From the NCBI GenBank assembly GCA_027063755.1, contig JAMORD010000040.1:1-48162 (forward strand): a stretch of 48,162 nucleotides of DNA. Reading direction: 5' to 3'. Shown piece by piece: positions 1-48,162 of this stretch. The stretch comes from a bacterium (GTDB lineage Bacteria > Coprothermobacterota > Coprothermobacteria > Coprothermobacterales > JAADFF01). A program made the position numbers and the translations under genes. The notes under the pieces were generated by a model, which did no database searches, was not told where the DNA came from, and worked only from the letters and a program-made list of their open reading frames with translations. Numbering within the stretch: position 1 is the stretch's first letter; every line of letters starts with the position of its first letter.

Positions 1-600
1 TATAAGCTTTTGAAAGAAAAAGGTGCCAATGTATGTGTAAACTGGCCGGGACATCTTCCACCTGCGGCCGATAGGGTTTTTCCTGTGCCACTGACCGGTG
101 AAGAGAAGGGAACACTTGTAAATATAGACAAGGGTGAAGTTTCTGTAGATGATAAGGTGTTTCCCTTTACATATACTCCAGCAGAGCTACTGATAGATGG
201 TCTTGATGAACCAGACGATGTGCTTGCAGCACTGTTTGTCTCTTTATATGCAGGAACAAGGGGATTTGCAATGGATGAGGTGGCTGACAATGTCCTTGAG
301 TGGTTCCAGAGGTTGCTGGAGAAAGGATTTCCACACTACAAATATGTTGACCTTATATATGTCATTTCTTCACCTGATGTTTTTCGTGTCTGGGGTGATG
401 TTATGCAAAATGCCCAGCTGAAAGACGATATAGTTGTTTCTGTATATGACAAAGACGATACCCTTATTCCACCTGAATGGTTTAAAGTGGCATCTTATCT
501 TGCAAGGTACACAGGTAAGGGCAGGGTATATGTGAAGAGGAAGCAGGGTTATGAATACTTTGATGCAGATGGCTCTCGTGGGATGGTGGATAGCATATGA
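1..600 (+). CDS. C-terminal part of a DHH/nanoRNase-like protein, cut by the window start
   Basis: The frame is open from base 1, so the true start lies outside the window; about 199 residues are visible. Their order resembles the middle of DHH-family phosphoesterases (NrnA/RecJ-like): a helix followed by LLKEKGANVCV and a Pro-rich turn, then a helical stretch with LYAGTRGF where family members carry a Gly-Ile-x-x-Asp-Thr-Gly-x-Phe motif, then a Leu-rich linker. I cannot find the DHH triplet between residues 45 and 65, nor the C-terminal GGGH motif, so a catalytic role is doubtful. A DHH gene often sits directly before truB, which supports the family guess. The stop overlaps the truB start as ATGA. 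Family assignment is tentative; the reading frame itself is secure. Confidence 0.45.
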   Translation, partial: YKLLKEKGANVCVNWPGHLPPAADRVFPVPLTGEEKGTLVNIDKGEVSVDDKVFPFTYTPAELLIDGLDEPDDVLAALFVSLYAGTRGFAMDEVADNVLEWFQRLLEKGFPHYKYVDLIYVISSPDVFRVWGDVMQNAQLKDDIVVSVYDKDDTLIPPEWFKVASYLARYTGKGRVYVKRKQGYEYFDADGSRGMVDSI

Positions 601-1505
601 CAGATGGCATACTGCCTGTTATCAAGCCTGTTGGTATGCGTTCCATGGAGGTTGTAGATAGAATCAAACACCGACTAAAAAAAGTCTATGGCAAGAAGAT
701 AAAGATGGGACATACCGGCACCCTTGACAGAATGGCAGCAGGTATGTTTCCCCTGTGTATAGGCAAAGCATGTAAGTTTACATCGTTTTTTACATCGTGG
801 GATAAAGAGTATGTGGCCCATATTGTGCTGGGTAAGTCTACCAAGACCCACGATATAGAGGGAGAGGTTACATATGTTCATGAGGGACCTATTCCCGATA
901 GAAACACTGTTGTAGATGCCCTTAGCGAGCATTTTATGGGGGAGATTATGCAGGTGCCCCCTATTGTGTCTGCCGTTAGGGTAAAGGGGAGAAGGGCCCA
1001 TGAGTATTTTTACGACGATGGAAAAGATGAGGGAGAGGTAGAGATACCGCCCCGCAAAGTGTTTATATATGAAATGCAGATTATTGACTATAAGGTGGCC
1101 GACAGTTTGGGGCATTTGTTTGTGCGTATTCGTTGCTCTAAGGGCACATATATTAGGGCTATTGCCAGAGATTTAGGCAAAGTGCTTGGCACTGGTGGGT
1201 ATATGCACGGTCTTGTGCGTACGATTACAGGACCATTTAAACTTGACGGTGCCGTGCCCATGAATATGCTATGGCAGACAGACCATCCCCTTGATTATCT
1301 TGTACCCATTGAGTATGGGCTCAGGACATATCCTGAGATTGTGCTTTCTGATACCGACATCAATATGCTCCGCTTGGGAAGAGGACTTCCCCTTGGTGAC
1401 GAGGGGACTGTAGATGCCGTATTTAGGGTGAAAAATACTGCCGGTATGTTCGTTGGACTTGCGGAGATGAGGGAAGGGGTGTTAAAGGTAAAACTATGGT
1501 TATAA
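597..1505 (+). CDS. truB: tRNA pseudouridine-55 synthase TruB
   Basis: Converts uridine 55 in the T-loop of tRNAs to pseudouridine in the cytoplasm. The 302-residue product has the family signature GHTGTLD, with the catalytic aspartate at residue 44. The usual Pro after that Asp is Arg here (TLDRMA). Further landmarks are KEY (substrate tyrosine), TKTHDIEG, and KGTYIRAIARDLG, which carries the conserved arginine. A short C-terminal region fits a small PUA-like domain. The ATG overlaps the preceding stop by 4 bases and the 3' end overlaps ribF by 10, so the genes are probably translationally coupled. A truB-ribF pair is common in bacteria. Function is confident; the TLDR variant is a mild oddity. 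Confidence 0.93.
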   Translation: MTDGILPVIKPVGMRSMEVVDRIKHRLKKVYGKKIKMGHTGTLDRMAAGMFPLCIGKACKFTSFFTSWDKEYVAHIVLGKSTKTHDIEGEVTYVHEGPIPDRNTVVDALSEHFMGEIMQVPPIVSAVRVKGRRAHEYFYDDGKDEGEVEIPPRKVFIYEMQIIDYKVADSLGHLFVRIRCSKGTYIRAIARDLGKVLGTGGYMHGLVRTITGPFKLDGAVPMNMLWQTDHPLDYLVPIEYGLRTYPEIVLSDTDINMLRLGRGLPLGDEGTVDAVFRVKNTAGMFVGLAEMREGVLKVKLWL

Positions 1506-2470
1506 GATACTCTCTGCCTACATATAAGGTTAAAGGAGTTGTTATTGGAAGCTTTGATGGTCTACATAGAGGGCATGTAGCTCTTTTGGGGCTAGCAAGA
1601 AGGTTTGGGGTAGATAGTGTGCTAACATTCTACCCTGTACCAAAGGCTGTTAAAGAGAGAGTTGGACATATTACTGTACTTTGGGAGAAGGTTGCGGGAT
1701 TTTCTGGTATGGGATTTGATAATATATTTGTCCTGAACTTTGGGGATGACCGCATTCGTAATATGAGTGCAGAAGAATTCCTTTATGCTCTTGAGCCGTA
1801 TGTGGATATTATTGTGGTTGGTTTTAACTTTAGATTTGGGAAAGATAGGCAGGGAGATGTTGAAATGCTGAAAGAGTGGGGTAAAATCCACAATAAGAAG
1901 ATTATTATTATGGAGCCAGAGATGGAAGGGGATATTGTTATATCCAGTAGTAATATACGAAAGAGCATAGAAGAGGGCAATTTAGAAGATGCTTGGCTTA
2001 TGCTCGGTTATCCTTATTTTGCTTCAGGACCTGTAATAAGGGAGAGGGGGATGGGCACCAAGATGGGTTTTCCCACCATAAATATACAGGTGCCTTCTGA
2101 CAAGATCATGCCTCCATATGGGGTGTATAGTGGCCTCCTTGCTACCGATGATGGCAAGGTTGTTTGGGCTGTTGCCAACTGGGGAGAAGCCCCTACATTC
2201 GGAAGAAAAGAGCCCAGGCTTGAGGCACATGTACTTGATGAGGTGATAGGTGAGCTTCATCCAGAAAAGGCATTATTTGTATTTCAGCATTTTATTAGGA
2301 AAGAAAGAAAGTTTGGCAGTATTGATGAACTGAAGCATCAGATAGATATAGACCTAAAAAAGGCCATATCACTATACGATCCTGAGTTTATGCATGGATT
2401 TTACCGTGCCTTTTTACCATATACCATTTGGAGGAGTATGTCTGTTATTCCTTTTGGATACGGTAGATAA
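1496..2470 (+). CDS. ribF: Bifunctional riboflavin kinase / FAD synthetase
   Basis: Phosphorylates riboflavin to FMN and adenylates FMN to FAD. The N-terminal nucleotidyltransferase half shows GSFDGLHRGH near residue 20 (the nucleotide-binding HxGH type motif) and SSSNIRKSIEEG near 160. The C-terminal kinase half shows GTKMGFPTINI, PPYGVYSG, NWGEAPTFG and EAHVLD, then IRKERKFGSIDEL. Length (324 residues) is normal, with about 30 extra residues after the kinase domain (from about 293) that I cannot assign. The ATG lies inside truB, overlapping by 10 bases. All catalytic landmarks are present, so both activities are expected. Confidence 0.93.
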   Translation: MVIRYSLPTYKVKGVVIGSFDGLHRGHVALLGLARRFGVDSVLTFYPVPKAVKERVGHITVLWEKVAGFSGMGFDNIFVLNFGDDRIRNMSAEEFLYALEPYVDIIVVGFNFRFGKDRQGDVEMLKEWGKIHNKKIIIMEPEMEGDIVISSSNIRKSIEEGNLEDAWLMLGYPYFASGPVIRERGMGTKMGFPTINIQVPSDKIMPPYGVYSGLLATDDGKVVWAVANWGEAPTFGRKEPRLEAHVLDEVIGELHPEKALFVFQHFIRKERKFGSIDELKHQIDIDLKKAISLYDPEFMHGFYRAFLPYTIWRSMSVIPFGYGR

Positions 2471-2497
2471 CCTGCTTTGGGGAGGGAGGGGACTACT

Positions 2498-3337
2498 GTG
2501 AAGCTTTGGAAGACAAAGAAATTTGCCAAGGCTATAAACAAAGTTAATGGCGAGAGATTTCAGATATGTCATAAGAAGATGGGCAGACCGTCAAGGCTTG
2601 CAATATTACTTTTAACCGATGACCCGTCATCGCATGGGTATGCTCATATGCAAAAAAAAACTTTTGCTAAGCATGGAGTAGATGTGTCTCTTGTGCACTA
2701 TCCAGCTGACATTCCCGCTGACACTATCTATGAGGATGTCATTAAGTGGATAGAGTGGGCCGATGGTGTGTTTCTGCACAGGCCTTTATACAGGCATCTT
2801 GATTATAGAAAGGTGCTTGGCATGATTCCATATACAAAAGACATAGAGGGTTTGAAAGAGGCGTCTATGGGTGGCCTTGTGCTAAAAAGATTCAATGTTA
2901 TACCGGCAACGGCCTGGTCGGCTGCTCTGATTCCGATGTTATATGGGGTTAATCTTGCAGGTAAAAAGACCGTTGTCATAGGTCGTTCACCGACTGTGGG
3001 TATGCCCCTGTCTATTTTGCTCACTCATATGAATGCTACAGTGTCTACAGTGCACTCTAAGACGCCGGATATTACAGAATATACGAAAATGGCTGATATT
3101 GTCTTTGTGGCTGTGGGTCGTCCAAGATTCCTTAAAGGTGACATGATAAGGGAAGGATCTTATGTTGTAGATATAGGTATTCACTATATAGGTGATGAGA
3201 TTGTGGGGGATGTTGATGCCTATTCTATTGAAGGTAAGGCTGCGGCATATACCCCAGTTCCCGGTGGTGTGGGTACGCTGACATCGTCCCTTATTGTGTC
3301 TTCGTTTTTGAAGCTTTTAGAAAAGTATGTATGCTAA
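2498..3337 (+). CDS. folD: FolD-family methylenetetrahydrofolate dehydrogenase/cyclohydrolase, catalytic residues altered
   Basis: FolD interconverts methylene-, methenyl- and formyl-tetrahydrofolate. The NAD(P)-binding half is textbook: GRSPTVGMPL, NATVSTVHSKT, a GDVD, and TPVPGGVGTLT near the C terminus. The N-terminal catalytic half is not. Aligned without gaps, the YxxxK lysine is Gln52 (Tyr48 is kept), the usual QLP motif reads HRP at 94-96, KDxDG reads KDIEG at 114-118, and PCTP reads PATA. The GTG at 2498 is chosen over a TTG at 2477 because a GGGAGGGAGGGG ribosome site lies 7 bases before it, giving 279 residues. Dehydrogenase activity may survive; cyclohydrolase activity is doubtful. 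Thermotoga FolD may share some of these changes, as far as I recall. Confidence 0.85.
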   Translation: MKLWKTKKFAKAINKVNGERFQICHKKMGRPSRLAILLLTDDPSSHGYAHMQKKTFAKHGVDVSLVHYPADIPADTIYEDVIKWIEWADGVFLHRPLYRHLDYRKVLGMIPYTKDIEGLKEASMGGLVLKRFNVIPATAWSAALIPMLYGVNLAGKKTVVIGRSPTVGMPLSILLTHMNATVSTVHSKTPDITEYTKMADIVFVAVGRPRFLKGDMIREGSYVVDIGIHYIGDEIVGDVDAYSIEGKAAAYTPVPGGVGTLTSSLIVSSFLKLLEKYVC

Positions 3338-3343
3338 GGTGCT

Positions 3344-3673
3344 ATGTATATAAGAACATCTAAGGATTGGCATAGATTTTGGCAGAAAAAACGAGGCGAG
3401 GTAAAAGTTGTGTGTATAGATGCTTCGCTAATAGATGATCCTTTATTTGGAAAGGTTTTTGATAGGCATGACTTTTTTGAAAGAGTTCTAAAGAACTATG
3501 ATGGTATTCTATTAGTTAGGGAAGAGCATGGATATTATCTTGTGTCTCGTAAATATATGGCGTTCTTCCCGAAGAAGGTTTTTAATGACTATGACAAGAC
3601 TTGTGAAAGAGAGGAATTTGATGTACAATTATTGTTTGATACCCTTATAAATCGCTTTTTAAAGGAGGTGTAG
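3344..3673 (+). CDS. Small protein of unknown function between folD and metK
   Basis: I do not recognise this 109-residue protein. It has no signal peptide or membrane segment, is rich in Asp, Lys, Phe and Tyr, and has alternating hydrophobic strands (VKVVCIDASLI, GILLVREEHGYYLVS) that suggest a small alpha/beta fold. It starts 6 bases after the folD stop, with AAGG just before the ATG, and ends 3 bases before the metK start codon; the AAAGGAGGTG of metK overlaps its last codons. Tight packing on both sides and codon usage like the neighbours argue that it is a real gene of the same operon. No function is proposed. Confidence 0.7.
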   Translation: MYIRTSKDWHRFWQKKRGEVKVVCIDASLIDDPLFGKVFDRHDFFERVLKNYDGILLVREEHGYYLVSRKYMAFFPKKVFNDYDKTCEREEFDVQLLFDTLINRFLKEV

Positions 3674-3676
3674 AGA

Positions 3677-4924
3677 GTGAAGAGATATTTCCGTTTTACA
3701 TCTGAGTCCGTTACAGAGGGCCATCCCGACAAGGTAGCCGACCAGATTTCTGATGCTATTCTTGATGCTTACTTGTCAGGTGATCCATACAGCCGTGTTG
3801 CTGCCGAGACCGCAGTCAATACGGGTATTGTCTATGTGTTTGGTGAGATTACATCTCAGGCAAATCCAGATCTTGATGAGGTTATACGAAATGTCATAAG
3901 GAATATTGGCTATACAAAGGCAGAGTATGGATTTGCCGCAGATTCTGTAGGTATCATATTTGGACTAAAACGCCAGTCTCCCGATATAGCTATGGGTGTT
4001 AACAAGTCTCTTGAGGCTAAAGTGGGAGAGGCTGATACAGAGGAGGAGGCCATTGGTGCGGGAGACCAGGGCATGATGATAGGTTATGCTGTTGCGGAAA
4101 CCGATGTTTATATGCCTCTTCCCATTTACCTTGCCCACAAGCTTGTAAAGAGACTTGCCGATGTCCGTAAGCGTGGTGACCTTCCATTTCTTAGACCTGA
4201 TGGAAAGAGTCAGGTTACTGTTAAATATGAGCTTGATACAGAAACAGGTATTAGAAGACCAATAAAGATTACCGATGTTGTTGTATCTGCTCAGCACGAT
4301 GATATGGACATGGACGAGCTGAGGGAGAAAATTCTTAAGCATGTCATTCTTCCTGTGCTTCCTGAGAACCTTATGCCATCTAAATATGTTATCAATGTGC
4401 CAGAAGATGATCCTGCTATGGATAGTGACACATTGAGAATATTCATCAATCCAACAGGTAGATTTGTTATAGGTGGCCCTAAGGGTGATGCAGGTCTTAC
4501 TGGTCGTAAGATTATGGTTGATACATATGGTTCTATGGCAAGCCACGGTGGTGGTGCATTCAGCGGAAAAGACCCAACGAAGGTTGACCGTTCCGCAGCA
4601 TATATGGCAAGATATATTGCCAAAAATATTGTTGCCGCAGGGCTTGCTTACGAGGCAACAGTACAGCTTGCGTATGCTATTGGTGTAGCCGAACCTGTGT
4701 CTCTTATGATTGATACCCATGGTACGGGCAAGGTACCTGAAATAGAGATTGCCAAGTGGTTTGATGAAAATGTTGATATGACTCCAGGTGGCATTATAAA
4801 GAGGTTCAATCTTAGAAGACCTATTTATCTGCAGACTGCTGCCTATGGTCACTTTGGTAGAGAAGGCTTCCCGTGGGAGGAAACGGATCTTGTAGATGAG
4901 CTCAGAAGACACTTTGGCCTATAA
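3677..4924 (+). CDS. metK: S-adenosylmethionine synthetase
   Basis: Makes S-adenosylmethionine from methionine and ATP. The 415-residue protein opens with [20 protein letters not shown] (ATP and metal site), then [12 protein letters not shown] and [20 protein letters not shown], the invariant motifs of bacterial MetK. It is slightly longer than the E. coli enzyme (384 residues). The GTG start follows a near-perfect AAAGGAGGTG site. No SAM riboswitch precedes it; there is no room between it and the upstream gene. Its end overlaps priA by 29 bases, and an intrinsic terminator lies 34 bases past its stop, inside priA. AhcY, encoded further along, handles the by-product of SAM-dependent methylation. 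Confidence 0.97.
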
Positions 4925-6974
4925 GTATTACAAAGTTGCTATTGATACACCACTGATAGGAGAGCGGTCGGTATTTACCTACCGCTCTCTTTTTTTACTA
5001 CATCCCGGTGACCTTGTTGTTGTGCCTGTAGGTAAAGGAGATGCTCCCAGATATGGCATTGTCGTGGGTATTGCCGATGAGGTACCCGCTGGTGTAGAGA
5101 TAAAAGATGTTTCACAGATTGCATATCGTGGACTGTTTCCCTGCTGGTATGTTCATTTTGTTTTAGATGTTTCCACAAAGTTGTTAATTCCACCATTTAA
5201 TATATTTCTCATATCCTACGATAAGACCCTTATGGATATATCCCGTATTAGATTGCTAATGTATACGGGGAAAACATGTCCTATTTCTAAAAGTCCAGCG
5301 CTGAACATACTTGCTTCCGATTTACAAGAGCATGGTTATTTGTTGTGGCGTGATGTAAGAAAGCGATTTGGCTCTAAGGCTGGCAGATTGTGGAAACGAC
5401 TCAAGGATGTGGGATGTGCTACAGAGACTATTGGTAGCCGTGCATATACCCCTAAGGCATCTGCCGATGTGTGGCTTGTGTGTCAAGATAAGGAATATCC
5501 CCTGAAAATAGCCCTTGCGTCGTTTGGTAGAAAGACAGTTTTACAGATGTTGGAGGTAGGACATTGTAAAGTTGTTTACTATACACCTGATAGTGCTGAA
5601 GACAGTGGTAATGAAAGAGGGCTTTTCACTATAAAAGGCACGATAGATGATGTCATAGAGTTGGTAAAAAAGATGAGTGGTAAGGTGGCCGTGGTGGTAA
5701 GAAATCGCTCGGTAGCCACAGGACTTGCCAAAAAGATGGTAAAACAGGGTATAAATCGGGTGATATCTCCTACGCTAAAGAAAAAAGAACTCCTCTCGTA
5801 TATTGTTTCAGACATAGCAGGTGTCTTTGTTGTTTCTCCAGGCTATGTCTTCAAACCGTGGCATGGTTTGTCTACTGTGATTTTCTATGATATAGACGAT
5901 GTGTCTATACCATTTAGAGATGGGGCATATATGAGTTTGCCAGAGGTTGTTCCTATTCTTAGAAGCTATGTAGACAGTATTTACTATGTTTCACCATTTC
6001 CTAATCTGTCTATTGCCGATATGTCTGATGATGTTAAGGAGCAATATATACCGGGTAATATTACCGTGATCTCTAAGCCCCGAGACGAAGTCTTGCACGC
6101 AGATACACTACAGAAGATGAAAGATATTGTAGGGCGTGGGGGCAGGGTGCTTGTGTATGCATCCCGCCTTGGTTATAAGACGGCAGTGCTATGTCGCCAT
6201 TGTGGTTATGTGCAGAAGTGTCCTGTGTGTGGTTTTACTATGGTTTATCACCTGAAAGAAGATAAGATGATATGCCACAGATGCGGACACACGGAACATC
6301 CTATGGCTACATGTCCTAAGTGTGGTTCTTCAGACATTGTTATGGTTGGTACGGGTATAGAGCTGATAGAGACAGAACTTCGCCGTGTGTTTGGTGATGC
6401 CCTTTGTGTACAAAGTTCCAGTCGGAGGAAAAAGTGCTCTCCAGATAAACCTGTTGTGCTTGCCACTTTTCGTTTTTATAGGTATTTTGTTGGGGATCCC
6501 TTTGATATGGTATATGTCCCCGATATGGACTTTATGTGGGCTATACCAGAATATACAGTATGGGAGACAACAATGAGAAGGATTCACCGCTTGGCTATGG
6601 CTGGTAAGGAAATTGTTATAGCCACAAATATTTCCGATGTGTGGAAAGAAAGATTGGATGAGAGATATATGTCGTTTGTAAGGCGAGAACTGGGTGAGAG
6701 AAAACTCCTATCTTTCCCCCCTTTTGTACCTATACTGACACTGGAGTATGGGGGAGAAGACTATAAAGATACCCGTGCCAAGGTTGAGCATTTCTATGAA
6801 ATATTGGTGAATTCTAAATGTGGTGAAGTATGGAATCCCGAGTTTGTAGGACGCTTTTCTACCGATGGATTATATCGCTGGATGATAAGACTTTCTCTTG
6901 ACACTATACCTTCTCAGATTATAGAATTCGTTGAAAAAACGCATCCTATAAGGTATTACCTTTCTACCCTTTAA
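4896..6974 (+). CDS. priA: PriA-family primosomal protein lacking helicase motifs
   Basis: PriA recognises stalled or repaired replication forks and reloads the replisome. This 692-residue protein keeps the N-terminal 3'-DNA-binding fold (about 5-110), a winged-helix-like segment (about 130-190) and the zinc-binding insert with all eight cysteines (433, 436, 442, 445, 460, 463, 473, 476). The helicase core is degenerate: no GxGKT loop around 190-215, DIDD at 332-335 in place of [12 protein letters not shown] in place of SATPSLES, and no GRAGR motif near 560. Actinobacterial PriA proteins are known to lack helicase motifs in a similar way. It overlaps metK by 29 bases; a TTG at 4914 is an alternative start. 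It probably acts as a structural loader, not a helicase. Confidence 0.85.
4958..4996 (+). terminator. Intrinsic terminator inside the 5' end of priA
   Basis: A 9-bp perfect stem (4960-4968 with 4981-4989, GAGAGCGGT/ACCGCTCTC) is extended outward by a G-T and an A-T pair. It has an inner 3-bp GGT/ACC stem with an ATTT loop and is followed directly by seven T residues (4990-4996). This is a textbook Rho-independent terminator, 34 bases after the metK stop. It is also coding sequence for PriA residues about 21-34, in a part that matches the PriA N-terminal fold. It probably ends most metK transcripts and lets a fraction continue into priA. Confidence 0.85.
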
Positions 6975-7013
6975 GAAAATTGATGTGTATGTACTTATTT
7001 CACCATGATATGC

Positions 7014-7035
7014 TATAATCTTTAGCGAGTGAAAA
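7014..7035 (+). promoter_or_regulatory. feoB promoter -10 and adjoining putative operator
   Basis: TGCTATAATC gives an extended -10 (TATAAT at 7014-7019) about 50 bases before the feoB start; the -35 region (about 6991) is weak. The bases from 7014 to 7035 match the block at 8991-9012 before feoA at 15 of 22 positions, including an identical TATA, TTTAGC and GAAA at the same spacing. I infer a binding site for the iron regulator encoded downstream of feoA. It is not a clear palindrome, so the operator reading is weak, while the -10 is good. Confidence 0.45.
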
Positions 7036-7067
7036 GTTTAGAGATATAAACAAAGGAGGTGCCACAG

Positions 7068-8990
7068 GTGAAGACACTGCACAGACTCCGAGTAGCCCTT
7101 GCTGGGAATCCCAATGTTGGCAAATCGGCTTTGTTTAATGTCTTGACAGGCATGTATCAGCATACGGCAAACTGGCCCGGTAAAACGGTAGAGAGAAAAG
7201 AAGGTTTTTTTGATATAGACGATGTTCATGTTGAAGTGATTGATCTCCCAGGTATTTATTCCCTAACTGTGACATCTCCCGAAGAAGAGGTTACAAGGGA
7301 GTTTTTAACAAATGGAGATATAGATGTGGTCATCAATGTTGTTGATGCTTCCAATCTCTTTAGAAATCTTATGTTTACAGTGCAACTTCTTGAGCTATTT
7401 CCCCGTGTGATACTTTTTGTTAATATGCTTGATGTGGCAGAGGCTAAGGGGGTAAAGATAGACCTTGACAAACTGTCTAAGAAACTTGGTATACCCGTTG
7501 TCGGCGGTGTTGTTGTAACGGGAGAGGGTATAGATGAGTTGAAACAGGTGCTGAAAGATGTTGTTAGTGGTAAGGTGCATTTTCATCCTGTGTATCCTGT
7601 GTATGGTCAGGAGGTTGAAATTCTTGAAGAATACCTTGCCAAATATGGTTGCAAATATCCGCCAAAGTTTGCCGCTGTGAAGGCACTTGAAGGTGATGAG
7701 GAGATTATCAAGTTATTGAAGGAAAAAGGAATTAGTGTTCCTGAGCCACAACCACAGGCTATTTCGCAGATTCGTGCCGAGTGGCTGAAGAATCTTCTGA
7801 GGGATGTGTTTGTTGTAGATGATTATAATCCAGAGATGACAATAACCGACCGTATAGACATGGTTGTTACACATCCTATATGGGGATATGTCGTTTTTAT
7901 ATTGGTTATGTTTCTTATGTTTTATATTACATTTACATTTGGCGGATACTTTGCCAATCTTATAGATATGTTCTTTGGTTGGTTAGGAGATGCCATATCT
8001 AAATATATTGCTTCGGATTTGTGGAGATCATTTATTGTAGATGCTGTTATTGGTGGTGTTGGTTCTGTGCTAACATTTACACCTATTATCTTTACATTTT
8101 TCCTTATGTATTCTATTCTTGAAGATAGTGGATACATTGCCCGGGCTGCGGCCATGATGGATAGACTCATGCACCTATTAGGACTTCCTGCTAAGCTGTT
8201 TTTCCCACTTATTTTGGGTATGGGATGTACAGTGCCAGCTGTTATGGGGACAACGGCTTTGGAGGAAGAGGAACGCAAGCTTGGTGTGTATCTTGTAGGG
8301 TTTATGCCATGTAGTGCAAGGCTTGCCGTGTACAGTGCTATAGTATCTGCTTTCTTTAGAGGTTATACAGGGGCACTTGTTATTGTTTCTATGTATCTTA
8401 TAGGTTTCTTAGCCGTTGTTGTAGGTGCTAAGGTACTTAAGATGTTTGGTCTGGCAAAAGATACAATGCCACTTGTTATAGAGTTGCCATCGTATCACAT
8501 TCCTCATATAAGAACTGTGCTTTACTCTACCTGGATACGCACGAAAGAGTTTATTTATAAGGCTGGTACACTTATCTTTGTATCCACTATCGTTATATGG
8601 ATGCTTGTCAATATGCCTTTTGGGGTGAAACCTGAAGATAGTTATCTTGCATGGCTTGGTAGAGTGATAGCTCCACTTTTTGCTCCACTTGGGCTTGCCG
8701 ACTGGCGAATTGTGTCTACACTGATTCCGTCATTTGCAGCCAAAGAGGCTGCCATTGCCACCATTGGTGTACTGTATGGTGGGGTAGAGATGTTGAAGCA
8801 TGCTATTACCATTCCTCAGATACTGGTGTTTTTGGTGTTCTTTACCCTATATACCCCATGTATGGCAACGCTGGGTGCCATATACAGCGTTACAAAGAGA
8901 TGGAAAGTTGTATTTTTATCAGTGCTGTTTAGTTTTGCCACAGCGTATATTTTCGCTTTCATGACACGACTAATAGTAATGGGAGTTTAG
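7068..8990 (+). CDS. feoB: Ferrous iron transporter FeoB
   Basis: Fe(II) uptake protein of the inner membrane. The cytoplasmic G domain shows GNPNVGKS (13-20), NWPGKTVE, DLPGIYSL and NMLD, the G1-G4 motifs. The membrane part has the gating motif MGCTVPAVMGT and several clear helices, ending with a hydrophobic pair. The usual length is 640-780 residues; this one is 640. A GTG at 7059 lies inside the AAAGGAGGTG ribosome site, so the GTG at 7068, 8 bases after that site, is taken as the start. Order is feoB-feoA-regulator instead of the more common feoA first; 59 bases separate feoB from feoA and hold a second promoter-like element. Confidence 0.95.
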   Translation: MKTLHRLRVALAGNPNVGKSALFNVLTGMYQHTANWPGKTVERKEGFFDIDDVHVEVIDLPGIYSLTVTSPEEEVTREFLTNGDIDVVINVVDASNLFRNLMFTVQLLELFPRVILFVNMLDVAEAKGVKIDLDKLSKKLGIPVVGGVVVTGEGIDELKQVLKDVVSGKVHFHPVYPVYGQEVEILEEYLAKYGCKYPPKFAAVKALEGDEEIIKLLKEKGISVPEPQPQAISQIRAEWLKNLLRDVFVVDDYNPEMTITDRIDMVVTHPIWGYVVFILVMFLMFYITFTFGGYFANLIDMFFGWLGDAISKYIASDLWRSFIVDAVIGGVGSVLTFTPIIFTFFLMYSILEDSGYIARAAAMMDRLMHLLGLPAKLFFPLILGMGCTVPAVMGTTALEEEERKLGVYLVGFMPCSARLAVYSAIVSAFFRGYTGALVIVSMYLIGFLAVVVGAKVLKMFGLAKDTMPLVIELPSYHIPHIRTVLYSTWIRTKEFIYKAGTLIFVSTIVIWMLVNMPFGVKPEDSYLAWLGRVIAPLFAPLGLADWRIVSTLIPSFAAKEAAIATIGVLYGGVEMLKHAITIPQILVFLVFFTLYTPCMATLGAIYSVTKRWKVVFLSVLFSFATAYIFAFMTRLIVMGV

Positions 8991-9027
8991 TATAGAGTTT
9001 AGCAATGGAAACTTTTTGTGGTATTAT
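8991..9027 (+). promoter_or_regulatory. Promoter-like region before feoA, shared element with feoB
   Basis: TTAGCA (8999-9004) and TATTAT (9022-9027) are separated by 17 bases, a reasonable sigma-70 promoter ending about 23 bases before the feoA ATG. The block 8991-9012 resembles the sequence beside the feoB -10 at 15 of 22 positions. Either it is an operator used twice, or the TATAGA at 8991 serves as an alternative -10. Position and recurrence are visible; the regulatory meaning is inferred. Confidence 0.35.
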
Positions 9028-9049
9028 GTATGTTAGGAGGTGCCATTAA

Positions 9050-9304
9050 ATGTTAACACCTATGGGAGTGGGAAAGGAAGGGCTTATGAACTTAGAAATG
9101 GCCCCTGAGGGGTTTGAAGGCATAGTTGCATATATAGATGGAGGTGATCGTGTATCGCAGCGTATGATGGCACTGGGAATAGTGCCTGGTACACATATAA
9201 AGGTTATAAGAAATTCTTCATTTGGTCCACTGATTGTGGATATTGAAGGAACAAGAATAGCATTAGGAAGAGGGGTGTCAAGTAAGGTATGGCTGAGAAA
9301 ATAG
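9050..9304 (+). CDS. feoA: FeoA-family ferrous iron transport protein
   Basis: Small cytoplasmic SH3-like protein that assists FeoB. The 84-residue product has the FeoA pattern: a glycine-rich start, then RVSQRMMALGIVPGTHIKVI, and a C-terminal ALGRGVSSKVWLRK matching the usual strand that carries the conserved arginine-rich end. The ATG follows TAGGAGGTG by 8 bases. About 20 residues precede the SH3 core, more than usual; an internal ATG at 9086 is possible but lacks as good a ribosome site. The stop lies inside the next gene, a 16-base overlap, which ties transport to regulation. Confidence 0.9.
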   Translation: MLTPMGVGKEGLMNLEMAPEGFEGIVAYIDGGDRVSQRMMALGIVPGTHIKVIRNSSFGPLIVDIEGTRIALGRGVSSKVWLRK

Positions 9305-9861
9305 AGGGAGCAGCAGAGGAGATGTTAGAGAGCGGGAAAAAATGCACAAATATCAATGATGTTGTGGAGATTTTACCGGTAGATTACCTTATTGCAGGTG
9401 ACAAAAAGCATTCAGCAGAAGATTACCTGGTAGCTATTTTGTATATTGCTCGTAAGCGTGGCAAGTACGGTGGTTGTTGTCGTGCGAAGGAACTTGCTGA
9501 GGTGCTTGGGGTTAGTCGTTCTTCTGTTTCACAGGTTCTCAGAAGGTTGGCTAAGGCTGGCTATGTTGATTTTAAACCCTATGCCAGAAGCATTACATTG
9601 ACCGAGAAAGGTGCCCAACTTGCACAGAGTTTGCATGCACGACGTATTGTTGTTATGCTTATGGCTGATATTCTTGGTTTTACCGAAGAGCGATCAAAAG
9701 AGATAGCATGCTTTCTTGAGCATTTCATGAATGATGACGAAAGACGGGCCGTAGCGAGATTTATTTGCTTTATGCAGAATCATCCTGATATCATGAAAGA
9801 ATGGCTGGAGTTTAGAGGTGTAGATTTGGCAAAATTTACTTCTAAGATAAGAGAAGGATGA
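9289..9861 (+). CDS. DtxR/MntR-family metal-dependent regulator with N-terminal extension
   Basis: Likely repressor of the feo genes. After about 40 atypical residues, a DtxR winged helix runs from HSAEDYLVAILYI to ITLTEKG (41-108), followed by the dimerisation helices. The primary metal site residues Cys141, Glu144 and His145 (CFLEH) are present, matching Cys102, Glu105 and His106 of DtxR. The ancillary-site His79 and Glu83 positions are Arg119 and Val123. There is no SH3 domain, so this is the short form. A CC pair lies at 63-64. The ATG overlaps feoA by 16 bases, and the stop lies in the left arm of a terminator. Iron as the co-repressor is inferred from the neighbours and Cys141. Confidence 0.8.
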   Translation: MAEKIEGAAEEMLESGKKCTNINDVVEILPVDYLIAGDKKHSAEDYLVAILYIARKRGKYGGCCRAKELAEVLGVSRSSVSQVLRRLAKAGYVDFKPYARSITLTEKGAQLAQSLHARRIVVMLMADILGFTEERSKEIACFLEHFMNDDERRAVARFICFMQNHPDIMKEWLEFRGVDLAKFTSKIREG

Positions 9862-9882
9862 GGCTTAGGCCTCATCCTTCTT
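9852..9882. terminator. Bidirectional terminator between convergent genes
   Basis: A 13-bp perfect stem (9852-9864 with 9869-9881, core AAGGATGAGGC/GCCTCATCCTT) has a TTAG loop. It contains the stop codons of both converging genes (TGA at 9859-9861 on +, TAA at 9867-9865 on -). A short T-run follows on the + side and a few A/T bases on the other. It plausibly ends both transcripts. Confidence 0.8.
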
Positions 9883-12258
9883 TAGTTCGGGTATATACTT
9901 GGCAGGGTCATCGCCTCTGAAAACTGTTCTTAGGTTGTCTATATTTTTGTTTAGTATTTCTATTGCTATTTTTTCAGAGACTTCTTTTATGAACTTGTCT
10001 TCATCTGTGAGATGCATAAATATGAATCTGGTATATGCTTTGACAAGTTTGTAAAACGCCATAAGATATGGGACAGGTATTTTGTAATCAAAATATTTTC
10101 TAATACCTCTGTAATTTTCTATCAGTTCTTTGTAGGCCTTTTCAAGGTGTGTTGGAACAATAGTAGATGCTCTGTGAACGGTGAGACTTATAGCATTGGG
10201 ATTTTCTGTGTAAACAGCAACACCGCCAATTATAAACATAGCCTTAGCAGATTTGTATATGAAAGGAGAGTCTGGTAGATTTTTCTGAATCTTTATGGAC
10301 ATATCTCTCAACGCATCTAACATTGTGGCAGCGATATCTATGCGATTGGATTTGATAAGTTCAACAGATAAGTCTAAGGTGAATGACAGAATAGCTTCCA
10401 ATGTCGGTACATAATCTGTTACTTGTTTGGTGAGTTTGCCTACTATGTGCGAAAGACCATCTTTGAGAATGAAGTTGTCTATTGTGGCTTTATGAACGAC
10501 TTCGTGCTTAGGATATAGATTTCTTATCATGCGGAAGTAAAAGCTTAGTATGAGAATGATAATCTTATTTTTTACATCTATGTTGTAATTACCTGTGATA
10601 AAGTCTCGTGAAAAGATATTCAACTTTGTGGCTATAACACGAGGGGTCATAGGATTTTGGGGGTTCTCTGTATAAAAATCTACTATGTGTCTGATAGATG
10701 AAATAGCAAGAATTAGTAGAGAGTTATTTTTGTTGATGATAAATGTTTTCAGGGCATTAATATAAATGTCAAAGATATTTTCGGCAATGCGTACTTCGCC
10801 ACTAATGTCGGCTACCCTAAAAATTGTTTCCATAAAGTAGAGTGTCTGTTTAACAAAATATGCATATTCTTTGCTGTTGTCGTTGTAAGAAAGATAACTT
10901 CTGAAATACTTCTTTATAATCGTCTCGGCAGTGGTGATATCGCTATCTAATGTGCTTTTCTTTACGATGTCAGAAAGTTCTTCAACTCCTTGAGCGGCTT
11001 TATCGTATTCACCAAGTTCAAGGTATAGATGTATTTCACGATTAATCTTATCGGCTATTACCTGAATATTAAGTATTTTTATGATGTGGTATACATATGC
11101 AAATAATAAGATGATATTACCGAACATGAGCCATAAATTCCAGTTCATCTGAGGAAGTGGTAGTGGAATATTGTCGTTTGTTCTACCAAGTAAAAGGAAT
11201 GAGTGAATAATGGTGAATGCAGATACGGAGTATACAACCATGTTCCACGGGTCTTTGAAGTAGTATGTTGAGACCTTGGGAGTATATTTAGAGGCCATCA
11301 TCTGAACAGCTACCATAGACATAGATATCATGACACCGACAAGAGCAGCAAGTGCTGTTGCTGTTGCAGAATAGGTATATCTGGCCGTATCTTGATCTCC
11401 CCAAAAGATGAAGTTAATGGGATGGTGTGGATTAGATGGCCAATATGGATATACTTTTACAGGTGGGGGCATGTATAGCTGGTATACCCAGATGATGTAT
11501 GTAATAAGTAGAAGGAAAAACATAATAACGGCGGCAGGTATAAGATGATCGTATTTTGTTGGTTTCCATAGCCTGCTAATGGTAGGTAACTCTCCTGTAG
11601 TATGATATTTTATAATGCGTTTGAGTCCATCTTTAACAGCTTTGCTCTGGCTGAGGAATTTTACTCCAAGTTTGTATGAACCATCTTCAAGAGGAATGAC
11701 ATTGCGTATTTCTGCTTTAACATAGATACTGCGTTTGCTGCTGCCTGGCATGGGGAATTTGAGGTACACGATATCTCCTTTACTGGGAATATTATTACTT
11801 ATAGCATCTTTATCTATAATTATTCCTGCTCCGTAAATAGAGAGGTCTGTTGTTCTACCTTTGGTAATTATCTTAGTGGAGCGTGGGAGAAGACCAAAAG
11901 ATTTTGTAATTTTGTAGATGTATACCTCTGTTTCTATGGGGATACGAACAGAATTTCTTACAATAGCCTCTACCTGTTTGATAAGTTTTAGTGCAAGTAT
12001 GGTTTGTGATGTGTCAGGAAGGTATATTTGAGCTTCGTATGTAAAAATACCCTCTTCTGTTTCAAAGCGAATTTTTATATATTCATCCCAACGATGAGAA
12101 GTAAGGTCAAAAGGTACTGCTAAATATACTATGTGCTCTTTATGATTGACATTGATAACAAGTAATTTACGAGGTTTTTCATTATTATCTTCGAAAACCT
12201 CAACATATTTACCAAGTTCAGGAAGGTGAACAAATATATCTTCGTGTTTTTCACTCAT
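9865..12258 (-). CDS. PilZ domain fused to a DUF2254-like membrane protein
   Basis: The 797-residue protein starts with a YcgR-like N-terminal domain (about 10-95), then a PilZ domain with RNSVR (101-105) and DLSIYG (138-143), the RxxxR and DxSxxG residues that bind cyclic di-GMP, closing with LGVKFL (197-202). Four membrane segments follow (about 239-259, 297-321, 340-358, 375-395). The second and third, joined by QMMASKYTPKVSTYYFKDP, resemble DUF2254 proteins (the SPR motif region). A helical cytoplasmic tail of about 400 residues completes it. The start follows GAGGTGAT, which overlaps the end of the ktrB-like gene. I infer a membrane protein gated or regulated by c-di-GMP, possibly linked to ion balance. 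The fusion is unfamiliar to me. Confidence 0.75.
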   Translation of the reverse strand: MSEKHEDIFVHLPELGKYVEVFEDNNEKPRKLLVINVNHKEHIVYLAVPFDLTSHRWDEYIKIRFETEEGIFTYEAQIYLPDTSQTILALKLIKQVEAIVRNSVRIPIETEVYIYKITKSFGLLPRSTKIITKGRTTDLSIYGAGIIIDKDAISNNIPSKGDIVYLKFPMPGSSKRSIYVKAEIRNVIPLEDGSYKLGVKFLSQSKAVKDGLKRIIKYHTTGELPTISRLWKPTKYDHLIPAAVIMFFLLLITYIIWVYQLYMPPPVKVYPYWPSNPHHPINFIFWGDQDTARYTYSATATALAALVGVMISMSMVAVQMMASKYTPKVSTYYFKDPWNMVVYSVSAFTIIHSFLLLGRTNDNIPLPLPQMNWNLWLMFGNIILLFAYVYHIIKILNIQVIADKINREIHLYLELGEYDKAAQGVEELSDIVKKSTLDSDITTAETIIKKYFRSYLSYNDNSKEYAYFVKQTLYFMETIFRVADISGEVRIAENIFDIYINALKTFIINKNNSLLILAISSIRHIVDFYTENPQNPMTPRVIATKLNIFSRDFITGNYNIDVKNKIIILILSFYFRMIRNLYPKHEVVHKATIDNFILKDGLSHIVGKLTKQVTDYVPTLEAILSFTLDLSVELIKSNRIDIAATMLDALRDMSIKIQKNLPDSPFIYKSAKAMFIIGGVAVYTENPNAISLTVHRASTIVPTHLEKAYKELIENYRGIRKYFDYKIPVPYLMAFYKLVKAYTRFIFMHLTDEDKFIKEVSEKIAIEILNKNIDNLRTVFRGDDPAKYIPELKKDEA

Positions 12259-12272
12259 GCCTTTTTATCACC

Positions 12273-13658
12273 TCAGCTTACGGCTATATCATCTTCAGGC
12301 AGAGTATAAAGTTCTTTTGTTGGTGTGAAGATGTAGCCTGCTAAAATTGATATACTCCCAACTCTACCCATAAACATTGTTATTATTATTATAATCTTGC
12401 CGAGGCTATTAAGATGTGTTGTCAGTCCCCTTGACAGTCCCACTGTGCCTATAGCGGAGAATGCCTCAAAGAATATGTCTTCAAATGGGGCGTTAGGCAT
12501 GGCTATACTAAGGAACAATATGCTGATGCTAACTGTTATGAGTTGAAGAATAAATATGGCGAGAGCCAGTCTTACAGTGTCTTCTGCTATACGTCTGCTT
12601 CTCAGTATAACTGCTTTTTTGTTTTGCATGAAGTTTTGGAGATATTGAATAACTACTACTAATGTTGTTGTCTTTATACCACCAGCTGTACCACCGGGAG
12701 AGCCACCGACAAACATGAGAAATGTTATGAGCAGTATGCTGGGAAGCATCATTTTGCTCATATCCAGTGTGGCAAAACCGGCCGTTCTGGGTGTAACTGC
12801 CTGAAATAGCGATGCCCATATTTTTCCGCTCAGCGATAGATTGCCGATAGTATATGGGTTAATCCACTCAAATATGAGAAGCATAATGGCAGGAACGATA
12901 ATAAGTACCACTGTTGCCGATATAACAATGCGTGTATGAATAGATAGGTCGCTAATCTTCATGCGTCTGCCTTCACCTTTTAGCCCTGCTATAAACGATT
13001 TGGAATATTCAAGAAGCTCTTCCCATACAATAAATCCCAAACCGCCGGCAATAATGAGCCCCATAATAGTGAGGTTTATCAGAGGATCTGATACATAATC
13101 TGTAAGAGACTTAAAGCCTCCCATGATGTCAAATCCGGCATTGTTAAAAGCGGATACTGAATGAAATATGGATGCCCATAGCCCTTTTACTGGTCCGAAT
13201 TGGGGAATGAATCTAAAACCCAGTAAAATGGCGCCTATGATTTCAAAAAATAGAGATACTTTTAGGGAAAATAGCAGTAGGTTAGTGACACCACCAAAGT
13301 CTGGTTTGTTGAGCTGAACAGCTACAGATATTTTCTGTCTCAAACCTACTTGTTCCCCACGGGCAAGGTATATCAGGGTCATCATGGTGACATATCCCAG
13401 ACCGCCTATCTGTATGAGAAGTAGAATGACAAGCTGACCGAAAAATGAAAAGTATGTTCCCGTGTCCTTGACGACAAGTCCCGTGACACATACAGCCGAT
13501 GTTGATGTAAAGAGGGCATCAAGGAAACTTGTCAGTTTCCCGTGTGCCTGTGATATGGGAAGCATAAGAAGAGCGGTTCCCGTTAGTATGACGGCTAAAA
13601 AGCCCATTACAATATTACGTCTTGCCTCTGTTACTGGATCCAATTTACCCTTTGCCAT
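12273..13658 (-). CDS. KtrB/TrkH-family potassium channel subunit
   Basis: Membrane pore for potassium uptake. The 461-residue protein has four pore repeats with the family selectivity filters: TSAVCVTGLV, SAFNNAGFD, TPRTAGFAT and SAIGTVGLS, and the gate region GGSPGGTAGGIKT in the third repeat. Length and the CVTGL filter fit KtrB better than TrkH. No KtrA/TrkA RCK-domain partner is encoded in the window; the next gene in the operon is the PilZ membrane protein, 14 bases on. It begins 1 base after the ahcY stop, and the ribosome site AGGTGG is formed by the last codons of ahcY. Confidence 0.9.
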   Translation of the reverse strand: MAKGKLDPVTEARRNIVMGFLAVILTGTALLMLPISQAHGKLTSFLDALFTSTSAVCVTGLVVKDTGTYFSFFGQLVILLLIQIGGLGYVTMMTLIYLARGEQVGLRQKISVAVQLNKPDFGGVTNLLLFSLKVSLFFEIIGAILLGFRFIPQFGPVKGLWASIFHSVSAFNNAGFDIMGGFKSLTDYVSDPLINLTIMGLIIAGGLGFIVWEELLEYSKSFIAGLKGEGRRMKISDLSIHTRIVISATVVLIIVPAIMLLIFEWINPYTIGNLSLSGKIWASLFQAVTPRTAGFATLDMSKMMLPSILLITFLMFVGGSPGGTAGGIKTTTLVVVIQYLQNFMQNKKAVILRSRRIAEDTVRLALAIFILQLITVSISILFLSIAMPNAPFEDIFFEAFSAIGTVGLSRGLTTHLNSLGKIIIIITMFMGRVGSISILAGYIFTPTKELYTLPEDDIAVS

Positions 13659-13659
13659 A

Positions 13660-14901
13660 TTACCACCTACTTAGATACTCTGTTTGCTCCTTTGTGAGAG
13701 AGTCTATTTTAATGTTCATGCTCTGCAGTTTATATTTGGCTATCTCTATGCTGTACTCGTGTGGGAAATCATATACTTTGTTTTCCAGTTTTCCTCTGTT
13801 TTCTATGAGATATGCAAGTGCAAGCATTTGGGCAGAGAAGGAGAGGTCCATAATCTCTGCTGGGTGTCCATCACCTACAACAAGGTTGACAAGTCTTCCT
13901 TCACCAAGTAGATATACGGTATTACCACTTTTTAGCTTGTATGCCATAACATTGTCTCGGGCTTCCCACTTCTCTACGGCATTTTCTTCTAAATACTTGA
14001 CATCTATCTCTACATTGAAGTGTCCGGCGTTGCTCAGTATGGCTCCATCTTTCATGGATTCCAGATGTCTACCGGTAATGACATCTTTCATGCCTGTTGT
14101 CGTAACAAAGATATCTCCAATCTTTGCCGCCTCATCCATTGTCATGACTTGGTGGCCATCGTATATAGCCTCAAGGGCCCTAATGGGGTCTACCTCAGTG
14201 ACTATGGTATGGGCTCCCATGCCCTTCATGACCCTGGCAACCCCACGTCCGCACCAGCCATAACCGGCTATGACTACGGTTTTACCTGCAATGAGTAGAT
14301 TGGTGCCTCTGGATATGGCAACAGGCACACTTTCACCAGTTCCGTACCTGTTGTCAAACAAATGCTTGATGTATGCATCGTTGAGTGCTATAAGGGGATA
14401 TGGCAGTTTGCCGGCCTGGGCAAGGGCACGGGCTCTATGCACACCTGTTGTTGTCTCTTCAGATGCTCCCCATATGTCCTTTGATAGATGTGGCATTTCA
14501 TTGGCTACGGTCGTTGTCAAGTCAAGACCGTCGTCAAGTATGAGGTTGGGTTCTATGCGAAGAACATTCCTCTGGTTTTCCATATATTCTTCTGGTGTCT
14601 CTCCACGCCATGCAAACACCTCAATACCGGCATCGGCAAGGGCTGCTGCCACATCATCTTGGGTAGACAGTGGATTTGACGATGTTATGGCAACAAATGC
14701 CCCCAATTCTTTTAGTGTTAGGGCAAGATATGCTGTCTTTGCCTCAAGGTGTATAGACATACCTATGCGAACGCCTTTGAATATGCCTTTTTCTTCAAGT
14801 GCTTTTTTGATAAGGGGCATAACTTTCATGTGAGATTTTACCCAGTTTATCTTTTTCCAACCATGTGGTGCCAGTGATATATCTTTAACATGTGCCACCA
14901 T
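13660..14901 (-). CDS. ahcY: S-adenosylhomocysteine hydrolase
   Basis: Splits S-adenosylhomocysteine into adenosine and homocysteine, using tightly bound NAD. The 413-residue protein has the Rossmann motif GYGWCGRGVA (about 213-222), VTEVDPIRALEA, the active-site strings GASEETTTG and NDAYIKHLFDNRYGTGES, and the C-terminal LTKEQTEYLSRW. DDGGD reads DDGLD. It is the short form typical of thermophiles. Some short homologues act on S-inosylhomocysteine, which I cannot exclude. The ATG at 14901 is chosen because AAGGGAGGGA precedes it; an ATG at 14916 lies upstream of that site. It leads the operon with the potassium channel and PilZ genes. Confidence 0.92.
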   Translation of the reverse strand: MVAHVKDISLAPHGWKKINWVKSHMKVMPLIKKALEEKGIFKGVRIGMSIHLEAKTAYLALTLKELGAFVAITSSNPLSTQDDVAAALADAGIEVFAWRGETPEEYMENQRNVLRIEPNLILDDGLDLTTTVANEMPHLSKDIWGASEETTTGVHRARALAQAGKLPYPLIALNDAYIKHLFDNRYGTGESVPVAISRGTNLLIAGKTVVIAGYGWCGRGVARVMKGMGAHTIVTEVDPIRALEAIYDGHQVMTMDEAAKIGDIFVTTTGMKDVITGRHLESMKDGAILSNAGHFNVEIDVKYLEENAVEKWEARDNVMAYKLKSGNTVYLLGEGRLVNLVVGDGHPAEIMDLSFSAQMLALAYLIENRGKLENKVYDFPHEYSIEIAKYKLQSMNIKIDSLTKEQTEYLSRW

Positions 14902-14997
14902 AATCCCTCCCTTCATACCATAAGTTTAGCACGAGGTATATATTTACCTATAAACTGGCATGTTATTGTATCTTATATAAAAGATGGAGGTGAATAT
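14902..14997. other. Divergent intergenic region between ahcY and the helicase gene
   Basis: This 96-base stretch must hold both promoters. On the - strand an extended -10 candidate, TGCTAAACT, lies about 25 bases before the ahcY ATG, without a good -35. On the + strand I see only AT-rich candidates. A short inverted repeat, AGGTA-N6-TACCT (14934-14949), is central and could be an operator. None of these is strong. Confidence 0.25.
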
Positions 14998-16680
14998 ATG
15001 TACAACATATATGGAAAAAAGATTAATTTGCGAAAGTGGCAAAGAGAGGCAGTAGAATATCTCTCTTCTCATATGGATGGAAAACATATGCTTGCTGTTG
15101 TAGCACCAACAGGTGCCGGTAAGACACCTGTTGCCTATGAGATGATGAAAAGAGGACTTCAGCAGGGAAGAAGGGTGATATATGCATCTCCCCTGAAGGC
15201 CATTTCTAATGAACGGTTTATGGAACTGAAGTATTCTATGCTTGAAGGGGTAGAGCCCGGTATTATTACCGGTGATGTTGATGTTAATTCTTCAAGTCAG
15301 CTGCTTATGGTGACAACAGAGATATTGAGAAATTCTCCCGGAATGATGCAACATTCTCTTGTTGTGTTTGACGAGGTGCATTATGTGTCTATTAGTCCCG
15401 ATAGGGCCCGTACATTTGCCGAGGTCCTTCTTATGATGGGCGAAGCAGATATGGACGCCATACCTATGCTACTAACGGCCACTCTGGCCCCAACAAGGGA
15501 GGAAATGGATGAGGTGCTGGAGTTTTTATCATCACTGGCGGCCAAAGAGCCTGCTCTGTATGTGCATACAAAGAGGCCGGTGCCTCTGAAGGTGCCAAGA
15601 AACCCATTTTCTATGAAGAAACTCAGAAAGGCTCTGGTGTTTGTCAATTCTTATAAAGAGGCATTTGAGGTGGCACGAAAGATAGCATCTTATAGAGTCC
15701 CTGTGAGGAGCAAATGGAAAAGGTTTAAGGAGATTCTGGAAGATGTCGGTGGTGAACGCTCTGGATATATCAGGGCTAAGCTCATAAAGAGAGGGGTAGG
15801 TATGCACCATGGTAATCTTCTACCCGGTGAGAAGATAGCCATGGAGATAGCTTTTAGAGAAGGTGTAGTTGATGTTGTTGTGGGTACAACAACGCTGGCA
15901 TATGGTGTTAACATGCCAGCCGATGTTGTTGTGTTTAACTCGTCGCGTAGATACGATGGAACACCTTATACTGCCAATGAGTTTCTGCAGATGGCGGGAA
16001 GGGCGGGAAGACCGGGACTGTCTGATGTTGGCCTTATTGGCGGATTTAAAAAGAGCGTGCACAAGTGGGTGGCCCGTATGCTTAAAGAGGCAAAACCCCA
16101 GTTTGTGCTTCTGCCCCAGCCATCTCCCAGACCATTTGTAGAGGCAGTGTATGAAACAGGGAAAACAGATAAAAAGACCATGAGAAAGGTGGCCAGGCAG
16201 GAGAATGCCTTTCTTGCCAGTATTACATATGGTGCTGAGCCTATGAAGGTGTTCCCCGCTGACTATAGACGCGTGGCAGCTGTTCTTCTTGGCCTTTCAC
16301 AGCAAACGGGCATTCCTATAAATCAGTTTGCCGGTCATGTGCTCAAGGCTTGGGGCGATGAGCTTATGGAGGGTTGGAGAGAAGGTCGCTCTTGGTTCTT
16401 TGAAACAGGTCTTCCATATATTGCGGGTGGTTGGAATGGTGTATATTATGAGATAGATGCCTACCCACTGATTGCCCTGCCACTGCTTGAGGAGAAGATG
16501 GAGAAGGGTGGTATCAGTGGTAAGACACTGTATGCTGCAAGGCAGAGACTAAAATGGTTAAAATCTATAAATAGGAGAGATCCAGAGCTGTTTAGGGTGT
16601 TTGCCCTTGAAGATGCGGAGGATGTTGTAGAGTCAGTAGACCCACTGAAGGAAAGACTTGAGGTGGCAGAAGAAGACTAA
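14998..16680 (+). CDS. Ski2-like superfamily 2 DExH helicase
   Basis: ATP-dependent nucleic acid helicase, probably RNA-acting. Motifs in order: Q-like region LRKWQREAVEYL, Walker A APTGAGKT (about 37-44), motif Ia ASPLKAISNERF, DEVH, LTATL, then in the second RecA domain HHGNLLPGEK, GTTTLAYGVNMPA and QMAGRAGRPG. The last two are typical of the Ski2/Hel308 group. The remaining 200 residues would be a short winged-helix and ratchet part; total length 560 is small for Ski2 proteins. The ATG at 14998 has GGAGGTGA just before it. Upstream in-frame codons reach 14890 but have no ribosome site and would run into ahcY. The substrate is unknown. Confidence 0.85.
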   Translation: MYNIYGKKINLRKWQREAVEYLSSHMDGKHMLAVVAPTGAGKTPVAYEMMKRGLQQGRRVIYASPLKAISNERFMELKYSMLEGVEPGIITGDVDVNSSSQLLMVTTEILRNSPGMMQHSLVVFDEVHYVSISPDRARTFAEVLLMMGEADMDAIPMLLTATLAPTREEMDEVLEFLSSLAAKEPALYVHTKRPVPLKVPRNPFSMKKLRKALVFVNSYKEAFEVARKIASYRVPVRSKWKRFKEILEDVGGERSGYIRAKLIKRGVGMHHGNLLPGEKIAMEIAFREGVVDVVVGTTTLAYGVNMPADVVVFNSSRRYDGTPYTANEFLQMAGRAGRPGLSDVGLIGGFKKSVHKWVARMLKEAKPQFVLLPQPSPRPFVEAVYETGKTDKKTMRKVARQENAFLASITYGAEPMKVFPADYRRVAAVLLGLSQQTGIPINQFAGHVLKAWGDELMEGWREGRSWFFETGLPYIAGGWNGVYYEIDAYPLIALPLLEEKMEKGGISGKTLYAARQRLKWLKSINRRDPELFRVFALEDAEDVVESVDPLKERLEVAEED

Positions 16681-16682
16681 GG

Positions 16683-16710
16683 TTGTTTTCTTTCATTAAT
16701 GATTTAAAAT
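16683..16710 (+). promoter_or_regulatory. Putative promoter of the thrS gene cluster
   Basis: TTGTTT (16683-16688) and TAAAAT (16705-16710), separated by 16 bases, lie directly after the helicase stop and about 32 bases before the thrS ATG. The leader is far too short for a T-box. This may be the main promoter of the run of genes that ends near 31661. Confidence 0.4.
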
Positions 16711-16742
16711 AGTAGCATAGTAGTTGAAAGGGGGCGCTTGAT

Positions 16743-18683
16743 ATGGCAGTAGTAAAGATTGAAGGTAAAGAGTATGAGTTTGAGGGACAAAAACAGCTAT
16801 TTGAGTTTGTGCCTGTGAGCAAGAAGAAGAAAATTATTGCGGCAAAGGTTGATGGCACACCAGTTGACCTTTCCTATACAGTAACAGGTGGGGAGAATGT
16901 AGAGTGGATTTATATTGACAGTGAAGAAGGTCTTGATATCCTCAGACACTCTGCAGCCCACATTATGGCTCAGGCTGTTAAGCACCTGTATGGCAACGAG
17001 GTAAAGCTTGGTGTAGGTCCAACCATAAAAGATGGTTTCTATTATGATATGCTGGTACCCGATGGTATATCTGCTGAAGATCTTCCCAAGATAGAGGAAG
17101 AGATGAAAAATATTGTCAAGGCAGATTATCCATTTGAGCGTATGGAAGTTTCCAAAGAAGAGGCCAGACGCATTATGAAGGAGGCCGGAGAGATTTTTAA
17201 GCTTGAGATTATTGACGATATAGAGGGCGATACAGTGTCTCTGTATAAGCAGGGAGACTTTGTAGACCTATGTCGTGGTCCACACATTCCCTCTACTGGC
17301 TTCCTGAAACACTTTAAGCTTCTGTCTGTTAGCGGTGCATACTGGCGTGGAGACGAAAACAGGGAGATGCTAACCCGTGTGTACGGCACTGCATGGGCCA
17401 AGAAAGAAGACCTTGAGGCATATCTTCACCAGCGTGAGGAGGCCATACGCAGAGACCATAGGAAGATAGGTAAGGAACAGGACCTGTTTTCTATTCAGGA
17501 GGATATTGGTCCTGGTCTTGTGCTGTGGCATCCCCGTGGTGGTATGGTGCGTAAAGTTATTGAAGATTTCTGGAGAGAGGTTCACTGGCAGAGGGGATAC
17601 GACTTTGTTTATACGCCACACATAGCAAAGATTCACCTGTGGGAGATATCTGGACACCTTGACCACTATAGGCAGAATATGTTCCCACCAATGGATGTTG
17701 AGGGACATGAGTATATGGTCAAGCCTATGAATTGCCCATTCCATATTCAGATATACAAGAGTAGACAGCGTTCTTATAAGGAGCTTCCTCTGAGATGGGC
17801 AGAGATGGGTACCGTCTATAGATATGAAAAGAGCGGTGTGCTCCATGGACTTTTAAGGGTTAGAGGTTTCACCCAAGATGATGCCCATATCTTCTGTACC
17901 CCAGACCAGATAGAAGACGAGATTAAGGGCGTGCTTGACCTTGCCCTGTTTATGTTCCGTACATTTGGATTTGACGAGTATGATATAGAGCTCTCTGTTA
18001 GAGACGATGCCAACAAGAAGGGTTATGTGGGTGAAGACGAGATTTGGGAGATAGCAGAAAAGGCCCTTGTTAAGGCTCTGGAAGATATGAAACTGCCTTA
18101 CAAGAGAATGGAAGGTGAGGCCAAGTTTTACGGTCCGGCCATTGACATCAAGCTGAAAGATGCCATTGGTCGTAGTTGGCAAGCTGCAACAGTGCAGCTG
18201 GACTTCAACCTACCAAGACGCTTTGGTATGACATATATTGGCCCTGATGGTAAAGAGCATGAGCCAGTTATGATCCACAGGGCGCTGCTTGGTTCCTTTG
18301 AACGTTTCTTTGGAACACTTATTGAGCAGTATGCAGGGGCATTTCCTACATGGTTACATCCAGAACAGGTTGTAGTTATACCAATAGCCGATGCCCAGGT
18401 AGACCGTGCTAAAGAGATATATAATACCCTCCGTGGTGAGATGATAAGGGCTATTATAGACCTTGATACAGGTGCCAAGCTGGGTGCCCGTATTAGAAAG
18501 GCCCAGCTGATGAAGATACCATATATGCTTGTTATAGGTAACCGTGAGATGGAGGCAAATACTGTTGCCGTAAGACACAGACATCTGGGAGATGTTGGTA
18601 CTATGTCTGTAGACGAGTTTGTAAAGAACATCAAAAAGGAGATAGCAGATAGAGAGAGAACACCATCTTGGATTAAGAAATAA
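16743..18683 (+). CDS. thrS: Threonyl-tRNA synthetase
   Basis: Charges tRNA-Thr. The 646-residue class II synthetase has an N-terminal TGS domain (about 1-60), the editing domain with HSAAHIMAQAVKHLYG (two catalytic-region histidines) and CRGPHIPSTG, then the catalytic core. MNCPFH holds the zinc cysteine (Cys331), with the two zinc histidines in DDAHIF (about 382) and VMIHRA (about 510). Motif 2 is RYEKSGVLHGLLRVR. A C-terminal anticodon-binding domain follows. The length is that of the E. coli enzyme (642). It starts at an ATG 17 bases after GAAAGGGGG. It is first in a long same-strand gene run. Confidence 0.97.
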   Translation: MAVVKIEGKEYEFEGQKQLFEFVPVSKKKKIIAAKVDGTPVDLSYTVTGGENVEWIYIDSEEGLDILRHSAAHIMAQAVKHLYGNEVKLGVGPTIKDGFYYDMLVPDGISAEDLPKIEEEMKNIVKADYPFERMEVSKEEARRIMKEAGEIFKLEIIDDIEGDTVSLYKQGDFVDLCRGPHIPSTGFLKHFKLLSVSGAYWRGDENREMLTRVYGTAWAKKEDLEAYLHQREEAIRRDHRKIGKEQDLFSIQEDIGPGLVLWHPRGGMVRKVIEDFWREVHWQRGYDFVYTPHIAKIHLWEISGHLDHYRQNMFPPMDVEGHEYMVKPMNCPFHIQIYKSRQRSYKELPLRWAEMGTVYRYEKSGVLHGLLRVRGFTQDDAHIFCTPDQIEDEIKGVLDLALFMFRTFGFDEYDIELSVRDDANKKGYVGEDEIWEIAEKALVKALEDMKLPYKRMEGEAKFYGPAIDIKLKDAIGRSWQAATVQLDFNLPRRFGMTYIGPDGKEHEPVMIHRALLGSFERFFGTLIEQYAGAFPTWLHPEQVVVIPIADAQVDRAKEIYNTLRGEMIRAIIDLDTGAKLGARIRKAQLMKIPYMLVIGNREMEANTVAVRHRHLGDVGTMSVDEFVKNIKKEIADRERTPSWIKK

Positions 18684-18698
18684 GGAGAGGAGCCTGCT

Positions 18699-20357
18699 AT
18701 GGCAAATGTGCTTAAGCTCAGTTTGTATACCTCTGAGCCACCGAGCGGTTGGATTTATGACTTATATGAAAATGAAGAGCACCCTGACCGCGGGTGGCTC
18801 TTTTATGCTTTAAGAGGTGTTGAGGAAGGTGATGTTGACGCTCTTGTAGAAGAATTTTTAGACGGTTCTGATGACATGTTTGAGTTTATTAAGCAGTGGC
18901 TTGAGTCTCTTCATAAGAAAAAGCGTGAAGAGGGGAAGAAGGCACAAGGTGTTATACTGTGGTTTTCTGAAGGGAAGGTGCATGCCTTTCCTTTAGGAGG
19001 TCTTCATGTCTTCCAAAATGCCCCACATAGAAAACGATGCTTGACAGACCCTATATACGACTTTACTCATTATCTTAGATGGAAAGTATTTTCTCCCGGA
19101 GATGAAAAGTATAGAGTATCGTACTCTATATATCCCATTACCGGTGAAGATAGCTTTGACATCATGCTTAAAGATGGCTCTAAACCATGGCGTATTACTG
19201 TAGATGCATTTCAAGATGTGTGGAAATCGGGGGAGAAGAAAAAGAAGAAAAGAGTGTCTCCCAAGATTGCAGCACGGAAATATGGACACAGGGCATCGGT
19301 GTGGGTGACATTACTGCTTATATTCTTTGTTGGAGTGTGGTATATTTGGTATCATCATTCGCTACAACTTAACACGCAGAAGCAGGTAGAACATACATCT
19401 ACTCAGACAACATCGTCAACGGGTAGTGCTACAGGCTCAGGTATCAGTTTTATTGAACCTTTGTCTCTTTGGAGTCTTTCTTCTCTTGCCGATATAGCCA
19501 CTCAGACCTATACCGATGTAAAACTACCATTTGGCACAGTATGGGATATGGCCTCTGTGAAGTGGACCGATGGCACATATTTCATTGCATTTACCAACGA
19601 TGTGGGGTCTGCACTGAGAATAGCCTTTGACATTTCTGGTGATATTCCCAAGTATCTTGATAAGTGGCATAAGGCTACGACGATTTCCAGATCGGCCATT
19701 GAGGGTGTTAACTGGAATAGCCCTAAGACATTTGTTAGCCCGGATTTGGCTGGAGGAAAACTTGTTCTAAAGTCTACATTTGTCAATTCCTCTTGGGGAA
19801 CATTTGATGGTTTGTCTGATGCTTTTCTTGACAAGTTAAGAGATGTCTCTATACAGGCAGAGAACTACGATACGACAATTGCTTTACTTACTGACGATAA
19901 AGTATATCTTTACAGCGGTCGTGTTGGTGGTACATTTAAACAGCTGAGGATGCCTATTGCGTTGCCAGAAGGTTATAAAGGCGAAAGAATATATCTCTCA
20001 CCTGCTGGTGATGTGTATGTTCTTGCTTATAGAAATGTCAGAGAGAAGAAGAAATATGCGCTTGTGGTTATGAGGGCATCAGATGATTTTGTACCCGATA
20101 ATCTCATTATAGAGAAGACGGAAAAGTTGCTTGATAACCTTAGTGCCACATTTATTGGGGCACCGTATTTGTGGAAAGAGGGTGTGGTAGCATTCCCAGT
20201 GTCTGGTCCTAAAGATGGTTTGGCACTGATTAATATAGTGACATGGAAGGCTACACTGATTGAGGGAAGAGGTGTAATATATCCTCTGAGTGATGACAAA
20301 CTTGGGGTTGTATTTCAATCATTCTTCTCGTTGTGGGATTTAGAAAGGAGGGACTAA
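18699..20357 (+). CDS. One-pass membrane protein of unknown function
   Basis: I do not recognise this 552-residue protein. A cytoplasmic N-terminal domain (1-180) is followed by a Lys/Arg-rich stretch (about 180-202), one membrane helix (about 203-222, TLLLIFFVGVWYIWY), a Thr/Ser linker (about 231-248) and an outer domain of about 300 residues. The repeated strands there (DGTYFIAFTND, DDKVYLYSGRVG, AGDVYVLAYRN) suggest a beta-propeller. The N-terminal part (GVILWFSEGKVHAF) vaguely recalls the end of PP2C domains, too weakly to call. The layout, positive residues before the helix, fits an N-in C-out sensor. It sits 15 bases after thrS and 1 base before gcvT; the link is unknown. Confidence 0.7.
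   Translation: MANVLKLSLYTSEPPSGWIYDLYENEEHPDRGWLFYALRGVEEGDVDALVEEFLDGSDDMFEFIKQWLESLHKKKREEGKKAQGVILWFSEGKVHAFPLGGLHVFQNAPHRKRCLTDPIYDFTHYLRWKVFSPGDEKYRVSYSIYPITGEDSFDIMLKDGSKPWRITVDAFQDVWKSGEKKKKKRVSPKIAARKYGHRASVWVTLLLIFFVGVWYIWYHHSLQLNTQKQVEHTSTQTTSSTGSATGSGISFIEPLSLWSLSSLADIATQTYTDVKLPFGTVWDMASVKWTDGTYFIAFTNDVGSALRIAFDISGDIPKYLDKWHKATTISRSAIEGVNWNSPKTFVSPDLAGGKLVLKSTFVNSSWGTFDGLSDAFLDKLRDVSIQAENYDTTIALLTDDKVYLYSGRVGGTFKQLRMPIALPEGYKGERIYLSPAGDVYVLAYRNVREKKKYALVVMRASDDFVPDNLIIEKTEKLLDNLSATFIGAPYLWKEGVVAFPVSGPKDGLALINIVTWKATLIEGRGVIYPLSDDKLGVVFQSFFSLWDLERRD
18775..18804 (+). other. Terminator-like hairpin in the start of the membrane protein gene
   Basis: AAGAGC-ACCC (18775-18784) pairs with GGGT-g-GCTCTT (18792-18802), ten base pairs with one bulged G, and is followed by TTTT overlapping the arm end. 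It lies about 90 bases beyond the thrS stop, inside coding sequence. The T-run is short (four), so it may be an attenuator or merely an mRNA structure. Confidence 0.4.
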
Positions 20358-20358
20358 T

Positions 20359-21450
20359 GTGGCGAAGCGTACGGCAATGTACGACCTCCACAAAGAATTG
20401 GGGGCTCGTTTCACGGAGTTTGGGGGATGGGAGATGCCTGTCCGCTACACAACAATTAAGGAGGAACACATGGCGGTTAGGCGAAATGCCGGTGTGTTTG
20501 ATTTGTCCCATATGGGAGAAATTAGGGTTAAAGGTCAAGATGTCGTAGATTTCTTGGGGTATGTTTTGCCTTCCCGTGTAAAGAGTGTTAAAGTGGGCAA
20601 AGCAGTGTATACACCAATGCTCAATGAAAATGCCGGTATTGTTGATGATTTGATTTTCTATCGTATTGCCGATGATGAGTATCTACTTATTGTCAACGCA
20701 TCTAATGTGGAGAAAGACTTTGCACACCTTGCTAAACATGTGGGAGAAAGAGATGTAGAGCTTATTGATGAATCTGCAGAGTGGTCTCTTGTTGCCATAC
20801 AGGGACCTAAGGCAGAAGATATTGTTGCCAAAGTAGCCGAAGGGGTGAATGTGCGTGAGATACCATTCTTTGGTTTTGCCTTTGGTAAAATTGCCGGTAT
20901 GCCAGTGTCTATTGCCCGCACAGGTTATACAGGTGAGGATGGTTTTGAGATACTTGTAGAGTGGGATAAGGGGCCAGAACTAATGAAAGTACTGCTTGAT
21001 GCTGGTAAAGATGAAGGTGTTCTTCCTTGTGGACTAGGTGCCAGAGATTCTTTGAGATTGGAAGCAGGTTTCCCACTGTACGGTGAAGATATGGATGATG
21101 GTACCACACCTGTTGAGGCTAACCTCATGAGATTTATTCGCATGAAAAAGAAGTCTTTTCTTGGCAAAGAGGCATTGCAGAAGAAGATAGAGGAAGATCC
21201 TCTTCTGAGAAGAACGGGTATTGTTATGCTGGACCGTGCTATTCCCCGTCATGGTAGTAAGATATATAAGGGGGATGAAGAGATAGGATATGTTTCCAGT
21301 GGAACATTTGGCCCGGCTGTTGGTGCCGGTATTGCACAGGTGTATATTCCATATACCCTTGAAAAGGGTACAGAAATTATGGTAGAAATAAGGGGAAAGC
21401 TCCACCCTGCTAAAGTTGTGGGGCTTCCTATATATCGCAAAGACTCTTAA
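20359..21450 (+). CDS. gcvT: Aminomethyltransferase (glycine cleavage T protein)
   Basis: Transfers the methylene carbon from lipoyl-bound aminomethyl on GcvH to tetrahydrofolate, releasing ammonia. The 363-residue protein shows FTEFGGWEMPV, FDLSHMGEI, GIVDDLIFYRI with the catalytic Asp in VDD, ARTGYTGEDGFEI and the C-terminal folate-domain motifs; length matches E. coli GcvT (364). The GTG start lies 6 bases after AAAGGAGGG, just past the preceding stop. No glycine riboswitch is visible: the upstream bases are coding. It is followed by gcvH, gcvPA and gcvPB. Confidence 0.96.
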   Translation: MAKRTAMYDLHKELGARFTEFGGWEMPVRYTTIKEEHMAVRRNAGVFDLSHMGEIRVKGQDVVDFLGYVLPSRVKSVKVGKAVYTPMLNENAGIVDDLIFYRIADDEYLLIVNASNVEKDFAHLAKHVGERDVELIDESAEWSLVAIQGPKAEDIVAKVAEGVNVREIPFFGFAFGKIAGMPVSIARTGYTGEDGFEILVEWDKGPELMKVLLDAGKDEGVLPCGLGARDSLRLEAGFPLYGEDMDDGTTPVEANLMRFIRMKKKSFLGKEALQKKIEEDPLLRRTGIVMLDRAIPRHGSKIYKGDEEIGYVSSGTFGPAVGAGIAQVYIPYTLEKGTEIMVEIRGKLHPAKVVGLPIYRKDS

Positions 21451-21464
21451 GGAGGTGAAGAGGG

Positions 21465-21851
21465 GTGAATTTTCCAGAAAATTTGTTCTATTCTGAGGAG
21501 CACGAATGGGTTGAGAAAATTGGTCCCAAAAAGGTGCGTGTAGGTATTACAGATCACGCTCAGTCTGAGCTTGGTGACATTGTATTTGTTGAGCTTCCAG
21601 AGATTGGAAAGGAGCTTACTGCTGGAGATACATTGGCGGTCGTAGAATCTGTTAAGTCTGCTGCCGATGTTTACAGCCCTGTCAGTGGTAAAGTTATTGA
21701 AGTTAACGAGGAACTGAATGATCGCCCCGAGCTTATTAACGAGGATCCATATGGGGACGGTTGGATTGCCGTCTTGGAGCTTGAGGATCCTTCTGAGCTT
21801 GACAACCTTATGACAGCCGATGAATACAAGAGAATGATAGGGGAGGAATGA
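21465..21851 (+). CDS. gcvH: Glycine cleavage system H protein
   Basis: Lipoylated carrier that shuttles the aminomethyl group between GcvP, GcvT and the lipoamide dehydrogenase. The 128-residue beta-barrel has the lipoylation site [10 protein letters not shown] with Lys64, [14 protein letters not shown], and [10 protein letters not shown]. The GTG start follows GGAGGTGA. It lies 14 bases after gcvT and 3 bases before gcvPA. No lipoate ligase, lipA/lipB or lipoamide dehydrogenase gene is in the window. Confidence 0.96.
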
Positions 21852-21854
21852 TAT

Positions 21855-23231
21855 ATGAGATACACACCTCATCGTCCGAACGAAATAGATGAGATGCTTC
21901 GGACGATTGGGGTGAGCAGTATAGACGACCTCTTTAAAGATATACCAGAGCAGTTGAAAGAAAAGGCAGAGGGAGCTTTTCAAGCTCTCTCTGCCCCTAT
22001 GACAGAGAAGGAACTGAGCTTTTACATGGACAACCTTGCCGATGAGAATTATGATTTGTTTGAAGTTGTCTCTTTCATGGGGGCCGGTGTATATCCACAC
22101 TATGTGCCTTCTGTTGTAGATACTATTTCTTCGCGAGGAGAGTTCTATACTGCTTACACCCCTTATCAGGCTGAAGCATCTCAGGGATCACTTCATGTCT
22201 CATTTGAGTGGCAGACGTATATTGCCAGATTGACCGGTATGGATGTGGCTAACGCATCTATGTACGATGCCGGTTCAGCTACTGCAGAAGCTGTCTACAT
22301 GGCTATTCGTATCCACCGTGGTAAGAGAAACAAGGTTATTATTGCCTCTACACTTCATCCAGAAATTAAAGAAGTGCTGAAGACATATCTTGAACCCAAG
22401 GGCACTATTATAGAAGAGATTCGCTATGATAAAGAAACAGGTCGTATAGATGTAGAACATCTAAAAGATCTTGTAGATGAGGATACCCTTGCTGTTATTG
22501 TTCAGTCTCCGAACTTCTTCGGTATTATTGAAGATGAGAAAGATGCCGTTGAGATAACCCATGAGAAAGGAGCTTTATATATAGCCACTATTCTTGAGCC
22601 TCTTGCCTACGGGCTTATTAAGCCAGCCGGCTACTATGGTGCCGATATTGTTGTAGGTGATGCCATAGGTCTTGGGAACTATCCTGCCTATGGTGGTCCC
22701 GGGGTTGGTTTTCTTGCAACGAGAAGCAAGTATATTAGACAGATGCCGGGTAGACTTGTTGGTGAGACAACAGATGTTGAGGGAACAAGAGGCTATGTGC
22801 TGACACTGCAGACAAGAGAACAGCATATTAGAAGGGCAAAGGCCACATCTAATATTACCTCTAACCACTTCCTGATGGCCTTGAGGGCCACGGTGTATAT
22901 GGCCCTTCTTGGTCGCACGGGCTTCAAGAAACTGGCATATGTTAACTACAAAATAGCCCACTATGCCAAGGAGAAACTTGAGGCCATTGAAGGTGTAGAG
23001 GTGCCATTTAGTGGTCCATTCTTTAACGAATTTACTGTGAAACTGCCTGTTTCTGCCCAGCATGTATTTGATCATATGGCTGCTGAGGGTATTTACCCCG
23101 GTGTGCCACTGCACAGGTTCTTTGGCCCTGCCTATGAAAATTACATGCTTATTGCCACAACAGAGCTTCACAGCAAAGAGGATATTGATGGGCTTGCCTC
23201 CCACCTGTTGGAGGTGATTAAGAATGGCTGA
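21855..23231 (+). CDS. gcvPA: Glycine dehydrogenase (decarboxylating) subunit 1
   Basis: The first of two subunits that replace the single-chain P protein; decarboxylates glycine using PLP bound to the partner. The 458-residue product starts MRYTPHRPNEIDEMLRTIGV and contains YTPYQAEASQGSL, MYDAGSATAEAV and the GNYPAYGGPGVGFLA loop, all typical of subunit 1. Length is normal (about 440-460). Its start follows a GGGGAGGAATG site within the end of gcvH. The 3' end overlaps gcvPB by 8 bases. A near-perfect 14-bp stem-loop lies about 110 bases into the gene. Confidence 0.95.
   Translation: MRYTPHRPNEIDEMLRTIGVSSIDDLFKDIPEQLKEKAEGAFQALSAPMTEKELSFYMDNLADENYDLFEVVSFMGAGVYPHYVPSVVDTISSRGEFYTAYTPYQAEASQGSLHVSFEWQTYIARLTGMDVANASMYDAGSATAEAVYMAIRIHRGKRNKVIIASTLHPEIKEVLKTYLEPKGTIIEEIRYDKETGRIDVEHLKDLVDEDTLAVIVQSPNFFGIIEDEKDAVEITHEKGALYIATILEPLAYGLIKPAGYYGADIVVGDAIGLGNYPAYGGPGVGFLATRSKYIRQMPGRLVGETTDVEGTRGYVLTLQTREQHIRRAKATSNITSNHFLMALRATVYMALLGRTGFKKLAYVNYKIAHYAKEKLEAIEGVEVPFSGPFFNEFTVKLPVSAQHVFDHMAAEGIYPGVPLHRFFGPAYENYMLIATTELHSKEDIDGLASHLLEVIKNG
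21965..21995. other. Strong 14-bp stem-loop in early gcvPA
   Basis: Bases 21965-21978 pair with 21982-21995 (GGCAGAGGGAGCTT with AAGCTCTCTCTGCC), 14 pairs with one G-T, leaving a 3-base TTC loop. It is inside gcvPA codons about 37-47. No T-run follows on the + strand; on the - strand the hairpin is followed by TTTTCTTT, so it would act as a terminator for antisense transcription. Confidence 0.6.
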
Positions 23232-24696
23232 TAAGATACTGGAATATCTCATATTTGAGCTTGATGGGCTTGGTGAGTCTACATATGAGGTAGATGACCC
23301 TATTGGAGATGATTTTTCTGTTGATGTGCCAGAGGAACTTATGAGAGATGACCTGCCTTTTCCCGATGTACCGGAGGTGGAAGTTGTTAGACACTATACA
23401 AGACTATCTCAGCTGAATTTCTCTGTTGATACGGGCTTTTATCCACTGGGTTCTTGTACAATGAAGTACAATCCTAAGATTCATGAGCATGTGGCATCTG
23501 ATGCCAGATTTGCCATGCTTCATCCGTACCAGCCCGATGAAGATGTTCAGGGAGCATTGGCTGTAATGTATCACCTGTCAGAGCTTCTTCAGGAGATTAC
23601 TGGTATGGATGCCATTTCACTCCATCCGGCAGCCGGTGCCCACGGTGAGCTGACAGGTACATTTATTGCCCGTGCTTACTTCAGACATAAAGGTGAAACG
23701 CAGAGACATATAGCTATTATTCCTGATAGTGCCCATGGCACAAATCCTGCATCTGCTGCAATGGCAGGCTTTGATGTTATAGAGGTTAAGTCTAACGAAA
23801 AAGGGCAGGTTGATATGGATGCCCTTCGTGAAATTGTTGGTAAATATGGTGATGAGATAGCTATTATTATGCTTACCAACCCCAATACACTTGGTGTATT
23901 TGAAGAGAACATTTTGGAGATTGCAGAGCTTATTCACGGTGTGGGAGGTCTTCTTTACTACGATGGTGCTAACCTCAATGGTATTCTTGGTATGGCAAGA
24001 CCCGGTGATATGGGCTTTGATATTGTGCATCTGAACCTTCACAAGACATTCTCTGCACCACACGGTGGAGGTGGTCCTGGTAGTGGTCCTATTGGTGTGA
24101 AAGAGCACCTGAAAGACTTCTTGCCAGTGCCTACCGTGATATATGACGAAGAGAGTGGTATGTTTAAGCTAAACTATGATATACCACACAGCATTGGTAG
24201 AATGAGAATGTTCCATGCCAATTTCTTGGTGCTTTTAAAGTCTTATATGTATATAATATCTTTGGGCGGCGAAGGCCTCAGACAGGTGGGAAGACTCGCG
24301 GTACTCAATGCCAACTATTTGGCAGCCAAGGTAAAGAAATACTTCCCAATACCATATGGAGAATTATATAAACATGAGTTTGTTGCCACTGGTAAGGTTC
24401 TAAAAGACCAGGGAGTGAAGACGCTGGATATTGCCAAGAGACTCATAGACTTTGGTGTGCATCCACCAACCATTTATTTCCCACTAATTGTGTCTGAGGC
24501 GTTGATGATAGAGCCTACTGAGACAGAAACAAAATACAACCTTGATATGTATGCAGCGGCACTGGAGACAATATTTAGGGAGGCCCATGAGAATCCGGAA
24601 ATGCTTCATAGTGCTCCGAATAATGCCCCTATCGGTAGGCTTGACGATGTAAAAGCCGTCAAACAGCTGAAAGTTGTATACACAGAGGAAGAGTAA
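23224..24696 (+). CDS. gcvPB: Glycine dehydrogenase (decarboxylating) subunit 2
   Basis: PLP-bearing subunit of the two-part glycine decarboxylase. The 490-residue protein has the PLP lysine in NLHKTFSAPHGGGGPGSGP (Lys274), FYPLGSCTMKYNP near the N terminus, DSAHGTNPASA and YYDGANLNGI. These match gcvPB of Thermotoga, Bacillus and archaea. Start overlaps gcvPA by 8 bases. The gcvT-gcvH-gcvPA-gcvPB order is that of many Gram-positive and thermophilic bacteria. Rho follows after 15 bases. Confidence 0.96.
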   Translation: MADKILEYLIFELDGLGESTYEVDDPIGDDFSVDVPEELMRDDLPFPDVPEVEVVRHYTRLSQLNFSVDTGFYPLGSCTMKYNPKIHEHVASDARFAMLHPYQPDEDVQGALAVMYHLSELLQEITGMDAISLHPAAGAHGELTGTFIARAYFRHKGETQRHIAIIPDSAHGTNPASAAMAGFDVIEVKSNEKGQVDMDALREIVGKYGDEIAIIMLTNPNTLGVFEENILEIAELIHGVGGLLYYDGANLNGILGMARPGDMGFDIVHLNLHKTFSAPHGGGGPGSGPIGVKEHLKDFLPVPTVIYDEESGMFKLNYDIPHSIGRMRMFHANFLVLLKSYMYIISLGGEGLRQVGRLAVLNANYLAAKVKKYFPIPYGELYKHEFVATGKVLKDQGVKTLDIAKRLIDFGVHPPTIYFPLIVSEALMIEPTETETKYNLDMYAAALETIFREAHENPEMLHSAPNNAPIGRLDDVKAVKQLKVVYTEEE

Positions 24697-24711
24697 AGTA
24701 GGGAGGGATTA

Positions 24712-26268
24712 ATGTTGGATGAAATGAAGAAGCGTCTTGCTATGTATCTAAAGACGAACTATAAATACAACGAGCTAAGGAAACTGGGTAAAGACATTGG
24801 TGTGTCTAAGCTGGGTAGTTTAACAAAGGCAGAGATGTCTGAAAGGATAGCAACATATGTCTTAGAGAATACTGAAGAGGCCCTTTTATCTTTAAAAGAC
24901 CATGGATATAACGATATTTATAAATTTGTGAAGGATTTGCTCCAGGAGGCTGAGGCAGAGGAAGATGTCCAGCCTCCTGTTTCTGAAGAGGCAAAAGAGA
25001 CGGAGAAAGTCAAAGAAGATACTGCAGAAGAAGTAGAAAAAGAAGAGAAGTCTACGAAGACAGCTGAGAAGAAGTCAGAGAAGAAAAGTGCCCATGTGGA
25101 GGTAAAAGACCGCACATTTGAAGAGAAAGGCATTCTTGTATTGAAACGGAATAAGGACAATAGGGGGCAACAGAAAGAACAATGGTTTTTAAAGGTTACT
25201 AAAGGCACACCACCAAGGTGGATGGATGTTTATGTGTCTCCTAAGCAGGTGGCAAGGTTTAACCTTCGCCCCGGTGACGAAATAGAGGGCCTTATGAGAG
25301 ATCCACATCCGGGGGAAAACTATCATTCTCTTCTCCAGATACACAAGATTAACCGTATACCTGTAGAAGAGTTTGATAAGAAGTATAAAAAGAGACCAGA
25401 ATTTGAAGAACTGACGCCCATCTTCCCCGAAGAGCGTTTTAACCTCTATTTGGGACCTAAAGTGCTAACGACCCGTATCATTGACCTGTTTTCACCTATA
25501 GGTAAAGGTCAGCGTGGGCTCATTGTTGCCCCTCCAAAGGCAGGTAAGACCACGATTATCAAGGATATTGCCAAAGCTATTACGAAAAATCACCCCGAGG
25601 TTGAGGTTATTATCTTGCTTATAGATGAGAGGCCTGAAGAAGTTACCTATATGAGGGATAATGTACCCAAGGCCAAAGTTATTGCATCTACATTTGATCT
25701 TGAGCCTACTTATCATGAGCAGGTGGCAGATATTGTACTGAACTATGCCAAGAGACAGGCGGAGATAGGTAGAGATGTGCTTATTCTGCTTGATGGCATT
25801 ACCCGTATGACAAGGGCATATAACCTCAACTTACCGGCTTCTGGTAGGACCCTCTCAGGTGGTCTTGATCCTGCGGCCTTTATGGGACCCAAGCGTTTCT
25901 TTGGTGCTGCCAGGAACTTTAGAGAGGGAGGTAGCCTTACTATATTGGCTACAGCGCTTGTGGAGACTGGTAGTCGCATGGATGAGGTTATCTTTGAAGA
26001 GTTTAAAGGAACGGGTAATATGGAACTGGTACTTGATAGAAAATTGGCTGAAAGGCGTATATATCCTGCTATTGATGTGCACCGCAGTGGTACGAGACAC
26101 GAGGAAAAGCTATACAGTGAGGATGAGCGTAAAGCTGTCTGGTATCTGAGGCGTATTCTCAGTGAAAGGGATAACATGGCAGCACTTCAGGAGCTTATCA
26201 ATTACCTAAAAGAAACAAATACCAATGAGGAATTTCTTGGTCTTATGATGAAAACACTTAAAGGGTGA
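24712..26268 (+). CDS. rho: Transcription termination factor Rho
   Basis: RNA-dependent ATPase that ends transcription. The 518-residue protein has an N-terminal helical domain (about 1-75), an inserted acidic/lysine-rich stretch (about 83-125, with EEVEKEEKSTKT), the cold-shock-like RNA-binding fold (DVYVSPKQVARFNLRPGDE), Walker A APPKAGKT (273-280), Walker B LILLDGITRMTRAYN and the Q/R-loop region TILATALVETGSRMDE. E. coli Rho is 419 residues; the difference is mainly the insert, as in several other phyla. It lies between gcvPB and thyX. A 9-bp inverted repeat with a 19-base loop (24943-24979) is in the coding start, of uncertain meaning. Confidence 0.96.
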   Translation: MLDEMKKRLAMYLKTNYKYNELRKLGKDIGVSKLGSLTKAEMSERIATYVLENTEEALLSLKDHGYNDIYKFVKDLLQEAEAEEDVQPPVSEEAKETEKVKEDTAEEVEKEEKSTKTAEKKSEKKSAHVEVKDRTFEEKGILVLKRNKDNRGQQKEQWFLKVTKGTPPRWMDVYVSPKQVARFNLRPGDEIEGLMRDPHPGENYHSLLQIHKINRIPVEEFDKKYKKRPEFEELTPIFPEERFNLYLGPKVLTTRIIDLFSPIGKGQRGLIVAPPKAGKTTIIKDIAKAITKNHPEVEVIILLIDERPEEVTYMRDNVPKAKVIASTFDLEPTYHEQVADIVLNYAKRQAEIGRDVLILLDGITRMTRAYNLNLPASGRTLSGGLDPAAFMGPKRFFGAARNFREGGSLTILATALVETGSRMDEVIFEEFKGTGNMELVLDRKLAERRIYPAIDVHRSGTRHEEKLYSEDERKAVWYLRRILSERDNMAALQELINYLKETNTNEEFLGLMMKTLKG

Positions 26269-26275
26269 TGTATCG

Positions 26276-27004
26276 GTGATAAGGGTAAAGCTCCTTGCAC
26301 ACACACCAAACCCAGATGCTGTTGTTTATTATGCTACGAAACTGACATACACTACGGATGAGCCACTACAGATGTGGGATGAGATACTAACCCACAAAGA
26401 TGAGCCCAAATATAAAAGGCGCATGAAAAAACTTATACACACTGTTTTAAAGCGAGGCCATCATAGTGTGCTTGAGCATGCAAATTTCACATTTATAGTT
26501 GATGGGTGCAGTAGAGTATGCACCCATCAACTTGTTAGGCATAGAATAGCCTCCTATAGTCAGCGGTCTCACAGATACACCGAGATAAATGATGAAGCTT
26601 TTCAGGTGCCACCTACTATTGCAAATAGTGAAGAGGCTATAGCCCTTTATCGGGAGCATATCGGTAAGTCTGTAGACATTTATCATAAACTCATTGACAT
26701 GGGCATACCCAGAGAAGATGCCCGTTTTCTCATTCCTCAAGCTGTGGCATCGCCTATTATGGTGACGATGAATGCCAGAGAGCTTATCCACTTTTTTGGT
26801 CTTAGACTTTGCACCCATGCCCAGTGGGAAATAAGGCAGGCTGCGGCTTTGATGCTAAATGAGGTAAAAAGGGTTGCTCCTATAATATTTGATGGTGTGG
26901 GACCAAGATGTGTTATGCTGGGATATTGTCCTGAAGGTGATGAAGAGTGTTATATGAATGTCGTTTTAACACAGAAAGGGAGAGGTGAAGATAGTGCTTC
27001 CTGA
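26276..27004 (+). CDS. thyX: Flavin-dependent thymidylate synthase ThyX
   Basis: Methylates dUMP to dTMP with methylene-tetrahydrofolate and FADH2. The 242-residue protein carries the ThyX signature RHRx7S as [11 protein letters not shown] (88-98), with HxxxEH upstream ([12 protein letters not shown]) and [16 protein letters not shown] in the C-terminal part. The GTG start is 8 bases after the rho stop, with AAGGGTGA before it. The gene draws on the folate pool loaded by the glycine cleavage system encoded just upstream. No thyA is seen. A perfect 13-bp hairpin covers codons 75-86, and the 3' end overlaps prfA. Confidence 0.95.
26498..26531. other. Perfect 13-bp stem-loop inside thyX
   Basis: GTTGATGGGTGCA (26498-26510) and TGCACCCATCAAC (26519-26531) are exact reverse complements with an 8-base loop. 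The arms encode V75-C78 and C82-L86, just before the catalytic RHR motif, so the pairing must come from synonymous codon choice on conserved protein. By rough arithmetic, a 13-bp perfect repeat with a short loop is expected about 0.01 times in a window this size. No T-run follows. Confidence 0.6.
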
Positions 27005-28085
27005 AGAGATTCTTATAAAAAAGTGCAAAGAACTTGTAAGTGAATATGAAAATATAGAGCGTCAGCTTAGCGATCCTTCTACATATTCCGACCAAAACAA
27101 AATGGTAGAACTGTCCCGTAAGAGAAAGGCTCTTCAGAAGGTAGTGCCTACGGCTAAAAGGTATCTAGAACTTATACAGCGTAGAGAAGAAGCAAAGCAG
27201 ATTCTTGAAGAAGAAACTGATGAGGATATGCTGGAACTTGCCAAAGAAGAATTGAAAGAGGTAGAAAAAGAGCTTGAGGAGATGGAAGAGAAACTTCCAG
27301 ATGTATTGGTTCCACCTGACCCTGATGATGAGCGTAATGTCATTATGGAAATTCGTGCCGGCGTTGGGGGTGAAGAGGCAGCTCTGTTTGCTGGAGACCT
27401 CTTTAGAATGTATTCTCGCTATGCCGAGCGTAAGGGGTGGGCGGTAGATGTGCTTTCGGTCAATGAGACTGACCTTGGTGGTATTAAAGAGATTACATTT
27501 GAGGTGAAAGGGGAAGGCGTGTATTCCCATCTGAAATATGAGGGAGGAGTGCACAGGGTTCAGCGTGTGCCTGTTACAGAGTCTGGCGGTAGAATACATA
27601 CCTCTGCTGCATCGGTTGTTGTTATGAAAGAACCAGATGAAGTGGAAATTGATATTAAACCTGAAGATATTGAAATGGAGACATTTCGCTCAGGTGGGAA
27701 AGGTGGCCAACACCAGAATAAGCGTGAAAGTGGTGTGAGACTTATACATAAACCTACAGGTATTACCGTTGTTGTTACCACTGAGAGGTCTCAGCATCAG
27801 AATAGGGCTAAAGCTATGAAGATTTTAAAGGCGAGAGTATACCAGATGATGCAGCAACAACAGGAACAAGAGGTGTCTGCACTTCGTCGCTCTCTTGTGG
27901 GGTCTGGTGATAGAAGTGAGAAGATTCGTACCTATAATTTCCCACAAAGCCGTGTGACAGACCATCGCATAGGTCTAACACTGTATAATCTGGATGCCAT
28001 ACTTGACGGTGACCTTGATGAGTTGGTGCAAGCACTGAGGGTAGCAGAGACAAAAGACAAACTACAGAGTATATCCCAGAGTTGA
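26994..28085 (+). CDS. prfA: Peptide chain release factor 1
   Basis: Recognises UAA and UAG and releases the finished peptide. The 363-residue factor has the RF1 codon-reading motif P193-V-T195 (RF2 has SPF), and G237-G238-Q239, the glutamine that PrmC methylates. The GGQ flank reads [13 protein letters not shown], where E. coli has GAGGQHVNTTDS, a visible divergence. A long coiled-coil with many Glu/Lys precedes (about 55-95). The GTG at 26994 has GAGAGGTGA 5 bases before it; a GTG at 26985 is an alternative. It overlaps thyX and its stop overlaps prmC as TGATG. Confidence 0.95.
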
Positions 28086-28897
28086 TGGATGTTTTTTCTG
28101 CACGGAAAGTTATCAAAGAAGCCCTCTTGCATACTTATGGCACAGTTTATGAATATGATGTATGCTTTGTTCTAAAGTATTGTTTTGGCTTGTCCTCGTG
28201 TTGGGCTGCATCTACGGATATAGGTGATATCTGGGTGCAAAAGGTTGCTCGCGATATTAGGCAAGGTATTCCCATACAGTATATTTGTGGGATAGAAGAG
28301 TTTAAGGGGAAACCCTTTCTTGTGTTTCCCGGTGTTTTTATTCCCCGTGAGGAGACAGAGGACCTTGTAGATATAGCCATTGATGCCGTGCCTCGGGGAA
28401 GCCGTATACTTGAGATAGGTGTGGGAACAGGAGTTATAAGTATTTCTCTACTTATGAGTAGACGAGATATTATGGCCATGGGGGTAGATATTAATCCTTT
28501 GGCTGTTATCAATACTTTTACCAATGCAAGAAGGTTTGAAGTAGATAGTCGCCTTCAGTTGTATCATGCCGATGTGTTTTCTTTGATAGAAATGCCAATG
28601 TCTTTTGATTTTGTTTTATCTAATCCTCCATATCTGCCAGATAGCGATAGGTTGACTATAGATGAACTTGTCAGTAAAGAACCAGAAAGTGCACTTTATG
28701 GTGGATTTACTGGTGTTGAGTTTATACATAAGGTGATAGATATCCTTATAAAAACAGGTTTTCATGGAGGGTTGCTGTTTGAATTTGATGATACCACTCA
28801 ACACTATCTTAGAAGTCATGAGAAAATGTCTGTCTCAAGGGTAAAATATTACAAAGATAGGTTTGGGAAAGAGAGGTTTGCTCTCGTATGGCTCTAA
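28085..28897 (+). CDS. prmC: Release factor glutamine methyltransferase PrmC
   Basis: Methylates the GGQ glutamine of release factors using S-adenosylmethionine. The 270-residue protein has the N-terminal helical domain, then FIPREETEDLVD, the SAM loop EIGVGTGVIS, and the catalytic N180-P-P-Y183. Classic pairing with prfA directly upstream. The ATG shares one base with the prfA stop (TGATG); a TTG one codon earlier is unlikely. Its stop overlaps the phosphatase gene by 10 bases. Confidence 0.93.
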   Translation: MDVFSARKVIKEALLHTYGTVYEYDVCFVLKYCFGLSSCWAASTDIGDIWVQKVARDIRQGIPIQYICGIEEFKGKPFLVFPGVFIPREETEDLVDIAIDAVPRGSRILEIGVGTGVISISLLMSRRDIMAMGVDINPLAVINTFTNARRFEVDSRLQLYHADVFSLIEMPMSFDFVLSNPPYLPDSDRLTIDELVSKEPESALYGGFTGVEFIHKVIDILIKTGFHGGLLFEFDDTTQHYLRSHEKMSVSRVKYYKDRFGKERFALVWL

Positions 28898-29610
28898 TAA
28901 TATCTGTTGCAGAAATAGGCAAGGTTAGAAGCAATATGGAAGATTATGTGTATCCTGCTCCTGGAACACATATGACAGTTTCACCACCATTTGCCGCTAT
29001 TGTTGCCGATGGTGTTGCCGGTAGCCCATATGGAGAACGTGCCTCTCAGGCTGCTGTAGAGATTGCCATGGCGTACTTCAAAGACATGATGGATAGAGGA
29101 GTGTCTCCCAGTCTTCAGCTTATTAAGGCCATATTTGATAAGGTACAAGAGGCGCTAATATTCTTGCAAGAGGCAGATCCTTCTATGCGGGGTGCTTCAA
29201 CTACTATGAGCATGGCTATATTTGATGATAGTACAGCCTATATTGGTTATGCCGGTGATTCTCCAATATTTCTTATTAGGGGACCCCGTATTAGGCGCAT
29301 TGATGAGCCACATGTTGTTGGCACTTGGGTATATTCTGAGGGTAGTTTAGTGCTTAATACTACACTTGTTAATTGTATGGGGGGCTATCCTGGTATATAT
29401 GCAGGTCCGGGGAAGCATGAATGTTCGCTGAAAAAGGGAGATATTATATTCTTGTCATCTGATGGTGTTACCCTTCATGTATCACCTGAAGAGATTAGAG
29501 ATGCCTTTTTAGAAAAATCCCCTCGTGAGGCTGTACAGCATATCAAACATCTTGTTTATGAGCGAGGGGCATTTGACAATTTTAGCTTCGTGGTGGTTGT
29601 ATGGGAGTAA
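28888..29610 (+). CDS. PP2C-family protein phosphatase
   Basis: Metal-dependent Ser/Thr phosphatase, probable partner of the kinase that follows. The 240-residue protein has the PP2C metal-binding residues: NMED near 15-18, VADGVAGSPYGERAS, the GDS of GYAGDSPIF, LSSDGVTLHVS and GAFDNFSF at the C terminus. It has no membrane segment. The start overlaps prmC by 10 bases and the stop overlaps the kinase gene by 10, so the two signalling proteins are probably made in fixed proportion. PP2C-kinase pairs are common in Gram-positive bacteria; placement next to prmC is less usual. Confidence 0.9.
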   Translation: MALIISVAEIGKVRSNMEDYVYPAPGTHMTVSPPFAAIVADGVAGSPYGERASQAAVEIAMAYFKDMMDRGVSPSLQLIKAIFDKVQEALIFLQEADPSMRGASTTMSMAIFDDSTAYIGYAGDSPIFLIRGPRIRRIDEPHVVGTWVYSEGSLVLNTTLVNCMGGYPGIYAGPGKHECSLKKGDIIFLSSDGVTLHVSPEEIRDAFLEKSPREAVQHIKHLVYERGAFDNFSFVVVVWE

Positions 29611-31661
29611 GATATGCAAGGATTGGTGACCGTATAAGGGGTAGAGATACCGTTTACCTTATTGTTGATTTTATTGGTGAGGGCGGTATGGCACAGGTGT
29701 TTAAAGCCGTTGAAACCGATTCTGGTCTTAATGTTGCTGTGAAAATTATGAAACGCGAAAATTATGAGAGTGCGGATACATATCGTAGGGAGTTTGTTGT
29801 TCTTAGGGGACTAATGCACCCTTATATCGTAAAACTGTACGATTTTATTGATACGCCTGAATATGTCTATGTTGTTATGGAATATCTTCCCGGTGGTTCG
29901 TTAAAAGAGCGTATTGGTTCCGATGATCGTATGAAACTTATAGAAGATATTATTAAAGTGGCTCTTGCCATAGATTTTGCACATGCTAATGGGGTAATAC
30001 ACAGGGATATCAAACCTGCCAATGTCTTATACGATGAAGGAAATGAGCCCCGTATTACCGATTTTGGTATAGCCATAAATATGTTTTCCCACACTGTTAA
30101 GGGTAGGTATGCCGGTACACCGGCATATATGGCTCCAGAGCAAATAAAGGGTGAGCCCCTTGACCCGCGCACCGATATATATCAGTTAGGGCTTATGCTT
30201 TATGAAATAATGACAGGGCATTTACCGTTTGAACCTGATAATTCAAAAGAGTTTATGGATTGGATAGATAAAGGTTTGACAAGAGAACCATCTTTGTATG
30301 AAAAAAATATACCACCTGCATTTGATGAGGTATTTATAAAATCCCTGTCCTCTACAAGAGAAAATCGCTATAAGAGAGCTCTTGATTTTGCCGTTGAAGT
30401 AGTAAATGCATCACATCGTAGTGGTTTTTCTATTTCTCAAAATGTAGAGGATTTGTTTGCCGATGTTATGGCAAGAGCTGTTGTTAATGTTGAACCTGAA
30501 GAAAGTATTGTTTATATAGAAGATGAATTTGTTGGGGTGGCACCGGTTATAGTGGACAGGATATTTCCTGGCAGTAAGCACATGAAGGTTAAACGCCCGT
30601 TATTCAAAACGATAAATGCTTATGTATGGATGGAGCCAGGTGAAACTTCGTACTTTGATTTTGAGATGGAACCTTCAGATAAGAATAAAGTGGGTCCTAT
30701 TAGGTTAGTAAAGCCTGTGTTTGATGCCTATACATCAGTGTATGGTTTGTATATTCTTAGCAAAGGTATCCTTGCCCGTATAAATATAGATGGTACACCG
30801 AGTATATTTGATGAAGTAGCTGTTCCCATATCTAAGGGAGGAGAACTTTTTAGACTGGGTGATGTGTTGGCAATATTGTCATCTGATGAGCTTCTTTTCC
30901 TTGATATGCCTCGGTTTCAGCTTTATCATACAGGTATTTATATAAAAGATTTAACCCGTATTGTTGAAGGGGGAGAGCATTCTTTGGCAATATTGACAAC
31001 TCGCAAGGTGTTCTGGCTTCAAAAGGGAGGGGAGGTTAGACACTTTAAAGGATATTTTGAGAATGTAGCACCAGGAAACAATGTTATAGCCCTTTACAAC
31101 GGTGAATATATCTCTATTATGACTCCATTTGATGAAAGGGCCCGGGTCAAAACAGATAGCTGGGTTAGGGGGATTTATATTTTAGATAAAGTGGGAGTTT
31201 TAATGATAGATTATGTCAATCATCTATCATTTGTTGACTTTGATGGTAATCTCATAGGTGAAATTATCAGTCCCTTTAAATATCCTATAGAAATGGTAAG
31301 ACGTATTCGTGGAGATGCATATCTTGTTACCACAAAACACAAAGTAGCGTTGCTAATGTATGATGGGACAGAGTTTCACTTTGCAGGAAAACCAGAACCT
31401 TTGCCATCGGGAACATATACTGTTATTTTATCTATGTATGTGCCTGTTGGTCCTGTCATAGTTAGACGTAACAGATATATCTCGGTGCTGGATATCATGG
31501 GAACCAATCGTTATGTATACGATATTGGTAGGGTGCCAGGTGGATTTACCACATGGGTTAAAGGGGTTAGAACATCTGGTCCTTATATTACTATCACTTT
31601 GACCAATGATTCTGTATTTGTTTATAATGTCTTATCGTGGCAATCTTTGTGGAAAAGTTAA
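29601..31661 (+). CDS. Soluble Ser/Thr protein kinase with PEGA-like and propeller-like domains
   Basis: The 686-residue protein opens with a Hanks-type kinase (about 15-275): GEGGMAQVF loop, Lys48 in VAVKI, H134-R-D-IKPAN catalytic loop, D154-F-G, and GTPAYMAPEQ in the activation segment. A PEGA-like domain (about 290-355, VNVEPEESIVYIEDEFVGVAP) follows, then some 310 residues of repeated beta strands (GLYILSKGILARINIDG, NVIALYNGEYISIM, DAYLVTTKHKVALLMYDG) like a beta-propeller. I find no membrane helix, although PEGA and propeller domains usually lie outside the cell in such kinases. It is the last gene of the long + run and its stop overlaps that of trmI. Confidence 0.85.
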   Translation: MGVRYARIGDRIRGRDTVYLIVDFIGEGGMAQVFKAVETDSGLNVAVKIMKRENYESADTYRREFVVLRGLMHPYIVKLYDFIDTPEYVYVVMEYLPGGSLKERIGSDDRMKLIEDIIKVALAIDFAHANGVIHRDIKPANVLYDEGNEPRITDFGIAINMFSHTVKGRYAGTPAYMAPEQIKGEPLDPRTDIYQLGLMLYEIMTGHLPFEPDNSKEFMDWIDKGLTREPSLYEKNIPPAFDEVFIKSLSSTRENRYKRALDFAVEVVNASHRSGFSISQNVEDLFADVMARAVVNVEPEESIVYIEDEFVGVAPVIVDRIFPGSKHMKVKRPLFKTINAYVWMEPGETSYFDFEMEPSDKNKVGPIRLVKPVFDAYTSVYGLYILSKGILARINIDGTPSIFDEVAVPISKGGELFRLGDVLAILSSDELLFLDMPRFQLYHTGIYIKDLTRIVEGGEHSLAILTTRKVFWLQKGGEVRHFKGYFENVAPGNNVIALYNGEYISIMTPFDERARVKTDSWVRGIYILDKVGVLMIDYVNHLSFVDFDGNLIGEIISPFKYPIEMVRRIRGDAYLVTTKHKVALLMYDGTEFHFAGKPEPLPSGTYTVILSMYVPVGPVIVRRNRYISVLDIMGTNRYVYDIGRVPGGFTTWVKGVRTSGPYITITLTNDSVFVYNVLSWQSLWKS

Positions 31662-32419
31662 ATATCGGGTAGATATATGCCGTATACGAGAAATGCCGTG
31701 TGAGAAACCATACGCATCTCTGGATGGGCTATACCGTGATCTCCATCTATTTCCCATTCTCTTACCAAGATCTCCATTGTTGTGATATTGAAAAAGTTAT
31801 TTTCTTTTAAACTGGATACAGCCTTGGTAATCTGAGGAATGTTAGGAAGGTATAACACAATTCTACCTGAAGGTTTTAGGGCTTTTTTGATATGAGGGAT
31901 AACAACCCATGGTGTAGGTAGGTCAAGAACAGCGGCATCGTAAAAAGAGTTTTCTGGTACTTCTTCTACTTTGCCAATACGCCATTCTACTGGTATATGT
32001 TCTTTCCAACCCTCAACATTTTTCATGGCCTGCATTTGATGTTCTGGCCTGACATCATATGAAACGACAAGACCTGAGGGGGCAACAGCTCTGCCGAGGA
32101 AAAGCGTAAGACTGCCTGAGCCACTACCTGCTTCAAGAACCCTATCGCCATCTTTCAAGTCAAGTAAACTGACAATGCGAGAGCTCTCTTTAGGGTATAC
32201 GATCTGTGCTCTTCGTGGCATTTTTAAGACATAGTCTTCCAGTGATGGTTCCATAACAACGAATTTGGCACCCTTTGACGAAACAATATGTGTTTTACCT
32301 GCCAGTATCTCGTCGTGAATTATGGTGCCATGGTGAAAATGGCTTTTACCACCAGGTACAACATTAATGAGGAAACGTCTACCTTTTCTGTCTATTAGTA
32401 GTTTCAGATTTTTTTTCAA
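31658..32419 (-). CDS. trmI: tRNA (adenine-58-N1)-methyltransferase TrmI
   Basis: Methylates A58 in the tRNA T-loop, a modification linked to heat tolerance. The 253-residue protein has an N-terminal small barrel (HHGTIIHDEILAGK), the SAM-binding EAGSGSGSLTLFLGRAV, SYDVRPEH, the catalytic-region VLDLPTPW, and the C-terminal HPEMRMVSHTAFLVYG. The order and length match the Thermus and mycobacterial TrmI group. The TTG start is preceded by GAGAGGT at 9 bases and lies inside the upstream gene (41-base overlap). Its TAA shares bases with the TAA of the kinase gene running the other way. Confidence 0.9.
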   Translation of the reverse strand: MKKNLKLLIDRKGRRFLINVVPGGKSHFHHGTIIHDEILAGKTHIVSSKGAKFVVMEPSLEDYVLKMPRRAQIVYPKESSRIVSLLDLKDGDRVLEAGSGSGSLTLFLGRAVAPSGLVVSYDVRPEHQMQAMKNVEGWKEHIPVEWRIGKVEEVPENSFYDAAVLDLPTPWVVIPHIKKALKPSGRIVLYLPNIPQITKAVSSLKENNFFNITTMEILVREWEIDGDHGIAHPEMRMVSHTAFLVYGIYLPDI

Positions 32420-32804
32420 GCTTTCTTACCTCTCTTCCTTCTTTTATGCTCTGGTATGTCAAGAATAATCCCCACAGTGTTGCAAATACAAGTCCCCATG
32501 TTGAGCGAAATAGGAGTGCCAGTCCCGCAAATAGCATAAATGTCCCGAGGTATATGGGATGTGACTGTTCAGCATATATACCCTCTTTTAAAATCGTATC
32601 ACGATGTTTTTTCATAAGTATCCAATTTTCTGTTGCCCTGCCTAATAGAAAACCGGAGTAGAAAGTAATGGCAACGCTCATGAGTCTTAGCCCTAAAGTA
32701 TCTGCTACAGGGAGCTTACCTGCACCAACAGCAATACTTAAAGCAGCCGTTGTGAGTAAGACCAATTGCACAATGTTTGGTAATCTCTTTTTACCCATAG
32801 CCAT
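32379..32804 (-). CDS. Isoprenylcysteine carboxyl methyltransferase-like membrane protein
   Basis: About 141 residues with three to four hydrophobic helices and the ICMT/PEMT-family motif GIYAEQSHPIYLGTF (usual form GxYxxxRHPxYLG; the Arg is Ser here), followed by a charged tail. Such proteins bind S-adenosylmethionine and methylate lipids or prenylcysteines; the real substrate is unknown. The frame extends upstream to 32906, but those residues read as noise and overlap the divergent gene. ATG at 32804 or 32798 both lie only a few bases after a TATAAT, suggesting a nearly leaderless mRNA. It overlaps trmI by 41 bases. Confidence 0.75.
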   Translation of the reverse strand: MAMGKKRLPNIVQLVLLTTAALSIAVGAGKLPVADTLGLRLMSVAITFYSGFLLGRATENWILMKKHRDTILKEGIYAEQSHPIYLGTFMLFAGLALLFRSTWGLVFATLWGLFLTYQSIKEGREVRKLEKKSETTNRQKR

Positions 32805-32815
32805 TATATTATAAT
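32805..32815. promoter_or_regulatory. Back-to-back TATAAT elements between divergent genes
   Basis: TATAAT is read on the - strand at 32813-32808, toward the ICMT-like gene, and on the + strand at 32810-32815, toward the DUF2225 gene, so the two -10 boxes interlock. -35 matches are poor both ways. On the - strand the first ATG is 3 bases past the box, so transcription would start within or beside the start codon. Confidence 0.4.
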
Positions 32816-32856
32816 GGAAATGAAGGACATAAAAACATCCTTGGGGGTTGGTTAGA

Positions 32857-34098
32857 GTGAGACCATATTGGTACGAAGAGAGAACATGTCCTATATGTGG
32901 TAACACATTTCAAGTGAAGATTTTAAGGTCGGGTTATGCTTATAGAGTGCTTGCTATAGATGTTGATATGTTTCCCCATGTAGATGGGGAACATCCTGTA
33001 CTTTATGAAGTTGATATGTGTCCCAAATGTGGCTATGCATATTACAGAAATGAGTTTGATAGGCCGCCAATAAAAGACAGGGCAGAACTTATAAAGTTTC
33101 TTGTAAAGGTGCCGGCATCTGATAAGGTTGTGGCGGCAAAACCCGATAGAGATCCTGAAGGGGCTTTAAGGATTTATCAGTGGGTATATAATCTCCTTGA
33201 ATTTACAAATGCTCCTAAACATAAAATAGGACTTACACTTCATAAGATGGCGTGGATATACAGACTTATAGGAAATGATGAGAAAGAGAAGGAATATCTT
33301 GGCAAAGCATTGCAGATGTATGAAGAGGCTTTATCAAGCACAAAAGAGCGTTATCCTTCAAAAGAAATGTTTGTGAAGGTTATATATTCTGCCGGTGTTA
33401 TTGCCTATATGCTGGGGTATTACGAGAAGGCCGTAAAATACCTTAATGACCTACTGAAGCTGGAACAATCTGGTCAGAAGTTATCGCCGGTGATGAGAAA
33501 ACATGTGTTTGATGTGTGGCAAGATTTAAGGGGTAAGGTTGCGTCGGCAGAAAATATAGATATTGGTAAAGAGGAGAAAAGTGCTGAGGATATATCCGAA
33601 GATGCTATGCTCTCAGCGCTGAGAAATGCTTATCGCACACTGGAGGGTAAACTATCTGTAAAAGAAATGAATATATCATCTGATAAAAAATCGTTTTATA
33701 CGCCTTTAAAGAGATTCTATTTGGCAATGGCTCATCTTTCATTTTTGGAACACTTCAATAAGATTGATGCCGGAAGTTGGAAGGATTTTATGAAGATGTT
33801 TTACCAGGTAATGGAATTTTTTGGTAGAACGGGAGCACGATATGCAGGTATTTCTTCAGGCTATGAAATGTTATTTGATGGCAGAAATGCTACATCGTGT
33901 ATTATTATTAGTCCTGTAAGTATGGTAGAAGATTATGTGAAACAGTGTGGTGGACATACTAAAAATATAATGGTAGTTGGTATAATTGAAACAGAGGAAG
34001 ATGAAGCACTTGCTTCTAATCTTGGATTTGAGGTGGTTGATGAAGGAATGTGGCTTTACGATGGACGCCTTTATCCGTGCCTTCTCTTCAAAAAGTGA
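32857..34098 (+). CDS. DUF2225 protein with C-terminal extension
   Basis: Function unknown. The N-terminal 210 residues match DUF2225: a CPICG pair near 11-15, DVDMFPHVDGEHPVLYEVDM, then CPKCGYAYY, together a likely zinc-binding site, and TPR-like helices (about 95-215) with YYEKAVKYLNDLLKLE. A second part of about 200 residues is not part of the family as I know it and ends with a small alpha/beta stretch (NIMVVGIIETEEDEALASNLGFEVVDEG). The GTG at 32857 or TTG at 32848 could start it; neither has a strong ribosome site. It stands just before cheW, heading the chemotaxis-motility run, which hints at a motility or signalling link. Confidence 0.75.
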   Translation: MRPYWYEERTCPICGNTFQVKILRSGYAYRVLAIDVDMFPHVDGEHPVLYEVDMCPKCGYAYYRNEFDRPPIKDRAELIKFLVKVPASDKVVAAKPDRDPEGALRIYQWVYNLLEFTNAPKHKIGLTLHKMAWIYRLIGNDEKEKEYLGKALQMYEEALSSTKERYPSKEMFVKVIYSAGVIAYMLGYYEKAVKYLNDLLKLEQSGQKLSPVMRKHVFDVWQDLRGKVASAENIDIGKEEKSAEDISEDAMLSALRNAYRTLEGKLSVKEMNISSDKKSFYTPLKRFYLAMAHLSFLEHFNKIDAGSWKDFMKMFYQVMEFFGRTGARYAGISSGYEMLFDGRNATSCIIISPVSMVEDYVKQCGGHTKNIMVVGIIETEEDEALASNLGFEVVDEGMWLYDGRLYPCLLFKK

Positions 34099-34116
34099 GA
34101 AAGGGTGGTGGTGCAG

Positions 34117-34569
34117 ATGAATGTGGGCATGGTAGTGTTTGGGCTTAAAGATAAGTATATGGCTGCCCCGATTGAGTATGTCAAAGAGATCTTAAAACTT
34201 GACAAGATTACCAGACTCCCCAATGCACCGGTTATCGTTAAAGGACTCATGAATGTTCGTGGTATCTTGCTTCCCGTTGTGGATGGTAGAAAATTGTTTG
34301 ATGTGGAAGATAACGAAGAACTAACAGAAGAACAGAAAAAACAGATGCGTATACTTTGGGTATCTACCGGTAGAGAAGGAGAAGAGGATATAGGTATACT
34401 TGTTGACCATATACTTGGTATTTTATTTGTAGATGAAGAAGAACTCAAAGAAGTTCCGGAAGGAATGGAAGGAGCAGAAAAATTTAAGGCAAGCCTTCTT
34501 TGGAATGATAAATTTGTGCTCATGATAGATATTGATAATCTTCTTAGAGGAAGGGGGGACGGTAGATGA
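34117..34569 (+). CDS. cheW: Chemotaxis coupling protein CheW
   Basis: Links chemoreceptors to the kinase CheA. The 150-residue protein has the CheW fold: YMAAPIEYVKEILKLDKITRLP, then GLMNVRGILLPVVDGRKLFD (the receptor- and CheA-binding loop), and DHILGILFVDEEELKEVP. A GTG run upstream (34105-34113) gives alternative starts; ATG 34117 is preferred for spacing. The stop overlaps the CheA start as ATGA. No methyl-accepting receptor, CheY, CheR or CheB is encoded in the window. Confidence 0.92.
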   Translation: MNVGMVVFGLKDKYMAAPIEYVKEILKLDKITRLPNAPVIVKGLMNVRGILLPVVDGRKLFDVEDNEELTEEQKKQMRILWVSTGREGEEDIGILVDHILGILFVDEEELKEVPEGMEGAEKFKASLLWNDKFVLMIDIDNLLRGRGDGR

Positions 34570-36662
34570 GCGAGATAGATATAAATGAATACCTCCCTGT
34601 GTTTATTGATGAGGCAAGGGAATATCTTCAGATTCTCAATGAAAAACTTCTTGTGTTAGAGGAGCATCCTGGTGATCTTGATGCTATTAGGGAGATTTTC
34701 CGTGCAGCTCATACGCTGAAAGGCATGTCTGCAACTATGGGGTTTACCCATATGGCAGAGGTTACCCACCTTATGGAGAGTGCCCTTCAGCCGTTTAGAG
34801 ATAAAGAAGGTGCTGTGCTTCCAGAGGAGCTTATAGATATGCTATTTAGGGTTCTTGATTATCTTCAGGCACAGGTTGATAACCTTGCTGCTGGTGGTGA
34901 TATTGAACCACCTGAGGAGGATCTTCTAAATGCACTAAAAGAGGCTGCATCGGGGAAAGTACCCACGGGTACAGCATCTGCATCTGAGAAAAAAGAAGAG
35001 AAACAAGAGGCTAAAAAAGAGACATCAGGAGAGCCTATACAGTTTGAGCTTAACGATTATGACATCCTTGTTATTGAAGATGCCGTAAAAGCTGGTAATG
35101 TTGTTGCCAAGATACATGTCCGTATGCGCGAAGGTACCATGATGAAGAGTGTACGTGCCTACATGGTTGTAAAAACCATTGAAGATCATGAGGGAGAGGT
35201 TGTTAAATCCGTTCCCCCTGCGGAAGATATTGAACAAGAAAAGTTTGATAGAGATATATTCTTCTTGGCCATATTCCCACAGGGAACAAATGTTGATGAG
35301 GTAAAGAAGAAAATTGAGTTAATAGCAGAAATTGAAAGTGTAGAGGTGGAAGTTATAAAAGATGTTGAAGCTCTGAAACAGACCGAGGAAAAGCCTACAG
35401 AAGAGAAAAAAGAAGAAAAGCATGGAGAAGTACAGCCGCAAGTACAAGCTCAGAAGGCTGCTGCCAAGGGAGAAAAGAAGGAGAAAAAAGGAGAGCATAA
35501 GGAAAAACATCACATAGAACAGCTTATTCGTGTACCACTGTCTAAGCTTGATAAACTCATGAACCTTGTAGGTGAGCTTGTCATCTACAGAACAGAACTT
35601 CAGGTGGCCAAAGAGAAAAACTCTCAGGAGGCCCTTGAAGGTGTTATTGAGCGTATAGGTAGATCTATCATTGAGCTGCAGAATGAGGTTATGTCTATGC
35701 GAATGACTCCCATGGCCTTTGTTTTTCGTAGATTCCCCAGAATGGTAAGGGACCTTGCTAAGAGGTTTGGTAAAAAGGTTGAGTTTATTATAGAAGGTGA
35801 AGAGACAGAAATAGACAGATCTATTCTTGATAAGCTGGGTGATCCCCTTGTTCACCTGCTGAGAAATGCCATTGACCACGGCATTGAAACACCCGAAGAG
35901 AGAGTAGCTAAGGGGAAACCTGAAGAAGGACACTTATGGCTTAGAGCGTATGCTGAAGGTAACTATGTATTCATAGAGGTTGAAGATGATGGTAGGGGTA
36001 TTGACCCAGATAAAGTTAAGCAGAAGGCAATAGAGAAAGGGCTTATATCCCCTGAAGAAGCAGAGACTCTTACCAAGAGGGAAATTTATGAGCTTCTATT
36101 TAGACCTGGTTTCTCCACAGCTGAGAAAGTTACCGATGTATCTGGTAGAGGTGTAGGGCTTGATGTTGTTAAGGCTGTTATAGAACAATTGGGAGGTAGT
36201 ATTGAAATACAGTCTGAACTTGGTAAAGGCACGAAGTTTATTTTAAGACTGCCTCTGACACTGGCTATTATTACAGCACTGCTTGTTACCGTTGGTGATG
36301 AGGTATATGCTATACCTCTTGGTAGTGTTGATGAGGTTGTTGAGAAAGACGACCGTATGAAGAAGACTCAAGTTGGAGAGGTGTTCATACTCAGAGGTGA
36401 TGTGCTACCTGTTTACTATCTCAAAGATGTATTCAAAGTGCCAACAGCCGGTGAGGGACAACATCTTGTTGTTGTTAGAAGTGCTGGTACTCGTGCGGCT
36501 ATTGTAATAGATGACCTTATAGGACAGCAAGAAATCGTTATCAAGCCACTTAAAGGCAAATATGTTGGTGTACCGTATATCTCTGGTGCTACAATATTAG
36601 GTGATGGTACTATTGCGCTGATTACAGATCTGACACAGCTGCTTATGGGAGGTAGAGAATAG
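34566..36662 (+). CDS. cheA: Chemotaxis histidine kinase CheA
   Basis: Receptor-coupled kinase that phosphorylates CheY. The 698 residues comprise an HPt domain with His49 in FRAAHTLKGMSA, a P2-type response-regulator-binding domain (about 155-265) flanked by Glu/Lys-rich linkers, a dimerisation domain with LDKLMNLVGELVIYRTEL (about 335-400), the ATPase domain (NAIDHGIETPEE, DDGRGIDPDKV, GRGVGLDVV, GKGTKFILRLPLTLAI) and a C-terminal CheW-like domain. All phosphotransfer and ATP-binding residues are present. P2 resembles the Thermotoga type. The gene is overlapped by cheW in front and shares one base with cheC behind. Confidence 0.95.
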   Translation: MSEIDINEYLPVFIDEAREYLQILNEKLLVLEEHPGDLDAIREIFRAAHTLKGMSATMGFTHMAEVTHLMESALQPFRDKEGAVLPEELIDMLFRVLDYLQAQVDNLAAGGDIEPPEEDLLNALKEAASGKVPTGTASASEKKEEKQEAKKETSGEPIQFELNDYDILVIEDAVKAGNVVAKIHVRMREGTMMKSVRAYMVVKTIEDHEGEVVKSVPPAEDIEQEKFDRDIFFLAIFPQGTNVDEVKKKIELIAEIESVEVEVIKDVEALKQTEEKPTEEKKEEKHGEVQPQVQAQKAAAKGEKKEKKGEHKEKHHIEQLIRVPLSKLDKLMNLVGELVIYRTELQVAKEKNSQEALEGVIERIGRSIIELQNEVMSMRMTPMAFVFRRFPRMVRDLAKRFGKKVEFIIEGEETEIDRSILDKLGDPLVHLLRNAIDHGIETPEERVAKGKPEEGHLWLRAYAEGNYVFIEVEDDGRGIDPDKVKQKAIEKGLISPEEAETLTKREIYELLFRPGFSTAEKVTDVSGRGVGLDVVKAVIEQLGGSIEIQSELGKGTKFILRLPLTLAIITALLVTVGDEVYAIPLGSVDEVVEKDDRMKKTQVGEVFILRGDVLPVYYLKDVFKVPTAGEGQHLVVVRSAGTRAAIVIDDLIGQQEIVIKPLKGKYVGVPYISGATILGDGTIALITDLTQLLMGGRE

Positions 36663-37300
36663 TGGATTTTGATAAGCTGATAACCCAAAACCCTCTGTTT
36701 ATAGATGCCTTTAGGGAGATAAATAATATAGGCTCTGGTAATGCTGCTTCGGCAGTGGCTTCAATGATAGGGCAAAAGGTTGATATTACTGTTCCATCTG
36801 TTATTGTTGAGAAAATACCCAATGTCATTGAGAAAATAGGTGCGCCTGACGAAGTTGCCTTTGGTGTGCAGTTAACATATGAGGGGGAACTTGATGGTGT
36901 TATTCTTCTTGTATTTAAAGAAGACACCGTAAAAAAATTAGCAAAGCTATTGATGGGTATGGAAGTGGAAGAGATAGACGATATGACGATCTCTATGATT
37001 CAGGAGATAGGCAATATCGTTTCGGCCTCGTTTCTTAATGCTATAGCTACATTCTTTAGTGTGCAAATATTGCCTTCACCACCATCTGCCGCATATGATA
37101 TGTTACAGGCTTTGCTCAATCTGGCACTTGCCAGTATTGCCGCAGAAACTGACTATGCGTTGGTGGTGAAGACAGAATTTGTTATAGGTGATGATGAAAC
37201 CAATAAGGCAGAAGGATGGATAGTTAATGTTCCTTCGCCTGACAGCTTCATTAAACTACTAAAACTTATGGGACTGCTGGGTGATGAGGATGTTGAATAA
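36662..37300 (+). CDS. cheC: CheY-P phosphatase CheC
   Basis: Dephosphorylates CheY-P and binds CheD. The 212-residue protein has two copies of the CheC active-site pattern (Glu, then Asn three residues on): REINNIGSGNAASAVASM near 20 and IQEIGNIVSASFLNAI near 118, the latter followed by a proline-rich turn. Two-site CheC proteins are the active form in Thermotoga and Bacillus. The GTG start shares a base with the cheA stop (TAGTG). It overlaps the next gene by 11 bases. Confidence 0.93.
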   Translation: MDFDKLITQNPLFIDAFREINNIGSGNAASAVASMIGQKVDITVPSVIVEKIPNVIEKIGAPDEVAFGVQLTYEGELDGVILLVFKEDTVKKLAKLLMGMEVEEIDDMTISMIQEIGNIVSASFLNAIATFFSVQILPSPPSAAYDMLQALLNLALASIAAETDYALVVKTEFVIGDDETNKAEGWIVNVPSPDSFIKLLKLMGLLGDEDVE

Positions 37301-37781
37301 TAAGAATATTGTGCATGTAGGTATCGGTCAAAGCTTTGTGCTCAAGAAGACAGGAATATTAATGGCAATAGGCTTGGGGTCATGTGTGGGGGTGGGTATG
37401 TACGATCCCGTTGAAAAAATCGGTGGGATGGTACATATTCTACTTCCCGATTCTAAAGTGGGTAAACCAACCGACTTACCGGGTAAGTTTGCAGATAAAG
37501 GTGTGCCACATTTGCTTGATATGATGCTTGAGGCTGGTGCCAAGAAAGAGAGACTCATTGTAAAGATCGCCGGTGGTGCCAGTATGTTTAAGACATCTCA
37601 ATCGCCTATTATGGATATAGGTTCAAGAAATGTTGCCGCAGTGAAGAAAGTGCTTAAGGAGTTGGGTTTACCGCTACACGGTGAGGCAGTAGGAGGTAAC
37701 GAGGGAAAAACCTTTATTTTAGATGTTGCCACCGGCAAATTTTATGTCAGAACAGTTAGGGGAGGCCAGGTAGAAATATAG
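37290..37781 (+). CDS. cheD: Chemoreceptor glutamine deamidase CheD
   Basis: Deamidates receptor glutamines and activates CheC. The 163-residue protein shows the catalytic Cys in GLGSCVGVGMYD, the His of GMVHILLPDSK and the Thr-bearing C-terminal strand, with GGASMF in between. Start choice: ATG 37290 has GGGTGA 5 bases before it; GTG 37281 and ATG 37284 are in frame upstream. It overlaps the cheC stop. CheC and CheD form a complex, so the coupling makes sense. Confidence 0.92.
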   Translation: MLNNKNIVHVGIGQSFVLKKTGILMAIGLGSCVGVGMYDPVEKIGGMVHILLPDSKVGKPTDLPGKFADKGVPHLLDMMLEAGAKKERLIVKIAGGASMFKTSQSPIMDIGSRNVAAVKKVLKELGLPLHGEAVGGNEGKTFILDVATGKFYVRTVRGGQVEI

Positions 37782-37785
37782 TGAT

Positions 37786-38127
37786 ATGAAGAAGATATTA
37801 TATTTTTGGGGACTATTTATACTACTTGGCAACATCTTTGTCCTACTTGCTTTTGTCTACGGAAAATTAACTGTATATAAGTTGTCTATATATCTTTCGT
37901 TAAACGTTGCTATTGCTGCTATACTAGCCCGCGTTGTAGCCACTGTTGTTGAAACTTATGAAGAATATGTATATCAGAAGAAACTGGCAGAGGTTGAGGA
38001 ATATATTGAAAAATTGAGGAAAGAAAAAGAGGAAGAGGAGCAGAAGAAATGGGAGGCTATTAGTGTTGATGACATTGTTGAGGCTCTAACGACTTTGGGC
38101 AAAGAGCATATAGTGGAGGAAAAGTGA
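37786..38127 (+). CDS. Small two-helix membrane protein with coiled coil
   Basis: The 113-residue protein has two membrane helices (about 5-25 and 33-53) and then a Glu/Lys-rich coiled coil (about 55-92), ending in a short polar tail. I do not recognise a family. It lies between cheD and fliA with 4-base and 1-base gaps, so it belongs to the motility operon. Comparable small membrane genes occur at this place in other motility operons, with no assigned role. It may be a membrane-anchored partner of the flagellar or sensory complex; this is inference. Confidence 0.6.
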   Translation: MKKILYFWGLFILLGNIFVLLAFVYGKLTVYKLSIYLSLNVAIAAILARVVATVVETYEEYVYQKKLAEVEEYIEKLRKEKEEEEQKKWEAISVDDIVEALTTLGKEHIVEEK

Positions 38128-38128
38128 T

Positions 38129-38770
38129 ATGGCTATGGATAGAGAAGAAATGGTACGCAAGTATCTGGAGCTGGTGGAGAAGGTTGTAAGAAAATTTTCT
38201 TATACCAGTTTGCCTCCTCGTATAGATGAAGATGACCTCAGGTCTGAGGCATTGCTCGCCTTGTTGAAGTCCATAGATACATATAATCCCAATAAAGGTG
38301 TTCCCTTTGAGGTATATGCCTACCGCAATATGCGTAATGCTATAGTAGATTTCTTAAGGAAGCAAGGGTATTTTAGCCGTGCCCAATATGATAAGTACAA
38401 AGACATGGAAGAAAAGTATATGCACGGTGAGATAACCGAGGCCGAATTTGATTCTCTTGAAGGTGTTGCAGAGTTGTCACTTGAGTCTTACCTTATGCGT
38501 GTATATGAAGAGTTTCCTTCACGAAGCAATATTGAAGAAGAAATAGCCAGAGAAGAGCTTATCAAGGTTGTAGCCGAGGCTATAAAAAAAGAACTTGATG
38601 AGAAAGAAAGGCTTATTATCACACTACGTTATTATGAGGGTTTGGCTTTTAAAGAAATTGCCCACATCTTAGATATATCCCCATCCCGCGTGTCTCAACT
38701 GCATACTAAAGCACTAATGAAACTAAAAAATTATGTAAAGGAGAGGTATAAGGGATGGGTTCCCTATTAG
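38129..38770 (+). CDS. fliA: Flagellar sigma factor FliA (sigma-28 type)
   Basis: RNA polymerase sigma factor for late flagellar genes. The 213-residue protein has region 2 (about 1-95: DLRSEALLALLKSIDTYNP, GVPFEVYAYRNMRNAIVDFLRK, the core-binding and -10 parts), a short region 3, and region 4 with the HTH AFKEIAHILDISPSRVSQLHTKALMKL (split at about 175-200). The position after cheD and the presence of flgM downstream support the FliA assignment. It is slightly shorter than usual (about 240). It starts 8 bases after GGAGGA and overlaps the next gene by 16 bases. Confidence 0.88.
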   Translation: MAMDREEMVRKYLELVEKVVRKFSYTSLPPRIDEDDLRSEALLALLKSIDTYNPNKGVPFEVYAYRNMRNAIVDFLRKQGYFSRAQYDKYKDMEEKYMHGEITEAEFDSLEGVAELSLESYLMRVYEEFPSRSNIEEEIAREELIKVVAEAIKKELDEKERLIITLRYYEGLAFKEIAHILDISPSRVSQLHTKALMKLKNYVKERYKGWVPY

Positions 38771-39291
38771 GATATCTCGTCGTTAAGGCAGTAAGAGAGC
38801 TGGTATATATGGGTGGTATAGGAGTCTTCAACGAGTTTGGTATCCCTCAAGAGTTTCGCTACACAGACCCGGTGGAACCGACAGAAGTGCAGAGAATTCT
38901 CTTTGGCGACAGCTTAGACCTTGCTGTGAGGGTGAAAGTTGTTGGAGAGTCGCTTATTAAGGAATTGTCTGTATCACCGGAGTATATTATTACTCACACT
39001 AAAGATATGCTTCAAATTAAATCATCTATTCCCCTTGCTTATCTTGAACATACCCAGCATGCACCTCTTGACGATGTTGGTAAGTATGTCTCTGAAGGAG
39101 AAGGTTATCTTGTGCAGCTGTATCCTGCTCAATCTCCGTATTATGTGGTTCTTTCAAGTAAGAAGAAAGATATTGGTAAACTTGTTGATATATTGGTAGA
39201 CTTTGCCACCCATATTGCCGATGTCATAGAACCGCTGACAAGGGTAGAAGGTGTCATTGATTACATTTACAATACCCAGTATAAATTATGA
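38755..39291 (+). CDS. Unknown protein in the motility operon, overlapping fliA
   Basis: A 178-residue protein I do not recognise. It has no clear membrane segment, although its first 25 residues are fairly hydrophobic (GSLLGYLVVKAVRELVYMGG). The middle part has alternating strands (LAVRVKVVGESLIKELSV) and the end has a long helix (KLVDILVDFATHIADVIEPL). The start lies in the fliA end (16-base overlap) and its stop overlaps the next gene as ATGA. The coupling indicates a motility or export role. Confidence 0.6.
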   Translation: MGSLLGYLVVKAVRELVYMGGIGVFNEFGIPQEFRYTDPVEPTEVQRILFGDSLDLAVRVKVVGESLIKELSVSPEYIITHTKDMLQIKSSIPLAYLEHTQHAPLDDVGKYVSEGEGYLVQLYPAQSPYYVVLSSKKKDIGKLVDILVDFATHIADVIEPLTRVEGVIDYIYNTQYKL

Positions 39292-39938
39292 GTGTAAAGG
39301 TTAACAAGGTCAATGTGGCCTTTTCACCTTATATTATCCGCCTAGGGTATATCAGAAGAGTACATTCTAAACCTCTTGATGTATGGTCTTATGAGACCCA
39401 TGAGCCTGATTATCTCTTATCTTTGCCATCTCATATGCTTCACAGCGAGCCATTAGAGGTCAGCTCTCACAGACTAAATATATCCAGGCTATCTGCCCAT
39501 ATAGAAAACATGCATGTTAGACCGCTTATGACTAAAGTGAGACAAAAGCGTATGCTGAAGGTCTATCAGAGGCGATATCGTAACATCTCTTTGCGTGTTT
39601 ATAAAAGGCATGTTTCTATTTTGCTAAAAGTCGTTGTTCATACCATTGTGGGTTTTTACGGTGTGCCTATGAAAAGAAGGGGGATACCCGCTGATGATGT
39701 ACCATCTCATGTGAAATCGGCATTTCGTGTGCTTCTCATGAAAAGGAAAATACGGGCATCTGTAAAACTGAAATATTATTTCCCCAATGTTGCTATTACT
39801 CCTTCAGGTAAACTGAAATATCTGGGGGGCGGTTATCTGCTGGTAATACCGTCAAGGGGCACACGGATTATGCTCAATGTATATATTATTGAAGATAGTA
39901 AGGGAAAGGAGCATATGCTTATGGAGGTGGTTCAGTGA
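39288..39938 (+). CDS. Basic protein of unknown function with HxxPL repeats
   Basis: A 216-residue, strongly basic protein with no known family that I can name. The first 83 residues hold three copies of a short motif at intervals of 26 and 24: VHSKPLDV (25-32), LHSEPLEV (51-58) and MHVRPLMT (75-82). A middle block is rich in Arg, Lys and Tyr (about 83-110), a hydrophobic helix follows (about 110-125), and the C-terminal part looks like a small beta domain (KLKYLGGGYLLVIPSRGTRIML). It is tied to both neighbours by 4-base overlaps. A structural, RNA- or membrane-binding role is possible; nothing can be stated firmly. Confidence 0.55.
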   Translation: MSVKVNKVNVAFSPYIIRLGYIRRVHSKPLDVWSYETHEPDYLLSLPSHMLHSEPLEVSSHRLNISRLSAHIENMHVRPLMTKVRQKRMLKVYQRRYRNISLRVYKRHVSILLKVVVHTIVGFYGVPMKRRGIPADDVPSHVKSAFRVLLMKRKIRASVKLKYYFPNVAITPSGKLKYLGGGYLLVIPSRGTRIMLNVYIIEDSKGKEHMLMEVVQ

Positions 39939-40345
39939 TAGTTTGGACTATTGTGGGTATTTTGCTTGTTCTTATTGTCAATATCATTATGTTCTTTGTT
40001 GCCTATCGTTGGCTTAAGCAGACAGTTGAAGATTATCTTCATGAGAAAGAATATGAGTATCAAAAACTTTTGGAAGATATGGAACAGGAGAAAATCCATA
40101 TGCGTGCATATATGGAGTCTCTTGCGTCTGTGTATCGTGATTATCTGAAGCGGGTAGATACTATTGTTGAGCGACTTGTTGATGTGCAGTGGAAAGAGTT
40201 TGATAAAGATGCAAGGGATATTATTATGCTCTATCTGAAGGGGTATAATATAAATGAGATAGTGGCAAAGTTAGGTGTACCTAAGGAGACTGTAAAGTTT
40301 ACTCTCATGGTCGCCTTAGGACGGGAGGGCGATGATGATGCTTAG
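39935..40345 (+). CDS. Membrane-anchored coiled-coil protein with C-terminal HTH (DUF6115-like)
   Basis: The 136 residues hold one membrane helix (about 3-24), a coiled coil (about 30-75) and a C-terminal helix-turn-helix-like segment, DIIMLYLKGYNINEIVAKLG. It resembles the DUF6115 group found in motility operons of Clostridia and relatives. It starts at a GTG overlapping the preceding stop and ends inside the rod gene that follows. A membrane-bound regulator or assembly factor is possible; the HTH resembles sigma region 4 but is too short to claim sigma activity. Confidence 0.6.
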   Translation: MIVWTIVGILLVLIVNIIMFFVAYRWLKQTVEDYLHEKEYEYQKLLEDMEQEKIHMRAYMESLASVYRDYLKRVDTIVERLVDVQWKEFDKDARDIIMLYLKGYNINEIVAKLGVPKETVKFTLMVALGREGDDDA

Positions 40346-41054
40346 AGGAATATATCAGGCTACTTCAAAACTTATAACCAATCTCAGGTGGCAGGAAGTT
40401 ATAGAAGATAATCTGTCTAACCTCAATACGCCAGGTTTTAGAGAGAAACTTGTAGCTATTGGCATAGATGAGGAGCATGTGCTAAAGAGGGTTGAAAAAG
40501 GTCAGGCCCCTGATATTGGCACATTGACCTTCAATGTGCAGATTGATGCCCTGACATATTCCAGTGAACAGGGTGGTCTAAAACCTACCGATAGTCCTTA
40601 TCACTTTGCCATTGTTGGCGATGGGTATTTTGCCGTCAGTAGAAATGGCCAGAGGGTATATACCCGTAATGGTGAGTTTATTAGACAATCTGATGGCACA
40701 TTGGCTCTGGCCGATGGTTCGGTGCTTTTGGGTGAAAATGGAGCACCTATTAGGGTGCCAGAAGATTTCTATGTAGATCCTGCAGGTCGTATGTTTAATG
40801 CCACAGGTAGATATATAGGCACTATACCCACATACAACCTTACAGGTATCAATGATCTTGGAGGAGGTTTTTATACAGGCGGTGCCACGAGAAGTGGTTC
40901 TGTTGTGTTGCAGGGTTATTTAGAGGAACCTAATATTGATGTCATTAAGCAGATGACCGATATGATTCGTGCAGCAAGGTCATTTCAGGCGTCTTCCAAG
41001 GTTGTGACAACCGAATATGACACGGTTGGTAGACTCATTAATACCGTGTCTTAA
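40332..41054 (+). CDS. flgF: Flagellar rod/basal-body protein, FlgF/FlgG family
   Basis: Axial component of the flagellar rod. The 240-residue protein shows the N-terminal rod motif QEVIEDNLSNLNTPGFRE, the middle FAIVGDGYFAVSRNGQRVYTRNGEF, and the C-terminal helix VIKQMTDMIRAARSFQASSKV, all characteristic of FlgF/FlgG. Assignment as FlgF, not FlgG, rests on its order (before a second such gene) and its length. Three ATGs in tandem (40332, 40335, 40338) follow GGGAGGGC; any could serve. Confidence 0.85.
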   Translation: MMMLRGIYQATSKLITNLRWQEVIEDNLSNLNTPGFREKLVAIGIDEEHVLKRVEKGQAPDIGTLTFNVQIDALTYSSEQGGLKPTDSPYHFAIVGDGYFAVSRNGQRVYTRNGEFIRQSDGTLALADGSVLLGENGAPIRVPEDFYVDPAGRMFNATGRYIGTIPTYNLTGINDLGGGFYTGGATRSGSVVLQGYLEEPNIDVIKQMTDMIRAARSFQASSKVVTTEYDTVGRLINTVS

Positions 41055-41068
41055 TGAGGTGATTGTGT

Positions 41069-41806
41069 ATGTCTGAGTGGACTTATTCAATAGCAAGGGC
41101 TGGATTGTGGGCATCGGCATCTAAGATTAATGCCCATGCTCAGAATATAGCCAATGCGGGAACTGTTGGATATAAGCCCTTTGAGAGGGCTGTCATGACA
41201 GGTATTATCAATAAGTTTTATGGTATTACTAAACCTGTTGGTATTTCTACAGGCTCTTTGGCTGTTCGTGAATACGAGATGCCATTTCAGGGCAATTTTA
41301 TTGAAGGTGCAACTCCAATTAATATGGCGATACTCGGTAAAGGATATTTTGCCGTTAGAGATCAAGCAGGCAATGTGTTTTATACCCGCAATGGTGATTT
41401 CAAGATAGATGTTAATGGCGATCTTGTAAATGATGAAGGTATGTATGTTCTTGATAATAAGGGTAAATCTATAAACTTAAAAGATGTAAGCTTAGATGAA
41501 GTTATGGTAGATGAGAGGGGGAATATCTGGTATAAAGATCAGGTTGTTGCCACGGTTGGTGTGTATTATTCGCAGACGGCTGATAATTTTGTGAAGGCGG
41601 GTAATAATAAGTATGTGGCCCGTGGCCCTGTTTTTCTACTACAAAATGGTTATAATGTATTAGGAGGATATTTAGAGGCGTCCTCTGTTGATATAACAGA
41701 GGAGATGACTGGTATCATTAAAGCACAGCGGGCTTATCAGTTTGCAGCCCGTAGTTTGAAAAATGCAGATGAAATGATACAAACAAGTATAAATATGAGG
41801 GGTTGA
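41069..41806 (+). CDS. flgG: Flagellar rod protein FlgG family
   Basis: Second rod protein, 245 residues. N-terminal ASASKINAHAQNIANAGTVGYKP, middle MAILGKGYFAVRDQAG with YTRNGDFKIDVNGDLV, and C-terminal DITEEMTGIIKAQRAYQFAARS, typical of FlgG. The ATG at 41069 follows GAGGTGA by 6 bases; a TTG at 41063 is upstream in frame. FlgG usually is about 260 residues. It forms a pair with the preceding gene, as in Thermotoga and Clostridia. An HDOD gene follows after 7 bases. Confidence 0.87.
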   Translation: MSEWTYSIARAGLWASASKINAHAQNIANAGTVGYKPFERAVMTGIINKFYGITKPVGISTGSLAVREYEMPFQGNFIEGATPINMAILGKGYFAVRDQAGNVFYTRNGDFKIDVNGDLVNDEGMYVLDNKGKSINLKDVSLDEVMVDERGNIWYKDQVVATVGVYYSQTADNFVKAGNNKYVARGPVFLLQNGYNVLGGYLEASSVDITEEMTGIIKAQRAYQFAARSLKNADEMIQTSINMRG

Positions 41807-41813
41807 TTGAGCG

Positions 41814-42665
41814 GTGGTGAAAGTTCCGGATTTACAAAAACTCATAGATAAGATAGAAGAGGTAGTACCGCTTCCAAGTGTTGCGATGAGGATCATCAAT
41901 TATATTGATGATCCTGATGCGGAAATTTCTCAGCTTGCCAAGCTTATATCCATGGACCAAGCGCTCACCACCGAAGTTCTGAAGCTTGCAAACTCTGCTT
42001 ATTATGGTTTTCCCAGAAGGGTTTCAACAATTAGTGAGGCAGTTGTCATTTTAGGCTTCAGTACTACTCGCAGTGTTGTGTGGAGCGTTATTCTCAGCAG
42101 TACACTTAAGAAGCCAGTGCTTGGTTATGCTTTGCCCGAAGGTGCCTTGTGGCGCCATAGTGTTGCTGTTGCCGTCGGCAGTAAGCTGATTCTCCAACAT
42201 GCCAATGTCAAAGGTGTAAACATGGAAGAGGCATTTGTTGCCGGTCTTATTCATGACATAGGTAAGCTCTTGCTTGCCACATATGTGGCTGGGGCCTATG
42301 AAGAAATTGTTAAAGTTATAGCTGAAGGCAAAACATTTGACGAGGCGGAGAGACAGGTGCTCGGATATGACCATGCTATTGTTGGTTCTATGGCAGCTGA
42401 GAAGTGGAATCTACCGAATATATATGTTGATGCTATAAAGTATCATCACAGACCTAATGAGACAGATAACCTGATGGCAAAGGTTGTTCACCTTGCTGAT
42501 TATATAGCATATTCTATGGGATGGGGTAGTGAAGGGTTGGAAGGTTTAAACTATACGCTTGATGAAAGTGTCTTAGAGGAGTTGGGCATTGCACCTGAAG
42601 AAATAGATGTGCTCTTTAATGAAACGCTTGATCAGGCCGAGCTATTCTTGTCTTCAATAGGCTAA
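41814..42665 (+). CDS. HDOD-domain signalling protein
   Basis: HDOD proteins are regulatory relatives of HD phosphohydrolases. The 283-residue protein has the HDOD core: LPLPSVAMRIINYIDDPDAE-like start (19-37), LANSAYYGFPRRVSTISEAVVILG, and the HD-type IHDIGKLLL (His147, Asp148), then WNLPNIYVDAIKYHHRP. It keeps an HD pair that many HDOD domains lack, so residual phosphodiesterase activity is possible. Placed between flgG and flgM, a motility control role is likely. It starts at tandem GTGs. A perfect 12-bp hairpin covers codons 26-34. Confidence 0.83.
   Translation: MVKVPDLQKLIDKIEEVVPLPSVAMRIINYIDDPDAEISQLAKLISMDQALTTEVLKLANSAYYGFPRRVSTISEAVVILGFSTTRSVVWSVILSSTLKKPVLGYALPEGALWRHSVAVAVGSKLILQHANVKGVNMEEAFVAGLIHDIGKLLLATYVAGAYEEIVKVIAEGKTFDEAERQVLGYDHAIVGSMAAEKWNLPNIYVDAIKYHHRPNETDNLMAKVVHLADYIAYSMGWGSEGLEGLNYTLDESVLEELGIAPEEIDVLFNETLDQAELFLSSIG
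41889..41915. other. Perfect 12-bp stem-loop in early HDOD gene
   Basis: AGGATCATCAAT (41889-41900) and ATTGATGATCCT (41904-41915) are exact reverse complements separated by TAT. They lie 75 bases into the coding region and about 85 bases after the flgG stop. No T-run follows. The tight loop and perfect pairing make it a strong RNA structure. Confidence 0.6.
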
Positions 42666-42670
42666 AGTAG

Positions 42671-42697
42671 TGAATTTTGTACCCGACTTTCCGATAT
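42671..42697 (+). promoter_or_regulatory. Sigma-28-type promoter before flgM
   Basis: TGAA (42671-42674), 15 bases, then TCCGATAT (42690-42697) fits the sigma-28/sigma-D pattern TAAA-N14-16-GCCGATAT with one mismatch in each half. It lies in the 52-base gap before flgM, one of the few real gaps in the motility run. It would place flgM, flgN, flgK, flgL, fliW and csrA under FliA, with FlgM as feedback inhibitor. Confidence 0.55.
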
Positions 42698-42717
42698 TGA
42701 TTATGAGGTGATAGGCC

Positions 42718-42999
42718 ATGCGTGCAAGTCTTGAGAGGTTGTATGTGCATCTGTCAGACATATCAATTAGGTTAGCCCGAGCAGACAAGGCAGAAGATAT
42801 TAAACCAGCGGATAAAAAAAGCAGGGTATTAAGTAAAAAAGATGATGTCAGAATCAATGTGGCAAAGTCTCTTGAGAGAATACAAGAGGAAAGAGCTGCA
42901 TATATAGAGGCTTTAAAAGAGAAAATAGCCAGAGGTGAATATAGGGTATCTGCTGAAGAAGTTGCCGCAAGAATATTAGGAGTGATAGACGATGTCTAA
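42718..42999 (+). CDS. flgM: Anti-sigma-28 factor FlgM
   Basis: Holds FliA inactive until the hook is complete and is then exported. The 93-residue protein ends in the FlgM C-terminal region: KDDVRINVAKSLERIQEERA, YIEALKEKIARGEYRVSAEEVAARIL, which matches the usual pattern of VxxLKxxIxxGxYxVxxxxxAxxIL. The N-terminal half is poorly conserved, as is normal. ATG preceded by GAGGTGAT. It overlaps flgN by 8 bases. The 52-base gap upstream carries a sigma-28-like promoter. Confidence 0.85.
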   Translation: MRASLERLYVHLSDISIRLARADKAEDIKPADKKSRVLSKKDDVRINVAKSLERIQEERAAYIEALKEKIARGEYRVSAEEVAARILGVIDDV

Positions 43000-43333
43000 A
43001 GGTGCGGATCAGTATCTGGCTCTGATTAGAGAGCTGAAGGATCTGATCCGCACCCAGGGCCGCTATATCTCACAGTGGGACAGCAAAAAAGTTGAAGAGC
43101 TAACCCCGCTGATAGAGGAAAAAGCGGCCATTTTTCGTAGTTGGTGGGATGATCCTCAGCAAAGAGAAAAGTTGCTTTCTAATGAAGAGATTTTAATGGA
43201 ACTTCCTGAGCTCCTTGAGCTTTTGGATAACAACCTCGTGATGCTTAGCATGGCCGTCAGTATGTACAAAGAAGTATTTAAAACTCTGGAGAGTGGTGTA
43301 TCTACTTACGACTTTTCCGGCAGGGTGAGGTGA
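42992..43333 (+). CDS. flgN: FlgN-like flagellar export chaperone
   Basis: Probable chaperone of the hook-filament junction proteins FlgK and FlgL. The 113-residue helical protein has no strong motifs, as usual for FlgN, but shows LIRELKDLIRTQGRY and a long helix with acidic and Leu residues, and it is located exactly between flgM and flgK, the standard place. The start overlaps flgM by 8 bases. The first codons form part of a 12-bp inverted repeat. Assignment relies on size, helical content and order. Confidence 0.7.
   Translation: MSKGADQYLALIRELKDLIRTQGRYISQWDSKKVEELTPLIEEKAAIFRSWWDDPQQREKLLSNEEILMELPELLELLDNNLVMLSMAVSMYKEVFKTLESGVSTYDFSGRVR
43001..43054. repeat. 12-bp inverted repeat spanning the start of flgN
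   Basis: GGTGCGGATCAG (43001-43012) and CTGATCCGCACC (43043-43054) are exact reverse complements, 30 bases apart, starting 9 bases after the flgN start codon. Folded, they would hold a 12-bp stem just inside the ribosome entry zone. The intervening loop includes AAGGAT, a GGA that CsrA-type proteins favour, though this is thin evidence. Confidence 0.5.
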
Positions 43334-43339
43334 TGGCCT

Positions 43340-45121
43340 ATGCTAGGTGCAGGGAATATTGCCCTTGAGATAGCAAAGCGTTCTCTTGGTGCACATATGC
43401 TCCTTATGGATGTTGTGTCCCATAATATTGCCAATGTCAATACGCCTGGCTATACAAGACAGCGTGGGATTGCCGAAACAACTTATCCGTTTGGTGTGCC
43501 CGGTATGGGCTATATGGGAATTCCCGGTCAGATAGGAACAGGTGTTGAAGTTAAATATATTCAGAGACTGAGAAATGATTTTCTTGATAGGCAATTTAGG
43601 CAGGAAAATGGTGTGCTCGGTCAAGAAGAGGCCAAAGAGGGGGTTTACGATGTCATAGAAACCATGCTTCAAGAACCCAGTGATATAGGTTTAGGCTCTG
43701 TTATATCTGCATACTTTGATGCGTGGCAAGAGCTTAGTGTGACTCCAGAAGACCCTGCCATACGCAATATGGTTATTGAACGCACGAAAAATCTTATTGA
43801 CACTTTCCATCACTATGCCAATCAGCTTATTGATCTTAGGGCTGAGATAGATTTTCAGATAAAGGAAACTGTAAAGAAGATTAATACCTTGGCCCATCAG
43901 ATAGCTGATCTCAACGGAAAGATAGAGCAGGCTCTGGCTGCTAACCAGAGACCTAACGATATGTTAGATAAGAGAGATTATCTTATAGACCAGCTTAGTA
44001 AACTTGTCAATGTCAGGGTTGAAAAGCTAGATAATGGTGGAGTTTCGCTATTTGTGGGTTCTATGAATATCATAGATGACAGAAGGGTTAATCCTATAGA
44101 GGTATTTAAGAATACAGAGATTAATGCATCCGATGTATCCGACCTTTCCAGTGCCACAACAAAGTTTGTTAGTTCTTATGGCAACAAGGGTTGGAATGGT
44201 GAAAAGGTTCGCTTCAATGGTTCACCTGATGGTGATGGGGGCACATTCAGTGGTGTAGATCCTTACAACACATCGGTGAATACATTGTGGGTGAAGTTCT
44301 TTAGTGATTCACCTGATGAGTCTGTAAAATATGTTGCTCTTGACAATAAGAGTTTAAGAAGTGGAAAACTGTTTGGCCTCATAGAGGCCCGCGATGATGT
44401 CATATGGAATACCCTTGAAAAGCTTGATAAGCTTGTATGGGGACTCGTTTCCCGTGCTAATGAAGTTCATAGACAGGGTGCAGACCTCCATGGTAATACC
44501 GGTGAAGATATATTCCTTGTACCTGATAGTATTTATACATCTTCAAGACCACAAGATTTGGTAGCCACATTGTATGCTGGTGATGATTCTAGTGGTTTGT
44601 GGAAGAGTTCAAACTTCAGGGGTATTGCTGCCCATGTGTATCTCAATCCCGATATAGATGGGCATCCTGAAAAACTGGCTGCGGCAAGACAAGACTCTTC
44701 TGCTGGGGTTGGTCCCGATGGATATTACAACCTGTCTGGTGATTCTACAGTTGCTGTTGCTATGGCCCAGTTGAGAGATATTAATATGGGACAAACTTCT
44801 ATTACCGTAAACAATTATCCCATCAGTTTGACATCTCCGGCTAACTTTACCAGCGATATGGTGCTTAAGAGCACCCGTGAATATTTTGATTCATGGGTAT
44901 CTGGTATAGGCTCTGATTCTGAAAACAACAAGACTATAAAGAGCAATGTAGAAAATTTGACGAAAATGCTTGACCTGAAGAGAAAGCAGGAAAGTGGTGT
45001 CAATTTAGACGAAGAGGCCGCTGACATGATACGCTTTCAAAAAGCCTATAATGCTGCTGCTCGTATTGTCTCAGTAATGGAACAGGTGATGGATACGATT
45101 ATTAATTTAGGAAGGGCATAA
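43340..45121 (+). CDS. flgK: Flagellar hook-associated protein 1 (FlgK)
   Basis: Joins hook and filament. The 593-residue protein has the N-terminal axial motif ISHNIAN-like VVSHNIANVNTPGYTRQR, YFDAWQELSVTPEDPAIRN typical of FlgK, a long coiled region (about 130-230), a variable middle and the C-terminal VNLDEEAADMIRFQKAYNAAARIVS. Both ends fit FlgK. It begins with an ATG after GAGGTGA, 6 bases past the flgN stop. flgL follows after 13 bases. Confidence 0.94.
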   Translation: MLGAGNIALEIAKRSLGAHMLLMDVVSHNIANVNTPGYTRQRGIAETTYPFGVPGMGYMGIPGQIGTGVEVKYIQRLRNDFLDRQFRQENGVLGQEEAKEGVYDVIETMLQEPSDIGLGSVISAYFDAWQELSVTPEDPAIRNMVIERTKNLIDTFHHYANQLIDLRAEIDFQIKETVKKINTLAHQIADLNGKIEQALAANQRPNDMLDKRDYLIDQLSKLVNVRVEKLDNGGVSLFVGSMNIIDDRRVNPIEVFKNTEINASDVSDLSSATTKFVSSYGNKGWNGEKVRFNGSPDGDGGTFSGVDPYNTSVNTLWVKFFSDSPDESVKYVALDNKSLRSGKLFGLIEARDDVIWNTLEKLDKLVWGLVSRANEVHRQGADLHGNTGEDIFLVPDSIYTSSRPQDLVATLYAGDDSSGLWKSSNFRGIAAHVYLNPDIDGHPEKLAAARQDSSAGVGPDGYYNLSGDSTVAVAMAQLRDINMGQTSITVNNYPISLTSPANFTSDMVLKSTREYFDSWVSGIGSDSENNKTIKSNVENLTKMLDLKRKQESGVNLDEEAADMIRFQKAYNAAARIVSVMEQVMDTIINLGRA

Positions 45122-45134
45122 GGAGGTGTAAAAG

Positions 45135-46136
45135 ATGAGAGTATCTAACACATTTTTACATGAAAGAATGCTTTACGATATACAGTCGGTTATGACCCGT
45201 CTTGTGAGGGCTCAGAATGAGCTGTCTTCTGGTAAGCGTATACTGAAGCCGTCTGATGACCCGCTGGGAACAGCGCTTGTTCTTCGTTGGCGTGGACAGA
45301 TTTCTAAGATGGATAGGTGGCAGAAAAACATAGAGGAACTTCAAAGCAGATTTGAGATGTCTGAAAGTAATCTTGATACGGTTAAAGATTTGCTGACAAG
45401 GGCGAGAGATATTTTTATCAGGGGTGGTTCTGACTCTCTTGGTCCAGATGAGAAGAAGGCCCTTGCCGACGAACTTGACCAGATACTTCAGGAGCTTGTT
45501 AATAGAATGAATGCCAAGTATGGTGATAGATATCTGTTTGCCGGGGCTGATGTCTTGCATAGACCCTTTGAGGTGCAGAAAGATGCCACAGGTAAGATTA
45601 TCGCTGTGACATATCACGGTTATCCTATACCTTCCCGTGATCCTTCTACAGGCAATCTCAATGAAGAAGCTTGGCTTCCCGTTGAGGTAGGTGAAGGTGT
45701 AACAATGCCTCAGAATGTGCCTGGTGATTGGGCTGTTATGAAAGAAACAAATGCTACATCACCATCTGATGACCTAAAGATGTTTAGGGTTATTATCCAA
45801 GCAAGGGATGCCCTGGTTCAAGATAAAAATTTGTCTGTGGAGCAGTATACCGATGCCAATGGGAATCAAGAGGCCTTTATTGACAGCATAGATAAAGTAC
45901 TTGCCCGTGTAGGTGAGGCTTTGGCGTATATAGGCACAAAGGTTGAGAGGCTGCAGGGACTTCATACATTTTATGAAAAAATGCGGGTAAACTATGAGGG
46001 ACTGCGTAGCAAACTGGAAGATGCCGATGTGGCCGAGGTGTATATCAACTATTCTAAGGAGCAACTTGTATATCAGAGTGCACTAAAGGTTGCATCTAAC
46101 ATACTGACCCCAAGCCTTATTGATTACATCAGGTAG
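45135..46136 (+). CDS. flgL: Flagellar hook-associated protein 3 (FlgL)
   Basis: Second junction protein between hook and filament. The 333-residue protein starts MRVSNTFLHERMLYDIQSVM, has the flagellin-like N-terminal LSSGKRILKPSDDPLGTALVLRWR, and a C-terminal DADVAEVYINYSKEQLVYQSALKVA. The middle contains a typical YLFAGADVLHRPFE segment. AAGGAGGTG precedes the ATG. The gene order flgK-flgL-fliW-csrA is widely conserved. Confidence 0.94.
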   Translation: MRVSNTFLHERMLYDIQSVMTRLVRAQNELSSGKRILKPSDDPLGTALVLRWRGQISKMDRWQKNIEELQSRFEMSESNLDTVKDLLTRARDIFIRGGSDSLGPDEKKALADELDQILQELVNRMNAKYGDRYLFAGADVLHRPFEVQKDATGKIIAVTYHGYPIPSRDPSTGNLNEEAWLPVEVGEGVTMPQNVPGDWAVMKETNATSPSDDLKMFRVIIQARDALVQDKNLSVEQYTDANGNQEAFIDSIDKVLARVGEALAYIGTKVERLQGLHTFYEKMRVNYEGLRSKLEDADVAEVYINYSKEQLVYQSALKVASNILTPSLIDYIR

Positions 46137-46146
46137 GTGATATTAG

Positions 46147-46599
46147 ATGGTTGTCAATACCAAGATATTTGGTCCTATAGATGTGCCTGAAGAGTCTATA
46201 ATTCTGTTTCCACAAGGACTTGTCGGGCTTCCTTGGCTTCAGAGGTTTGTGCTTATTCAGGAAGAAGGATTGGAGCCGTTTTTTACCCTGCAGTCTGTAG
46301 ATGAGGCAGACTTTGCCTTGTGGATAGTGCCTTCTTTGTTTATTGACCCTGAATATGCTCCCCCTGTTGATGAGATAGAGATAGCGGATCTTGGTAATAA
46401 AGACGATATACTACCCATGATTATTGTGTGGACCGAGGAAACAGATGATGGCAGTCATAAGACATATGCCAACTTGAAGGCACCACTTCTCATCAATCCT
46501 AAAATAAAGAAGGGGAGACAAGTTGTTATAGACATAGAAGAGTATCCTCTGAAAAAAGACATAACGGCGGTGGTAGACAGTGCTGGTACTAACGCGTAA
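46147..46599 (+). CDS. fliW: Flagellar assembly factor FliW
   Basis: Binds flagellin and CsrA and so couples filament export to translation control. The 150-residue protein has the FliW pattern: IILFPQGLVGLPWLQRFVLIQEE, PFFTLQSVDEADFALWIVPS (split), and NLKAPLLINPKIKKGRQVVID. Length is normal. Its last 20 bases overlap csrA, so both partners are translated together. It begins 10 bases after flgL. Confidence 0.93.
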   Translation: MVVNTKIFGPIDVPEESIILFPQGLVGLPWLQRFVLIQEEGLEPFFTLQSVDEADFALWIVPSLFIDPEYAPPVDEIEIADLGNKDDILPMIIVWTEETDDGSHKTYANLKAPLLINPKIKKGRQVVIDIEEYPLKKDITAVVDSAGTNA

Positions 46600-46849
46600 A
46601 AAGGGAGAGGCAATAGTAATTGGCGATAACATTAAGATTGTTGTCGTCTCTGTTAGTGGTGATTCTGTAAAGATTGGTATTGAGGCTCCTTCTGATGTCA
46701 AGATATTAAGGGCAGAACTCCTTGAGGCTGTCAAAGATATCAATGTTGTAGCATCAAAGGCTATTCCCCATGTAAAGATGAAAAAGGGAGGGACAAAGCC
46801 CTCCATTCTTACCGACCTTACTATTAAGGCACAAAGAAAAGAAAATTAG
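46580..46849 (+). CDS. csrA: Carbon storage regulator CsrA
   Basis: RNA-binding dimer that represses translation of target mRNAs such as that of flagellin; held by FliW. The 89-residue protein starts MLVLTRKKGEAIVIGDNI and shows VKIGIEAPSDVKILRAEL, the standard CsrA fold. It has about 20 residues more than E. coli CsrA (61), ending in a basic tail. The GTG start is in the final codons of fliW. The stop TAG overlaps the TAA of the convergent PFK gene. The flagellin gene is not in the window. Confidence 0.93.
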   Translation: MLVLTRKKGEAIVIGDNIKIVVVSVSGDSVKIGIEAPSDVKILRAELLEAVKDINVVASKAIPHVKMKKGGTKPSILTDLTIKAQRKEN

Positions 46850-47823
46850 AAGAAGATAGATGCCTCTTCGTAGAGTTTTATATCGGCATATTTAGGTTTT
46901 TCTACTACAATCTCCAGTGGTTTTGTTGTTAGTGTTTCTCCTTCTATAGCAACAAACATACCATTTTCACCGTTTAGTATGGCATCTACAGCCTTGATAC
47001 CCATACGTGTAGCCAAGAGTCTATCGGTCACTGTAGGCGAACCTCCCCTTAGCTGGTGACCCAGTACGGTAGCCCTTGCTTCAAAGTTGCCTCTTTCGGA
47101 TATGAGTTTTTTCAATGCACTGCCTACACCGTTTTTCTCTTTACCGGGAATATCTGCTCCTTCGGCCACTACGATAATGCTGAAGTCTTTACCCCTTCTT
47201 TTTCTATCCATAATATGGTCTATAAGCTTGTCAATATCAAAGGATATTTCTGGTATGACTATGTAATCTGCACCACCTGTGATACCACCTATCAAGGCTA
47301 GCCAGCCAACATCGCCCCCCATAACTTCTACCACCATAACTCTGTGGTGGGATTCAGCTGTTGTATGTAATCTATCAAGAGCTTCGGCCACTGTTGTTAC
47401 TGCCGTGTTAAATCCAATCGTGGTATCTGTACCGATAATATCATTGTCTATTGTTTGTGGTATACCAATAACATTGATGCCTGCTTGATACAATTTATGG
47501 GAAGCTATAAGTGATGGTCTATCGCCGACGACAACGAGGTAATCAATACCGTATCTTTCCATTTCATCTTTGATGATGGCAATATCCTCTTCATTTTCCG
47601 TAGGGTCAAATGTTGATGATCCCAATATCGTGCCTCCGGCGGGGAGTATTCCCGATACACTCCTTGAAGTTAATACGATGATATCATCATTGAGAAATCC
47701 CAGAAATCCTTTTCTAATACCAACAAGCTCTATATCGTGCCTAAGGGCATATCTGACGATACTTCTTACCGCTGGATTACCTCCGGGTGCATCAGCGCCG
47801 GTTGTTACTACACCGATTTTCAT
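46846..47823 (-). CDS. 6-Phosphofructokinase-family protein with degenerate active site
   Basis: The 325-residue protein is collinear with bacterial PfkA: GADAPGGNPAVRS at the N terminus, PQTIDNDIIGTDTTIGF with the catalytic Asp126, TAESHHRVMVVEVMGG, and ATVLGHQLRGGSP. Key sites differ. The nucleotide loop GGDGS is GDRPS (100-104), so Asp103 and Gly104 of E. coli are Arg and Pro. The F6P arginine of MGR is Gly170, and Arg72 is Thr71. The first motif GGDAPG is GADAPG. I doubt ordinary ATP- or PPi-dependent activity; a different substrate or a regulatory role is possible. The ATG follows AAGGGAGGTTT. The stop overlaps csrA. Confidence 0.8.
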   Translation of the reverse strand: MKIGVVTTGADAPGGNPAVRSIVRYALRHDIELVGIRKGFLGFLNDDIIVLTSRSVSGILPAGGTILGSSTFDPTENEEDIAIIKDEMERYGIDYLVVVGDRPSLIASHKLYQAGINVIGIPQTIDNDIIGTDTTIGFNTAVTTVAEALDRLHTTAESHHRVMVVEVMGGDVGWLALIGGITGGADYIVIPEISFDIDKLIDHIMDRKRRGKDFSIIVVAEGADIPGKEKNGVGSALKKLISERGNFEARATVLGHQLRGGSPTVTDRLLATRMGIKAVDAILNGENGMFVAIEGETLTTKPLEIVVEKPKYADIKLYEEASIFF

Positions 47824-47888
47824 AGGGCAAACCTCCCTTGTATTTGATTGAATGATATCTGTCTAATACAATTATAACGGTGAGGAGT
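47824..47888. other. Divergent intergenic region between the PFK gene and tadA
   Basis: A 65-base AT-rich region. Candidate -10 boxes are TATAAC at 47873-47878 toward tadA, with TTGAAT 19 bases upstream, and TATAAT at 47876-47871 toward the PFK gene. The two overlap, so the promoters would compete. No operator-like palindrome is seen. Confidence 0.3.
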
Positions 47889-48162
47889 ATGGAAGATATA
47901 GTTGCAGAGGACATATATTTTATGAAATTGGCACTAAAAGAAGCAGGGCTTGCATGGAATCACGAGGATGTGCCCATAGGTGCTGTTGCCGTGAAAGATG
48001 GGAAGGTTATTGCCAGGGCTCATAATATGAGACAGGTGCTTGGTGACCCAACAGCCCATGCGGAAATCTTACTTCTTAGGAAGGCTTCCCATGTGCTTGG
48101 TACATGGTATTTAACCGATGTTGTTGTATATGTAACCCTTGAGCCTTGCATGATGTGTACAG
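47889..48162 (+). CDS. tadA: tRNA-specific adenosine deaminase TadA, cut by the window end
   Basis: Deaminates the wobble adenosine of tRNA-Arg to inosine. Only the first 91 residues are present. They include the zinc and catalytic residues in HAE (His57, Glu59) and in PCMMC (Cys87, Cys90), with GAVAVKDGKVIARAHNMR before. This matches TadA, and the HAE/PCMMC order also fits related deaminases; the spacing and surrounding residues favour TadA. The ATG follows GGTGAGGAG by a few bases. It is divergent from the PFK-like gene. Confidence 0.9.
   Translation, partial: MEDIVAEDIYFMKLALKEAGLAWNHEDVPIGAVAVKDGKVIARAHNMRQVLGDPTAHAEILLLRKASHVLGTWYLTDVVVYVTLEPCMMCT

What the first reader, a model, noticed from the sequence alone, without database searches (positions are those of the whole stretch)
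9865..12258. Fusion of a c-di-GMP-type PilZ domain with a DUF2254-like membrane domain
RNSVR (101-105) and DLSIYG (138-143) are the intact ligand residues of PilZ. Four membrane helices with a DUF2254-like loop and a 400-residue helical tail follow. I know PilZ linked to flagellar brakes and glycan synthases, not to this membrane domain, so it may be a new class of c-di-GMP effector.
Basis: partly seen in the sequence, partly recalled or inferred. Interest (0 to 1): 0.6.

Follow-up and report, generated by a model that had tools for sequence, protein, structure and literature searches.

The report
PilZ c-di-GMP sensor fused to DUF2254
A bacterial protein carries an intact-looking receptor domain for the signal molecule c-di-GMP, fused to a membrane domain of unknown function and a long helical tail, and its gene directly follows a potassium-uptake gene, so it may let a global signal act on a membrane protein not yet known to be under such control.

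Summary
The minus-strand gene at 9865-12258 encodes 797 residues: a YcgR-like N-domain plus PilZ domain (RNSVR 101-105, DLSIYG 138-143), four predicted membrane helices matching only the N-terminal half of DUF2254, and a ~400-residue alpha-solenoid tail. Aligned with ordinary YcgR proteins from the same order, the invariant columns include exactly the c-di-GMP ligand residues. The PilZ part of the predicted model overlays c-di-GMP-regulated BcsA at 1.6-2.1 A. The genome has 14 GGDEF matches (eight with exact GGDEF/GGEEF) and a separate flagellar YcgR. Binding is strongly supported by sequence; nothing was measured.

The fusion was found only in two species of one genus (Coprothermobacterota-like MAGs), not in about 1,150 other genome searches or a pattern-limited scan of 85,000 species. 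DUF2254 proteins with helical tails but no PilZ are scattered widely. No open-access paper held mentions both domains.

The gene is last in a tight, conserved ahcY-trkH-fusion operon; in seven related genomes the slot after trkH holds the K+-gating subunit gene ktrA/trkA. I favour a membrane c-di-GMP receptor acting on TrkH: binding likely, TrkH as target unproven (about 0.35). New variant of a known kind.

The parts
9865..12258 (-). PilZ-DUF2254-helical tail fusion gene, 797 aa
11965..12210 (-). YcgR-N-like (PilZN) beta domain, residues 17-98
   Evidence: Profile-profile match to YcgR family over residues 41-214; strands 18-77 in the model, low pLDDT; Foldseek match to MotI/DgrA 5vx6
11596..11958 (-). 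PilZ domain, residues 101-221
   Evidence: Pfam PF07238; BcsA PilZ overlay Z 13-14, rmsd 1.6-2.5 A
11944..11958 (-). RxxxR motif, RNSVR 101-105
   Evidence: Invariant with canonical YcgR
11830..11847 (-). DxSxxG motif, DLSIYG 138-143
   Evidence: Invariant D138, S140, G143
11071..11544 (-). Four predicted membrane helices, DUF2254 N-terminal half, residues 239-396; signature VAVQMMASKYTPK 316-328
   Evidence: Pfam PF10011 positions 7-168/368; hhalign E=3e-12 against 29 tail-bearing DUF2254 proteins
9868..11067 (-). C-terminal alpha-solenoid (HEAT/ARM-like) tail, residues 398-797
   Evidence: Model secondary structure; structural overlays with HEAT/ARM proteins; no Pfam family above cut-off
12273..13658 (-). 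trkH, K+ uptake channel subunit, directly upstream (14-bp gap)
   Evidence: TIGR00933 348.8 bits, PF02386
13660..14916 (-). ahcY, adenosylhomocysteinase, first gene of the operon
   Evidence: TIGR00936, NF004005
12268..12273 (-). AGGTGA ribosome-binding site overlapping the trkH stop codon
   Evidence: read directly
9852..9881 (-). 13-bp-stem hairpin at the 3' end of the operon, between convergent genes

Best explanation
The protein is a membrane-anchored c-di-GMP receptor. A YcgR-type PilZN-PilZ module in the cytoplasm binds c-di-GMP through R101/R105 and D138/S140/G143. Binding changes its position relative to the four-helix DUF2254 membrane domain and the cytoplasmic helical solenoid, and that change is passed to a partner in the membrane. 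The most likely partner is TrkH, encoded just upstream in the same operon, so that the c-di-GMP level adjusts K+ uptake alongside the usual RCK (TrkA) gating. Shown: domain content, motif conservation, purifying selection, presence of GGDEF proteins with intact motifs, conserved operon order. Inferred: ligand binding (about 0.85), membrane topology (about 0.85), TrkH as target (about 0.35).
For: The signature residues are invariant with canonical YcgR; PilZ overlay on BcsA with 1.6-2.1 A rmsd over 94-97 residues, and Foldseek hits to PilZ-c-di-GMP complexes from a single-sequence model. 14 GGDEF matches in the genome, eight with exact GGDEF/GGEEF. A separate YcgR sits in the flagellar/chemotaxis locus, so this paralogue has another job. 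The ahcY-trkH-fusion order is kept in two species, with 1- and 14-bp gaps in the window. In seven related genomes trkH is directly followed by a ~220-aa KtrA-like gene; here trkH has left that locus, a two-RCK TrkA stays behind, and the fusion follows trkH. Independently, two Desantisbacteria genomes flank a tail-bearing DUF2254 gene with a CHASE2-nucleotide cyclase and a GAF-HD-GYP-type protein, linking this membrane domain to cyclic-nucleotide signalling.
Against: No binding or transport data. The trkH link rests on one genus, and the neighbourhoods of about 24 other tail-bearing DUF2254 genes show no trkH or trkA. The genome still has a complete two-RCK TrkA, so TrkH does not need a substitute. 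The full model is of low confidence (mean pLDDT 57.8), especially residues 1-104.
Confidence: 0.5

Rival explanations
1. It is a c-di-GMP receptor, but its output is not TrkH: the DUF2254 domain with the solenoid is itself a channel, transporter or scaffold for a different partner, and trkH is only an operon neighbour.
For: PilZ evidence as above. Tail-bearing DUF2254 proteins without PilZ occur without trkH neighbours, and some sit beside nucleotide cyclases, HD-GYP-type proteins or a response regulator. The fusion gene has lower GC than its operon partners, 36% against 42-45%, as if inserted later.
Against: The tight operon is kept between species with saturated synonymous divergence, and the trkA slot comparison suggests a functional link.
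Confidence: 0.35
2. The PilZ domain no longer binds c-di-GMP and serves only as a protein-protein module, as in XC1028-type PilZ proteins.
For: Val100 replaces the first Arg of RRxxxR; the N-domain diverged beyond Pfam PilZNR detection; an XC1028 structure is among the weaker Foldseek matches.
Against: All signature residues are invariant between species and with YcgR, whereas non-binding PilZ proteins have usually lost them (own knowledge).
Confidence: 0.1
3. It is a membrane-tethered flagellar brake, a YcgR relative.
For: The N-terminal module is YcgR-like, and the organism has flagellar export genes resembling flhA, flhB and fliR near ycgR (read from sequence).
Against: A canonical YcgR is already encoded in the flagellar/chemotaxis locus; this gene is in an unrelated operon.
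Confidence: 0.05

Closest known systems
YcgR / MotI (DgrA) flagellar brakes
   Same: PilZN plus PilZ order and all ligand residues; profile-profile match over both domains; MotI is the top Foldseek hit of the isolated N-terminus
   Different: YcgR and MotI are soluble and lack membrane helices and tail; the genome has its own YcgR at the flagellar locus
BcsA cellulose synthase and Alg44
   Same: PilZ domain covalently attached to a membrane protein; best PilZ overlay, rmsd 1.6-2.5 A
   Different: No glycosyltransferase or membrane-fusion domain; PilZ is N-terminal; membrane domain is DUF2254
DUF2254 (PF10011 / IPR018723)
   Same: Homologous four-helix membrane region with the VQMxAxxY(T/S)P(K/R) signature
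   Different: Canonical members match the whole 368-position profile and have no PilZ; here only positions 7-168 match and a solenoid follows. The knot described by modelling for canonical members (PMC11184937) was not tested here
Tail-bearing DUF2254 proteins without PilZ (unnamed; e.g. loci L037, L041, L042, L214)
   Same: Same half of DUF2254 followed by a long, apparently helical region
   Different: No PilZ; their tail shares FFNTYxR, YQYR and FWExxDR motifs not recognisable in the window protein, and tail-only homology was not detected (E=0.085)

Membership tests
PilZ c-di-GMP receptor | RxxxR followed by DxSxxG at the right places of a PilZ fold | tested here: met
   R101, R105, D138, S140, G143 align with YcgR and are invariant
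PilZ c-di-GMP receptor | PilZ beta-barrel fold | tested here: met
   Pfam E=2.9e-8; Z 14.3 and 1.6 A over 94 residues to BcsA PilZ, on a model with pLDDT about 70 here
PilZ c-di-GMP receptor | binds c-di-GMP | not testable with these tools
   Only indirect: the organism encodes GGDEF proteins with intact motifs
DUF2254 | match above the Pfam gathering score | tested here: met
   61.7 bits against 28.8
DUF2254 | C-terminal half of the family profile | tested here: not met
   only positions 7-168 of 368 match
YcgR flagellar brake | PilZNR N-domain (PF12945) recognised | tested here: not met
   no PF12945 match in the window protein up to E=1, though profile-profile comparison covers part of it
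YcgR flagellar brake | location in or near flagellar/chemotaxis genes | tested here: not met
   ahcY-trkH operon; the true ycgR lies in the flagellar locus
TrkH regulatory subunit of the TrkA/KtrA family | RCK (TrkA_N/TrkA_C) domain | tested here: not met
   no TrkA match in the fusion; TrkA is encoded elsewhere
Works like a TrkH regulatory subunit | gene directly downstream of trkH, conserved | tested here: met
   two species, 14-bp gap in the window; position held by ktrA/trkA in relatives
Works like a TrkH regulatory subunit | physical or functional coupling to TrkH | not testable with these tools
   needs co-purification and K+ uptake assays

The most novel reading that the evidence does not exclude
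A c-di-GMP-controlled K+ uptake system: a PilZ-DUF2254 membrane subunit took the operon slot of the RCK regulator and ties TrkH activity to c-di-GMP, which would also give the uncharacterised DUF2254 domain its first role, as a signal-output domain of cyclic (di)nucleotide pathways.
Probability: 0.28. Interest if true: 0.75.

Novelty: new variant of a known kind. Interest (0 to 1): 0.5.

Why it matters
DUF2254 is a membrane family with thousands of members, no solved structure and no known function; only two open-access papers in the held library mention it, and neither was found to give it a function. A natural fusion to a receptor with a known ligand is a direct handle on it: it says which signal can drive the domain. 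If TrkH is the partner, c-di-GMP would join c-di-AMP as a direct controller of K+ uptake. A 2025 review names PilZ linked to poorly defined domains as a promising place to look for new receptors (PMC12564702).

Tried and rejected
Assembly artefact: rejected, because the full fusion exists in a second species at 88% identity on a separate contig. Wide distribution of the fusion: every other match to the PilZ-DUF2254 profile in 1,164 genome searches covers either the membrane part or a part of the PilZ region, never both; plasmids none; viral contigs none. The genome-contig scan returned one fusion (L071) plus Streptomyces and Desantisbacteria matches to the membrane part only; its peptide patterns were narrow, so absence there is weak evidence. 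Apparent 1,100-1,790-aa DUF2254 frames in one family look like open GC-rich sequence upstream of an ordinary start, not fusions (my reading; no domain search of the extensions). Link of DUF2254 to K+ transport in general: no trkH or trkA among neighbours of about 24 tail-bearing genes. Sequence relatives of the membrane part in PDB: none. A single-sequence PilZ search of PDB found nothing; the profile did. Structural overlays of the tail are with HEAT/ARM proteins in general and show no specific function. A bestrophin-like reading of the four-helix domain was considered from memory; no hit supported it, and the domain was not folded alone. Laying the whole genome in the Python box was not possible.

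Full report
What is there. The minus-strand ORF 9865-12258 codes for 797 residues and starts with ATG behind an AGGTGA site that overlaps the stop of the gene before it. Pfam finds PilZ at 120-216 (E=2.9e-8) and DUF2254 at 240-419 (E=7e-17), the latter only over positions 7-168 of 368. NCBIfam has no family for it.

The PilZ part. Aligned with YcgR-type proteins of the same order and one further PilZ protein, the invariant columns are R101, R105, D138, S140, G143, G198, F201 and E223: the RxxxR and DxSxxG ligand motifs plus three others. A profile-profile comparison matches residues 41-214, so the region before PilZ is also YcgR-like (E=4.7e-6). A PDB search with the combined profile, which includes YcgR proteins, finds MotI (5vx6) and PP4397 (2gjg, 3kyf). 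In the predicted full-length model the PilZ part overlays BcsA PilZ at Z 13-14 and 1.6-2.5 A over 94-107 residues. A model made from the N-terminal 230 residues alone, although of low confidence (mean pLDDT 46.7), ranks MotI, PP4397-c-di-GMP, MrkH-c-di-GMP and Alg44 at the top. Val100 stands where many PilZ proteins have the first Arg of RRxxxR. From own knowledge of VCA0042 and PP4397, that points to one ligand per protomer.

The membrane part and tail. The hydrophobic pattern gives four membrane helices with the PilZ module and tail on the cytoplasmic side (residues about 239-261, 296-318, 339-358, 374-396; inference from sequence and the helices). The region is homologous to a group of DUF2254 proteins that carry long C-terminal regions (hhalign E=3e-12; the tail alone E=0.085, so tail homology is not shown). 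The tail folds in the model as about 17 helices in an alpha-solenoid. The overlays are with HEAT/ARM proteins and do not point to one function.

Distribution. The fusion is in the window genome and one sister species (JAADFF01, labelled Dictyoglomota bacterium at NCBI). One relative genome in the same order has a 1,424,912-base contig, which from memory is the size of the Coprothermobacter proteolyticus chromosome, so I place the window in a Coprothermobacterota-like group (inference). The fusion is absent from seven other genomes of the same order and phylum. In 1,164 genome searches with the fusion profile (some genomes counted twice) 66 matches by genome were found, but only these two have both halves. 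In 52 genomes of one other phylum 19 have DUF2254 proteins that match only the N-terminal half of the profile. None of the ten such proteins scanned singly with Pfam has PilZ.

Is the signal present? The window genome has 14 GGDEF matches; eight keep GGDEF or GGEEF exactly and two have GGDEI or GGEEM. No EAL match was found in this 88%-complete genome, one in the sister species; HD-GYP was not searched. Two other PilZ proteins are encoded, one of them a canonical YcgR (PilZNR + PilZ) in a locus with genes I read as flagellar and chemotaxis genes. So the machinery to make c-di-GMP is present and the flagellar role is taken.

Context. ahcY, trkH and the fusion gene lie head to tail with gaps of 1 and 14 bp and end in a strong hairpin at the border with the convergent DtxR-family gene. 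The order is the same in the sister species, although synonymous sites between the two copies of the fusion gene are saturated. In seven related genomes trkH is followed directly by a ~220-aa KtrA-like gene. In four of them, all in the sister family, this pair lies next to a nicotinate phosphoribosyltransferase-like gene and enolase (named by own reading). In the window genus that place keeps only a 454-aa two-RCK TrkA, while trkH lies at ahcY with the fusion behind it. Elsewhere, tail-bearing DUF2254 genes show no Trk neighbours, but two Desantisbacteria genomes flank one with CHASE2-guanylate/adenylate cyclase and GAF-HD_5 genes, and another has a response regulator beside it.

Reading. The best-supported reading is a membrane-bound c-di-GMP receptor. 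That it acts on TrkH is my preferred guess for the output, resting on operon order alone. DUF2254 has no solved relative by the sequence search here, and the only paper found that discusses it concerns predicted knots (PMC11184937). No held paper mentions PilZ with DUF2254, or c-di-GMP and PilZ with TrkH; subscription papers and InterPro architectures could not be checked.

Origin. The fusion gene has 36% G+C against 42% for the window and is the most AT-rich of the genes measured. Its absence from the sister family suggests gain in this genus, but the source is unknown.

Noticed in passing
window 12273-13658; L126 229-1593; L127 6490-7854: The trkH-trkA pair is split in this genus: a two-RCK TrkA remains at the locus that holds trkHA in the sister family, while trkH lies next to ahcY; relatives have a single-RCK KtrA-like protein.
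   Followed up: partly
window 4896-6974 (+): PriA-like protein in which Pfam finds only the PriA zinc-ribbon and no DEAD/helicase domain; NCBIfam PriA scores are far below cut-off. It looks like a helicase-degenerate PriA, kept at 73% identity in the sister species.
   Followed up: no
G000 and G001 genomes: GGDEF proteins are expanded in this genus (14 and 19 matches) compared with 0-5 in other members of the order and phylum.
   Followed up: no
L061 118-5833; L062 3148-8893: Conserved Desantisbacteria cluster: CHASE2-cyclase, tail-bearing DUF2254, DUF3307-type gene, GAF-HD_5, a candidate signalling operon for this DUF2254 group.
   Followed up: partly
L037, L041, L042, L144-L167, L207-L216: A widespread DUF2254 subgroup matches only the N-terminal half of PF10011 and carries a conserved C-terminal region (FFNTYxR, YQYRxLxE, FWExxDR); it deserves its own family model.
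   Followed up: partly
L128 3150-5713: Canonical ycgR lies between a flhG-like gene and genes resembling cheB and cheR, with flhA-, flhB- and fliR-like genes nearby in L129.
   Followed up: no
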